Below are positions 1 to 64,000 of a DNA stretch of 64,000 nucleotides, piece by piece. Location of the stretch: NCBI GenBank assembly GCA_020081605.1, contig JAHREC010000011.1, forward strand, positions 4,278,001 to 4,342,000, given 5' to 3'. A program made the translations under genes and the position numbers. Below the pieces are notes generated by a model. The model searched no databases. It was not told the DNA's origin and saw only the letters and a list, made by a program, of their open reading frames with translations. Source of the stretch: Albifimbria verrucaria (taxonomy: Eukaryota > Ascomycota > Sordariomycetes > Hypocreales > Stachybotryaceae). Position 1 is the first letter of the stretch, and each line of letters opens with the position of its first letter.

Positions 1-3000
1 ACCCGAGCACAAAGTGTGAAACGCAGCTCAGAGGGCGGCAACATCGGCCGGAATTCCTACAGGCAATTGGTCATCTTGGTCATGGGCTGACCCTGCCATA
101 GTCAATCGTGTCGGTCTAGGACAGGGCGGGTGGATCGGGATTCGAATCCCTGCCCGCTAAGCACGGTAAATTATACTCGGAGACCCCTGAAGACTCCACG
201 ATGAATCCTTCCTGTCCCTTTGACCCATTCTTATCATGGCCCCCAAAGCCTGTCGCCACCCGCCGTGGCCCCTGACATTGCAGGCACACCGCCTCTCGAA
301 GCACGCCCTCCCTCCATAGGGATTGGGATTGGCAGACTCGACGCGACCTCGTGGGTGGAACTGGACCTTTGAGAAAAGTTGGGTTGGAGTTGCTGTATCT
401 CGACTCTCGCCATGGCTCACGTACAGTGTCCAAGGGCCTGGTGCCTCTTGGGAAACGCCTCTCACAGTGGGCGAGGAGCAGGCAAGACAAGACAGCCAAC
501 TTCCCTCCCTCCCATTCCTACACATACCCTATCAGCCCACCTTTCGTGCTGTCATCGCGGGGTAAGCCGGCTGACAAGTGCTGACCAGCTCGAGACGCGT
601 CCAGCTCTCTCGGTGCGACAGGGTACGCGAGGAGCCAAGTATTGGCTATCTACTACGCTGCTCTTGTCTCTTGGTCATGGCACCTAGCAAGTGCCGTCCC
701 GACATGCAATATGCGAGCGAAGTCTGGTTATAGACGCATGATCGGCCGGTGGCATTATGTACCTTGCGGTGATCACCATTTCCTCTTCTTTCTCCTTTAG
801 TCAACAACATCTATTCCGGTACTCTGAACGAGGCGAGAGAGGCGGTGTCTAGGAAAATTTTTGCAAATGTCCTATGCCACATAAGCCGAGAGATGTACGG
901 TGTTGGGCTATTCCCTACTGTGATCGACCAATGGCTTATTCACAAACCAGGCGATAGACGCTTATGGACTGGTCGGGTATATGCTGTGTCCAGCATTCGC
1001 ACTATCGATGAGCGGTCTTCTTCCAATTAGCTGTTGCCATGACGTGAAGCAATGCATGTGAACACTATACACATGTATAAATATGGATTACTGCTTACCG
1101 TCACTGTACGAGGAGTGGGTCACTTAAAAGCTTGACAATTCTGCAACCTGCCTATTCTAGTGATGACTACCTCTGGGCCTCATAATCAAGATGGACCTTG
1201 ACTATAGAGAGCTGTACTTCCTGGAACAACATGCGGTGTCTGCAAGACCGAGACTGTGTTCACTCCACTGAACGCTCCCCATGCTGCGGTAAGGTGCCAA
1301 ACCTGTGGGCTTCTGCATTGCCGATGGGTGCGGTATGCATCACCCACGACGTAATTCTCCCTAGTTTCTTGACGTGCCAGAGGCATTGTAGGCTATCCGG
1401 GCCCAGCCTTGCGGGATAATTCAACGCCTCCGCGACCACTTGCCGGTTGCAGCTACCCTATACTGGTTTTTGCGTCAAGGCAGTGGAACATGAGGATCAC
1501 GCAGTGTTCAATGCGTGACTTGTTGAGGGCCAGTTGCATAACCGAAATATTGTTTCAGCTCGGGGTAATTTTAGAGCAGTGTGTTGAATGGAGACTCTGT
1601 TACCAATCTATTCGAGAACCGCGACACAATCCCGTTCCATACATAAAACAGAAGTGGCATATATCGACTAACATCTAGTGAAAAGCTTAAACGGAACTTC
1701 AATCACTGAGATGGAGAGCCACGACAGACTGTGCAGTCTCAGAATGGGGTCAAGCATGCGAGTGGTCCGCTAAGCGCCGCCAGACCCTTTTCTTTCAACG
1801 CCCCTCCCCAAACCCATAGCTTGATTAGGATCCACGAAACTCCATCAAGCTACTCCGTCCTCACGAATCATAGGCGAGAAGCACCAGCTGCTCCAGCCCC
1901 AGCCATTGTGAAGCCAAAACTGCACCTAGATCCATCGGGTGAATAAATCAAGCTGTGCTAATGAAGGCTGGGGACCTCATGTTCCACCGACATGGTTCGG
2001 TTATTATGCCGTGTCATCATCTTAGGACAAAAGTAGGGACATTGCTAGTGGAGGAAGCGGTCCAGTGACATTCTGCACGACCCGCAGTGCTCGCCGGCTT
2101 TTGGCCACGTTCAAGGTCAGGGCATCGCAAAGGGTCCAGGTGGAAAAGAATAAGTTTACGCCAACGCTACGAACGCGACTTGTAGTTCAATTCATGCAAG
2201 AAAGATCTTGACGAAACACGTAGAGCCCACGTGCTGCCCATCTTATGCGTTGCTGCAAGTGAAGCTAAGCAGAACCCACCCCATAAGGCGTCATGGTGTT
2301 CATCTAGAGTGGTTTCTCACCAAAGTGCTCATTATTAAAGGTCGCGCTAATCCTGGGTAATTCAAATGCCTAGTCCCTAGCTCCGTGGAGGACCAAAAAT
2401 AGGCAGGCCAACGGTGGTGCGAGAATCGGAGCTTGACGATAGACCAACACCGCCAACCCGCTGGAAGCTCGGTCAGGTGTCTCCCGAGAGGAGTTCCGGC
2501 GGGAAGTGAAAATGAAGTGGCAAGGCCGTTTATCCATTCCCAGCCTTGTTCAGCATATTTGATTACGGTGGCAAAGCTTGCACGATCAGGTGTCGCTATA
2601 CGGTCCCACGCGTGCTCCTGGCTCGACCTGGGCTTCTAGGCTACGAGTGAGACGTGGCCTCGCCTCTCGACATACGACCCAGGTCCCTGGATCCTGCAAT
2701 GCATGTTCGCATGTGCTGTTCGGTGTGAATCATTGTTCATATGCCCACTGTAGCGAGCAGAGGGATGTCCACTTGTGGATGCACTGTCTCTACCCCTGCG
2801 CACACCGTCAATTTACCAGGTCACTAGCACCCAAACACCGCCTTTTCGCAAACTGCTTCTCAGTGATGATCATCCTGGCTGCTGTTGTGCTTGAAGCTTG
2901 CAGCAAGCACATACAACTTGGCAGCTATGGAGTTGGGCTTGTGCTTGTGGTTTAGTGTAGACTGATACCCTCCTTCAATGGCAATAACCTGTCTTTGCCC

Positions 3001-3551
3001 ATCGCAATCTCAAACGAAACGCTATGTTTCCTGGTCGCAGGTCACTTGGCCTAATCAAGACGCCTAGCTGATGCATGTTCCCCAAATGTGAGGTGTTGAA
3101 CCACTTAACAATGATCCTTTGCTTGTAGAAGTACTCAAGCTATAGACCAGGGGTTGCGCAACTAAAGACTATGCCAAGACCATTGGCCTTTCCTACATTA
3201 TTCTCTATCTCGCTGTAGTAGATAGAGGCTTTCTTTTCCCCGTTAAGACTCATGTATCATATTCCAACCTAACTCATCCGAACTTGTTACCGAACACCTC
3301 AATTCACCTGATAAGTGTGAGCGTGTGCAACCTCACTCAGAAGGATGGATACATAGGGTCACAGTGCGTTCAGCCTCACTGTAACATGACGTGAAATTAC
3401 CAGGGACGCCGGACATTTACCGCCAAAAGGACAACCATCTGCAGCTTTGGCTTGGCTTGGCTATCCACACGCGCAGGCAACCATCCTCATATCGCGACTC
3501 TTGCCAAAGACTTCTCGAAACGATACCAGCCGATCGCCGTTCCGTTCCGAC
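1..3551. other. No gene recognised
   Basis: Only short open frames without recognisable motifs or consistent splice signals are present, on either strand. A tRNA-like T-arm lies at about 133-160 but no complete tRNA can be folded around it. I see no transposon terminal repeats or long low-complexity tract. Confidence 0.5.
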
Positions 3552-5313
3552 ATGTGGAAATCGAAGCTCGTACGGAGCCGGGCAGCACGGGCAACGGCAC
3601 GGCCCATAGTTGCGGCCTCGGGCGATGCGACAGCCTCGACTTCGACCGCACTCCCACCCAGCGAGAACTTGCGCGCAACTTCGGCTGCGGTCGCTGAGCT
3701 TGTTGAGGACTGGACTTTGTCTTTGACCAAGTAAACTACGAAGGTCAATATGCTCGTTACTCCCTTATGTGTTGGAGGCCTATCGGCTAAGGCGCAGCTT
3801 TCTCGTCGCCTTTGCAGAGGAGCCCGGCGACTTACTCCAGCTACATCTTGAGAGACTGATGGAAGAAGCGTCCAAATACCTAAATTCCTCGGTCGGCGAT
3901 GATGTAGGAGAGGAATGGACATGGTACAGAAGCCTTTCCTTCGGCTCGCTATGTTGCAACCCATTCAATGGCTAGACCACACTGCTCACGGATCGAATCT
4001 AGCTCTCCCGAGCTTGTGCAACTGCTACTTGCCGCCTGCCAATGCTCCTCGCTCGTCTACGATCCGATGTCTCAGCCCGGACCCGACCTCAGACCCGTCA
4101 TGTCACGCGCACCCTCGACAACCGGTACGGAAAAGGCCCTCTCGATGTGGAAGTTGGACGCGAGCAAAACGCTCATCGTCTCCGTCAGAGGCACCGCCAG
4201 CGTGGCCGATCACATGGTGAACATGAATGCGGACCCGAAGCGCACAAGTCCATTGTTTGTACGTACTGCCTCTGCGTATGTGGGAGCGGGCATGAGCATT
4301 GAAGGGGCATGCATGCTTGCGTGCATTGCTTCGTGATAAGCTGGATACATTGTAGCCCTTGACTCACAAAGGTCTCTCCCGGACTGCCGGGTTAGGAATT
4401 CCAAGATGCACCTGCTCTGCTGGCCCACGGCGGATTCTTGACGTGCGCGAAAGTTTTACTTCCGCTGCTCATGGAAGAGATAACACGACAGGTAGAGCTT
4501 GATACTGAGCTGTCGGAGGTGATCTTAACAGGTCACTCGGCTGGTGGCGCCGTCTCTTCTCTCATCTTCTTGCATCTGATCTGCCACAACCCCGTCAAAT
4601 GTGAGCTTATGCGCTTTATTTGCGCAGCTTGTATGACAATTCAGGAGGATATATCTAACTCGAGAGTGTGAATAGTCGCGTCTCTAAAATTCTCCCTCGT
4701 CACCTTCGGCTCCGCACCAGTCATCTCAACAGACCTCACACAGATTGCCACTGCGCACCGAAACGTCGGCTTCATGCTTGCATTTGTGAATGAATACGAT
4801 ATAGTCCCTAGAGCCGATCGGTCTTATATCCGCTCCGTTGTAGACCTCTATCGATCGCGATATGGGTTACCGTCTGTTGTTGCGCACTCCCATCCGATAG
4901 ACTCCTCAAAACGCAGATCTTCCGAGTCAATGGCCGTTGAGGCTCCAGAAACAGGCTTACCAGAACTAGTACCAGAAGTGAGCTGGACGTTACCCGAACC
5001 TGCTTATCGAATTGTTGGTGAGATCGTAATCCTGCAATCCGTTCTTCAATCTCAACCCTTGACGGCCGCGGAGACATCCGAAACTGAGACGCAACCTCCC
5101 AAAACGGTCAGAGCAGTCAAAGTTACATCTCATGAATTTGGAAATCTACTATTTTGCGACCTCAGTGTGCATAAACGCAAGGTATATCTAAAGAGGCTAG
5201 AGATGTTCCAATCATGGCATGACTGGAAGGGACGCAGTTTTGCGAGCGCAACAGACGCGCACCACACAGAGATGCATCACTCATTGGGCGAGAACATTAC
5301 ATCTGATATTTAA
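3552..5313 (+). CDS. Class 3 lipase-like alpha/beta hydrolase
   Basis: This is a probable intracellular lipase of the fungal class 3 family. The core is clear: an oxyanion-side motif VRGTAS near 4185, the nucleophile elbow GHSAGG (serine codon at 4537-4539), then VTFGSAP and FVNEYDIVPRAD, which carries the likely catalytic aspartate. Two introns are well supported. One spans 4259-4395 (donor GTACGT, acceptor TTAG) and restores AHGGFLTCA. The other spans 4601-4675 (GTGAGC...AATAG). The last exon runs from 4676 to the TGA at 5313. The 5' part is uncertain. The ATG at 3552 opens a Ser/Ala-rich leader ending in EDWTLSLTK, but the frame between about 3710 and 3968 cannot be joined cleanly, so an extra intron or lost bases are likely. 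The lipid substrate cannot be told from sequence. It converges on the reverse-strand gene at 5389. Confidence 0.75.
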
Positions 5314-5388
5314 GCAAGCCAATAATACACACTTCCGTGCCATTGCTGAAGTGCGTTTAGATATACAGTGGAAGAGGCTTTTTGCTTC

Positions 5389-6747
5389 TTATGGCAATCT
5401 CCACCGCTCGGTAATACGTAACTCGATCCTGCGTTTTTTGGCGAGCGCTGTCATGTCTGGTTCCTCACCTGCCTGGGTTGCGTCCTCTACCGCTGACAGC
5501 AAGGCTTCGCAGTCCCAGCAACCACATATCCTATACTCTGTCCCAAAGTGAACGCGGTAGTAAATCTTGGAGGCGTCGTAACTGGTAGCGAGACTGTCTT
5601 TCGCAATGGTGTCATCATGGTTGATGAATCTACCGACAATGGCTTTTGTGGCTTCTGCATACACGATCGACGTGCACTGGTGAGTGTGCCAGACTAGATC
5701 AATATCAAGCGTTGGTACGATTGTGTGTCCTGGGTAGAGTTTTAGTAAAGTCAAGAAGTTCTTGTATCTCCCAATTGCTCGGCGAATTGTTCCTTTAACC
5801 TCTGGGCTCCGGATCCAAAGCCGGTCGTTCATCTTGTCAACAAAGGATGTCTGGCGGACCACAGCGTCTCTGAGTTTGACAGCTAATTCGCTGTCGACAC
5901 TGGTGAATGCTTTAGAGTACTTCTGGTATAGACTGTCATCAGACTTGATGTCTAATTCATCGGGCCCTGTGGTTCCCTCCGTTTGCAGTCGAGATGCCGG
6001 AAGCTCAAACGTAGCAAGATTGGGGGTAGATGGTGATAGGATGCTCCATTGGGAAAACATTTCAAAAGATCCGCGGAGAGGTTGGTTTGGCGTTCGAAAT
6101 GGTCTGAGTCAGTCTTTTCATGGCCAAATGCCCAGTCTCTGTTGCTTATTGCGCCGTGGACGGTTTTCCAAGGCATGCCCACTCGGTATAGTGATTCATC
6201 CGAGCAATATTTAGACAGTAGGCGGGGTTCAGCATAAAGGAATGCCAAACCATGAGAACATCGAGTGGTGGCAGATTTTGCAAGAGTAAATGACCCCCTC
6301 GGTCTTCTTTAGCATCGTGTTCGGCGATTGACTTATACACTTCCTCCAGACGAGAAAACGGACCACAGCAAATTCGATAAATCAGGTCCACTTGATTTGT
6401 CTCCTGTCCCAAAGCGTGGCATCTTTAAATGTCTTTTCATCTCCTTGACGGCCAGTCTTTGTTTCGCGTTGTGGCTCAATGCCGAAACCAGCATCAATTT
6501 CTTCGGAAATGAGAATGCGCTGTCGTAGGACGAAGAACACCTCCAGAAGCTGGAGATGCGTAGCACATTGTGCCGGATGTGGGAGACGACGAACGTCAAA
6601 CGCTTCTTCAGTCAAGCTTGCATCGTCAAAATTAAAAGAGATGGCGCTGGAACAATTGGCTCCTCTTCTGTCGTAGGTGCAGGAGGAAAGGTCAAGGTCT
6701 GTGAATAGCCTGGCCTTGCTAACCCTGACAGCAAGGCTTTGCTGCAT
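5389..6747 (-). CDS. DUF1399/GRDP-like protein, frame broken by lost bases
   Basis: The encoded protein resembles the glycine-rich domain-containing (GRDP, DUF1399) family found in fungi and plants, whose biochemical role is poorly defined. Two family-type motifs stand out: LDVLMVWHSFMLNP and TLDIDLVWHTHQ, followed by a Cys-containing end with ICGCWDCEA. The frame breaks three times, at a GG run near 6385, a CCC run at 6178-6180 and position 6068 (plus strand). In each case adding one base to the run joins the frames and gives sensible family sequence: KWT to LIYR, YTEW to GMPW, and SAD to PFEMFSQW. The corrected model has no intron and is about 453 residues. No Gly-rich tail is seen, unlike many family members. 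I regard it as an intact gene with sequence errors, although a real pseudogene cannot be excluded. Confidence 0.7.
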
Positions 6748-7209
6748 TTGTGTAGAGCTCTCTTGGTGGTGTGATTTTCTAATGACATTTGATTAGCGAC
6801 CGGTTTTAATGTTTCGCGAGCCGAAGAAGATTTGCTCTGTGTTGAAAGACACCGTGTTGGCGGGTGCTGGAAATGCGTCGCGATCTTTTTCAGTCTGCTT
6901 GCCCAGAACCTAGCCGCAAGAATGCTTTAATTCTCCCAGGCGCAGATCTGCCTCGGCGAAAGCCTGCGTGTGCCGTATTAGCGGAGGAAGCCTCACATCC
7001 TCATTCACCTATCCTTGTTCGGCTTCGGTGTAACAGCCCCGGCTCAGCCTCAGCCACATGACCATGTCCATGCGGGAAAGCCTCAGGTACAATGCAGCCA
7101 GGTTCAAACATCAAGGTTGAGACGAAAACCTCGAAGATTTATCTGGAGATGGACCATGTCGCCTATTGCTCATTGAAGTGATTCCACAATACAATCGCCA
7201 TACTCGCAG

Positions 7210-8722
7210 ATGGACCGATATGAGAGCAAGACAGCCGTCATCGCCTTTAGCGTCATTTCGGCAATTATCTTGGTGATTACGGTCGGGAGCGGCATCTTGA
7301 TTAGATCTGCCTCAGCATCGACTTTCCTTCGAATTGTGGGTATTGTTCCAGCAGGCTTTTACGGTGTTATAGCGGGATCAGCAGCTTTTGGGACAACTCG
7401 TCGCCATGGCAGTCATGAAACCCGGCTCATCTACGTTAGCCAAGCGCTTCATACTATCACCGTAAGTTACTATTTGTTTACTTGAAGTCGAACGTATTGG
7501 TAACATTTATCTTCAAAAGGGCATATCAATGGCTGCATGGGGCATTGTAGGTTCTTATCTAGCCTACAGAGTCAAGAAGCGCCATGGGCGTTACCAGATC
7601 GAGTGGTCAAGTTCCCTTCGTGTACGGAGATATTTTGCCTTATTCGCCGTGGACATGGTGTTCATTTGCTTTATGACAGCTGCATGTGCAGTCGCTTCCA
7701 CCTATCTCCCTCACCCGTGGACATACGCATCTTGTACCGACGACTTCTGCCACCAAGAGTTAACAATTCAGATCATGGCGATTATGAACATGTCAGTGAA
7801 ACTATCTTAAAGACCCAAATCTAGGAGTCTAACTAAACTTGTGGTAGTTTCCGAGTAGCTGGAGTAGCCATTCTAGTTGCTCCGCTCATAGCTGCACCTC
7901 GTGTCCTTGCTGCGATGAATTTCCTTGTTGTCGATTATTTACAACGCTTTAGCCTTTGGCATCGACGGTCCAATACTGGAATTGACCTTGAAAAATTATC
8001 CGTCATATCAGATGACGAAAAGGATCGATCACTTGGAGCACTGTTTCGACACGATGCTGTGGCTGCTTCGTTGGCTAAGAACCTGCATCTTGATGACGTC
8101 GTCAATGTCTCCATGGCCTCAAAGGCCATACGTAGATCGGTATTTCTCCTAAGAATGACAACCGCATTGATCGCCGGGAACTCTTTTGTGAGAGTGCTTG
8201 CGAGAACGACACCAAAAGCGAATGCTGGGCTTGCGCGAAGGTCACCTGCGAGGTAAGCATAGCGAACATATCTATCTGTAACCAATTTGTGATCTCAATG
8301 GGTTAACAATTTATCAGACGTGCAGAGTCTCGAACTTTTCCGTGTCAGTTCCACGTACACAAGCGCATGTTGAGAACTGCTACGCTATCTGTTCGCGTTG
8401 CTATCTCCTCAGCGATCGCACACAACCAGCACCTTTGATCGCGACCTGGAGGCAGACTGACCTGTCTGTGCAACACAAAGCTTGTGGGCTATCAAAATCA
8501 CATTCAACCCCAGTAGGCGTCTGTCGTTCCTGTGCCGAGCTCGGCCCAGATGAGGTGCGTAACATTAGGGAGGAGCGGGACGTAAGGTCTCTTAAGAAAT
8601 CTCTTGTTGGCAGGATCCGCTGCAATCAGTGTGAGATTGTACTACCAAGGAATAGTCGTCGGTGGTGGATATGTAATGGGAACCATGAATGCCACTGGGC
8701 TGGACATAGAGTTCACTCATGA
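7210..8722 (+). CDS. Membrane protein with F-box-like and Cys-rich C-terminal regions
   Basis: I do not recognise a named family. Four exons join with canonical introns at 7462-7519, 7792-7847 and 8253-8317. The N-terminal half has about five hydrophobic segments (for example IISAIILVITVGSG-like near residue 15, then a Phe/Ala-rich segment in exon 2 and VAGVAILVAPLIAAP in exon 3). The middle has a segment resembling an F-box (LHLDDVVNVSMASKAIRR near residue 245). The last third is rich in Cys/His pairs (CESACEN, CWACAKVTCETC, CSRCYLL, CRSCAEL, CNQC, CHWAGH), probably binding metal. One frame break at the TTTT run 8184-8187 is healed by one extra T and gives a model of 444 residues. Upstream of the ATG I see no clear TATA box. 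The order membrane helices, F-box-like stretch, zinc-type cysteines is unusual. Confidence 0.6.
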
Positions 8723-8873
8723 AGTTGTAATACGAGGCAATTGAAGATCTAAACTCGCCGGCACTACACAATTGGTTGACATGAATCTCCCCGAATGATG
8801 ATATTAAACTTTGAATCTGCCATAATATGCAAAGAAACCCCATAATCATACCTATCCAAGCAACCTTCCGTCA

Positions 8874-11737
8874 TCATCCACAGCCGCCACAGCCACCACA
8901 ACCACCACAACCACCGCCGCAACCACCATCACCACCATCGGCCCCTCCATCGTCTCCATGACAAGCACTCACACATCCAGAGCCACAAGTATCTCCGCCG
9001 TTGGCATCAAGTCCTCCAGCACAACCCACTGCAATCACACCGCAGCCGAACCCTCCACAGCCCCCACAACCTGAACCCCCATCATCGTTGTCAGGCGAGT
9101 CATCTCCCACATCTGCTCGAGTTACTTTCCATTCCCTCATTTTCTCGTAAATCTCAATTTTCGCGGGAGGGTCAATGACGCCCAATCTGCAATGAAGTAC
9201 TGATGATATGCGCCCTTCTCAAAATGATGGCTAAATGGCTGTGCGCGGTGGATGCCTCCGAGCTTGAGACGATCCTTGCGCTCATCAGCCTGCAGATGGA
9301 GCCACAGTGTGGATTGACGGAACAATGAACATTTTGCCATGGCAGTTGCTCCAGTAAGGAGTGTGTCTTGAGCAAGGAGAACCGTCATTCGATTGCGGAA
9401 CCAATCAATATCTGTCATATGGCCAGAAGTTGGGTTCGGCAGTGTGCTCGTCAAGAAAGAATCTTTTGCGGCCCGAGGTGACCGAGGGTACAAGTTTCTT
9501 CCTCGTGAAAGGTGTAGGGAGGTAATGGAATAAGTATCAAAGGGAAAGCCCAAGCATGCTTGGCAATGTTGCACTCATTGCATTTGATGGGATACCGTCC
9601 GTATGCTTCAGTGCAGTCCCAAGGAACACATCCTGATACTGATACAGATGACTTCCAAAGGCACCCCAGTCATACCAATATTCCGATAGGGTATCGATGA
9701 TATCGCATTCTTCGTGGCGGCCGTAACGGAATTTGAGCAGATACTCTTCTGTCAGCCCATTAGGCACGTCAAACTTGGATTTAGCCTTTTCTGGAATATA
9801 GGCTCCTGGCCTGCAAACGAAACTCATGAGGTATAAAGGTGTCGTGATTGGGGCGGCTTCGTGGTCGACCTTTGCTGCATGAGGTGCAAAGAGAGCCCCG
9901 AAGACATTGCGATCGATGAGGTTGTCACAGAAGGTCTGGCAGTTGTTGGTCCTGAAGTTCCACCGAAGCTCTACGTCTGGATTAAGTAGACGAGATGCAA
10001 TGCTTTCAATGTATGTCTTGATCCTCGCTGAGAGGTACGGCTTAATCTTCACGAAGAGTCGGTTTGTGCTTTCTTGAAGACGAGCAGATTTTTCCGTATG
10101 GCTGACTCCCTCGTCAACTAGTCGTTCGCTTTCGTGAATTAATGTGTCAATTATGTCTGCTTCTGCCGCTTCGTCGATGAAACTGCAAAATGCACCTCCA
10201 ACGATTTGTTTCATCATTGCCTTGTATCGTTTAGGAACTCGAGAACGGACTTGCGAATAGAGACGGCGCTCGGTCGTGCCAGTCAGGAGCAGGCTGTGCT
10301 GTATGTCTGATGGGGCGTCGCGAAGGATCTGAAGCTCAGGAGGATCCCGGTTCGTGATGAGAACACCTCCATGGGTGCTGCTGTATGTTAGTCCAGAACT
10401 ACGAAGGGCTTATTCGGAGAAGGAGGAACTAACTTGGCGACACCGTTCTCTATGATGAGCGGCCCAATGCGAAGTGCCATATGAACGTTGCCGTATGGAT
10501 AGTTATCCGTGATGGACTGAAGGTAACTTGGAATGTTTTCAGGATCGCTAGTTGTTAATCCCTGAGAAGTACCAAACTCTGAGATAACCGGTATACCATT
10601 TTTTATCCTGTCGAGTCGCTGCTGATGGTCTTTCGCTGTCTTCCTCTTCTTGTCCTCAAGATCTTGAATCTTTCGCATTTCTGCGAATGACTCTCGTCTT
10701 TGATCGGCAAGTGTCGTATCTCCTTCCGTCTTCATGCGAGTAGCTGCGTATTTGGCCTCAGCGACCAGATCGGTCAGCTGCTCTAACCCACATGTAATCT
10801 TCCCTGGGCCACCTTTCGTATGGGAGCCACCATCAGCGACCGAATCAACTGGCCAGAGAGGCCGAAGTTTTCCATTCTTGTCTCTGCGTCGAATATTGTT
10901 GCAGTGGCAGATCTTGCGACTGATTTCGGGCGTGATTGCTGCTGCCAGACAGCATGTTTTATAGTGTTTAGTGAAGCCCGATTGCCCATAGTGTTTGTCC
11001 CTGTAGCACTTCTCGCAGACGATAGAATCGTCCTTGACGCTCTTGAACAAAGAGCTGCTGATGGCCTTGTAGCAGAGCGAACATGTTTGGGGTGCTAGCT
11101 GAGGCATGCTAGCCTCGTCAAATGAAGATGCGACTAATTGAGGAGGTGCCGGGCGCTTCCAGAACGATAAAAGTCTCTCGGGATCTCTATATTCGATGAT
11201 CTTGTCGATATCCAGGAATTGGGCAGATTGAAGCAACATCTTTGCCCTTCGTTGCAGAACACTGCTCTCGTTTGGCACATCAAGCGTTTCCCGGATAGCC
11301 TGTTTGATCCGGATGCTATTGAGCTCAGCATACATATCCCAGGCGCGGTTCTCCAGGGCTTCAGTATAAGTCGGCGGTTTGTCACTTGGAGGAACAACTT
11401 CTGGAGGAGGTGCGTATCTCAGAGAGTGGTGTCGCGAGCTATGTGTGACTTGGTCCACAAATGTGTCGAATCCGTGGATAAGATGGTTCTCCTCATCTGG
11501 CAAGACAGTACCACTGTACTCTTCTCGAGTTTGCCATTTGCGCAGAGTCAAGAGGATATACGGAAGCTCTCTCTTGACCCCGGCCCAATACATCTCCATC
11601 ATCTCATGCTGGAGATATGCTGCAGCAAGACCAATAGCGATACGGGGCGTCTCTGGCGCATGGGTGACATGTCCACTGCTGGCAGTCGAATTCGCGGTGA
11701 CGGAGGCTGGGAGCAAACGCGAAAGGAGCGAAGCCAT
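8874..11737 (-). CDS. Large conserved fungal protein with zinc-like centre and Gly/Cys-rich tail
   Basis: The function is unknown to me. The chosen start at 11737 begins MASLLSRLLPAS; a longer frame to 11872 exists but looks less natural. One intron at 10381-10433 (donor GTTAGT, branch GACTAAC, acceptor ACAG) joins the two parts. Residues around 235-290 carry CSLCYK, CEKCYRDKHYG and CHCNN, resembling a ZZ- or LIM-like metal site. A later block contains RTNNCQTFCDNLI and, across a frame break, PWDCTEAYGRYP followed by CNECNIAKHAWAFP. The tail is almost entirely Gly, Cys and Asp with GGCGGCGG repeats, which recalls the ends of DUF1399-type proteins. Frame breaks occur at 9623, 9539-9541 and 9181-9183. 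One base restored in each homopolymer gives a 937-residue model divisible by three. Confidence 0.6.
8878..9085. repeat. Low-complexity CCACCR tract encoding the Gly/Cys tail
   Basis: Imperfect CCACAACCACC-type triplet repeats, densest at 8880-8945, encode the GGCGGCGG end of the reverse-strand protein. Such tracts are prone to slippage, so the copy number here may be unreliable. Confidence 0.7.
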
Positions 11738-13135
11738 TCTAGCGACGATCCTCGAGAGTAACTTGAGAATGAAAGTCGGTCCAAGTTTGCGATCTTGGAG
11801 GTAGTCGACGTCGATACTGAACAATGCCTCCCAACATGGCCCATTCGAATGCACAGCGGGTCCGCGGCGCACCTTGCATCTCAGCTAGTACTTGAGGGAA
11901 TCGTGACAGCCAACTTCACGCAAGTAGCTGAGGAGCCGCACAAGCGCTAACGGAGTGCTGCATTGAGCCTTCTCTGCCTTGTGGCGGCATGCTGTTCCAG
12001 TTGGCGGCGTTTTCGAAAGGTCCGGATTGAAGGCGGCAATCGGTGGGTTCACCACGACGAACCAGGGTGCTCAAGGCGTACTAGCCCAGGAGGCTCTCGG
12101 TAAGCCAGGAGACGTTCGGTGGTGCATGCCAGTCTGGCGTTGTGTGACCCAACCAAGTCACGAGCGAGGGTAAAGGCACACTGCTAGGCACAATGGCAAC
12201 CGAGGCTGTGCAAAAAGGAGACTGGTGGCTGAGTTGGGATGCAGGAGGTTGGGTTGGATGCGACCGTGTCGAGGACTGACAGCCTTCAATAGACACGCTT
12301 TTCGAGATTCTCCCACCGCGTGAGAGATAGGACAACGGGTAAGCTTAGAGATCTGACAGCTATGATATATGCGTAAAGCTGACAGTCAAGGTTGTTCGTT
12401 AGTGTGCTCTGTCGATTGCGGTGCGGTGGGGATGGGCCTCAGAGATACCCTCGCCCTTAATTCAATCGACCTCGTTCACTAAAGACGCTGATACAAATAA
12501 AGACAAAATAAATGATAACTTAGCGAACCCCGAAAGAAAGAATGAAAGTAGGCATGGCTCATATTTCACTTGACAAGCATATGTGGTGGTCAACTAGAGT
12601 GCAGGTATGATAGATAGTCATGTAAACAGAGCGACGATCAACTGAACCATGGTTGAGATGAGATCACTTCCTAAACAGTGTGATTGGTTCAGCCTGTTTG
12701 TCCCAAATAGTTGAAACTCAAAATAGTTTCCAGCCTCAAGTCGCCGTTGCCAGTTGTCTTTTTATGGCACGTCTCCATTTGTGACCCATTCCACGAGCTG
12801 TGCCCTGGACGACACCCAACTGCTTGCAATCATCATGCACGCTAGATGTTTCCATTGGAAGCCGCTGACAGGGAGGGTGCCATCGACCATGGACCGCGTC
12901 AGCGTCCACGACATCAACTACGTCTTCGCCCTTCAGCCCTACTAATGTGGAACCAAGCGCGAACCTTGACTAGCGCTTTGTTTACAAACATCAAAATCGT
13001 GGATCGCCAATGGAGATTGTGAACGCTGCTTCTATAACGAAGCACCTCCGGAACCATCATGCGGACCTTGACTGTTCCTCAGTACGCTAGCGACTCGGAG
13101 GGGAGCAAGACCCGTTTTCTCCGCACCAACCAGCC
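11738..13135. other. Intergenic, no gene seen
   Basis: The segment separates the reverse-strand Gly/Cys-tail gene from the forward ankyrin gene, so it must hold two divergent promoters. A 63-codon open frame at 12754-12945 shows no motif or splice context and I did not accept it. Confidence 0.5.
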
Positions 13136-15138
13136 ATGGACGGCTTCTCGCTAGTCTCTCTCTCCTCTCTCTGCTCGTCGATATCTTGTCGTACGCTTGC
13201 GAGCATTGACGAAGTTGAATCCATCGTTGAGGCTACCCGCCATGAGGGGCTCGCTAGCCTTGTGGGTATGCTCCACGGTGTCAATCGTGGGGTTCTGCAC
13301 CTGGAAGCGTCGTTGAATGCTGCCACGGTCATCTCGACTAAACTACAGACGGATCTAAGCAAGGCTTTGGAAGCATGCGACATTGCCATTGCCGCCTCAC
13401 ACAAGCAACTGGAGCGACTCGGCCTCGGCGATGTGAGCATAGCCAACAAAGCATTTCTGGCCCCTCAGTACGACTTCCTGGCCTCACACATTCAATTATT
13501 TACGTATTTTCAAAAGATTCTTCAAAAGTGAGCCGACGTAAATAGCCTGACTAGAACTATCTCAGTGACTAACCCAATGCTCATAGGCGAAGTGGCCAGG
13601 AACAAGACGTCAGCCTTGAGGTAGAGGGCGTCGCGGTCTTGGCAGAGGCAGACTCTACGATACGCACAATTTCTGAACCCGAAGCCCCTTCGTGGAACCT
13701 GGCGAAGTCAATACTGCAAATAGCCACGCAGAGATCCCTCCGCCATATGACCCTACCGCAGCCTCAGCTCCATCCTTTCCTGGAACTCCGACCTCACCAA
13801 GCAGCAGCAGCTCGCGCAAGTTCTCCTGGTCTGAGTCATTCAAAGCTTTGACGTCCAGTCTCCGGCCAAAGCCAGATCCCATGGTTTCGGCTCTATGTCA
13901 GGCGACTCTGCGCGGAGACGAAAGACAAATATCTGGCTTGGCTTCCCAAGGCGCCAACGTGAACGGACGTGATGAAGAAGGCAACTCGCCCCTGCAGTGT
14001 GCTGTGCAGACGGACCAGGAGGGGCCGCCCAGCTGCTCATCAGCTTGGGCGCAGATTGGAAAAGCTCGACCTGGTCAGGGACTCCACCGTTATTCCAGGC
14101 TGCATCAAAGGGCAGCACAAGAGTGGCTCGTGTGCTCATGAAGAAAGGTGCCCGAGTAGACGAGCGGAGCGTCTCTGGTCAGCCGTACTTTGCAGACGTT
14201 GTTGCTTCTGGGAATGTGGAGGGCATCAAACTCTTGCTAAAGCACGGCGCCAACCCACAAGCTAATAATATCAGCGGTCGACCGGTCTTGGCAATAGCAG
14301 TCAAGAAGGGTAATGTGGAAGTGGCTAGACTGCTTCTAGACCACGGAGCTGATCCAAACGCGAGCGACATCAGTGGTGGTTCGCTCCTATCAATGGCCTC
14401 GGAGAAGGAAGACCTTGCAATGGCAGAGTTGCTCTTGAGCCGCGGAGCCAAGCCAAACTCACGAAGTGTTACTGGAGTTCCAGTCCTGGTCGATGCAATC
14501 TCGAAGAAGCGGCTGGACTACGCCAAGAAACTCCTAGCGTATGGCGCAGACGCCAACGCCAAAGATTGGTACTCGCAGAGCATCTTGGTCGGCGTGATCC
14601 GTGACTCCAAACTCAACTTGGAAGAGAAGATCAATCTGGCGCGTACGCTGCTGGAGCACGGTGCGTCTGCCAACGCCTCGGACCACACTTGGAGTCGACC
14701 GATCATCAGCCACGCCATGGAAATGGGTAGCACGGAGCTTCTTGCGCTTTTACTGCAGCATGGCGCCAAGACAAAGGTGACAATGAGCGGAGGAGAAACA
14801 CTGCTGTTGTATGCGCTGGACCGAGGTGATCGAGATGCTGCTATGCTGCTGCTAGAGCACGGCGCAAGCCCCAAGGTCAAGGACAAAAAGGCCGTACACC
14901 GCTCATGGAAGCGCTTTTGAAACAGGACTTTGAGTTGGTCCATCTACTGGTACAGCACGGCGCTGATGTTAAGATGACGAGTACGGTGTCACCAGCGGAT
15001 GTTGCCAGGGCGATGGGACGGTCGGATATCCTGCAGAGCCTGGGATTGAACGACGAGCCTGTAGTGACGAGGCCGGAGATAAGACGAAAGGAATTGAAAT
15101 CCAGATCGACTGGAGACAGTCTGCTGTCTGATTCCTAA
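13136..15138 (+). CDS. Ankyrin-repeat protein with fungal N-terminal helical domain
   Basis: Probably a cytoplasmic scaffold or signalling protein; no partner can be named. Exon 1 (13136-13527) encodes a helical N-terminus reminiscent of the domain that precedes many fungal STAND and ankyrin proteins. An intron at 13528-13586 (GTGAGC...CATAG) leads to a Ser/Pro-rich linker (PPPYDPTAASAPS) and then about ten ankyrin repeats from residue 250 to near the end, with signatures such as LLLKHGANPQA, LLLDHGADPNA and LLLEHGASPKV. Three frame breaks, at GG 13694-13695, GGGG 14021-14024 and GG 14890-14891, each need one extra G. The corrected model is 648 residues and the repeat spacing is then regular. 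No NACHT or other catalytic domain is present. Confidence 0.8.
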
Positions 15139-15300
15139 CACAGCCGGAGAGGTAAAGGACCAGAGAGGAAGGGTGTGGAATATGATGAAGACCATGATGA
15201 GATCCCGTATAATGAACGACCAGGAGTCAAACAACAAGAATCTTTCTTTATGTGATATAGCTCTATGGGGATATTTTTAACGTCTAGAAATTAGTGTACA

Positions 15301-16104
15301 TTAATCGTGACTCGCTCGTGTTTTCAGAATCTCCTGTAGCCACCAGGCGTGCAATCGATAGTCCTTGGTGAGTTCGGGGTGGAAGCTGGTGCCCAGGATG
15401 TTGCCCTGTCTCACGGCAATAATATCGCCAGAATCGTCCTTTGTGCTCGCTTGTGACATGCCCGACTTCATTTTGTCCACGCGCCCCGGGAGCTTGGCGA
15501 GAACCTCGACTTGCGGCCTGTCGCTGGCTTGCTGCTCGGCACCGGTGGGTAGGACTTCTTCAACGACGGGCGCGCGGATGAAGACACCGGGGAAAGAGGT
15601 CGAATCTGAGCTCTCTGAAAGGAATGGGAGGTTAAGGTCTGCGGCGAAACTCTCGATCTGGCGGCCGAAGTGGTTGCGATGGACGCGAACGGCCAGGCCA
15701 CCGATGAGTTCCTGGCCGCCCTTCTTGGTGGCATTGGCTTCATCGGAGAGAAGAATGAGGCCCGCGCAGGTTCCCCAGGTCGGTTTTCTTTGCAGTCTAA
15801 ATTATGCATCGTTAGATAAATGATGTCAATCACCCCAGCGCAAAATGTCTTACTTGACGAAATCTCGTAGTGGTTCGAGGAGGCCAGAGTCAGCGGCGAC
15901 TAGAGAAATGGCGGTACTTTCGCCACCGGGAATGATGAGCGCATCGCATGCTGCGAGCTCTTGCGGCGTGCGGACCTCGATGAAGCTGAATTTTGTCTTT
16001 GCGATTTGCGACGACGCGAGGTGCTGCTCGGCCGTCCGGAGGAGGTCAAGATGCTCCGAGAAGCCGCCTTGGAGGGCCAGGACACCAACAGTGAGGACAC
16101 CCAT
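15301..16104 (-). CDS. pdx-2: Pyridoxal 5'-phosphate synthase, glutaminase subunit (SNO/PdxT type)
   Basis: The product hydrolyses glutamine and passes ammonia to the PDX1 synthase subunit in the DXP-independent vitamin B6 pathway in the cytosol. Hallmarks are VLALQGGFSEH at the start, IIPGGEST in the middle, the WGTCAGLILL block with the catalytic cysteine, and FHPELTKD with the His-Glu pair of the triad. One intron at 15797-15853 (GTAAGA...TTTAG) joins DFVK to LQRKPTWG. The start at 16104 (MGVLTVGVLALQ) fits the family; the longer frame to 16134 adds only an atypical hydrophobic stretch. The protein is 248 residues, slightly long for the family because of an insert near residue 150 common in fungi. 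It is divergently arranged with pdx-1. No frame break is needed. Confidence 0.95.
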
Positions 16105-17573
16105 GACGATTGCGACAAAGATGAAGCGGAACAAGACGAAAGAAAGAGTCCTTTGCCCAAAAATCCCCCAGGTGTGGTTTCAGATACGGAGAGAAGAGTG
16201 ACTAACAGCGAATCGAGGCGAAGTGATCACCAAACAATGCACATGACGAGGCGGAAACAACGAGTTACCTGGCTGTGACATGGCAAACCGGACCGGAAAC
16301 GGAGACTCCGTCAGCGACGCTGCGGCGACAGTGGAGAAAACATCAAAACGTACATGCACCTTGCATGTCTCATGCATCTCCCGGCCCTCCGCATATGCGG
16401 ACGGACCCTGACTGGCGCGCCCTTTGACTTTAGTGCGTGCTAGCGGGATAGAATGCTCTGGAACTCGACGCTAGACTGGTAGCTCGTAGAGTGAGCGGGT
16501 TAAATCGCCCGCCGTGTCGAGCCCGTGATAGGACGAGGCCGGTAGATGTTCCCACCGTCGCGGGTTAACCAGATGATCTGTCATCGACTAAATACATGGC
16601 CAAGTACCTACTGTACCTACATGGATGGGCAAAGATGGGGCTTGGCTTGGCTCCCTCAGACTCAGATTCCAACCGGCGGGTCTTGCGGCCTGCGATCTCG
16701 TCTCCGGCAATGGATGGGGCCCTGAGCCGGTGGTCACCTTAGCAAACCGGCCGTATCCATGACGGATCATCGCCCTGTGACCGCGTAATTAGCTGCCAAA
16801 GAGGCATCTCCGATCCCGCGCAATGAGTCAAGTATATGCAAGCTCACGGTTTACCTGTCAACCCGCGGAGACGACGGCCGGCGGAAAAGAAAAGAAAAGA
16901 AAAAGTAGATTTCTGACCAGACGGTTCATTCATGCCACTAATCCCCTCATCCCATGCTGCTGAGATTCCTCGTCTCCCGATACTGGCCGCGTGCATCGGC
17001 CCAATGAGGAGACACCGGCCATGCAGCACGGAGCCGAGGTTACCGACCAAGGCAACTCGCTGGCAGGTCTTTTCTGTCCCGTTCGGTCCTCCTGCTCTCC
17101 TCTCTGACTGTGCATACGTTACCTAGATAAGGTACATCCGTACATACGTACATGCGTAAATACGCTACTCTTGTATGAGAGAAAAAAATACCTGATGAAT
17201 AATAGGTATGTAGCACGCCGGCGGTAACATGTCGCTGCTGCGGCGAGTCCAAAAGGTGCCGTCCATCCCATCCCGTCCAATAGGCCACACCAACCGCACG
17301 CTTGGTCGCCACATGTCCCACCCCTTCTCTCCTCCCGCCTCGTCTCCCGCTCCGTATCTGATTCACTGGTTCTTTCTTTTAACCCTCTTGGCGGTCTTTA
17401 TTTGGTCCACTTGATCCGTGATTACGGGACGCCGTGCATATAAAGAAACGGGTGGCGAGCCAACTTTAAATCCACGCTTCTCCTCTCTTCTTCCATTTCC
17501 CAAATAGCACTCATCATCATCCTCACTACACCTCGTCTCGTCTAGTACACGGCCTAACCAGCACGCTTTCACC
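16105..17573. promoter_or_regulatory. Shared divergent promoter region of pdx-2 and pdx-1
   Basis: This 1.47 kb separates the two B6 genes, an arrangement like the yeast SNO/SNZ pairs, and suggests co-regulation. A TATA box (TATAAA, 17439-17444) lies 130 bp before the pdx-1 start and is followed by a CT-rich leader. An AAAAG-type purine repeat occurs near 16888-16905. No TATA box is obvious on the pdx-2 side. Confidence 0.6.
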
Positions 17574-18524
17574 ATGACCAACAACAACGTCTCTGATGCT
17601 CCTGTCGCCAACGGCAACGGCGCTGCCGCCGAGCCCAAGTCTGCCTTTGCCCTCAAGGCCGGTCTGGCACAGATGCTCAAGGGTGGTGTCATCATGGACG
17701 TGACCAACGCCGAGCAGGCCCGTATCGCTGAGGAGGCCGGAGCGTGTGCCGTCATGGCCCTGGAGCGTGTGCCCGCCGATATTCGCAAGGACGGCGGCGT
17801 TGCCCGCATGTCTGACCCAGCCATGATCAAGGAGATCCAGGCCGCCGTCACCATCCCCGTCATGGCCAAGGCCCGTATCGGCCACTTTGTGGAGTGCCAG
17901 ATCCTTGAGTCCCTGGGCGTCGACTACATTGACGAGAGCGAGGTCCTGACTCCCGCCGACGACGAGAGCCACGTCGAGAAGAGCCCCTTCAGCGTGCCTT
18001 TTGTCTGCGGCTGCCGCAACCTTGGCGAGGCCCTTCGCCGTATTGCCGAGGGTGCTGCCATGATCCGAACCAAGGGTGAGGCCGGTACTGGCGACGTCGT
18101 CGAGGCCGTTCGCCACATGAAGACGGTCAACAAGCAAATCGCTCAGGCCAAGGCCGCTCTCGCCGAGGGTGGCATCATCCGCATCCGCGAGCTCGCTCGT
18201 GAGCTTGAGGTTGACGCTGAGCTGCTGCGCCAAACCGCCGAGGCCGGCCGCCTGCCCGTCGTCAACTTCGCCGCCGGTGGTGTCGCCACCCCTGCCGACG
18301 CGGCCCTCATGATGCAGCTTGGCTGCGACGGAGTATTCGTCGGCAGCGGTATTTTCAAGTCGGGTGACCCAGCGAAGCGTGCCAAGGCCATCGTGCGAGC
18401 CACTACCCACTTCAAGGACCCCAAGGTCCTGGCCGAGTGCAGCTCGGGGCTTGGCGAGGCCATGGTCGGCATAAACTGCGACAGCATGAAGCCCGAGGAG
18501 AAGCTGGCTGGTCGCGGATGGTAA
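17574..18524 (+). CDS. pdx-1: Pyridoxal 5'-phosphate synthase, lyase subunit (SNZ/PdxS type)
   Basis: This enzyme builds pyridoxal phosphate from ribose 5-phosphate, glyceraldehyde 3-phosphate and ammonia supplied by the PDX2 partner; it forms a dodecamer of TIM barrels. The 316-residue frame is uninterrupted and has no intron. Family features include [68 protein letters not shown] and [13 protein letters not shown] near the C-terminus. Length is normal for fungi. Codon use is strongly C-ending, as expected for a highly expressed gene, and unlike most neighbours there is no homopolymer frame break. The TATA box and CT-rich leader upstream support the start. Confidence 0.97.
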
Positions 18525-20584
18525 TTTTGTTGTTTTGGGACACTCGGCGTTACGGAGGGAGGCTTGGGGTTCGGCCCGTGAAAATGCACAGCATGCAAAT
18601 GAAAAATGTATCGTATACCAGTCCTATGACACAAGAGATTTGTGAGAGACTACCAAGATGCAGGGAAGGGTGATTGAATGTGTGATGTGACTGACTTGAT
18701 TTGGCTCCTCGTCTTCGTTTTGTTTCTTGTGGCCAGAATCGTAGAGAGCGTACGCTGTGGAATAAGGAGAAGGGGTCATTTCGATTCTCGTGACAGAATC
18801 TTACACTACTATCGTGCGTAGATACCAACCCATTCCCTTCAGGAGAAACAGTTCCAGGGGCTGTATTTTAAGGGGCTCTCTGCCAACTCGCTGCCTTTGT
18901 CTGTTGACATGTTATTTGGAACCTGTTTAGGTTGCTTGTTGACTTATCCGAGAAGAGAAGAGCGTGGTAGGTAGCAGAACGAAATGACTTTATTCTCCGA
19001 AGCATTTGCCATCTAATTGAACACATGAACATTAGCACAATACTTGGTCGAGCGGCAAACAAGCCTCTGGGGGTTCGCGAGGTGTACCAAGATGAAGGTG
19101 TGTTCTGGTTGGTCGAGGAGTTAGGGAATGTTGACATGCTTCATCAGGAGAGATTCTCGTTGCCTATCATTCTATTCTGTACTGCCAAGAATATAAGTCA
19201 GCAAGTTATACGGGCATTCAAAAAAAAAAATATTCAAAAAGAATTTTAACGAGACGAAACAACCAAGGTGGCTACAGACTAAAACATGGTTACACAGCCT
19301 TCCCTGTCGGATGGAGGCAGCCATCCACTGCCACACAACTGTCCATGTCATACCCAGCTTTGAGGGCGGTGAGCTCACCTTTTTTTATCTTTCTTTTTGG
19401 TTGCACCTTTACGTAGCTCTGACAATAGATGCACAGACGATTGCCCTTACATAGCCAAAATTGACTAAGTCTTGGGTTATGGCTCTTCCACGCTTTTCAT
19501 CCAACGCCACACAGTCCACAGTCCTCAGGCAAATTTGGCGTCAACACGAGTTAATAGAGAAACAATCTTCTAATCTCCATTCACTCCCATGTTCTTCTTT
19601 ACAAGGATGTGTCACTGACGTCGTTTTGCAGTTCGTTTGATAGAATCACGAGCTACATTATCGTTAGCACGGGTTCACGAGCACCAAGGGCCTATTGACC
19701 TGTCTTAGAATATTCATTCTTCTAAGGCAAGATCGATTTCGAACTCTCTCAGGCAAGAGTCTTTTGTTGATCATTCCCCTTCATTGAACGTCCAGACACC
19801 AAGCCCCGATCTAGCTTCTGACGCAACTTTGAGCAGGGCAACATGGCCGATTCGCATCCGGCGACGCAAACAAGAAAGCATTGTCAAAGTATCACAAGCG
19901 AAACCGTCTGTATGCAGAGAAATTGGCCACGGCCACAGCCATCACTACGAAGTTTGCCGATCCTTTGGGATCGCTCAGGCAGGTTGTGTTTGCCACTTTG
20001 AATCCTTGCAACACTGACGACATTCATTGAACTCCTAGAGGAGATAACCTGTGTCTGTAAGTGATCCAAGGATATGCAAATTGGTGAGCCACACCCCAGA
20101 TATTCAGGCTTTCTGTTTCTTGAAGATAGCTAATAACGAGCCTTGACACAATCCGCCCACAATAACATACTCTACCTTACCGACCGAAAGCTAGCGCCAG
20201 CCCGACCGAGACTTTACCCGAAGAAGTTTGCATGACAACTCCTTTGCCATGTTCTGGCTGTGCCGCATTTATGACGGCACGGACCTGATAAGGAGCATGT
20301 TTAAATCTGGCGTATGTGGAGAAGATGAAGTTTATCTATCCATCTAGTGGGTTGGGGTACGATTCCTGTCTATATATAGGTCTCTCTCAGCCACTCAACT
20401 AGGTGGGCAAGGTGGGCTCCCTTGCGCTCCAACAGGGCACACCATTATTAGTGAGGCTGAATCCCTGTTCGTGACTTGTTTGCCAAGCAAGTTTGGCAGT
20501 ATAAAGGGGCAACGTCTGCGGATGTTGAATTGTAGTTTTCATATTCTGAATTGGTTTGATTGGCCCATCAGTAGTCTTTTCAAA
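18525..20584. other. Intergenic, no gene seen
   Basis: No convincing frame or splice chain was found. A TATATATA element at 20371-20378 lies about 210 bp before the next ATG and probably belongs to that gene's promoter. Confidence 0.5.
20371..20378 (+). promoter_or_regulatory. TATA box of the gene at 20585
   Basis: TATATATA lies in CTCT-flanked sequence upstream of the ATG. The distance is long, so an extended leader or a second start site is possible. Confidence 0.45.
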
Positions 20585-21238
20585 ATGTCGTCTCTAATTC
20601 CTCCAGATTACGAAGTTTCGTCTACAGACAAACCCACAGCACCTGCTCAGAGAGGACCATGCCTTTTGCATCTGCAAAACTGCGCTATCTTTGCAGCTGA
20701 AGCCCCAGAAATCCTTCTTTACGAAGTCAGTCATCCGCCATGTGAAGCAAAAAGCGCGATATACGGCATCCAGAAGGCCAAATTCTCAAACTCTACCAAT
20801 GGCAACAAGAAGATCTCTCGGCTCAGCCATGTTTACGATGTTAGAGACCCCTACTTCCTCCAGAATCATCGAAATCCCGTCATGATAGAAGGCAAAGGTG
20901 GCAGCCGACAAAGCTATAAGGAGATTACCATGTCTCGTGGTATCAATGGATGGTATTCATGCAAAACCGATGGGTACTTCAGTGCATCTAAAGAAGGTTC
21001 CGATCATATTGTCTGGTTAGATGCGACCGGGCTCCCGGTAGCAAGAGAAACACCCGCTAAGCGCCGAGATGACAAAAGCTTGGAATCTCCACCGCGGCTT
21101 TCCATAGAAACTGCATTGCCTGAGAAAGATTTTGATCTCCTCGTGGCATGCTGGGTTGCGCGTGTATGGAAAGAGGCGCAAAAGGAATTGCATAGCTGGA
21201 AGAAAGGTATGCTGAACTCCAACTTTACCTTGCCATGA
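20585..21238 (+). CDS. Uncharacterised fungal protein
   Basis: I do not recognise the family. The ATG at 20585 (MSSLIPPDYE) is preferred over an upstream in-frame ATG at 20471 because the leader is atypical. The 217-residue product has no signal peptide or membrane segment. The centre (LLYEVSHPP, ISRLSHVYDVRDP, VMIEGKGG, EITMSRGINGWYSCKTDGYF) alternates short strands in a way that resembles a tubby-like or LURP-type barrel, but that is only an impression. The C-terminal third (DFDLLVACWVARVWKEAQKEL) is helical. There is no intron and no frame break. Confidence 0.65.
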   Translation: MSSLIPPDYEVSSTDKPTAPAQRGPCLLHLQNCAIFAAEAPEILLYEVSHPPCEAKSAIYGIQKAKFSNSTNGNKKISRLSHVYDVRDPYFLQNHRNPVMIEGKGGSRQSYKEITMSRGINGWYSCKTDGYFSASKEGSDHIVWLDATGLPVARETPAKRRDDKSLESPPRLSIETALPEKDFDLLVACWVARVWKEAQKELHSWKKGMLNSNFTLP

Positions 21239-22509
21239 GCTAACTTTGTTCAAGACATAATGAATACTTTTGGAGTCTCTACAAGTAGTGACGACAAGGA
21301 GCGCAAAAAACATGAAAACAACGACAACAGGGCCAATGCTTGGGATGTCATAGACGCAGGTGTGGTAGTAAGAGACACAGCTGTTAATATAAGTTGGGGG
21401 CGTCAATCATAAACAAGCTCTTCTAGTTCAACTGGTTGGATTACTGTAGCAAGGACTCGAGAACTTCACCAAGACGACCTATGCTGATGACAGCAAGACT
21501 CATTTTACAGCTTAGATACCAAAAGAAACGAATATGAAGCCGGTTTGCCACAACTGACAGCAAATAAATTGAGCATCTCGTCATCGTGTCCACTTATCAT
21601 GATGCCAGGCTTGGTTGGCACTGCCCCCACTGCTGAAGCTTCAGCCCAATGCACAGGCAGCTCGCATCTGTATCCCCATACCGTCAAAAGGGCGCAAGAA
21701 GATGCTTTAAAAGGCCTACTAAGGCAAGTTTGATCTCTTAGTAATGAATGACACGGGATTCGGGTTTGGGTTCGTGGCCTATTCAGATAAAGGGTGCATC
21801 TCTAGCGCCATCTGGGCTGATGATCATGAGGAGTGCTCGGTAGATGAAACAGCCCGAGACTGGTAGGTAACTCCTCAAGAGTGGAACCTGGAAGCAATTC
21901 AAGATGATTGACTCCTCAATTCTGACTACCGACGCGTCATTTCCCTAATTGTCGCTTCTGGGTTCATTTCACTTTGAGACTTCCTATATGTCGTACAGCT
22001 TGGCTGTGGTTATTAATGATTCATTCTTCTTGATACAACTCTCAAATGATATTATTAGATACTTCCCAACACGTTCTAATGAAGGATATGCCAAGTCAGT
22101 ATACTCATCCATCCAGTTGGTATCTCGTAGCGACTTAGGTCTGTATGGTTGGCAAGACCTTCCTCCTTCGGCCACGCACCAAGCACCGTCCGTTCATCGT
22201 ATAGCCCTTCGAGCCACGCACGTAATATTTATGCTAGCTGCTACGGCTATGGGACGCTCCATTCACTATGCATATTCCTGCCTATCGTGATCTGTGCCGA
22301 CTGGCTCTCGGGTCGCTAGCGTTCCCGAAACCCGTGCTGAGCGGAATTTGATTATACTAATCCCGATGTATGCAATGCCTTTGGCAACATTCATATAAGG
22401 CTGAAATGCTCAAGTGCCTAATTACGATTCCGTGGAGCTTTCCATTGTTACAAAATATTGTTGAGTGGCACCGAAAGCAAAAATGATTCCATCCGCCCGT
22501 CCTTTGCTG
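21239..22509. other. Intergenic, no gene seen
   Basis: Short open frames only; none shows coding motifs. The region contains the putative promoter of the P450 gene. Confidence 0.5.
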
Positions 22510-24282
22510 ATGGACATGTGGCGTGACTACACGGACATGCCTTCAGGTAATATAGCCGCTTGGGTTATGGTTACGATTGCGATTGGGTTCACTTTCTTCT
22601 CGACCAGTTTCAAGAGGAGCCAGTTCCCCTCGTCAATGCTCCAGCATGGTGGCAGTTCCGCGCCCAAAAACAATATGAATATCTGCAAGATGGACTCAAC
22701 ATCTTGAGGGAATCCCGAGAAAAGTTCAAGGGCAAGCCATTCAGGATCCTCACTGAACTGGGGAAATGATCGTGCTCCCACCCGATTCTGCAGAAGCTGT
22801 CAAATCCTCATCTGACCCGTCTGGTTTAAATTTTCGATTGGCGATTCTCGACGTAAGTTGTTATTTGGGATCTCATGTCATTTTCAACCATTTAACTCAA
22901 GCTAAAGGATTTCCATACCCACCTTCGACCTTTTGAGACATTCAGTTTTATCAATCATAAAGCTGAGGTCTTGCAGAAGGTTGTGCGGAAGCAACTCACA
23001 AAGCAGCTCAGTAAGTGACACTTTATACGTGATAGCACGCCGCTCAATTTGAATCTATTAGATGTGGTTACGGCCCCTTTATCTTCGGAATGCACTCATG
23101 CAGTTGGTATTACATTCGGTGACTCTACAGGTAGGCTTCCCTCCCTCAGGAGTCATCACGCACGCCTTGCTTACCATTAATAGAGTGGAAGGAGATAGCC
23201 ATAAAAACTCTCTTCTTGATATCGTCGCTCGGATGTCTTCTCGAGTCTTCTTAGGGGACGAACTTTGCCGGAATGAAGAGTGGCTGGCGATTACCAAGAG
23301 CTACACCATAACCGCGTTCAAAGCTGCAGCGAAGCTCAATATGCTGCCATCCCTTTTCCGACCCTTCGCCTGTGTATTTGACCCTGACTGTAAGCAGAGT
23401 CTGGAGTCCATTAAAGCTGCCCGAAGACTTATAAACGGTGTCATATTGAAACGGCGGCAGCTTGCGTCAAGCGATGTTAAGCCTGGCTCGGAGGAGCTCA
23501 ACTTCGATGATGCACTTGTTTGGGCTGAGTCTGAGAGTGCTGGTGAACCGTATGACCCTGCAACCTTCCAACTAACACTTTCATTTGCTGCCATACATAC
23601 CACAACCAACTTACTGTCGCAAACCCTGATGATGCTGGCTCAAAGTACGGAGTTTCTCGCACCCATTCGGGAGGAAGTGATTGGTGTATTGCAGGCCGAA
23701 GGGTGGAAGAAGAGTGCCCTTTACAATATGAAGCTACTGGATAGCGCCATTAAGGAGACACAGCGGTTAATGCCCAACCAAGTTTGTATGATACCGCGAC
23801 TCACCAGAATCCTGGATGACATTGGCTTACCGTTTGATGTAGTATCCATGCGCCGTCTAGCAGCCAATGACGTGCGACTGACCGACAATGTGGTGATACG
23901 AAAGGGAGAACGGACGGTTGTCGACGCATATAACCTATGGAATCCCGAAATCTATCCCAATCCTGAGAAGTTTGACATTTTCCGGTTCAGAAACATCCGT
24001 GAACAGCCCGGCTGCGAGAACAAAGCCCAGCTCGTATCAACCAGTTCGGAACATACGGTGTTTGGACATGGGCCCTTTGCCTGCCCTGGCAGGTTCTTTG
24101 CGGCGAATGAGATCAAGATCGCTTTGTGTCATCTCATCTTGAAGTACGATTGGAAGCTGGCCCCTGGGTCTACGGCAAAGCCGTTGATAAAAGGCAGCGC
24201 GATCGCTATGGACCCAGATGCCAGGCTAATGTTTAGGCGTCGCAAGGAGGAGTTGGATCTGGAGACGCTGGCTTGTGAATAA
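22510..24282 (+). CDS. Cytochrome P450 monooxygenase (ent-kaurene oxidase-like group)
   Basis: An endoplasmic-reticulum-anchored haem-thiolate monooxygenase. Four exons are joined by introns at 22853-22907, 23011-23061 and 23131-23183, all with good splice signals. The N-terminal anchor is NIAAWVMVTIAIGFTF. Further landmarks are RMSSRVFLGDELCRNEEWL, the I-helix AAIHTTTNLLSQ, the ExxR motif ETQR (23755-23766) and the haem loop FGHGPFACPG (cysteine codon 24082-24084). Order and wording match the ent-kaurene oxidase / dihydromonacolin-type oxygenases of ascomycetes. Frame breaks at TTT 22593, AAA 22764 and AAAAA 23203 need one base each; the model is then 538 residues. The start could also be 22516 or 22483. 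No terpene or polyketide synthase lies nearby, so the substrate is unknown. Confidence 0.88.
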
Positions 24283-25928
24283 GGCCTTGTTGGTTCAGCT
24301 TAGCAGGAGCGGGTAGTCCAGAGTGGAAAAAGAAGCTAATCAATCAGTTACCATCATGAAATAAACACACCAAAAGCTGGATTTAAAATCAGATTTTCTG
24401 CCCGTGAAACCAACCATTTACTCACCTGCTGTAAAAGCAAAAGAGTAGGTCGATTCTGGCAGGGCCATGACCCTCACGTGACAGTTTCGCCTGATTCATA
24501 CAGCTTCATCATCTGTACTCTGTATGTGGATTAGTATCAGGCGTTGAAGGGACTTCTCAGCTGCGGCTTACCAAGCCAACAACATTGAACGCCAGGATCA
24601 AACAACCTTTGTCTGATCCACCGGCATATCCGGATCCTTACTGCCGTTTGCAAAGGAGATGCCAAAATGGGGCGGGCAAGACTGAGAGAGCCCCATAGTG
24701 GTGGGCCTTGGACCCATCTCAGCAAAATGACTCACTCCATACCAATAGATAGCCAAATACCCGCGACTAATCTTTCATCAAAGGCATCAGCAACATAGCT
24801 CAGGGAAGAGCGACGGGCTCATAACCCGTAGGTCCCTGGATCGAGACCAGGTGTTGCTATGAATCTTCAGATTTTTCTTTTGCCCATTGAATAAGGTGGT
24901 ATACGCCAGCCTCACGATGCAAACTTGCAGTAGCTGTTTTTTCCCTTTCTTTTTTACAATAATAATTTTTTGGGGCCAAGACAAATTCTGTTTGATACAA
25001 AACACTCAATTTATGATTGTTTGAAAGCCCATACAACTCATCATCTATTCTCTCAGCTAGCTAACAAACTTGTTAGTACATGTTCACCCACAGAACCTGC
25101 TACCCCGTACCTTTTTAAGGTATCTACGTGGCAAATAAAGAAAATGACGCAGTGTTTAACTTGAATGCATTACCAGGCACTGTCTAGGCGTAGAAGCGGC
25201 ATGCAAGTGTGCCGTATCTAGATGTGAAATTGTGCAACAGAGATTAGAAATAATATGCATAAGTCAATCATCAATTCGCCCTCAGGTGTCAAGCCAATGG
25301 CGGTAACAGTGTTGATTGCTAGCCAGCCTGCTGCAAGCTGCCGTCCACGCAATGCCTAAACAAGAGCTCTCCTTGTGTGATACTGGCCATGATTTCAGCC
25401 AAGATTCGTCTTTTGGCTTTGCCCTACAAAATCTCCCTTTTCCATGCCACACTCAAGCCAGTCATCTTCCTGTCACCGTCCAAGTTGCCAGTTTACTGAA
25501 ATACCATTCCCATCTTGAGTATCACCCTTTGAAATGAAGTTGATTGCGAGAACATTTACTCACCTCTGCTGTCTCTAGTTTCGTCCTGTACGGTCATCCC
25601 ACGAAGCTCCCTGCTTGCCCATCCCGTCCTCGCCCGGCCGATCTTAAATACCCAACTGGTGGATTTTAATGCGCTACTACCTGCTCTTGGCAGAGTCCCC
25701 GCAAGATCTTGCAGGGCTATACAAGAGCCCTGCAGAGAGCCAGCAATGGATGACAAAATCTCCGATGGCGATCATGTCCAGTGGGTTCGGCCAATATTGG
25801 CACGAACCCCAACGGACCCCGCAAATAGAGGACGCATTTAATGACACACAGGTGAAAGTTCCTGAACACTGGTGCTCACTCGATGGTGTTTACCAATTTG
25901 CGAGCTGCACTACGGGCAACATCTCAAT
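24283..25928. other. Intergenic with one tRNA gene
   Basis: Apart from the tRNA-Met at 24789-24859 nothing is recognisable. T-rich tracts follow the tRNA (24876-24890 and 24939-24970), consistent with RNA polymerase III termination. Confidence 0.5.
24789..24859 (+). tRNA. tRNA-Met (CAT anticodon), elongator type
   Basis: A cloverleaf can be drawn: acceptor stem AGCAACA with TGTTGCT and discriminator A; D-stem GCTC/GAGC; anticodon stem ACGGG/CCCGT with loop CTCATAA (CAT at 24820-24822); T-stem CCTGG/CCAGG with loop ATCGAGA. There is no intron. The D-loop is short (AGGGAA), possibly another lost base in this assembly. The lack of an initiator-type A1-T72 pairing pattern with GGG/CCC-only context is not decisive, so elongator is the likely but not certain class. 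Confidence 0.92.
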
Positions 25929-27083
25929 ATGTACCAAGGTCAAGGAATCACGAGGCTATGGGCTTTTGCTGTCCTACTTTGGTGTGCTTTAGCATGTCAA
26001 AGTATGGAAGATTGCAGTCTCAATGGAGTCTGTGCCTGCAACAACACCTGCGTTTGTGACCCAGGCTGGAGAGGTGCTGACTGCAGTGCATTGGACCTGC
26101 AACCAGTTGAGAGGTGGACAGGCTACAATCACACCAACATCACACTCCCAGACTTCTACAAGGAGGGTGCTGGCAACTCGTCTTGGGGTGGTCATATTAT
26201 ACACGACCGTGAGGACCCTGGTCTCTTTCACCTCGTCATTTCTCAAATGAGCCATGGCTGTGGGCTCGGAGGCTGGAGGCCATTTAGCGAAGTAATCCGA
26301 GCCGAATCTAGGACCGGACCCCGAGGCCCATACACCTGGGCCCAGAAGCTGTTCCCTACTTTCCGTCACAATCCAACAACGATCTGGAACCCGGCCGAGA
26401 ACAAGTATTTGATGCATTTCATTGGCATGGATTGGGAAACGCCCAATGTTTGTCGCTCAACGAAGCGAAATAATACCATCTCGGTGTCTAGCTCTCCCGA
26501 CTTGAGGACTTGGAGCGAGCCTATCCCGCTACTAATCAATGTCACCAACCCAGCAGCTTGGCCACTTTGGACACCAGAAAACCCTACGAAAGAAATGCTC
26601 TTAGGCATTGAGAAGAACAACATCTTCTACGCTAAGAACTTTACTGGTCCCTACGAGATTGTCTCAGAGCCTGGTTTCATGGATATTGATCCCTCTTTGA
26701 GAAGTGAGGATCCGTTCCTTTGGAGAGACAAGCGAGGACACTGGCACTTCCTCGTACACCACATGATCGACATCGCACTGGGTCTAAAAGGTCCCCGAGT
26801 CGGCGCCCATTTATTTGCTAGAGACTACAAAGGACCTTGGCACTACAACAACATCACATTAGCCTACAACACGACGGTCGAGTTCACGGATGGCACGTCG
26901 ACGACGTACTATCGCAGAGAGAGGCCAAAGCTGTATTTTAGTGAGGACGGCGAGATGACGCCGCTGTACTTGATCAACGGTGTGCAAGAGTTTGACAGCC
27001 CTGCTAGCTATACTCTCATCCAGCCGATTGGAAATGCATGGAGGAAGTATGAGGAAGGACTGGAAGCACGTGTCTCATCTTGA
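25929..27083 (+). CDS. Secreted EGF-like plus GH43-like beta-propeller protein
   Basis: Probably an extracellular or lumenal glycan-related protein. The start at 25929 gives a signal peptide with core LWAFAVLLWCALA. Mature residues begin with an EGF-like module (CSLNGVCACNNTCVCDPGW, about residues 28-50). The rest resembles the five-bladed propeller of GH43/62-type enzymes: EDPFLWRDKRGHWHFLVHH, a WNPAENKYLMHF strand and DREDPGLFH near the start of the propeller, any of whose acidic residues could be catalytic or remnants. Many NxT/NxS sites (for example NHTNIT, NNIT, NTT) suggest glycosylation. The 384-residue frame has no intron and no break. Enzymatic activity is not proven; it may be a binding protein. 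Confidence 0.75.
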   Translation: MYQGQGITRLWAFAVLLWCALACQSMEDCSLNGVCACNNTCVCDPGWRGADCSALDLQPVERWTGYNHTNITLPDFYKEGAGNSSWGGHIIHDREDPGLFHLVISQMSHGCGLGGWRPFSEVIRAESRTGPRGPYTWAQKLFPTFRHNPTTIWNPAENKYLMHFIGMDWETPNVCRSTKRNNTISVSSSPDLRTWSEPIPLLINVTNPAAWPLWTPENPTKEMLLGIEKNNIFYAKNFTGPYEIVSEPGFMDIDPSLRSEDPFLWRDKRGHWHFLVHHMIDIALGLKGPRVGAHLFARDYKGPWHYNNITLAYNTTVEFTDGTSTTYYRRERPKLYFSEDGEMTPLYLINGVQEFDSPASYTLIQPIGNAWRKYEEGLEARVSS

Positions 27084-30000
27084 CGAGTGGGATAATGATG
27101 ACTCGGTTAACTAGAAAGATTTTAGATAGATTCCAAGAAATGTGCATTTGAAGGATCCTTCATCATTTCAGTGATGTACTGGCACAAGTACTTCCTACTT
27201 TTGCTGCCTTGGTTTGTTTCCTACCATCATCTACCCGCAATTGTTTGGCTTCCTTTAAGTACAATATTATTATCCGTTCGCAACAATTATTTGTCTTAGC
27301 AAAACTAGGAGAAGTAAATAATTTATACGAGCCCATACTCTTAGAAATTCTGTTATTTTCTTGTTTTTATTCTGTTGTCCCTCTTCTTCTGCTTGGTCAT
27401 CACTCGGTATCAACTTTGTACTTTAACATACTTTTCACGATGTTGCATACCAGATACACATAAAAAACGGCGGGTCGTGGGAATAGCAAAACCAGCAGAC
27501 TCGACTGGGGCTTCATATTACTATTCAGAGTGAAGCTGTTATGCAAGAAGGCTTAATGAAGTTTACTGCATTTTTATTGCGATACTGGGGAATTTGTTGA
27601 GAATTTCCTGAGGGCTGAGAGGTGCAGGGTAAGCAAAACTATATTGGGGACTTCGCCATGATTCCAGACTTCTCCTGAAGGTTAGTAGACATGCTCCAAA
27701 ACGGCTGTTCACGTGTCAAAGTGCGAGGGACACCGGCCATTCTACTCCATTGCCCCCAAGTAGGCCTAGAATTGCCCCCATGATCTCTCTCATGCTCGGC
27801 AACATTTATTTTATTCTTGTTCCCACGCATGGACGCGCCGTTGCTTTTACTCTCAACATATCCATACTGGGACTTACATGCTCACCACTGATTTATCAAC
27901 TATTTGAAATGCTATTCTATCATACTTGAGTCGTTTGATTTCTCTTGTCTTACTTGAAAGATACGTTGACCACTGACTGGACAACACAGACTCTGTGGAT
28001 CTAGCAACGAACAACAAGAACCACGGCATCGTTTACCGTCGACTTTGATCAAGGGCCAACAATTCTCTTCGGGCCAAGACAGCTACATCTCACGGTTCGG
28101 TTCACATAACATGTTTGAGCTGCGGATCATCGAGCAAAGAGGCAAGCCATGATTTGACACGATATTCTCAGGGGCAAGCTTACATCTCAAAAGACAGCCG
28201 CCATTGCAAAGAACACACTGACATGTACTTGCCCATTGCAAGTTAATGGTGACAGACCCCTAAACCCACAGATGAACACTGCTCACGAAGATCTCAGTTC
28301 TCCTCCGTCTACTCCCCACACAGAGGTGATGTTCTGCGCGACTACGACATCCCCAGTGCCCAATACGAACCCAACGAGTGATTCTGACAATATCTCACTG
28401 AGTACTGTCGCTACGGGCCAACAAATACACAGCATGATGCGCTCGTGCGCTTATCAACAAGAGCGTAGTCATTTGGTTTGCTCAGGAGTTACATGTCATG
28501 CCCCCAAGTGCTTCCTTCTAGATAATCTCCATGCATTAAGCTATTTCTCCCTACCTACTCAAGATGGTCTGAGAGAAGTAAAGTGCCCATGGTTCTCAGC
28601 GTAGCAGCATCTGAACAAGGCCGTGTCCTGTTTGTACACTTGATTTTACCATTTTTCCATCTCTCTGCATCGCCAGCTCTGCGTAGTAAGGATGAACTGC
28701 ACCCATTGCGAGCAGCACTCCTCCTTTGTATTATTCCTCATCGTTCGATGAATCGAGCGGTCGTGGAGGTAGCAGCTCGTTCGTGGTCGGTCGAAGGGTT
28801 AGACTGAATGATCGACAGTTAGCGTTAAGCCAAGATTCAGGGTTCATACTACCACTTTAAGACCCATCCTGGTGCACTAGAAGCCTTGAAGAATCCCAAA
28901 GCGGAGTCTTCATCTGCATGACATTGCAGACAAGCGTTTCGTTGTAGTCTTGGATGATTTGGTTGCCCCTGACGTTTTGAGACTGCAGGTAAAAAGCGTT
29001 TAATGATTAGCAAACAAACCGTAGTCTGACGTGTGAAAGGAGTTGTCTTGGGGATGAGACAACCCGTGAGCCGTTTTCTTGTGCTGTGTCTGCTGCGTAT
29101 GGTAGAAAAATTGGTGTTTACAAAGTCAAGTTGGACGGGCGGAAAATTTGCAACCAACAGTGCTCTGGTGCCACGAAACGGGGCCTTGCAGATTCCAGTA
29201 GAAGGCTCGCAGCATCGACGCCTTTTTGACGTTCTTGATTCCAAGGCCCAAGGAGTCTCACAGAAAGATATGATGCTTGTTAAATTCTTCAATTTTGACT
29301 ACTCTGTTCCGTGTTTCCTCTAGATCCGATTAAGCCCCTGTCCTTGACCTTTGCCTGCGCTGGCCTACCTATCAACCCCTGAATCTTCTTTTGAAAAGCA
29401 AACGCTCCATGGTCGTTTACCAAGTAAGTGATCCAGTATGGTAGATGAAGTTGCTTATTCTGACTTAAAAGTCACTGTCTTCGCGTTCTAGTGAGCCCAT
29501 CGAAGCCCAAACCACGATCGTTTGTCCGCCTCCAGCCCTCGCCCAACGAGCGATACGACCGAGCTTATAATTCCACATCCCATGAGGAGAGCATATAGTA
29601 GCACGCAAGGAGGAGAGAAGTCATCGTGGAGGAGCAGTTAGAGTGTGTTTCTCGCTCCTCTGTGCGTTGAATCGCGTGATGTTCCATCAACAGGCCAGGG
29701 CACTCTTCTCCAAACAAACCGATCTTGGTCTCTGTTCTTCACAAGCTCTACATAGATCTGTTCCGTAGTCTCTAGTGTTTTCATGGTAGTTTGTGCCTTT
29801 GGTGATGCTGCTTCGGGGCAGGCGAGGAGATCACGATTTGAAACCACCCAACCAAGGCTACACCACAGTCACGACTACATAGCTTTCGCCGAAGATACTG
29901 TTCTTTATTACGAGCCTGTTCACTATGGAAATCTTTTTGCGTAGCCTGTGACGTGGCTTGTGAGCATCCTCGTAGCGAGAGAAGAGAAAGTGAGGCTCTT

Positions 30001-30429
30001 GGGAGCAAAGGATCGCTGGTTCTGTCTACCACTGCACAATGAGAAGATTCACATCATGAGAAACCCCTTTTCCGAATACACTCTCTACTAATAGTTTCAA
30101 GACTCTGCTACAACCACTCAAGCCTCTACAGCTTGCTTCAACCATCAAGACTCTCACCACTGCCTGCCCCTACTCTCTCCCCTCTACTCTGTCCTCCCAC
30201 TCACCATCCTGCCAGTCCCCTCGCCTCTTGCACCCCCTCCTCAGTCTTCCCACACCCCCATGGCCTGATTCTCCTCTCACATCGGGGACTAGCCCTGCCA
30301 AAGGCTCCACACCACCCTTACGCGGCAGTTAGTGCCTGTCAAGATCGAGGAGCCGATCCGCCTCGTAGATCGAGGTAACGTTCCTGACGCTAACAATAGA
30401 CTGCCCTACGTGCATATCTCTTCACCACC
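27084..30429. other. Long intergenic stretch with no firm gene
   Basis: The first part (27190-27600) is AT-rich. A Ser/Thr/Pro-rich frame at 28272-28604 is listed separately at low confidence. From 30120 to 30260 the plus strand is strongly pyrimidine-rich. No transposon termini were recognised. Confidence 0.45.
28272..28604 (+). CDS. Possible Ser/Thr/Pro-rich open frame
   Basis: The frame of 110 codons begins MNTAHEDLSSPPSTP and continues with low-complexity Ser/Thr/Pro/Asn composition, then a Cys-containing segment. No domain, splice site or promoter element supports it. It may be a remnant or chance frame. Confidence 0.2.
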   Translation: MNTAHEDLSSPPSTPHTEVMFCATTTSPVPNTNPTSDSDNISLSTVATGQQIHSMMRSCAYQQERSHLVCSGVTCHAPKCFLLDNLHALSYFSLPTQDGLREVKCPWFSA

Positions 30430-30810
30430 ATGCACTCTGCTGAGACCCTTGTATTGTCTCATACGTTTAGATCAAGATCAATAGAAGTTATACAGAACGA
30501 GTGAGAGCACACAGGATCACTGCCCAGTCATTAACTCCATTGTAGGCACTCTGAAGCGGCAGTCCAATGTCATTGAGAGGCCAAGCACAGAGCAGACTCT
30601 CCCAGCCTCCGATCACCGGATCGACAGAAAGAAATGAGGCTATGCAAACCTGCTCATGACCTGATTAATCTCCCTCGTGAGGAGCTGCTCGAATTCTCAT
30701 TGGCCTACACAGGAGAATATCTGATTCACATCTATTGTGAGGCCGACGAGAAGCTTCTATCCCTGCTCGAGCTCGCTTCTCATAGCCATATGCGCATTGA
30801 GGTGCAGCAT
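30430..30810 (+). CDS. Candidate small protein upstream of the RNA locus, frame broken
   Basis: From the ATG at 30430 (MHSAETLVLSHTF) a coherent, charged and helical sequence can be followed to the TAG at 30810 (final part LPREELLEFSLAYTGEYLIH). This requires one added A near 30498 and one added A near 30634. An upstream frame from about 30313 (KIEEPIRLVDRG, NNRLPYVHISSPP) could join it with one more base at 30428. Such stitching is easier to achieve by chance than in the genes with known motifs, and I recognise no family, so this remains a weak candidate. Confidence 0.25.
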
Positions 30811-30924
30811 TAGTATCATTTTGGTCTCCACAGTCCTTCTTTTGAATCCATTTGAGGCTCATTGTGATCTGACTGCCGGCAGATCACTTAGATCACTCGT
30901 CTCTCCTCGCACGCCCCTCACGGC

Positions 30925-30933
30925 TATTTAAAT
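30925..30933 (+). promoter_or_regulatory. TATA-like box of the snoRNA host locus
   Basis: TATTTAAAT is followed by a CT-rich stretch with CTTCC/CTTCTT repeats, a common arrangement at transcription starts of strongly expressed fungal genes. The first predicted donor is at 30991. Confidence 0.5.
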
Positions 30934-30990
30934 CCTTCCTCTCACCAGCTCTCCTCGATCTTCCTTCTTCCTTCTTCATCATCCTTCAAG

Positions 30991-31730
30991 GTTTGTGGTT
31001 TGTTCCAACACCGACTACACATTCCTCTTAGGCCTTCCATTCTTTCTTGGTAAGTCTCCTCCTCCTCCTTCGACACTGACTTCTTTTAGGTCTTCTCCCA
31101 TTCTTCCTTGGTAAGTCTCCACCCCTTTGACACTGACTTCTCTCATCTAGATTCTCTCCCTTCTTGTCTTTCTTGGTAAGTCTCTTCCACCTCCTTCAAC
31201 ACTAACTTCTCTTAGGTCTTCTTCTTTTCTTCATTCTTGGTCAGTATTACCCATCTCCTTTGACACTGACTTTATTCTTCTAGATTTTCTCCTTTTCCTT
31301 TTTGTACTGGTAAGTCGACTCCTCCTCCTCTCACACTGACTTCACTCTTCTATATTCTCTTCCTTCTTACCTAGGTAAGCCTCCTCCTTTCATGTTAACT
31401 TCTTCCAGGTTTTTCTTCCTCTTTCATTCTTTCCAGTAAGTCTCCTCCTCCTCCTCCCCACGCTGACTTCTTCCAGATTTTCCTCCCTCCTTTATTCATA
31501 GTGAGTCTCCTCCTCCTCTCATGCTAACTTCGTCCAGGTTTTTCTCCCTCCTTCATTCAAGGTAAGTCTTCTCCTCCTCCTCTCATGCTGACTTTTTCTA
31601 GATTCCCCTCCCTCCTTCATTCTGGTAAGTCTCCTCCTTCTCCTCTCACACTAACTTGTCTTAGGCTTTCTTCCCTTCTTCACCGTCCTTTGACAAGCAT
31701 CCTCCTATCACCTCTCCTCCTCATCTCAGG
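30991..31730 (+). repeat. Tandem array of 34-44 nt introns and 18-27 nt micro-exons
   Basis: Donors lie at 30991, 31050, 31111, 31176, 31240, 31310, 31375, 31436, 31501, 31562 and 31625, spaced 59-70 bp. Matching acceptors end at 31031, 31089, 31150, 31215, 31283, 31408, 31476, 31537, 31601 and 31664. Each unit has GTAAGT (variants GTCAGT, GTGAGT, GTAAGC, GTTTGT), a CTCCTCCTCC-like spacer, a CTGAC, CTAAC or TTAAC branch motif and TAG or CAG. The splice signals are retained although the rest of each unit drifts. The unit with donor at 31310 has TAT in place of TAG at 31351-31353. Exons are nearly pure pyrimidine (for example CTTCATTCTTG). Confidence 0.8.
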
Positions 31731-31764
31731 TAAGTCCTTCATTTCTGCTCTTCTCCTCCTATCG

Positions 31765-31830
31765 CCCCAGTGATGACTTTGATTTGGGTTCTTCAGACTT
31801 CTCTGATGAAAAGAAATCATATCTGAGGGG
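31765..31830 (+). ncRNA. Box C/D snoRNA-like element a (intronic)
   Basis: Box C is GTGATGA (31770-31776), C' is CTGATGA (31803-31809) and box D is CTGA (31823-31826). A terminal stem CCCC/GGGG brackets the boxes. D' is a weak CAGA at 31794. It sits in the intron 31730-31900, about 70 nt before the acceptor, a usual distance for intronic C/D snoRNAs. It shares GATTTGGGTTCTTCAG with element c, the probable guide region next to D'. The target was not determined. Confidence 0.7.
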
Positions 31831-31969
31831 AAAAATCTTCACTCTTCTTTTCTCTCTTTCACATGTTGGCTTGGATTTTGACTGACTTTTCCATTTACAG
31901 TTCGCACTTCGTCTCGACAAGAACTCTGCTAAGTCCCTTTTCTCCTTTTCTTGCTTGTTGCTAACCTCC

Positions 31970-31999
31970 GATCCCCAATGATGAGTCTTCTGAGGGATC
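31970..31999 (+). ncRNA. Collapsed C/D-like element b
   Basis: A terminal stem GATCCC/GGGATC flanks box C ATGATGA (31978-31984) and box D CTGA (31990-31993), with only five bases between the boxes. It lies in an intron ending at 32061. The spacing is too short for a normal guide RNA, so it may be an internally deleted copy of element a or c, or a new kind of element. Confidence 0.4.
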
Positions 32000-32119
32000 T
32001 CCCTTCTTCCTGTTTTTGTTCTTTCTCGTGGTCCTTGGCTAACTTCTACCCATGTCTCTAGTCTGCTCGGTCGAAACTCATTGGTAAGTTACCCATTTCC
32101 TCACTTTCATTCCTGCCCA

Positions 32120-32184
32120 CCCCCAATGATGAGTTAGATTTGGGTTCTTCAGGCTTCTGACGAACCCGAATCACTTCTGAGGGG
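32120..32184 (+). ncRNA. Box C/D snoRNA-like element c (intronic)
   Basis: Box C ATGATGA (32126-32132), C' TGACGA (32158-32163) and box D CTGA (32177-32180) are bracketed by CCCC/GGGG. It is a diverged paralogue of element a, keeping the guide-like GATTTGGGTTCTTCAG but differing upstream of box D (CCCGAATCACTT here). It lies in the intron 32084-32248, about 65 nt before the acceptor. Confidence 0.7.
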
Positions 32185-32331
32185 TCCTCTTCTTTCCATC
32201 TCATCTGAATGTCACCACCAAGAACGCTGACTACTTTTCTGACTACAGGTCGTCCTCCATGGCCTTTACATTTTTCACCCCTGTGAGTACTCCTGTTCCC
32301 TTTTCATTTCAGCTTACTGACCAAGTCTTCC

Positions 32332-32349
32332 CGGGCTTCTTCAAGCCCG
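32332..32349 (+). other. Perfect 7-bp hairpin in the host transcript
   Basis: CGGGCTT and AAGCCCG pair around a CTTC loop. It lies between the donor at 32283 and a possible acceptor at 32352. It might shape splicing or stop a polymerase, but no T-run follows. Confidence 0.5.
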
Positions 32350-32985
32350 TTAGTGAAACTTCTCTCTACTGGTCTGGTAAGTCTTTCGTCCGTCTCCTTA
32401 CTGACAAGTTATAAGGCACTTCTTCTTTACTACCAAGCTAAGCTGACTACTTTCGCTCTCTCCTCTTTCTTCAGAATGGATGCTGACATTTCTCGCAGAT
32501 AAGAATCGAGACTCCTTGACGATCGATCGACAATGCTGTGAACAAACGAGGAGACACAAGACTCCTGCTCGAACGAACAAAAGAACAACCGAAAGCCGTT
32601 ACGCTTCGTAACAGGCCAAGGTATACCCGCGACACCATGGCTTGTAAGTTCTCGCTATCCTTCCTCTGCTCCTCCTACTGACTGTCTGTAGGACTACTAG
32701 TCGAGGTAAACTGTCCCCCTCGTCTCGCTTGCTGACCAGGCCACAGATGAGCCAACTTGAGTAGAATGGTCTTCAGAGAACCGGTAAGTTCGCTCTTCAT
32801 CTTGGTGACTCTGCGCTAACATTTTGGTCCAGATGACTACCCGACTTCATTCCCATCTTTCGGGCGACCGATCCTTTCGAACCTGGTGGACACGTCCACC
32901 GGATACAAACACAAATCCTCGATGAGTAAGACTCGCCCCTCTATTCGATCTTCCTTTACATACCGCTCTGTTTTCTTTTGCTCTC

Positions 32986-33077
32986 TCGCAAATGATGAAA
33001 TGTCTGATGGTTTGAGGTGTTTGCACTAAGCCTAGGCAGTGTGCTTCGCCGATGATATAACCACATCTCTGATGCGA
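32986..33077 (+). ncRNA. Box C/D snoRNA-like element d
   Basis: A terminal stem TCGCA/TGCGA encloses box C ATGATGA (32992-32998) and box D CTGA (33069-33072). An internal CTGA at 33004 and GATGATA at 33051 could be D' and C'. The sequence before box D (TATAACCACATCT) is a guide candidate. It shares its terminal-stem end (CTGATGCG) with elements e1-e3. Confidence 0.6.
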
Positions 33078-33400
33078 ACTACTCCCTCCCTTTTCTTTGT
33101 TTTGCTTCGTACTTCCCTCTTCCCCGATTCAGTCATTGGAGCGTCAGAATTTAGCCGAGTGGCAGGTTGTTTGCGCTTCAGTAGCTCTTGAATTTTGAGA
33201 GCCTCTGTCTTCTCTTCGGTGTCCGAGTGAGGTCGTTGAAACATGGTGTATCGCCTAGTGGCTATACACCTTGTCCTGCGACTCTCCTCTCTCGCTCAGG
33301 TAGGTGTTTTACTATTTTCTTTCCTTCATTCGCCCGATTGAAGTAGTTGGAGTGTTTGCATCTTGCCAAGTGGTAGGGTGCTTGCGTTTCAACGACTCTC
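33009..33400 (+). repeat. Three diverged copies of a 40-65 bp element
   Basis: Related segments occur at 33009-33048 (inside element d), 33126-33188 and 33335-33400. The shared core reads like GGAGTGT, then GCC.AGTGG.AGG.TG and TTGCG.TTCA. The copies are more diverged than the e1-e3 snoRNA copies. No C or D boxes are evident in the second and third copies. Confidence 0.5.
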
Positions 33401-33430
33401 TGTCAGGAAGGCATCTAGATATGTCCTCCT

Positions 33431-33538
33431 CCGCCGCAAATGATGACACCCCACGACACAGCAAGCCAACTCCATGGCTGCACAAGTCGAGTCCTCTAGC
33501 AGTGCTAGATTGTGTACTGATGCGGCGGTTCTCTTTAT
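33431..33538 (+). ncRNA. Box C/D snoRNA-like copy e1
   Basis: A perfect 8-bp terminal stem CCGCCGCA/TGCGGCGG encloses box C ATGATGA (33440-33446) and box D CTGA (33527-33530). Two internal hairpins are possible: AGCCA/TGGCT and CTAGC/GCTAG. The sequence just before box D (GCTAGATTGTGTA) is conserved in all three copies and is the best guide candidate. Confidence 0.75.
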
Positions 33539-33600
33539 TTTCCCGATTTATTTGTGCTTCAATTCTACCCACTTGTCTTTGAAGCGGTAGATTTCTTCGT

Positions 33601-33694
33601 GCGCAAATGATGAGACCCTAATGACACAGCAAGCCACCCCCATGGCTGCGCAAGTCGAATCCTCTGGCAAATGCTAGAGTGTGTACTGATGCGG
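33601..33694 (+). ncRNA. Box C/D snoRNA-like copy e2
   Basis: Second copy, with box C at 33607-33613 and box D at 33686-33689. The internal AGCCA/TGGCT hairpin is kept although its loop differs, and CTGGC/GCTAG is kept with a G-U pair. The terminal stem is weaker (CGCA/TGCG). Confidence 0.72.
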
Positions 33695-33752
33695 TTATTC
33701 TCCTCTTGTTTATTGCGTTATGGTTGGCTTTGTTCCATATTGCTTCACACAC

Positions 33753-33843
33753 TGCAAATGATGAGATCCTACGACACAGCGAGCCAACTCCATGGCTGCA
33801 CAAGTCTGATCCTCTAGCAGTGCTAGAGTGTGCACTGATGCGG
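33753..33843 (+). ncRNA. Box C/D snoRNA-like copy e3
   Basis: Third copy, with box C at 33759-33765, box D at 33835-33838 and terminal stem CTGCA/TGCGG. Both internal hairpins are present. It ends 356 bp before the stop codon of the convergent choice-of-anchor B gene. Confidence 0.72.
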
Positions 33844-34198
33844 CCAAATTATTCCGAGCAAATTATTGTGTCGATGGTACTAGAGAATGAGGTAGATAGT
33901 TACGTAGCTGGTGATTGACATGAAGTTCTTTAATACTTGTGCACATCATGTATTTGTCGTGAAGTGACTTAGAGACGTCTACTCTGGTGTGTGTAAGCCG
34001 TTACAGTACTCATTACACAATCATGTTATGGATTGGCCAAGCATATCACATCTGGCACTTTGCTCAAGTTTGTCAGATATTTGCATGTCATCATTATTTT
34101 ACTTTTGTCTATGTTTTGGGATATTGACTACTTCCTCCTCCATGTTCATGAGCAAGAGTTATGTCCCTGTCCTTCTCATATACCTCACATCTACTAAC

Positions 34199-36342
34199 TT
34201 AAGGAGCAGCAGTAGCAGTAGGCAAGCACGAGCAAGCCGAGGAGACACGGCTGATGACGTTGCCAGAGCAGGCCTCACGGGCGAACTGAGGCACGGCAGT
34301 GACCTGGGCGTTCCAGCCGTCGGTGAAGTCGGCGCAGAACTCCTGGCTCTCCTCAAGACGGCCCTTGACGCTGGTGGAGCGCATGGAGCGCAGGCAGTTG
34401 TCGGCGTTGCAGGTCTTGGCAGGGCACTTCTCGAACTTGCCGCGCTTGACGAGGAAGGCACCACGCTCGATGGTGTTGATGAAGACGTAGCCAGACTTGA
34501 AGCCACCGTACGAGTGCCACGAGCCGGAGAACTGGACGAGACCGTTACCGTCGACCTTGTCGTCCTCAGGGTAGGTGTCGAAGAAGCCGACCTCGCAGAC
34601 GGAGTTGCCAGTAGGGTCCTGGGGCACGGAAGAGACATCGTAGACACGCATACCAGAGCCGTAGCTGGACTGGAAGATGTAGTCACCCCACTTGTACTGG
34701 TTGTGGTCAATACCCTTGTTGGCACCCTTGTAAAGTCCGGTTTGCTTGGGGTTCTCGAGATCACGGATATCCCAGATGTAGGTGACGGGGTAGCCGTCGG
34801 CGGCGGGGCCGGCAAGCTCGTCCTCGTCGTACTCGTCGTCCATGAAGAGCCACTGCTGGTTGTTGACATCGTCAACCCAGCCCTGGTGGGTGAAGGTGGC
34901 GCCTTCGTAGGTGACTCGGGAGATGATGGTGACATCGCTCTTGTTGGTAACATCGAAGCTAAAAAGAAATACTATGAGAAATTGTGCATTTGAGTAGTGG
35001 GCAGCAAGATGTCTTACATGGTCAGGGTGTCCTCGTTGTAACCGTAGCAGATCTCACGGTTGACGTACTTCTCGTGGGGTCCACGGTAGACGAGACATTG
35101 AGCCTAGAGCACGCGTTAGAGAAACCTTTTGCAGCCAATGGTAATTTACGCACATCGTGGGTGTAGCCGTCCTGGCCATCGCAGCCCAGGGAGACGGGGT
35201 TGGACGGGTCGTCCAGAGTGAAGAAGTGCAGACCACCGAAGCAGTACTGGTCACGGGGCTGAACACCGACAGCAACACCGTAGTTGAGCTCCTCGTTGAT
35301 GACGACGTTGTGGCTTCGGCCGATGGGGAGGGTCTCGTTGAAATGACCAGTGAGGTCCTTCTCGTTGGTGAAGCGGACGATGCCGTTGGAGCCATCGAGA
35401 GGCAGCAGCTAACGAAACAGGTCAGCTGACAGAGTCTGAAGTCTTTAGCGCAAAGGCACTCACCTTGGTCATGTCGAAAATCTGAACACCGTTGCCGACA
35501 AGCTCACTACCGATGACCATGTAGTGCTTGTAGGGACGAATCTCGGTCCAGTAGGCGCCGCGTTCGAGCTTAGCGAACTTTGGCCTGGATTATGGGTTAA
35601 TGCTTGAATTCATGGGAGACATGCAGTAAGACCTACAGGAAAGCGAGAGGAAGGAGTCTGCCCTCAGGAAGAATCTCGATGAAGCTGACACCATCGTAGA
35701 CACCAGAAGCTGTACAATGTAAGAGATTGGCCTAGGATGATTGCGGTGTAAAAGGCACCAAACTTACCAATGAACTCTCGGCCAGACTTGGGGTCGGTCC
35801 AGCCCCAGGCAGAGCTGCCACTCTTGATGTCCTGGTAGCGGCCGAGGAGCCAAGGTCCTCGTGGTTGATGAAGTCCAGGAGGTCAAACTGAGACACGCAG
35901 GTCAGTCAAGCTGTCGCGTGGAACCATTGAAAGAGATAAGACTCACGTTCTTGCACCTGAAGGTGTGGAGAGGGTCGCCAGGGATGGCCTCGGCAACACC
36001 GTTGATGCACTTGGTGGGGTTGAGACGGGGCCATTGAGTGACGTTCATGGCACCGGAAGCTTGCTCGGCCTCCCAGTGAGCCTGTAGGGGACATGTTAGG
36101 ATGGGTTATGAAGAGGGCGGGTGGTCGATTGGGGAAACGCACAATCTTCTTGGCAATCAGCTGCTCGTGGATGAGACCGGAGTCGTAGAGCCCTATAGCA
36201 CAGACGAGTTAGCATCAGGACGACATTTTTCATTTAGGAAGCACTCACTGGAAGCCCTCTCCTCGTCGACAGGCAGCTCCTTGGCCAGAACGGGAGCAAT
36301 GGCGGCCGAGAGAACGGCGCCGGTGATGGTAGAGAAACGCAT
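34199..36342 (-). CDS. Choice-of-anchor B family secreted protein
   Basis: A probably secreted protein with LVIVD-type propeller repeats; the biochemical role of the family is not established. Nine exons fit: 36249-36342, 36143-36192, 35947-36081, 35768-35887, 35637-35709, 35464-35584, 35154-35408, 35018-35103 and 34199-34958. The signal peptide is FSTITGAVLSAAIAPVLA. Family hallmarks are IGRSHNVVINEE, CDGQDGYTHDAQCLVY, GYNEDTLTIFDVT, TFTHQGWVDD and VTYIWDIRDLENP. The last 60 residues are Cys-rich (CPAKTCNADNCLR, CSGN, CSC). One break in exon 4, at the CC run 35857-35858, needs one more base and then reads HEGPWLLGRYQDIKSG, giving about 564 residues. The start was chosen at 36342 because the longer frame lacks a signal peptide. 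Confidence 0.85.
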
Positions 36343-39300
36343 GTTGGGCGAAAAGTCAAGGGATTGGCAGACTTTGGTTCTCTCCTGGACAGCGGACAAC
36401 GGATCCGAGGTCTGTAGAGCAGCAAAGCAGACTAGACAATCAACGGCGCGCATCCGGTTATTTATTCGAATTTTCTGGCCGCCCCTGCTGCTCGCGGAGG
36501 TATCTCACGTCCCACCCATCCATTGTTTACATTGTCCAACCATCATCATCGGGGTCCTGCTCGCTCTCCACACTGCAAGCGATCGTCCACTTGGAGGCGC
36601 CGGAGGGCTGGACAGCACAATATTAACCAGACGACCGGGGCGAAGAAAAGGTTCCATACATGGCCCTTCCCAGAACAGGCAGGAAACGGTGCTCTTGGCA
36701 AAGGACGGTGGCGGGGATGGAACCATGTCCGGGCGAGACACTGACCTGTAAGTTACAGTATCTCTGGCGTCTCGGCAATTGTGGATTCGCTGCCCCGCGT
36801 CTCTACCGATTGGAGCCTTTGAATCTAGTAAGGATCAGGCAAGAGATAACAAATGACCATGGGGTCGGAGCCACGAGCCAAGACGAGGACCTCTCTGGCA
36901 GATAAGCAAAAGTTCCCTCGTATGCTAGCAAGCAGTCGAGGTCGCATGCGGGTGGATGGATGGATGGATGCAATATCCCGCAACATCGTAGCAGGTCTAC
37001 GTAACGGCACGGTCGGGATTGTGCTGAGAGTGAGCAAAGAGCCGCTTGACTACAGGGTTGTCATTGGAGTTGGGCGTCGGTGTTGTTGTTGTTGGCGTTG
37101 GTCCTTCCAGGGGATGCTGTTAAGATGTCGGTTCGGAGTATTTTCTTGCACCTTTTTTTTAACTGCTTGACCTAAGTTGTTAAGGTAGTTTATATGCTTA
37201 TTGCTAGTCTCAAGCCATTTTCCCCTTCCTCCCTGCCCATCGATGGCGTCTTTTTGCATGGGAGCAGACCCACGGCCCCCGCTGGTGGAGCGCATCTCGC
37301 ATCGCACAATCTCTTATTCAAGGGTTTACGAGCAGCAACCAGCAGCAGCCTGCCGAATTCCGGGTGGCAATATTGTGACCAAGAATGCAATATGGCAATG
37401 CTGTGTCCCGGAGGTTTTTTGCTGCTTCGTGAAATGTTGAGAGAAGCATGCAGACGCCGTTCCCTTCCCTATCTGGCTGACCCTTGTCTCTACCAGGTCT
37501 ACACCGACACAGGAAAGTAAAGACGCCGTTCACAGAGGCAAAAGGACAATAATTTAGTGAAATCCTTTTCTTTCATTCACATTCTTGGCCTCGTCTCGTT
37601 GGCCAATTGCCCCAAACCCCGCTTTGGCATGCAGCAGCTCTATCGACCAGGCCAGGCCATGTCCATCACGCCGTGGCCGAAGGCGATGCAACTCCAAGGT
37701 GCATGGTGAGGCACCCTTTGGTCCGAACTGGCTGCTCCCGGTCCAGATGCTGCAGCTACCCTAGGAAAGCCCGAGCTTCCCTGCAGCTGTGGGTGACATT
37801 GTCGCCATGTCCGACCACCCAAAGTGGGGAGCAGAAAATAGACAGCCTGAAGTGATGGCTGAGAGCGACAGCCCGTGAATATGTGGACTGTGGGCGGGTT
37901 AAATGTTAATAAATATATATTTTTAAACTTCTTTAACATCAGGTTAATTTAATAATATTTATCCAATTTCTAAACCACGTTATTCAGGCCTTCGTGATTC
38001 GCAAGGCACCGCCGTCCTGCTTACCGCTTCCTCCAGTGTTCTGCAGCTGACTGACAACCAGGCTAGTGGTCATTCTGCATGCTCACAGTTCCTGGTCTCG
38101 GCGTGAATCACCAAGACAGAAGACTATGATGCAAGGGTGCTGCTAAATATCCGCTTTGGAGAATTGCATATGCTGCAGCTGCATCCCCAAACCGCATGTA
38201 CCCGCATCCTAGACAGTTTCTGGCCAGCTTCTCACGAAATCTTGCGTCAGCAATTCTTTCACAAGAAGTTGACGTTCTCCTCTAATACGTGCGATGAATT
38301 GTAAATATGGGTATGGTGATTGCAAGGTTATGAAAGCTATGCTCGAAGAAGATCAGCCTGAACATAAAAGAAAATGCTGTATTTATCTTTGGTGATTTCT
38401 GCCAGGCGGTAGAGTACATGCATGCATACTCCCAGGATTACTGCAAAGAAGGAAAAGAAAAGAGAATAAAAGAAAAACCAAGACGTAAACAATCCACCGA
38501 ACTCTCTCCTCGTAGGCCTTCATCCTCCATGGCCCATTTTCGTCAGACATTGCAACCCGTCTCTTAAGAGGAACCCTGTTCACATCACCGACCTCAAGCA
38601 ACACCCAGCCATCAATCTCAGACCTGTCCTGAAGACTCCCGCCAATCGAGCTATTATGCAGCTACACAGACCTCCGTCATGCTACAAAATCCTCCCTCAG
38701 TCTCACCTCGACACCCCGACGGGTTAGACAAACCGCAGAGCCAAGCAGTCAGAGCAGTGTTACGCGTTCATGGAGCCAAGATAGAACCCTCGCTATGTGC
38801 CGGCCTACAGCTCAAGTTGGGCTTTAGCCAGATCTGGCCCTGGAGACTCTATCCACCCGTAAGCTATCCATTCACTTAGCTCTTCAACCAAGTACTGATC
38901 TTCTTGCGCCTAAGTGTGCGAATCTATAGCAAAAGCTCGAAGCTCTTTCCAACACCTTGGACCGATCATCCCACACCACACTTCGAACGACTTTATATTT
39001 TGTGACGCTTCGCATACGCACAAACGGTCGATCCGAATAGCCGAGACCTGAGCTGCCTGGAGCTAGACTTTGAGTCTGCTGACCACGGCTGGACCTCTCG
39101 CTGTGTTAAATCAGAGGAAGATACGGGCGGATCTATTCGATGAGCAACGACTTCCGGCACAACATAGAATCCTTCGAACTTCGTCACAGCAAGCAACAGG
39201 TGCTCTACGAAGATGATGGGCCTCCACAATGCTAAGGCACGCAAAAGCCACAGAGTGAAGTCAGTCTATCAGACGGTCCTGACTTGCGAGAGTAATCACC

Positions 39301-40981
39301 AAAGGTCTTGCGAGCTTGGCCTATATTGCTCGATAGGAGCCCTCCGATACCAAACTGGCTTTAAGGTGCATGTAAACTCGAGCCAAGCAAAGCAAGGGAG
39401 TCTGAGCACCCCCATACAAGCACCTTTGACGGTATTGGGGCACACTAGACTAGACAGCGTCGAGAAGAACTTGGAACGTATCCTTTGATACTTGATTCTG
39501 AGTTGAAGGCTCACTCGCCTGTCTAGATCTACCAACGAGTCTGCTACAACTTTTCTACGACACAAGAACTTAGAATACTAATTGTTCAACGCACCGAAGA
39601 CGTGGCGTCTGAGGCTCTTTCTCGTGCACTAACTGGGTCGTGAAGACACTGGGCGATCCCTTGGCAAAGCCTATGGGGGTTGGCTTTGGCATTTTTCGAC
39701 GGGATAAGTAGACCATACTCTTCCTGAGGAAGATGCAAGGAGATCCATTGCATACTCTACAAAGCGAGCTGCATAGAGTACCATTGAAAGGGGCTTGGCC
39801 TGACGACGACTGATGAGCAGACCAAAGTAACTGTAGGTTTGACCCCGTCTATGCGAAATCAGATGATAACCGGCCAATTTCCTAGCACGGTCGACATGAA
39901 CCAAACGACTGATATCTACCCTCCACGATTGACAATTTGGATTGAATTATTCGGTCCTTAGGATTGGTTTACACGATGATGGAAGTGGGTGAAATGGATG
40001 GAATGGACGAGCCTAGTAAAAAAGCACACAAGGCTTGATCTACTAGACGAGCTATGAAAGGCAAGTTTATTCGAATAAATGACATGTAAGCGGAAATACT
40101 AAAACACTCTAAGGCGACCTGCTCATACTACATGGCTGCGGCCAACCGCACGATCTACCAAAGCAGATGTAGGGGCAGTAACTTTCGCCAGATTGTGAAT
40201 CGGATAGAATAACCTATTGCTCACGGATAGGATGTAGTTCGGACCAAGGCAAGTCACATCAAGTCCAGTGTTAGCCCTGTTCAAATTTCCTGCGTCTCTC
40301 AACAACCAAAAGTCGCATGGCATGTTTACTCTTGTGCCTGGTTTCAGGCGCACTTAGAGCACTGAGCGACCCGCTACGAAATTTCAGTGCCAGTCCAGGC
40401 ATCACGGCATTTCCTTCCGATTGTTGTTGCACAAAGCCCTACATCAATCCGCCATGATTCGGTAAGCCGTCTCCCAAAAAACCTGTTATGACGGACCCTT
40501 GCCTAAGCTCACGCATTTTACCCTTCGATTGAGGCGCAAATACCGTTATGCGGGGATCAGGGTCTTCTTCCCTCCAATACACGTTTGTCATAACACCATC
40601 CCACCGGCACCGACGCCACATCGATCACTTTGCCGGATTTAGTTGCGCGCAAAATGGCCTGTAAAGCCGAGTCTCGCGGAAAAAACGCTGCTGGACCAAC
40701 TGCAGCTCCGTGAGCCGGAAGTGGGGGTGGTGTCCCAACTCCGGTCCGGGCAACGTCATTGCGAGGACATGAGAACCAACCAAGCAGCTACTCATGGAGG
40801 GAGCTCATCAGGTATAAAGAGCAGGAGGTGTCGGGTCCAGGGAGATGGCTGATTTTACCAATGCTTCGGTCGTGACACAACTGAGCTGCTGTCTTCCTAC
40901 ATCCTCGATCACCACTAACAGCAGAGCATCAATCAAGAGCTTTACCAGCCTCTAAACAACACCAATTCCAACACGGGCAAA
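36343..40981. other. Long intergenic stretch
   Basis: Holds a GGAT microsatellite (36952-36970), a TTG triplet run (37080-37096) and an AT-rich patch (37900-37975). Between 38990 and 40420 the reverse strand has several adjacent open frames (39244 to 38993, 39565 to 39296, 39904 to 39671, 40353 to 40123) that could be one decayed or frame-broken gene, but no motif was recognised. Confidence 0.4.
40813..40818 (+). promoter_or_regulatory. TATA box of the short-chain dehydrogenase gene
   Basis: TATAAA lies 164 bp before the ATG, followed by a leader with several CACCACTAACAG-like segments. Confidence 0.5.
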
Positions 40982-41783
40982 ATGTCTCTCAAGGGCAAGG
41001 TCGTTCTCGTCACCGGTTCCTCCAACGGTATCGGCAAAGCGATCATTGAGCGTGTTGCCCGCGAGGGTGCCAGCGTCGTCATCAACTACTTCACCAATGC
41101 GGACGCTGCCAATGCCATGGTGAAGGCCATCGGCGAAGACCGCGCCATCGCAGTTCAGGCCGACGTCTCCAAGATGGAGGACAACGAGAAGCTGGTCAAC
41201 GAGGCCGTTGCCAAGTTTGGCAAGCTTGACACGATTGTGTTGAACGCCGCCATCATGCCCATGCGAACCCTGCAGGACACCACCGAGGCCGACTTCGACT
41301 CGACCTTCAACATGAATGTCAAGGGACCCTACTTCCTGGCCCAGGTAAGGCTTGACTCGACCCTACCCCAAACTTCACCTGCGCAGTACTAACCATTGCA
41401 AAACAGAAAGCCGTGCCTCACATGCCCCGCGGCTCCCGCATCATCTTCGTCTCCTCTGGCGTCTGCCACTTCTCCAGCGTCGCGCCCAACTACCTCCTCT
41501 ACGCCGCCACCAAGGGCGCCATCGAGCAAATGACCCGTGTGCTGGCCAAGGGCCTCGGCGCCAGCGGCATCAGCGTCAACGCCGTCGCCCCCGGCCCCAC
41601 GGCCACTGACCTCTTCTTCCGCGGCAAGCCCGAGGGCGTCATCAACATGCTCAAGGGCGCCAGCCCTTCAACCGCCTGGGTGAGCCTGAGGACATTGCTA
41701 ACCTGGTCAACTTCCTGGCGGGCGACGAGAGCTCTTGGGTGCATGGCCAGACGCTGCTCATGAACGGCGGTGTGATGGTTTAA
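40982..41783 (+). CDS. Short-chain dehydrogenase/reductase
   Basis: A classical SDR of the cytosolic NAD(P)H-dependent type. It has the TGSSNGIG cofactor loop, ADVSK, the LNAAIMP variant of the NNAG strand, catalytic serine in FVSSGV and the YAATKGAI active-site motif. One intron at 41345-41406 (GTAAGG...AACAG) joins YFLAQ to KAVPHMP. The frame breaks at TT 41667-41668; one extra T gives SPFNRLGEPEDIANLVNFL and a normal C-terminus (GQTLLMNGG), total 246 residues. The ATG follows CACGGGCAAA and fits family starts. The substrate cannot be deduced; the family includes 3-oxoacyl reductases and many others. No biosynthetic cluster surrounds it. Confidence 0.9.
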
Positions 41784-42761
41784 AAGATAGTTGAGATTTG
41801 CTTGTACGGTATTTCGGATCATGGAGTCTTTTTGGCCGAGGGTTTCATTTTATAGAATTCTGTGATATCAGGGTCGGGGCTACGGAGTGGCTCGCTATCA
41901 AGGGGTCGATAGTCTAGAGGCATCATTACGCAACAGAGCATATTTTCAACCCTGACGGCTGTGTTAAGGCCATGCGCAATGACTGAAGCACTCTTTCTTG
42001 TTTAGGTGACGAAATGTAATGCACGGCAAGTGAGAAACCCATGCGTCGGATGAACGAACAGCTCAACAATAGTACCAAGCACGGTAGAAGGAAACGCGTG
42101 GTGCACACCACCACTTACCACAGTCTCCATTAAGCTACACGTAGAAGGAGATAAATATCAAGGACAATTACGAGGGCAACAAACTCATTGATAGCACAGC
42201 ACCATCACTTTTGCCGCGCGCTGGTGCTCCAAGCATGCGTGTAGAGATAGGCGAATCGGGTGGCTATCGTGTGTATAGATGGGAGCAGGTGTCGAGGTGG
42301 CGGGCAGCTGGCAAGGGCTGCCAACGCATCCACGTTTAGGAAGGGCATAGTCTATAGTCCGAGTGCCAGATGATAGATACTATCTTATCAAAATTTCCCA
42401 AAGAAGAGAAAAACACCATTTCGTATATATCACTCTCGCCATCGATATCCATTGCTTCACTTCATTCAGCGAGTGAATGCGCCAAGCAATTTGACGAGGC
42501 TGTTCCTCTCGATTGCATGTAACTCCTCCCGCGGAGGTGGAAATAGTCGATAAGCAAACCATCCTCAAACTGCCTGCCGACTCATGCTCAGCTACTCACT
42601 AGCCTATACAGAGACAGGATTAGAATGAACCGAGACGGTCAGGTCCAGCCAAATCCTGCGTATCAAATGCGCAAGGCACCTTGACCCCTTGAAGTGGCGC
42701 AAAGGAAGCACCTCACCATCGCGCAAGACTCCAGATCTTTGCTGTTCATTCACCGCGCACT
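41784..42761. other. Intergenic, no gene seen
   Basis: Contains the 3' region of the dehydrogenase and the putative promoter of the small spliced frame at 42762. No other feature was found. Confidence 0.45.
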
Positions 42762-42957
42762 ATGAACCAGCGAGGACGCTCTGACACACCAATCGAACAT
42801 CTCGGTAAGTGCTTCATAGCCTTAACCGGTTATCCTGCCTATCGGTTACTGACTATACCCGCAAGGCTATACGATCGAGTGGACTAGTCAAGGCTCTCAT
42901 CTGACAGAAAAGGCGTCAGGCTCTCTTTCCCAGATCTCCGCCAGAAGAACGAATTAA
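42762..42957 (+). CDS. Candidate 44-residue spliced small protein
   Basis: Exon 1 (42762-42804) begins MNQRGRSDTPIEHL. A canonical 61-nt intron (GTAAGT donor, TTACTGAC branch site, CGCAAG acceptor, 42805-42865) leads to exon 2, which reads GYTIEWTSQGSHL and ends in QISARRTN with a TAA at 42957. The joined frame is open across the junction and the splice signals are strong, which is unlikely by chance in so short a span. I recognise no family. It might also be the start of a longer product if a base is missing near the stop. Confidence 0.45.
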
Positions 42958-45727
42958 AATGACGCTCAGCAGCATGTCTTCAAGCCCATGCGCTCAGAAT
43001 AACCCACGCGTAAATTGCAAACCCCACAGAACGCCGGACAGCCCGCACCCATGTCTTCGACGCTAGAGACCTGCTGCACCGAGTCCGAGCCCAGATAAGC
43101 TTTCCAAAACTGCAGGGCAAACCATCCTTCAGCCGGTCTTCGGGCTTGTGCGAATCAGAAGCAGGCCGCCTTGATACATAGTACAAACCACGCATGGGAG
43201 AGCACAGGGGAGAGATCGTGAGAACGGGCCAGGCACGACCGACGGCTCTGGGCCTTGTCATCATCTGATCTCGGGGAGAAAAGGGTCAGTGTGTCTCCCA
43301 AGTCTCGTTATCTTGCCGGCAACGCAACGTCCGGCTGTTGGTGGATGTATAGAGCCCGTCACAAGGCATGTCCAATTATAGCCCCGTGTAGTTGATGGCT
43401 TCCGCCACTGCGTAGCCTGGCCACTAACAAAACAAAAGCCAGGCATTTATCGGACGAAAGTTGGCATTAGCCGCAACAGAGATGGTAATATTGATGAAAG
43501 CATCTCTGCGCTCACCTCAGATCACGACCATGTGGCGCCGAACGTCGCCTCCGCCCAAACAGGGTGTAAGATTAAAGGGATCAGTGCTTGGCTTCATGGG
43601 TGTGCTGGACGGAGCAGGGAGCTTCGCACAGGCAGATTCGTGACGGGTGGAACGCACAGGACCACGGAGCACCCGCACCGAGCACGGCATCTGCCTTTGC
43701 AATGGGACTTGGGTAACAGACGGGGTGGATGGGCGATTGGAGCGAGCATGATTCCACGAAGTTGCTCCTGTTGGAAGGAATGGTATGCAGACGTAGCGTC
43801 GATAGACAGACCTGAGCTAGCGCGCCCGTCAGCAAACCATCGTGTCTTTGGGTTAGCTCCGACGTCGCTACGGGCTGATGGCTCAACTCCAGGCTGTCGT
43901 TCGACATCTTGAACCCACGATGCAAAGAGAAGAGTTGCCATTCTCCTGTGGCGTCGCCTTGGACCACCACTTGGCTGTAGCTCGGCCCCGATCGTCGTCC
44001 ACTCGTCGACTGCAAGCATGACAACAGCATAAGCGGCAAATGCAACTGGCCCAGCTTATGCAGCCCGCACTGGGAATCTTTGCCTGAACCGCGACAGACA
44101 AGACTTCTAGAAAGATTGGAGCCCTGTCAGGGATGGTCACGCTGGCCGGGCTAGCGCCTGGTAGGATTCACAGGAAGGGGCCGGAGGTGGAGGGACCTTG
44201 GCAGAAGACGCTGCAGGGGTTGGTGGAGCTGAAGAGACGACAGTGAATGACCTAGACAAATGGATGGGCCAAAAATAGAAACGGCTCTACTCTCTGCTTG
44301 CTGCTTCATCTCTCGCTCCCGAAGCCTACAGGATGTCTACGAGACCGATCCAATGACGTCTAAGCAGATCTGATGAACATTGGCGGTCCAGGACGAGGCG
44401 ACCCAGGTTGAAACACTGTCGCGTAAAGCCCGACACGACAGTTCATGCTTGCGTGCAGCAAGGCGCTGGCTCCTCTTCTCCTCTCAAGTCAGGTCATGTC
44501 AGCACAATTCAAACTCGACTTACCCAGACTCTGCCCTGCTCGGCCAGCAACCTGCCTAGCTTACCCCGATGTGACGCGACAATCACGCCCTTGGGTCTGA
44601 GCCTTGCGATTCTCGAAGAAATCCCCACAAGGTGCTCGCAGCTAGCTCGTCGTCTGAACTGAAATTGAAAGCGGCCCTTCAGGGGTGCGAACTCGAAGCC
44701 CCTGTTCTCGCCTCTGACAGGGCTGATTCTTGGTCGCGCGGGCTGACATGGGGCCACGCTGCTGCACCCAATTTCCCGGGCTACCACTTTTGGCAGCGCG
44801 GTCTTTTACATCGTAGGCAGGGTGCTTGGGAGGAAAGATTTGTAAAGCGTCAGCCCTCGTGGCATGGCGGCGTTGGCGGCGTTCTGGAAATGGCATCGCG
44901 AAGCCTTTCCAGGGCACATTCTCCTATCGTATTGCATTGGTTTAGCGGAATCGCCAGGGTCCCAGATACGTAGAATCGACTCGTTCGTCTGTCATCATCT
45001 GATGCTACGATACACTGAAACTGAAGGCTGGTGAAGTGAGTGCTTGGATTGTTGCACAAGCGACTCCGTTGTCTGTCGGAAACCATGCTGATATCCGTGT
45101 CACAAACTGCCAAGTCTCCATGCTCACGCGAAGGCGATCTCAAGTCGTCCCGCCGGAATGCCTCTGTGGGCTCATTCATTGCACGCTCTCCAGTGGCAGC
45201 AGAGGCTTGACCGTTCGTGTGAGCATGGCTTGCCTTCAAACCCCTGGCTTGTCAACCACCTCTGGCTCCATGCCAATTTCTGTCCGCCCACCAACCCACC
45301 CACACCGTTATCTTTGAAACCCCTGGCAGATCCTATTCTTGTGCTACGGGGTGCTAGATTGCTTTAGTTCGGGGTCGAGCAGCTGAATCCTTCCAGAAGT
45401 CAAATAGACAAGCCTGGGAGCCCTGCCTGCTGCTGGACTACATCAAGGCTCCGTCGCCATCAACTACTATTCCCAAGACTTTGTCGTCCATTCATTTTTC
45501 CTATTTTCATTCCTTAGTTCATTATTCCTTATTCCTTTCTCTGTTGCAACAAATTCTTTTTTATTCACACTTACCATCTGTTTATCGATATCGTTGTTTT
45601 TCTGTGCTTCAATTCGACAGTTGCAATTCCGAGGATACCCTTCACTTTCAAACGTCAATACTTTGACCATTTCCAACTCACAACCCTGAACCGTTTACTT
45701 TCGCGAACAAACGAATAAACGTTCACC
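42958..45727. other. Intergenic
   Basis: No gene recognised. From 45480 to 45720 the plus strand is T- and CT-rich, the likely promoter and leader of the gene at 45728. Confidence 0.5.
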
Positions 45728-46356
45728 ATGAGCTACTACGACCCCATCCCTGTCTCTCCCATCTCGCCCTCCGACGATCAGGTCCAGAACTGGCCTCTCA
45801 TCAGCCGAACCATCACCGACGAAGTTGTCCAGATCCCTATCCCTCCTCCCGCCGCCAAGTCGAGGCCCAACTTCTTCCTGCGCCGAGCCAAGACGTTCCG
45901 CAGCTTCTTCTCACGCCGTCGTGGCAGCAAGATCAACGTCGCCGCTGCCGCCGCCGCCGCAACTGCCACTACTCAGTCCCTCACTGGCCAGCCCACCGTT
46001 GTCATCAAGCCTATCCTCAAGGCAGCGCCTAAGCCGGCCCCAAAGCCTGCTGCTCTGAAGCCCGCCATCAAGCCGTACAGACAAGCCACCACCAAGTCGA
46101 AGAGAAAGTCTACCGCTGGCACCGTCAGCTCACGAGCCTCGAAGCGCATGACCCGTGTCATGTCCATGAATGTTCAGGATCTCGCCGCCACGCTTGCTGC
46201 TCCTCCACCACCACCTCCTCCCCTCCTATGGAGAACGATCACCACAACGTGCACAAACACCGAAGCATGTACGAGTCGTTTGACAACTACACCTTTGCCG
46301 CCAACATGAAGCGTGCTAGTGTCATGGTCGTTGCCAGCCCCAACGTCATGTTCTGA
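45728..46356 (+). CDS. Basic Ala/Pro/Lys-rich hypothetical protein
   Basis: No family recognised. The ATG follows TTCACC and a long CT-rich leader. The protein begins MSYYDPIPVSPISPSDD, has a basic cluster (FLRRAKTFRSFFSRRRGSK), an Ala run, a Lys/Pro/Ala stretch and a poly-Pro segment. The frame breaks at the CCCC run 46220-46223. One extra C continues through MYESFDNYTFAANMKRASV to a TGA at 46356, total 209 residues. The basic, disordered composition and C-ending codons suggest a nuclear or cytoplasmic regulator, but this is inference only. Confidence 0.7.
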
Positions 46357-47410
46357 GCGCCGGTGATGATGCCGTGAGACTTGCGTCACACGGAATGGTG
46401 AGTTTAACACCAAAGCCTTAGTTCGAACTTCGCTAATCTGTCCGATCAGGATCCTATATAATTATGACATGGCTGCGCTTGTCATTTCATTACGACGGCC
46501 TACAAATCCCATCACGCTGACGCCGAACGATTGAGAGCCGTTTCCACCCGAGTAATTCGGACGGCACGACAAGACGGTGGAGTTTTGCGACGCTTTGCAG
46601 AATACAAACGGGCATTTGGCTATCACATGCGACGATGGTCAATCGTGGATTGCCATTTTACGCGACTCTGAGGCTGGACGGTCTGAAATTGACCAAAGAG
46701 CACACAAGGTGGCCAACCCTTCCCTCCCTCTGGGGAGGCAGAATAGACAAACCGAAGTATGGCAATGACTTCATGGGGATGAAGATAATGTGAAGATTTA
46801 TGAGAATTTTCTTTGCCAATAATTGCTAAGAGACGACAACGTTTGATACTGAGAGTCGGGCTATCACAGGCCTAGGAGAACAGCTTGATTGGATCTTCGA
46901 TATAGAGGGCGCTTGAAGGGTCTTCTACAAGGCTGCCAGGAGCGGCGTTTTGTGAATTGGAAAATGGGGTATACCTCGCGGAATTGGAGTTCAGCTGTTT
47001 TTACAATATACTCTTTTGCTTGCGGATGTTTGTCTGATTGAATGTGACTCGCTCTATTTGCCTATGCTTGAGATATGTTACTGCTATTTTGGCACGTTGC
47101 TGAACCAAGCACGCAGCCTTGTCTCGTTTCCCGTGATAGAAATGGTCATCTCAGTTCCTACTCACCAACAAAGCAAGACGATGGTATATTTCTCTATCGC
47201 CTAGATACATTGCCAAGACTAGCTCATTCACCTCCTAATGCCATAGCCCGTCTTTGCTCAGCACCCAGTCATATGTTCAGGTTGAAACCGCATTCGCGTC
47301 CGCGTATACCCCTTGGTCTCTTGGTTAATACTCTTCCGTGAGTGGTCACTATATTCATCCTTATGCCATAGTCGCACGGCTAATAATTCCATAGAACACT
47401 TACCTGGCGC
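46357..47410. other. Intergenic
   Basis: No coding feature or RNA gene recognised between the Ala/Pro-rich gene and the convergent cyclase-family gene. Confidence 0.45.
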
Positions 47411-48554
47411 TTAAAGGATGGCAAGTGCATTCGGCGGAGATCCGATCAAGTGTGGGAGGTTCAATGGTGCCGACGTGATCATGAAAGAATAACGCTTGGC
47501 CTTTTGGCAGTACTCTGCCAGTCGCCTCAAATCCCAAAGCTCGCCAATTGGCATGCCAAAGCAGGAAAGCATATATTCGTGAAGAACTGTGACCGGTTAA
47601 CTTCATAACCCCTCTAGATATCTTACGAGCACACATACTGAGGTTTCCCGCTGGGTTAGTGTTTCCATCAGGCCCACGAGGAGGATATGCTTCCAAAGCC
47701 AACGAGTCCGACGCAACAGCAGCAAACCGCTTATTCCAGAGCCACCGGGCCGTTTCTTCTGCACCATTAAGACCGCTGAAATGGCCCTTAACCAGAGCTT
47801 TGCCCAGCTCCTCAGCAGAAGAGTCTTCGACGAATTCGGTTTGCCCAGTCCTAATGAGAAGAATGTCTCCAGGATGAAACTCAACACCTTGGTGCACAGC
47901 ACACGCATCCAGCTCCTCGGCCGTGATGAATGAAGACCCAAATGGTTCGTATTCCTTTCCTACAGCCTCAGAGTAGGCTTTGAAGTCAAGCAGCACACCT
48001 CTACCAACCACGCAACCACGGGAATGCCAGCTTTCTAGCGTCGGCAGCCTGTCATTTTCTGTAGGATCAGCACTGAGCTTCTCACGAGTAGCTTTAGCAC
48101 CATTGTAGTTCCGCCCAGTATGCTGATGCGCATAATGGCAGAAACTGTCCCATTGACTACTGGACTGCGTGTTGATTTCAATTTCATCGTCCCAGGCATG
48201 GTCAATGTCACTGCCTTCCTCCGCTGCCTTCTCGGCAAAAGAGAAAAAGGTGTGCTTGGGCTGCCTGCGTCCAGGTATCGGTAACTTGGCAAAGCCATTC
48301 AAAGGCCAGCTGAGCATGAAAGTTAGTATCATGAGCTCTTGGTCAGGTATTTCTTTAGGAACAGTATTACTTGAGAGAGATTGAGACACCGTCCTTAACT
48401 TCAGAAGCTGCGGCCTTGACGACTTCAGGGCTGAGAAAATTGAGCGTCCCATATGTGTCTTTCTTTCCATCGCGATCGAAAACACCCCAAGCGCAGCCCT
48501 GAGGCATGCCTTCAACCTTTGGGAGGTCGTCGAAGTCTGGGACTGAGGGATCAT
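47411..48554 (-). CDS. Cyclase-family (PF04199-type) metal-dependent hydrolase
   Basis: Resembles the fungal cyclase/kynurenine-formamidase-like superfamily. Signature segments are GMPQGCAWGVFDRDGKKD, SQWDSFCHYAHQ, YNGAKATRE, SRGCVVGRGVLLDF and HPGDILLIRTG; His and Asp in these probably bind metal. Introns lie at 48310-48370 (GTAATA...CTCAG) and 47587-47638 (GTATGT...CACAG). Together they restore SLNWPLNGF and NLILHEYMLSCFGMPIGEL, and the C-terminus ends in SPPNALAIL. The start at 48554 (MIP) needs one extra base in the GGG run 48547-48549 to run into SVPDFDDLPKVEG, as in relatives. The model has 343 residues. Its physiological substrate is unknown; tryptophan breakdown is possible but not indicated by neighbours. 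Confidence 0.82.
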
Positions 48555-50703
48555 AATGACAGATAATCCAGATGGTAAGTTCGGTAGGTTGAAGTGACAG
48601 AGAACAGCTGTACAAAATCAGGAGAAGAATCAAAACTAGTCGAAAGTGAGGTGATGGAGGAGACTGTATATGTCTGGATAGCGAGTTTATATGTTTAAGA
48701 GTAGGATACGAATACAGAGCTACTCCGCCAGGCTCAGGTGAGGGTCTTGTAGCGGAGTTATATATCCACGTCCCACATATCGTCTCCTGCGCGGGAACCA
48801 TGGGGTTGTTGAAGATCATGCATGACATGGCTAAGGTAGCATCGATGGCACCGTATAGGCAGCTGAAGAAAACTTGCATTAATTGCGATTCAATGCAAAG
48901 GATCTCCGCAACGATTTTTATGGTTAATTAGCTAGTCTCTAGGAAGACCAGCTGGAATCCCGATACAAGTTCGTTAGCAATATGCCTGCTTTGCACTGCG
49001 CCTTCACTCATGGAGTTCACTATTTTGGTGTTTTGCATTGGTAGGGGTATTATGACACGAATACGACGTGGAGTGGAATCCGAGAGCGAATGCGCCCCCG
49101 CCAACCAGGCTAAGATGCTGATTTAAAACAACTATAGATCCTCCTAGCTCAATAGTAGATTCTGTGTAATTCAATATGGGAGGACTCTGACAGAGCCGAG
49201 GGTTTGTGGTCACCCACATGATATAGCGTATCGATGAAAAGACGGTGGAGTGCAGGTTCCTAATAGCTAAGCAAATAGACATATCCATAACACTAACCAG
49301 TTGAAGGTGATTGTAGATTATAACATGCCAGATAATAATACGCCAGGAAGAATGATATATCTGCGAAAGCCTTGTTCATTTTCAAACTTTAGTAATGAAC
49401 GCTGGTGATGTACGGGCTTAAGGCGCATACTCATAACTATGTTCCCTAACCAGCTTCCTCTCGATCACAATCTGAACATGTGGAAACAAATGGCTTAATA
49501 ACGAGACTGTATCGTCCAAATCGGAAACTAGGATGGGCGATAGACACGTTGACGCTCTAAAGACCACGAACTATATGGAATAGGTGAACGAACAACGCAC
49601 GCCATGGAACTCGAAAGTCCGCAAAAATGTCAGACCCATTGTACCTCTCGGCGAATACTTATGCCATAGAAAACAATACCCGTTTGTCCGTTCCTGGGTG
49701 AGGCCCCTGCTCATAGGGTGCTGCTCAAGTCGCAATTGGCGTGTCTAAATGGAATTTCTTCGATGTTTAATATCGAAAGCTACAATACCAAGCTGGGTTA
49801 GTCAGAACCGACGGCAGAGGATTCGAGTGTCGCACAACCTTTTCCCGCAGGGTGCTTAGATGCCAGGACTATGCTGAGGTGGGAAGAGGCTCGAGGATGG
49901 ATGGCTCGAATACACATGCTCTTTATAGCTGGCTGACATAGGTAACATGATTTAGTTCCAGAGGGTCAAGATAGACATCAAAAAGTCAAGCTTTTATTCA
50001 ACCATCTAATTTTTGGCTCTAGTGGCAACGCTTTCATGCAGCCATAACAATCCGTCTCCCTGCCGGCTGGTATCGTCTATACAGTGATGCCTTATATCAC
50101 GAAACCGAAACCATCCACCCACCAATTTGTCACCACCGCTAAAGATGCCTCCTGATAATCTTTTTATCAGCGCCAGAGGGTATCACGATCTCAACGCCAG
50201 AACTGTTAGAGCATGCAAACAAGAGACTACAAGCAATACAAGGCTCGGAAGGGCATTGGAACATAATAGGCATGCACAAGGCTGGCTGTAAACTTAGCGA
50301 GACAGAGCAGTACCAAACGGAGGGCATTAGAAAACTGCAAAGCACGGAAGACATCAAACAAAAGCAAGTACGGAAGAAAAGCGATGGAAGTTTGAATCGA
50401 ATCAAATTTGAACTGATGACATGCCATCTGGTGACCAGGATCTCCAACGCCGATCATGATTCGAGACTCAAGGAAAAATCGAGTGTCGTTGTGTCGTGTT
50501 TTACCTCAGAGCGAGAAAGCAATAAACCTTGAAGGAAACTTTGAAGCCAATGACCAGAAGATCAATCCCAACGTGCGAACATTATCCGAGGCAGAGCTGT
50601 CGAGAGAAGAAGCCAGTCATGGACAACATAGAGGCGTAAATCAGAGACCTATTCGTGAGGCGCTCTAGTCCGTTCTTTTGAACGGGTTATAAGCAGTAAC
50701 CAG
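48555..50703. other. Intergenic
   Basis: No coding feature recognised. The first 350 bp upstream of the cyclase gene are promoter; the rest shows only short chance frames. Confidence 0.45.
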
Positions 50704-52384
50704 TTACTGCAGATGTTTGTTAGCACAATAGTCATCACGCTTCGACACTGGGACATCTTACCTGAGGAGGGCCAGCAGGACCGGGAGGACCAGGTGGGCC
50801 GGGAGGACCCTGGAGGCCGGGAGCCGGTCCACCGAAGTGGTGAGGGCCACCGTAGGGACCAGGGCCGTGGTTAGGGAGGCCCATGTAGTGAGGAGGTGGG
50901 GAGCGGGACGGTAGGGGTGCCAACGCCCGAGTTGTTCTGGGAACGTCCCCAGCTCAGACGAACGCGAGAGTTACCGATGGGGTAGCCCTGCATTTGGTTG
51001 ATGGCCATCTCAGCAGCGTGGCGGTGGACGAACTGGACGAAACCGCAGCCCTTGCCAGGAGGGATCTTGACGTAGGTGATTTCACCAAAGCCCTGGAAGA
51101 ATGAACGCAGCTCGTCCTCGGTCACATAGCCCGAGAGACCACCGACGAAGACAGTCGTGTTGTTGGGATCGGTGAACTGGTTCATCTGAGTAGCAGGGTT
51201 GAAGCCGCCGTAGGGGAAGCCTTGCATCTGACCCCACATCTGCTGCTGGGGCATGCCGCCACCACCAGCCATCATGGGTCCGTTACCGCCGTGGTGGGCG
51301 TGGCCGAAACCCTGGTTGCCGCTAAGAGAACGAAAGATTAGCTATTGTTCAGTATCTCAAAGTCGGCTCATAACATGGTGCATACCGGTTCTTGGGGGTG
51401 GCGGTAGAGATCCTCATAGGTCGGTTACCGCAGTAAACACCCTGCATCTCTACAAGAGCACGCTGCTGGTCGTTCTCATCGGAGAAACGAACAAAGCCAT
51501 AGCCACGGCTCTGACCAGACATGGCATCGGTCATGATCTTGGCAGACTTGCAAGAGGGAAGCGAGCCTGGAAGAGCGAAACCAGGACATACTCGTTGACC
51601 TCAGGTCCGAGATCACCCACGAAGATGCTGTATTCAGGGCCACGGTCATCTCTGTCGTGTTCAGACATTAGGAGCGAATTCAATGATAGTGATGAATAAG
51701 TTGGGGAAGTTGATGAATTTTGCAAAGTTGAAAACGCATAGGCTTGATGATGAAGAGGTGGGGAGGTGAAGAGAAAGCTGACGTGGGAGCAGACAGCTGT
51801 AGGCGGTAGACACCATTCCATGAACAACTGACAGATGCCTGACATAGCTTCACAGCTACCAGACTTCCACTTCGGCCGTGTAGCCATACGAAACCAACAT
51901 GCCAAGCTTGAAAAAGAAAAAGAAGAAGAAAATAAACGCACCTTCGGTCAACAAGTCCTCCGCCAGAGGCCCAGTTAAGCTTGAACTGACGAGAGCTGTT
52001 GGGGACCGGAGTGCCGTTCAAGGTCAAAGCCTTGGTAGCAGCATCAGCGGAAGAAAACTCGACGAAGCAGTATCCGGCATTTCTGGGGCTGTTAGTTCCT
52101 AATCTGTTGTTTCGATGCAGCTCACGCTTGTGACTTACCCAGAGTTCTTATCGCGAATAACCTTCACGTTGACAGTTTCCCCGGCAGAAGAGAGGAAGAC
52201 ACCTTTGATGAAGTTCTCGTCCATCCAAGGCTCCAGCTCGCCCATCCTAAAGATCTGTAAGATTACCAACCTTCAAACTGCACGGAATACTTACCAAAGA
52301 GTAGTCTTGGGGGCATCAGGGCCACCGGCAGGAGGAGGCACGACCGAAAGGTCGGCTGCAGGGGGTTCCGTTAGGGAAAGACAT
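50704..52384 (-). CDS. csx1: Three-RRM RNA-binding protein, Csx1/Nam8-like
   Basis: An mRNA-binding regulator related to S. pombe Csx1 and yeast Nam8/Ngr1. Exons: 52295-52384, 52139-52246, 51942-52082, 51386-51651, 50762-51321 and 50704-50706. RRM1 (about residues 28-112) has LWMGEL and NAGYCFVEF, RRM2 (about 122-205) has IFVGDL and SRGYGFVRF, and RRM3 (about 255-325) has VFVGGL and GKGCGFVQF. A Gly/Met/Gln linker precedes RRM3 and the tail is Pro/Gly-rich (GPPGPPGPPGPAGPPQ). The stop TAA is the first codon after the last intron. Restoring bases at 52361-52365 (two), 51556-51558, 50914-50917 and 50898-50901 gives 390 residues. The intron between RRM1 and RRM2 is 290 nt, long for this window. 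Confidence 0.92.
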
Positions 52385-52444
52385 TTCTGAGTATGTGTTA
52401 ACGTCGTGGGTTCTTATTGGGGAACCAGTTGAAGCCATACTGTT

Positions 52445-52546
52445 CTGGAAGCATTGTCAGTGGCTTGTTTAACCATGTACAGGTAGATAAGGGTGGTAAA
52501 CAATTATGGAGGCAGCAACAAACACTAAACAAGCTAGGCAACTTAC
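52445..52546 (-). other. Probable 5'-UTR intron of csx1
   Basis: On the reverse strand a GTAAGT donor at 52546, a CACTGAC branch motif and a TTCCAG acceptor at 52445 define a 102-nt intron ending 60 bp before the ATG. The upstream minus strand is CT-rich, typical of a transcribed leader. Confidence 0.5.
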
Positions 52547-55500
52547 CCAAGAACTTGAATTCGAAAACTTGAAGACGAAGATTGAAGCTGTATTCCTCAA
52601 GAGACAAAGTCACTGGGAACTGAAGGCGAATCGACAAAGACTGGTATCCAGACCGAAACGAAACTCCGGAAAGTAGCCGTACAGGGAGAATCGTCCAAGA
52701 CGCCGTCACGCCCCTATAGTAACAAGCAAAAGATGCTTTTAATATACCACAACAGGGCAAATGCGCTGTTGTGTCGAGCTAAGCTCCGAAATGACTGTAA
52801 AGTCGACTGAAACCGAGGGTAACAATCAGGAATAGCGTTAATCGAACGTATGCGCAACCGCAAATTCCTAAGGAATGTGATGGAACGGCTGAGACGCTGT
52901 CGAAATCACTAGAACCTGAACTAGATAGTCAGCATGCCAAATCGTTAGAAGTTGTCCTATGTGCGTGCAGTTGTCTCGATCGTCTCGGATTTTCAATGCG
53001 ATGTGCCAATAGATGCGAGGAGTGAGGCCTGGGTTGAGTGACTGCGGTTGCACCAAGTCTTCGGTCTTGACTCTTGGCAGTTTCGAGGTCACGGAAGAAG
53101 CAGGCATCCCAATGCTGCAGGATGAGGTTGTATATTCATGTCCCGTGGCGAGCACAGGAGTCCCGCTTGCGAATCCCCAACACCGCATGCCGGCCCGACC
53201 AGCTGGTCCCAATGCCTGACAGGTGCGCAAAACTCATCGACGGATCGAGCCATGTGTCCTCGAAAGCGAGGCGCGCAACAGCCGGTCAATGACGAGCGCA
53301 ACGTCAACACCTTCGCCAAGTGTTTCCAGGTGCCAGGTATTTACTCTTGAAAAAGAATTCGTAGAGACTTGGTACTCGGTCGTGGAGATTGATGGGTCGC
53401 ATGAAGCAAAAATGGTGATACGTCGTTCGTCAAGCTCAGACCCACTAGTCATGCTGAGCTTGCCGGGTGGTAAGACCATGCCAATGCGCAAGACGGACAA
53501 GCCCGTGTCATAAGATGGGCCGAATGCGGTTCCGCTGGCTGCCCGACGAGGAGCGTGGCCCAGATGAGTTTGACGAACAGCGACGAGCACGAAGGGGGAT
53601 ATTTGCGCGGCGTCATCAGATTGTTGAAAGGTGGGTACATTGGCGACAGGAAGGTGGGTATTCCTGGTTTGAACAAGCCGCGATTTGATTGCGATAGCAT
53701 GAGATAATGCTGGTAGCTGTCTCTATCGATCTCTATCGATATTGCTTCCTGCTAGGCAAACGAGTTGCGATAATGCTTCGGTTGGGAATTTCGTCATCGC
53801 CTCCAGGGGTAGCACTGGATCTCGCATCGTAGGCGTGGGCGCGCATTCGCGGTCACCACCACATTTCGACCCGAGACGACGGTCGGACAACTGCAAGGTA
53901 GAGGACGGGGAAGAGGACAGGGAAAATCGAGACTTACTTTTAGGCGCCAGCAAAAACAACCGTAACACTCTTCAGCCAAGATCCCGAAACACGCGCAAGG
54001 GAAGACCGTAGCAGCCGGGAGGAAAAAGATGGAGGGAGAGAAGGGAGGAAGAGAAAGGGAAAAAAGAGTTTCCGGATTTGCGGCAGGCAGAGCTAGGTAA
54101 AGTAAAGCCCTCTTTTTTTTCTCTCACTGTCCTGTCTTGTTGGACACGACGCACTAAAAGCAGCCGGCGCAGCCTCTAGTCCAGGTTGCGCGGGGACTGG
54201 GCGAAGTACCTAGGAGGCAAGGAAAAGGAAAGGGAGGGAGGGCTGTAAGGGCGTGCCTCTCTGCCTTGTCCTCTCGACCAGGGTGTGCGGAGGGGCGTCT
54301 CTCGTGTGGAGAGAGATGCCTTTGCTTGCTTGCTGCTTTGGCTTTAGGGCGGCAGAGCGATCTTCGATCTCGGGTCGGGGTGTGTGGTCGCCTGTTTGAT
54401 GTCGTACTGAAACACGCACACGACTCGATCCCGGCAGCGTCGACGAATGACGCTGTTATGTTTGCTCGGATGGCGGATGTCGTGCGTTTGCTTGCAGCTT
54501 CACTTCGCCTTGCTTTGCTCGACTGGGCCGTCTGTGTCCCGCTGGGCAGATGGGAGACGTGTAACAGGGCGAATATGGATTTGTGGGACGTCGACGAAAA
54601 ACCAACTTTGCAGGGCAGAAACGACGACAAGAAGGATAGCTTGCACAGAGTACAACGCAGCGAAGAGAGATGACTGCAGAACAGTAGATGTAAAAGGAGG
54701 AAAAAGCAGGAATCGGCTGGGACGCGAGGAGACGGAGGCGACAAGAAATTAAAGTCACCAAGAACCCCGGTAACGTCTCACGAGCTTGAGCAGCTTGTTT
54801 AGCTTTCCACTGCTTGTTCTTGACGGATGGGGATGAAGAATGGAGCGGCTGTGGAGGGTAAAGATGTGCGTGTGAAGCTGTGATGGATGAGGTCTAGATT
54901 TTTGACGAGACACGAGGATTTGGTGAGTCGAGATACTTCCATGCACCGTGAGACGTACCCCTCTATCGACAGTGTGCACTGTGCAATACCGGAAAGAGAG
55001 CGAGCACACTAAAGTGAGGCACATGAAGGACTACCCAACCCGGCACGTTATGATACCATAGATTAAATCACACCTGTTTTCTGCTGTTAACATACAGGGC
55101 TAATTTATCCTTGGGATGGTGTAGAAACAGCTTGTTTGCGTGAGTTGACGAAGCTTGCCTGCGCCCGGCAAAGCTTTGCTACACAGTCTACAGTAGATAG
55201 AATAAACACTGGGCTGTACAGTACCTGCAGCCTCTCTTATGGAAGCCTGATGCATCACTGGCAAAGGTTCCTTTCCTTAAACTTCCTCACCACATACCTT
55301 TTGATTCGCACCCATCATATACCATCATCATGACTAGCTCTCGCTCTTCCACCACCTGGGGTTGCCAATGTTTAAAATGCTTTTATTCAATTAGCCCAGT
55401 CTCCGGACATCACCTCACCATGCGACACCCTGGTTGTTATCACCATTCTCGGTGCGCTCCTCATGTCAATGACCCGACTCTTCGTAACCTGACAATCCCC

Positions 55501-58500
55501 ACACGAAACACGAACAACGAGTAAGGCCTCGGCATTTCACAGGTGCTTTGCCCAGGGCGGCTTGCCGAAGAGCCCGAGAAAGACGGATACAGAAGCAAGG
55601 TTCGTTGCTCTGCTAGAGGGGGCGTGTCGCTAGCAATCGTCGACCGCACCAACCCCAAATAGCTTGGGCAGTTAATGCTCGCCCGGAACTCTAGTGAGCA
55701 GCAAGCAAGCATGGCTGGCACAGCAAACTCGGTGCGAGAAGGGCATTGGCCGTACAGCTTCACCCGGAGCAGAATACGAGCTGCTGCCGGCTACGGTTGA
55801 GCAAACCGCAGTTGGAGGCCTGTGCCAGACATAGCAGTAAGGCTGAAGCTATCCTGGCCCTGATGAGCCATTGAGGCGCCCGGCCCCTGCACCTATGATG
55901 CGATGCTACGCTACTTGCTCTCTGGACTGGGCTGACCTGGCCTGACTGCCGAGGAAACCACCCTCCTTGCGTCCGAATCATGACACGACCCCCAAAAAGT
56001 GCGTTAGGGCAGTTTCTTCCGTTGGGCAAATGATACAGCTTGGTCGAGGTCTAAGTTAGATTGACGAGTCGTTCAAAGTGCGAAGCTAATCTGCCATAGA
56101 ATGCCATGGAATGAAACCGGCAATCAACCGAATGCATTGCGAGCTATTTGCTGAACAGGGACTAGCACCTCAGTGCTCTTCAGAGCTCTCCCGGCTGCGT
56201 ACTGCGAGTGTCTCAACCTTTCCCAGGTCATTCAACCTGGGACCAGTTCCCTATGACTAGGACGTAGGCATCTAGGCACGATCTGCATGCATGCCGTTAT
56301 GCTGCGCGGCGATACTCGGCCAACCAACCGAGACCTCGGCCACCATCCAAGACAACGGGGTTTGACAGTTGCAAAAGTTTTGTCTCAAGCGTACCCATCC
56401 CTGTATCTTGGCCCAAGACACCAATACACATCCAGCACAACCTAAGAACCCACCAATTGGGACTCGCTTGATTCAATCAGCACTTCGATTAGAGCCGGAG
56501 ATTCGTTAGATGAACTGTGTCGGAGCGGTAAGCTGACCAGCAACGTTATCTAAGAGCCCAAGACTGTACGCAAAAAGAAATGATTAAAACATAAACACTA
56601 CTTTATCGATATACCTGCATCTCTATTCGCCAAGTTCGAGCTGCTGCGCGCATTGCAGTCTGCAACCATGCGCATCTCCATGAGTAGTATGTTGCAACTT
56701 CACTTGTGCAGAGCTGAAGACATCCGATGCCATACCTGACTATGGACCTAAATTTATTTGCCCAGCATCTAATCAGGATGAGAGTGCAAACCGTTTAAGC
56801 CCAACCTTTGTATTCCGTTGCCCTTATAAAGAAGATTTACCGATTAGGATAGGTTTCGCCTTCTGCATTCATAGAAATATGATGGCTAGGCCTGTCACCC
56901 CAAGCGGCGGCGCGTGCTGAGATTGAGACACCACCATGTTGGCGTGTATTTGGTGATTCGGTATATCTGTCCAAGGCCATGACACCATATGCATTTATCA
57001 TCATTAACCATGGAAATTGATTGGGTAACCTGATGAGAACTAATCCAATCATCCATGTTGATACTCAAGTTCATCCTTCATACTATAGCATCCACCACAG
57101 CCCTATTAAAGCGCTACAGGGGATGGCGTAGATTTGGCTTCTAGTCAGCTACATCGGCAGGATGCTTGAAGCGAATTTTGTTTTATCGATGACCCTAATC
57201 TGCGCGAAATGCCAGAATGGTATGGTACGAAGTAGCGACGATCGACGTTTCCAGCTTCTTTGCGTTCTTTGAGGCAGATGGCACCATTCTGAAATGAAAT
57301 TAATCAGGATCCGGGGTATCTCGCTACGATATTCCAACGGTTTGAGCTCGATCAAGCCTATCCCACGAGTAACCGGCTGGGTTGAGCAAACAAGGTATTG
57401 CCTCGTTACGCCCTGCAGATTCGGGGTCTCGCAGTCAGTTCGAAACTGTCTCTGATTCCAATTTTACCCAGGAACGCGAGATCTTACAGAACTTGCATTG
57501 ATTTCGGAGGACCCATCTCTTACTAACACGTCAATGCTGCCCATTCCAGATCAATCGGGCAGAAACGTCCGCCCTACAACCACTTTCCACGGTCTGCAAG
57601 CCCCAGAAAAGATCCATGGAAAAACACCCTCTAGAGATCACTGCAGAGCGCACACATTGGACCAATCACCCACCGAAACCAGTCGTCATTGGATCATATG
57701 CAGTTCTATGCACGATATGTACAAATTGCTATTCTCGCTTCGTTAACCGTCAGTTGTGTTGTCAGCCAAACTCAAGAACCTTCGATTTGAGTGCAAGCTC
57801 TTCTGCACACCCTCCCCACCTCTTCGTTGTATCTTCCAATGAGGAACGGGGTTCTACACAGTGTTGCTGCAAGTCATAGCTGCTAACTAGACTAGACCCG
57901 CATGACTGAGCAGCTCCAGTACTTACTGTGTGTACAAGCCCTCCTTGCACGCAAACAGTAAGATACCAATGTACGCACAAAGCGTCCTGAGCACAATGGC
58001 TGACCATTGATGGTATTTGTAGGCTCTTGCCTGTCTAAGCCGCTTCGGGCAGTCCCCGTCGATCAGTGTTGACCTACGCAGAATGACTGGTCGTTTTGTT
58101 CTGCTTGGAAGTGATGGAAGAGAAGCGAGATGGAGCCGCCATTGCAAACCCCTGCACCTCAGCTCGACAGGGCTCGCTAGGTAAGCTTGAACTTGAGCAA
58201 GAACTCTTGCTTGAGATAGGACAGACAATTGGCTGAACAACTTGTCGCAAAAGGCTGTTTACCCCTCGTTCTGTCTTCATGCTTGTTACGGAGGCAGAGA
58301 GCCGAAGGTGAAGCGGATTATCCTTGGCTTGTGGATTCGTCGTATCCGACGCAGCAAAGCTCCCATGCGCCTTGACTCGCCTATGACGTCTGCTGTGGCC
58401 CAACCCATGACGCGGGGCTAACGTCCAAATTATGCCATGCAGTTTCAACCCGTACGCTGCTGCATGTGCCATGAAGGAGCTCGTAACGCAAGCATCACTA

Positions 58501-60550
58501 TCGCCTATGTCATAACATGGACACGCGATTTAGGCCTCATCTCCATTCGCCATATCCAACAGCTATTGTAAACCTACCTGCTCCTCCCTGACTCAGGTCA
58601 GTTCACACCAATCACACAGCCACAGTGATACCTACCATGCACATCTATCTGACGACGACCTAACCGAATTGATGCAGGGTTAACGCTTACTGTCGGGCAG
58701 GCCAACACCGTGCGCTCAAATGGTGGACCACACCAACTCATAGCCGGTATCGGGCTTGAGCAACAGCCAACCATGAATCTGAATCTCAATGGTCTGTAAA
58801 GTATCCAGGACTAGGTAAGAAACTAGCTCAACGCTGGGCTTATTCTGAGCCTGCCAATTCGTACAATAGGTTCCATGGAATTACGATGTCACTGCGACTT
58901 TCTCTGAAGACCATGATATAATATTTCCGGTCCATACCTAGAGTGCGCATGTATCTCGACTCGCCTTCTATAGAAATACGGCACAATGCGTAATAACTTT
59001 AGCTAGATTGCAATTATGGCGCCATATATACACAAAATTGCTCTGCGGTTTGTTAATTTTCCTGCAAAACAGTGTGCTCACAAGCTTTTGTTAAGCCATG
59101 CATTTACCCCGGCCTCTTTGGAGCTGTAGTACTACTTCTCAGAAAGATTACCTGAAAAATAGTTGCCAAAGGTATAAAAAACCGGGTACTATTTAAGCAA
59201 GCTATATCAGGTTTATATGACATTTATGGATTCTGGTTCAATTTGAGAAATGGTGACAACTTTCAACACCTTTCACTCCCTGGCCTTCGACCCTGACTTG
59301 AAGATGGGTGCCGTAGGTGACAGGCCAAGACGCTTGGGACACCTTTTGAACCCATTCATGTTGAACAGCTTCGCCAAGCACGTCTTCCTCTCCAGAACTA
59401 ACATGGGTAGACGTAAAATCAAGTATAACTGGCCGCACACCCATCCAATGCACTCTGTACCTTCACGAGTAAACTTGTAACGGTGTTTTCTGCTTTAATA
59501 ATCGTATCCAAGAGTTAGCAACAAAGTGTCCCCTTCTCGTTGGGATAGTTATGGTCTTGTGAGATGTACTTGGCAAGTCATGATGATGTTGTATGATGTC
59601 TAACTGGTCAGGATAGCTTCCTCGACCAGGAAAAGCCTCTGAAGGAGTTCCTAAACAGACTGATCAATATTCATTGGCTGACAAAAAGATGGTCTAACGA
59701 TTACCGCTAGGTTGCATGGTGTGATCAGCAATGAAATAACTGAAGATGATTTGAGAGCTACCAATGTTTCTGTATAATAGTCTGTACCCTATTCCGTGGC
59801 AGAATAACTCCAAAACATCATCCCAGGACTCTTTTAATCGTAAGCCGACGTAGCAAGCTTGAATGTAATCGACTGCAGACGTTTTGTCTGCGTGTTTGGT
59901 TACTAGATTGTGAGTCATGTGGCTTTGGTATTGGTACAGAAATAAACTAGAGAGCTTTCCCAAAGGGTGGCTTCTATCATCATTCTGCAACATTCCAATA
60001 CAGGTGACATTTTCATATGCAAGAAGCTTTATCGAATATTTTGGGGGTTGTTGTGTCGACATTTTGGCGGTAGTGCTGATTCGATAATGGCTGTTGTCGG
60101 CTTGGATAGTGAGCATACAACAATCCGAACCAACTGGGCTTCCAAGCGAAACTGTGTAAAAACAATTTACTTAATAATTCTCTTAGCCATGGTTATGGTA
60201 CAGACAATGCGAGCAAGCTACCAAATCCACCTCGTCATCTCGGGTTGCAGTATGTGAGTACCTTGACCACAAGGTGGTTGGTCACGTGCCCAAGACCACC
60301 TTAACCTCAAGCTCTGGCATTACATAATCCGTTGTCTCGAACGTCGTCAGTCGGCGGTTGACTAGAAGGTGCTATGGAAACACCCTGAGATGACATTCCT
60401 CAATATTCGTCATCCCAAGGTTGCCTTTGGCCTTTTCAACGTACTTTACCTGAATTTTGTACTATGAGCAAAAGTCCATCCGTTTAGACCACATCTTCAA
60501 CTCTTTCTCTCGTCCTTCGGCCCCCACATTTGAGCCGTACGTGACCAGCC
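52547..60550. other. Long intergenic stretch between divergent csx1 and ECM29
   Basis: The csx1-proximal part (to about 54.8 kb) is purine-rich on the plus strand, pyrimidine-rich on the transcribed side, and presumably leader and promoter. A direct repeat of CTCTATCGAT occurs at 53724-53740. From 55 to 60 kb only chance frames were seen, including 59250-59480, which has a TATAAAAAA upstream but no motif. Confidence 0.45.
60261..60302. promoter_or_regulatory. Inverted repeat centred on a CACGTG E-box
   Basis: Arms AAGGTGGT and ACCACCTT flank CACGTG (60283-60288), with imperfect inner symmetry. A second small inverted repeat, CCTTG/CAAGG, lies just upstream at 60261-60274. It is about 250 bp before the ECM29 ATG and could bind a dimeric bHLH-type factor. 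Confidence 0.5.
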
Positions 60551-63500
60551 ATGGCAACCGCCTCAACGGAGCAGCGGGAGCTGCAGCTGGTTGACAACGT
60601 CGAGTTCAAGATTCTTGCCGTAGCGAATAATGAGGAAAACTGCAGCAATTATTACAGCGCTTCCTTGCTCCGGTAATTCTCAAAGCAGGAAGTGAGCATG
60701 CGGCCGTTCGGATCAAGGTATGTCACTCCTCAGAATCTCCTAGTGATTAGGTGTAGTCTGCTAATACCCCTACAGGTCATCCAGATCTTAATGAGACTCA
60801 AGATATTCATTCAAGCACCCAGGTAAGCTCATAAACTCTTTGACCTTGTTGCATGGCTAAAATCAAACTTCCAAAGCGTTGTCCTACCTGTGAAAGCGCT
60901 CCTTGAACAGTACAAGGCTCAAGAATCCCCAGCATCAAACAGCTAGACCTATCTTTCATTCAACACAGCTTGGAACGCATAGATGACGACGATAGACGCG
61001 ATCTCATTCCCATTGCCCTGCGTGGCTTTTCTAAAGACGAAGGCGAGTCACGCGCTGGGCAATTCTTCCAGATTATCTTACGACTACTTCTTGATGCAAG
61101 AATACCACCTCGTGGTAGCAAAGACGATGAAGCCTTTAGAGAGTCCATTGGTCTATCAGATCCGGCCGATGCCAAGTACCTGGCCAAGATGATTTCCATT
61201 TTCTTTAGGCTCCGTGTACCCACCGGAACTCGCTCGTGGGAGGTGATGAACCCAACCCTCTCCTCAGAAGAGTTGGGACTTTTCCGCACAGAAGACCCTG
61301 CAAGCCAAACAGTATTCAAGAGAATGTCTGAATTGAAAGCCAAACTCGTCGCTCTTTTGGCCAGCGGCGCCTTCTTGGACGACGAGAAGTTTTTCCCTGC
61401 TCTTTATGCCGCATCCAGTTTCGACAATCGAGTTGCATCTGCTGGAGAAGAGATTGTGAAGAGGAGCACTGTGTCTTTAGAGGAGCCGGATCTCGTCAGG
61501 CGCTTGTTCCAAGTGCACGCTAGGCTGCCGGCAGCATATCGTACCCGCATTCTGGCAATGCTATCTAAATCTACAATTTCGACCACAATGTCCGAAGAGA
61601 TCATGGGCGTTGTCTCTCGTGACTTCCTGCAGCAGTCAACAGACAATTCAGAAAACTCACTCCAGCCTACAAGTGCTCTTGAACGGACCAAACTGCATAG
61701 AGCACTGTTCCAATATCTGTCATGGGTTGCACGTGTCGGACCATCCAAAGAAGGCTTTGCCATGCGCCGCGAACTTGTGAGCATAATGAGGACTTATGTA
61801 GAGTCACAGGGCTGGCCTATACCAACACAAAACTCTTCTGACGACGTCGCTCTCCGCTCCAAAGCATATGAGACAATCGGTATGTTGTGCCGTGGAGCAG
61901 ACTGGCCAGTCTCGGATCGCTTGGACCTTGCTCGATGGCTACTCCGTTCGCTATCCGAGGACCCTACCAATGAATCTATCGTCAATATTGATGGCGCGCT
62001 GTCAAGCTTAGCTGCAGATTTCCTGGCAACTACTGACAGCGCAAGGACAGAACTACAAAACTTGCTTCTGACTTATATGTCCCTCCAAGATGAGGCGCCT
62101 GCAGTACGCAGTACGCGCCATGCTGTGGTCAAATGGGCCAACCAATGCCTTCCTTTCTCCGACCTGTGCGGTCGATGGATTGACATTCTTGCAGTTGCAG
62201 GACAAAAGAACGAACGGAGCGATGTTATTGAACAAGGCCATAAAGGCCTGGATCCCTGGACATACCTAGCACACAACGAAAAGAGCCCGTCATTGCCCGA
62301 CTGGAAAGCAATGACCGTCGCCTTCTTTGGTTCGTTTATCGAGCCTAGCACTGTGTCGGATTCTCAGTCACCACTTCCAGCGCCATCAGTTACATCTGAG
62401 GTTTCGGTCTTTCAAAACTTTGAAGGTGGTCGTCGGTCTGCATACCCAGTCGCACTGCGTTACTGCAGGCAAATTATGTTTCTGTCTGCCTTGGATGACT
62501 TCAAGGTCGAGCCTGATTGGATGCAGGCTTTAGACGCACAGGTCAAAACTGCGATTGCAACTCGGGAGAAAATTCGTTCGTACCTACGAACAGTCGAAGC
62601 AGAGTATCTTGCCTTCTATCTTAGGGCATGCTTGGAGGGGTCTTTTCTTGAAGACCCGACCATCACTGAAGAGTGTATCCGGTGCTTTGTAGAAGTTGGC
62701 TCCTTGAGTCCAAGTGCTGTTCTCGCCGTTTTGGCGACCCATGACAAGAAGCTTTTGGATCTCCTCAAGTCGAACAGTAAAGAGGTTCGGTCGCTTGCGG
62801 CAAAGGCGATTGGAATACTTGCACCTCACCCTGCCAATGGCCTTGACAATGTTGAGAAATGGATTCAGGTGCTCCATGGCATATTTGACCATGCTGAGAG
62901 TTCGGCTGGGCCAGTGCTCAATGCTGCAGAGGGCGCGTTGCTTGGTTTTGGCCACATTTGTTCGCGCAGTGTCTTTTATGGTAACACCCCATCTTTGACC
63001 AGTGATTCCTTGCCAGTTTATCTCCTTGTTGATGAAGGCATCCCTGAATCATTGTTTGAGTGCGCCTTGGAAGCATTCGCCCAACTCTGGTCTGCAGGGC
63101 TTGCAGTACCAGAGACAGCAGGAAAGTACGCTTTGAGCAGCATCGTGGAGAAGCTCGTAAGCAAGGCCAAAAAGCGAAACGAGAAGGCAATATTCGCCTT
63201 AGGCAGACTGGCTCTGTGCTTAGACGAAGCCGAGAGTGCTCCAAGTTCTACCGATGGGGAGACTGACTGGTCTAGTGGTGTGCTGGGCACCATACTTAAA
63301 GAGCTATTTGCACTTCACGAAATTAAGCAGGTGGAGGTACACTTCACTGTCGGCGACTCGCTTACCGCAGGCGTTGCACGATGGGACTCCGACTTTGTCA
63401 AGCTCACCATGGACGTCGAGCCACAGACCCTTGACTTCCAAAAAGAATCTCGAGGAAACTTGTCACATCAGTCTTGGAAAAGATACTGACTGATTGCAAA

Positions 63501-64000
63501 TCGACCAAACCATCCCTGCTGAAAGCATCTGGAATTTGGCTCTTCTGTATGGTCCAGTACTGTTCGCATCTGAACGAAGTGCAGTCCCGGCTACGAGAGG
63601 CACAGGCTGGTTTCATGCGTCTGCTTAGCGCAAGAGATGAGCTAGTCCAGGAGACTGCATCTCGCGGACTGTCTCTAGTCTACGAGCGCGGTGATGCTGA
63701 TCTCAAGGCGACATTGGTAAAGGATCTAGTATCAGCCTTCACCAGCACCGGAACACAGCTCAAAGTAGATCAGGAAACTGAACTATTTGAACCTGGCGCT
63801 CTCCCAACCGGAGAAGGGAGTTCAGTAACGTCATATAAAGATATTGTGAACTTGGCCAATGAGGTTGGGGATCAAAGGCTTGTTTACAAGTTCATGTCTC
63901 TCGCCGCCAACGCTGCTACATGGTCAACTAGGTCAGCGTTTGGACGCTTTGGGCTCAGCAACATTCTGTCTGAATCAGAAGTGGACCCGAAGTTGTATCC
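60551..64000 (+). CDS. ECM29: Proteasome adaptor and scaffold protein ECM29 (3' end outside window)
   Basis: A HEAT-repeat protein that tethers the 26S proteasome core and regulatory particles. The start at 60551 (MATASTEQREL) leads through introns at 60718-60775 and 60823-60876 into a long exon. The matching segments are LVDNVEFKILAVANNE, LEQYKAQESPAI, FIQHSLERIDDDDRRDL and GRWIDILAVAGQ; the repeats continue to the window edge with LANEVGDQRLVYKFMSLAA. Frame breaks at AAAA 60636-60639, C 60933 and AAAAA 63440-63444 each need one base. The part visible is about 1,110 residues of a protein usually near 1,800. The gene is essential neither in yeast nor known to be duplicated here; an intact copy is expected. 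Confidence 0.93.

Follow-up and report, generated by a model that had tools for sequence, protein, structure and literature searches.

A tandem ladder of intron-like units

The window analysed here, a stretch of 64,000 nucleotides from Albifimbria verrucaria, contains a tRNA gene at positions 24789 to 24859 (64.2 bits) and neighbouring open reading frames with Pfam matches to ankyrin repeats (13997 to 14917), SOR/SNZ (17574 to 18521), cytochrome P450 (23062 to 24279), and a putative cyclase (47403 to 48554); in the Pfam scan of 10 open reading frames of the window, 5 of the 10 had no family at E values up to 0.001. The protein matches of an Ecm29-like open reading frame comprise Thermothelomyces and Xylaria as well as other ascomycetes, pointing tentatively to a Sordariomycete, and a second protein search gave no match. 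At 30991 to 31730, on the plus strand like the snoRNA candidates and the intron-like stretches described below, the listing of donor-, branch-, and AG-like sites over positions 30941 to 31760 gave 12 donors (30991, 31050, 31111, 31176, 31240, 31310, 31375, 31436, 31501, 31562, 31625, and 31730), which alternate strictly with branch sites and acceptors. Overall, about eleven sets of intron signals form a ladder built of repeats and placed ahead of a group of snoRNA candidates.

A TATA-like element (TATTTAAAT, 30925 to 30933) may represent, judging from its position, the promoter of a host transcript, and it is followed by a pyrimidine-rich stretch that can be read as the first exon (30950 to 30990, with an assumed 5' end). 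The first intron-like unit, numbered unit 0 (30991 to 31031, 41 nt), has the donor GTTTGT, the acceptor TAG, and, by eye, a doubtful branch site (CCGAC). Ten full units follow, from 31050 to 31664. As drawn by parsing the sequence, mini-introns 1 to 4 occupy 31050 to 31089, 31111 to 31150, 31176 to 31215, and 31240 to 31283, with lengths of 40, 40, 40, and 44 nt, and, after the broken unit 5, mini-introns 6 to 10 occupy 31375 to 31408, 31436 to 31476, 31501 to 31537, 31562 to 31601, and 31625 to 31664, with lengths of 34, 41, 37, 40, and 40 nt. The exons between them measure 18 to 27 nt, and the final exon measures 65 nt.

Seven of the ten full units carry the donor GTAAGT, with GTCAGT (31240, mini-intron 4), GTAAGC (31375, mini-intron 6), and GTGAGT (31501, mini-intron 8) occurring once each, and their branch sites read CTGAC in six cases, CTAAC in three, and TTAAC in one (mini-intron 6). 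In terms of a wider consensus, nine of the 10 clear branch sites follow RCTRAC and one follows RTTAAC. The distance from the donor to the branch A is 24 to 31 nt across the ladder, and that from the branch A to the end of the AG is 10 nt in seven and 14 nt in two of the nine units with an intact acceptor, which is either TAG or CAG. A canonical donor, an RCTRAC-type branch site, and a YAG acceptor, that is, the U2-type signal set, are thus found along the ladder, save one local acceptor and the doubtful branch of the first unit. It follows that the original prediction, according to which every unit holds a complete set of splice signals, applies to most units but not to unit 5, and for unit 0 the branch site leaves it in doubt.

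In particular, unit 5 (31310 to 31374) has lost its local acceptor, with TAT at 31351 to 31353 where the sister units have TAG. The next AG (31374, in the context CCTAG) directly abuts the donor GTAAGC at 31375, which leaves an exon of zero length. In sequence, this is the arrangement of complex introns without an intervening exon, in which an acceptor is directly followed by a donor. An intron starting at 31310 would measure 65 nt if it ended at 31374, or 99 nt if it used the acceptor at 31408.

The array is rich in pyrimidines (fraction of 0.767 over 696 nt, against a background maximum of 0.668), and its pyrimidine tract sits between the donor and the branch site, the location reported as the commonest in Fusarium (83%; PMC5677156) and in Trichoderma (69%; PMC4324775). 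We also considered the avoidance of AG dinucleotides, of which there are 25 in the 696 nt; since purines are few, it was not counted as evidence.

Box C/D snoRNA candidates downstream of the ladder

The ladder lies in the context of a probable snoRNA host, a circumstance that the original prediction had missed. A scan of both strands of the window for a C box, a D box, and a 4-bp stem gave 7 matches, 6 of which lie between 31770 and 33838, all on the plus strand, which is the strand of the ladder, and none on the minus strand. Several box C/D candidates, each with a C box, a D box, and a terminal stem, are therefore present on one strand, as in a host gene.

The last donor of the ladder (31730) opens the putative intron around candidate 1, which extends from C box to D box over 31770 to 31826; this intron (31730 to 31900, 171 nt) has the branch site CTGAC, recognized by eye. 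Candidate 2 (32126 to 32180), identified by the scan and by sequence comparison as a paralogue of candidate 1, is enclosed in a second putative intron, also traced by eye (32084 to 32248, 165 nt), and a donor, a branch site, and an acceptor can be read around both candidates. The C box of candidates 1 and 2, together with a guide-like stretch that they share, occurs at these two sites only in the genome. Between the two introns, at 31973 to 31996, there is a collapsed C/D remnant, belonging to repeat family D3, whose C and D boxes are a few bases apart and which looks as if its guide part had been deleted. Farther downstream, pattern matching identified two intron-like stretches of ordinary size without a snoRNA (32644 to 32691, 48 nt, and 32784 to 32832, 49 nt), followed by candidate 3 (32992 to 33072), known from the scan.

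Candidates 4 (33440 to 33520), 5 (33607 to 33689), and 6 (33758 to 33838) were recognized both by the scan and as a repeat family, with 5 and 6 being tandem paralogues of 4. The members of this trio, of about 80 nt, have a common core containing CCATGGCTG and are present only here in the genome. In the interval between candidates 3 and 4 (33130 to 33420), two similar stretches could be noticed by eye, TTGGAG...GTGGCAGG and TTGGAG...GTGGTAGG; the interval has no Rfam match at E values up to 1.

On the basis of boxes, stems, and paralogy, candidates 1 to 6 are likely to be snoRNAs. None of them matches a curated snoRNA family: over the snoRNA region, the Rfam search gave subthreshold matches only, none reaching the gathering threshold, among which candidate 1 resembled SNORD59 with 25.2 bits versus a gathering value of 45. 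The search for guides to 18S rRNA gave two matches of 10 to 11 nt, neither of them beside a D or D' box, and covered the readable 18S sequence, as 5,000 of the 7,701 bases of the rDNA stretch are N.

Occurrence of the ladder and coding potential

The compact-intron pattern matches 9 times in the array, against a mean of 0.026 and a maximum of 1 in 500 dinucleotide shuffles. In a background sample of the same genome, drawn from the two strands of 20 stretches of 10 kb (contigs C8 and C15) and of 61 kb of the window (522,000 strand-bases), there are 62 such matches, and no interval of 750 nt holds more than 2. Chance is thus excluded as the source of the ladder, and, given the strict order of the signals and the frequency of pattern matches compared to the shuffles, the serial arrangement of mini-intron signals that had been predicted at this place is real.

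When the 48.4-Mb assembly (41 contigs) was searched at the DNA level, with simple repeats skipped, the array was found at its own place only. An introner-like spread was considered and rejected, as near-identical copies in many genes are absent from this search of the own genome, simple repeats being skipped. Furthermore, a genome-wide pattern of branch site, acceptor, microexon, and donor with the array's letters gave 3 matches, 2 of them being the array, compared to 4 in the backward control, and no second ladder of the array's sequence is therefore seen. Outside the genome, the viral-contig scan gave no relatives, and the genome-contig scan gave 3 bacterial matches, which we take as due to chance.

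We also examined whether the ladder might be a general habit of the snoRNA genes of this genome. Four other snoRNA loci, L036 to L039, were compared, two with Rfam matches above the cut-off (RF00309 and RF00476) and two, L038 and L039, with matches below it (RF00086 and RF00016), and about 3 kb was covered at each. The compact-intron pattern occurs 1, 0, 0, and 0 times at these loci and 11 times in the host region of the ladder, 9 of these matches being the ladder itself. No ladder is present in the 3 kb or so covered at any of the four loci, a span beyond which a farther one would be missed, and a general habit was rejected on this basis (0 of 4 loci).

As regards coding potential, the leader spliced as drawn (318 nt) has no ATG, and protein coding was rejected on this ground; the unspliced leader has 3 ATGs, all of them intronic as drawn. 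Eight open reading frames of at least 30 amino acids (33 to 62) overlap 30950 to 31760, and translation of the unspliced sequence from 31000 to 33900 gave no open reading frame of at least 150 amino acids. The suggestion that the transcript is noncoding thus appears likely to be correct.

Repeat structure and conservation of the splice signals

At the ladder, Tandem Repeats Finder reports periods of 61 to 64 and of 126 to 129. In the alignment of the units, units 6 to 10 alternate between TTAAC or CTAAC and CTGAC branch sites, together with a G or an A as the first base of the exon, an alternation that bears the mark of two-unit copying. The sequence indicates that the ladder grew by tandem duplication of both monomers and dimers, and, because of the two-unit pattern, the variation of the signals is partly inherited in blocks.

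The splice signals have changed less than the spacers across the units. On a neighbour-joining tree of the ten units, for which the non-signal columns were used, the parsimony steps per column amount to 0.64 in the 14 signal columns versus 1.55 in the 49 others (P = 0.007), and to 0.2 in the five essential columns (GT, branch A, and AG; P = 0.008). In the ten-unit alignment the consensus is kept in 127 of 138 cells of the signal columns versus 371 of 475 cells of the other columns that are filled in at least 8 units, and the difference is also recovered by column permutation (P = 0.002) and within base classes (P = 0.005 for pyrimidine columns and P = 0.0016 for purine columns); for all these statistics, the units are few and related, and their cells are not independent.

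These data bear on the possibility that the array is a plain minisatellite, that is, a CT-rich promoter or leader repeat which expanded around an old intron, without splicing, and whose copies arose too recently for the signals to have decayed. The CTCCTCC tracts could invite slippage, 11 of the 49 non-signal columns are likewise invariant, and units 6 to 9 differ from each other by only 0.16 to 0.22 outside the signals. However, the divergence outside the signals reaches 0.51 among the units, and yet only 1 change is seen among the 50 letters that make up GT, branch A, and AG in the ten units, and we consider this explanation unlikely. It follows that the reading of signal variation as a trace of selection, put forward in the original prediction, can be retained in part: the signals are indeed better kept, both on the tree and within base classes, but the exchange between CTGAC and CTAAC and that between A and G at the first exon base reflect largely the duplication pattern, and invariant columns occur outside the signals as well.

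Intron size and possible modes of splicing

The lengths of 34 to 44 nt given by the original prediction correspond to the introns as drawn, but they fall below the range of about 48 to 67 nt in which introns are detectable in our sample. In the 261-kb sample, considering both strands, pattern-defined introns of 48 to 67 nt number 39 candidates versus 2 in the control, whereas those of 20 to 47 nt number 10 versus 12, with no excess below 48 nt; the two controls, identical by construction as both strands were used, count as one. Moreover, a donor-to-branch distance of 31 nt or less is found in 2 of the 42 background candidates of 46 to 70 nt. On the other hand, the shortest introns reported for core genes of Fusarium measure 42 nt (PMC5677156) and about 36% of Schizosaccharomyces pombe introns are described as shorter than 49 bp (PMC4079972), so that, judging from these sources, an intron of about 40 nt is not impossible in an ascomycete, and the statement that such short introns are unfamiliar in this group was too wide.

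It is possible to hypothesize, if only tentatively, that 24 to 31 nt between donor and branch site are too few and that each donor pairs with the next or a further unit, with working introns of about 99 to 135 nt or more and many isoforms. Pairing each donor with the next unit gives introns of 99 to 135 nt with donor-to-branch distances of 87 to 100 nt, and such skipping would agree with the lack of an excess of introns below 48 nt in the sample and with the two-unit duplication periods; the broken acceptor of unit 5 would be cheap, and exon skipping is reported in the snoRNA hosts of Neurospora crassa (PMC2780460) and Aspergillus nidulans (PMC4046813), as far as these reports describe it. Against this, all the branch sites and 9 of the 10 acceptors are kept, while, if every second one were used, the rest should decay, and short introns are reported in Fusarium and S. 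pombe, as mentioned above. A further possibility, which we also hold to be doubtful, is that the units are spliced singly, as introns of 34 to 44 nt, and that the ladder is kept since early and repeated splicing raises the output of the transcript or determines the order in which the snoRNA introns are removed. It is plausible that the units are spliced serially as drawn, and the chances appear evenly balanced that this holds for most of them, with skipping being common.

The ladder as the proposed leader of a snoRNA host gene

With the C/D candidates downstream on the same strand, and with the putative intron of candidate 1 starting at the last donor, the simplest interpretation of the ladder is that of a snoRNA-host leader. 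In particular, we suggest, with a probability of roughly 60%, that it represents the 5' leader of a noncoding polycistronic box C/D snoRNA host gene, in which an intron has been copied in tandem and its signals are under selection. Transcription, splicing, and the cause of the selection are what we infer here from the DNA sequence.

In such a gene, one small intron with a short pyrimidine exon would have undergone tandem copying, by one unit or by two units at a time. With noncoding exons and with the snoRNAs located downstream, additional copies would be cheap provided that they are removed by splicing. If a copy kept its donor but lost its acceptor, that donor would pair with an acceptor farther downstream, and snoRNA introns could be skipped as a result. 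Each functional donor would thus need an acceptor ahead of the snoRNA introns, so that broken copies would be selected against, and the signals would be kept while the spacers drift.

As to the origin of the units, they might descend from snoRNA introns that were emptied of their snoRNAs, an idea that is compatible with the host-leader interpretation and that we regard as quite improbable. The collapsed remnant at 31973 to 31996 suggests snoRNA loss inside the gene, and the two stretches farther downstream (48 and 49 nt) offer examples of intron-like sequence without a snoRNA; nevertheless, the C/D scan gave no candidate inside the array.

If the ladder is spliced as drawn, about ten introns would be contained in 700 nt, all of them smaller than those detected in their surroundings. 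It would then provide a natural test of how close donor and branch site can be for the fungal spliceosome to tolerate them, and of the competition between neighbouring sites, and it would illustrate the growth of intron number through tandem copying in a noncoding snoRNA host, free of coding constraint.

Comparison with known systems

Noncoding polycistronic hosts of box C/D snoRNA clusters are reported in N. crassa (PMC2780460), and a cluster on chromosome V of A. nidulans has the same kind of host (PMC4046813); in these reports the hosts are likened to UHG/gas5, and alternative splicing is described. The locus studied here resembles them in having C/D snoRNA candidates, the first two of which can be read as lying in serial putative introns, in a predicted transcript without a long open reading frame, and, different from these hosts as described, it has a leader of tandem empty mini-introns. 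Among the matches listed from the open-licence literature, in the portions of text that these covered, no fungal snoRNA host was described with empty mini-introns arrayed as a tandem ladder. In the same genome, L038 (contig C15, near 1371871; below the SNORD27 cut-off) appears by eye to be a cluster of several snoRNAs with a simple first exon or leader. Read as the own-genome counterpart of cluster I, a reading made below the Rfam cut-off, this locus has 0 compact-intron matches.

Complex introns without an intervening exon have been reported in fungal snoRNA clusters, for which stepwise removal or alternative acceptors are proposed (PMC3596301). The acceptor at 31374 against the donor at 31375, as well as the way in which intron modules appear to be gained and lost within a putative noncoding host, recall these introns as they are presented there; different from them, the juxtaposition occurs here, at the level of the DNA, in one unit of a repeat of putative empty introns. 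A likeness can also be noticed with SNHG14 and its SNORD116/SNORD115 arrays, where a noncoding snoRNA host is made of many tandem intron-exon modules, but in that mammalian gene, according to the account consulted, the repeated introns carry snoRNAs (PMC11608373), whereas the introns of the ladder are empty and measure about 40 nt. Finally, the ladder shares with the reported gain of introns by tandem genomic duplication (PMC4974935) the generation of new introns through tandem copying and, different from the route outlined in that source, the unit copied here would already have contained a whole intron and is present in about ten copies.
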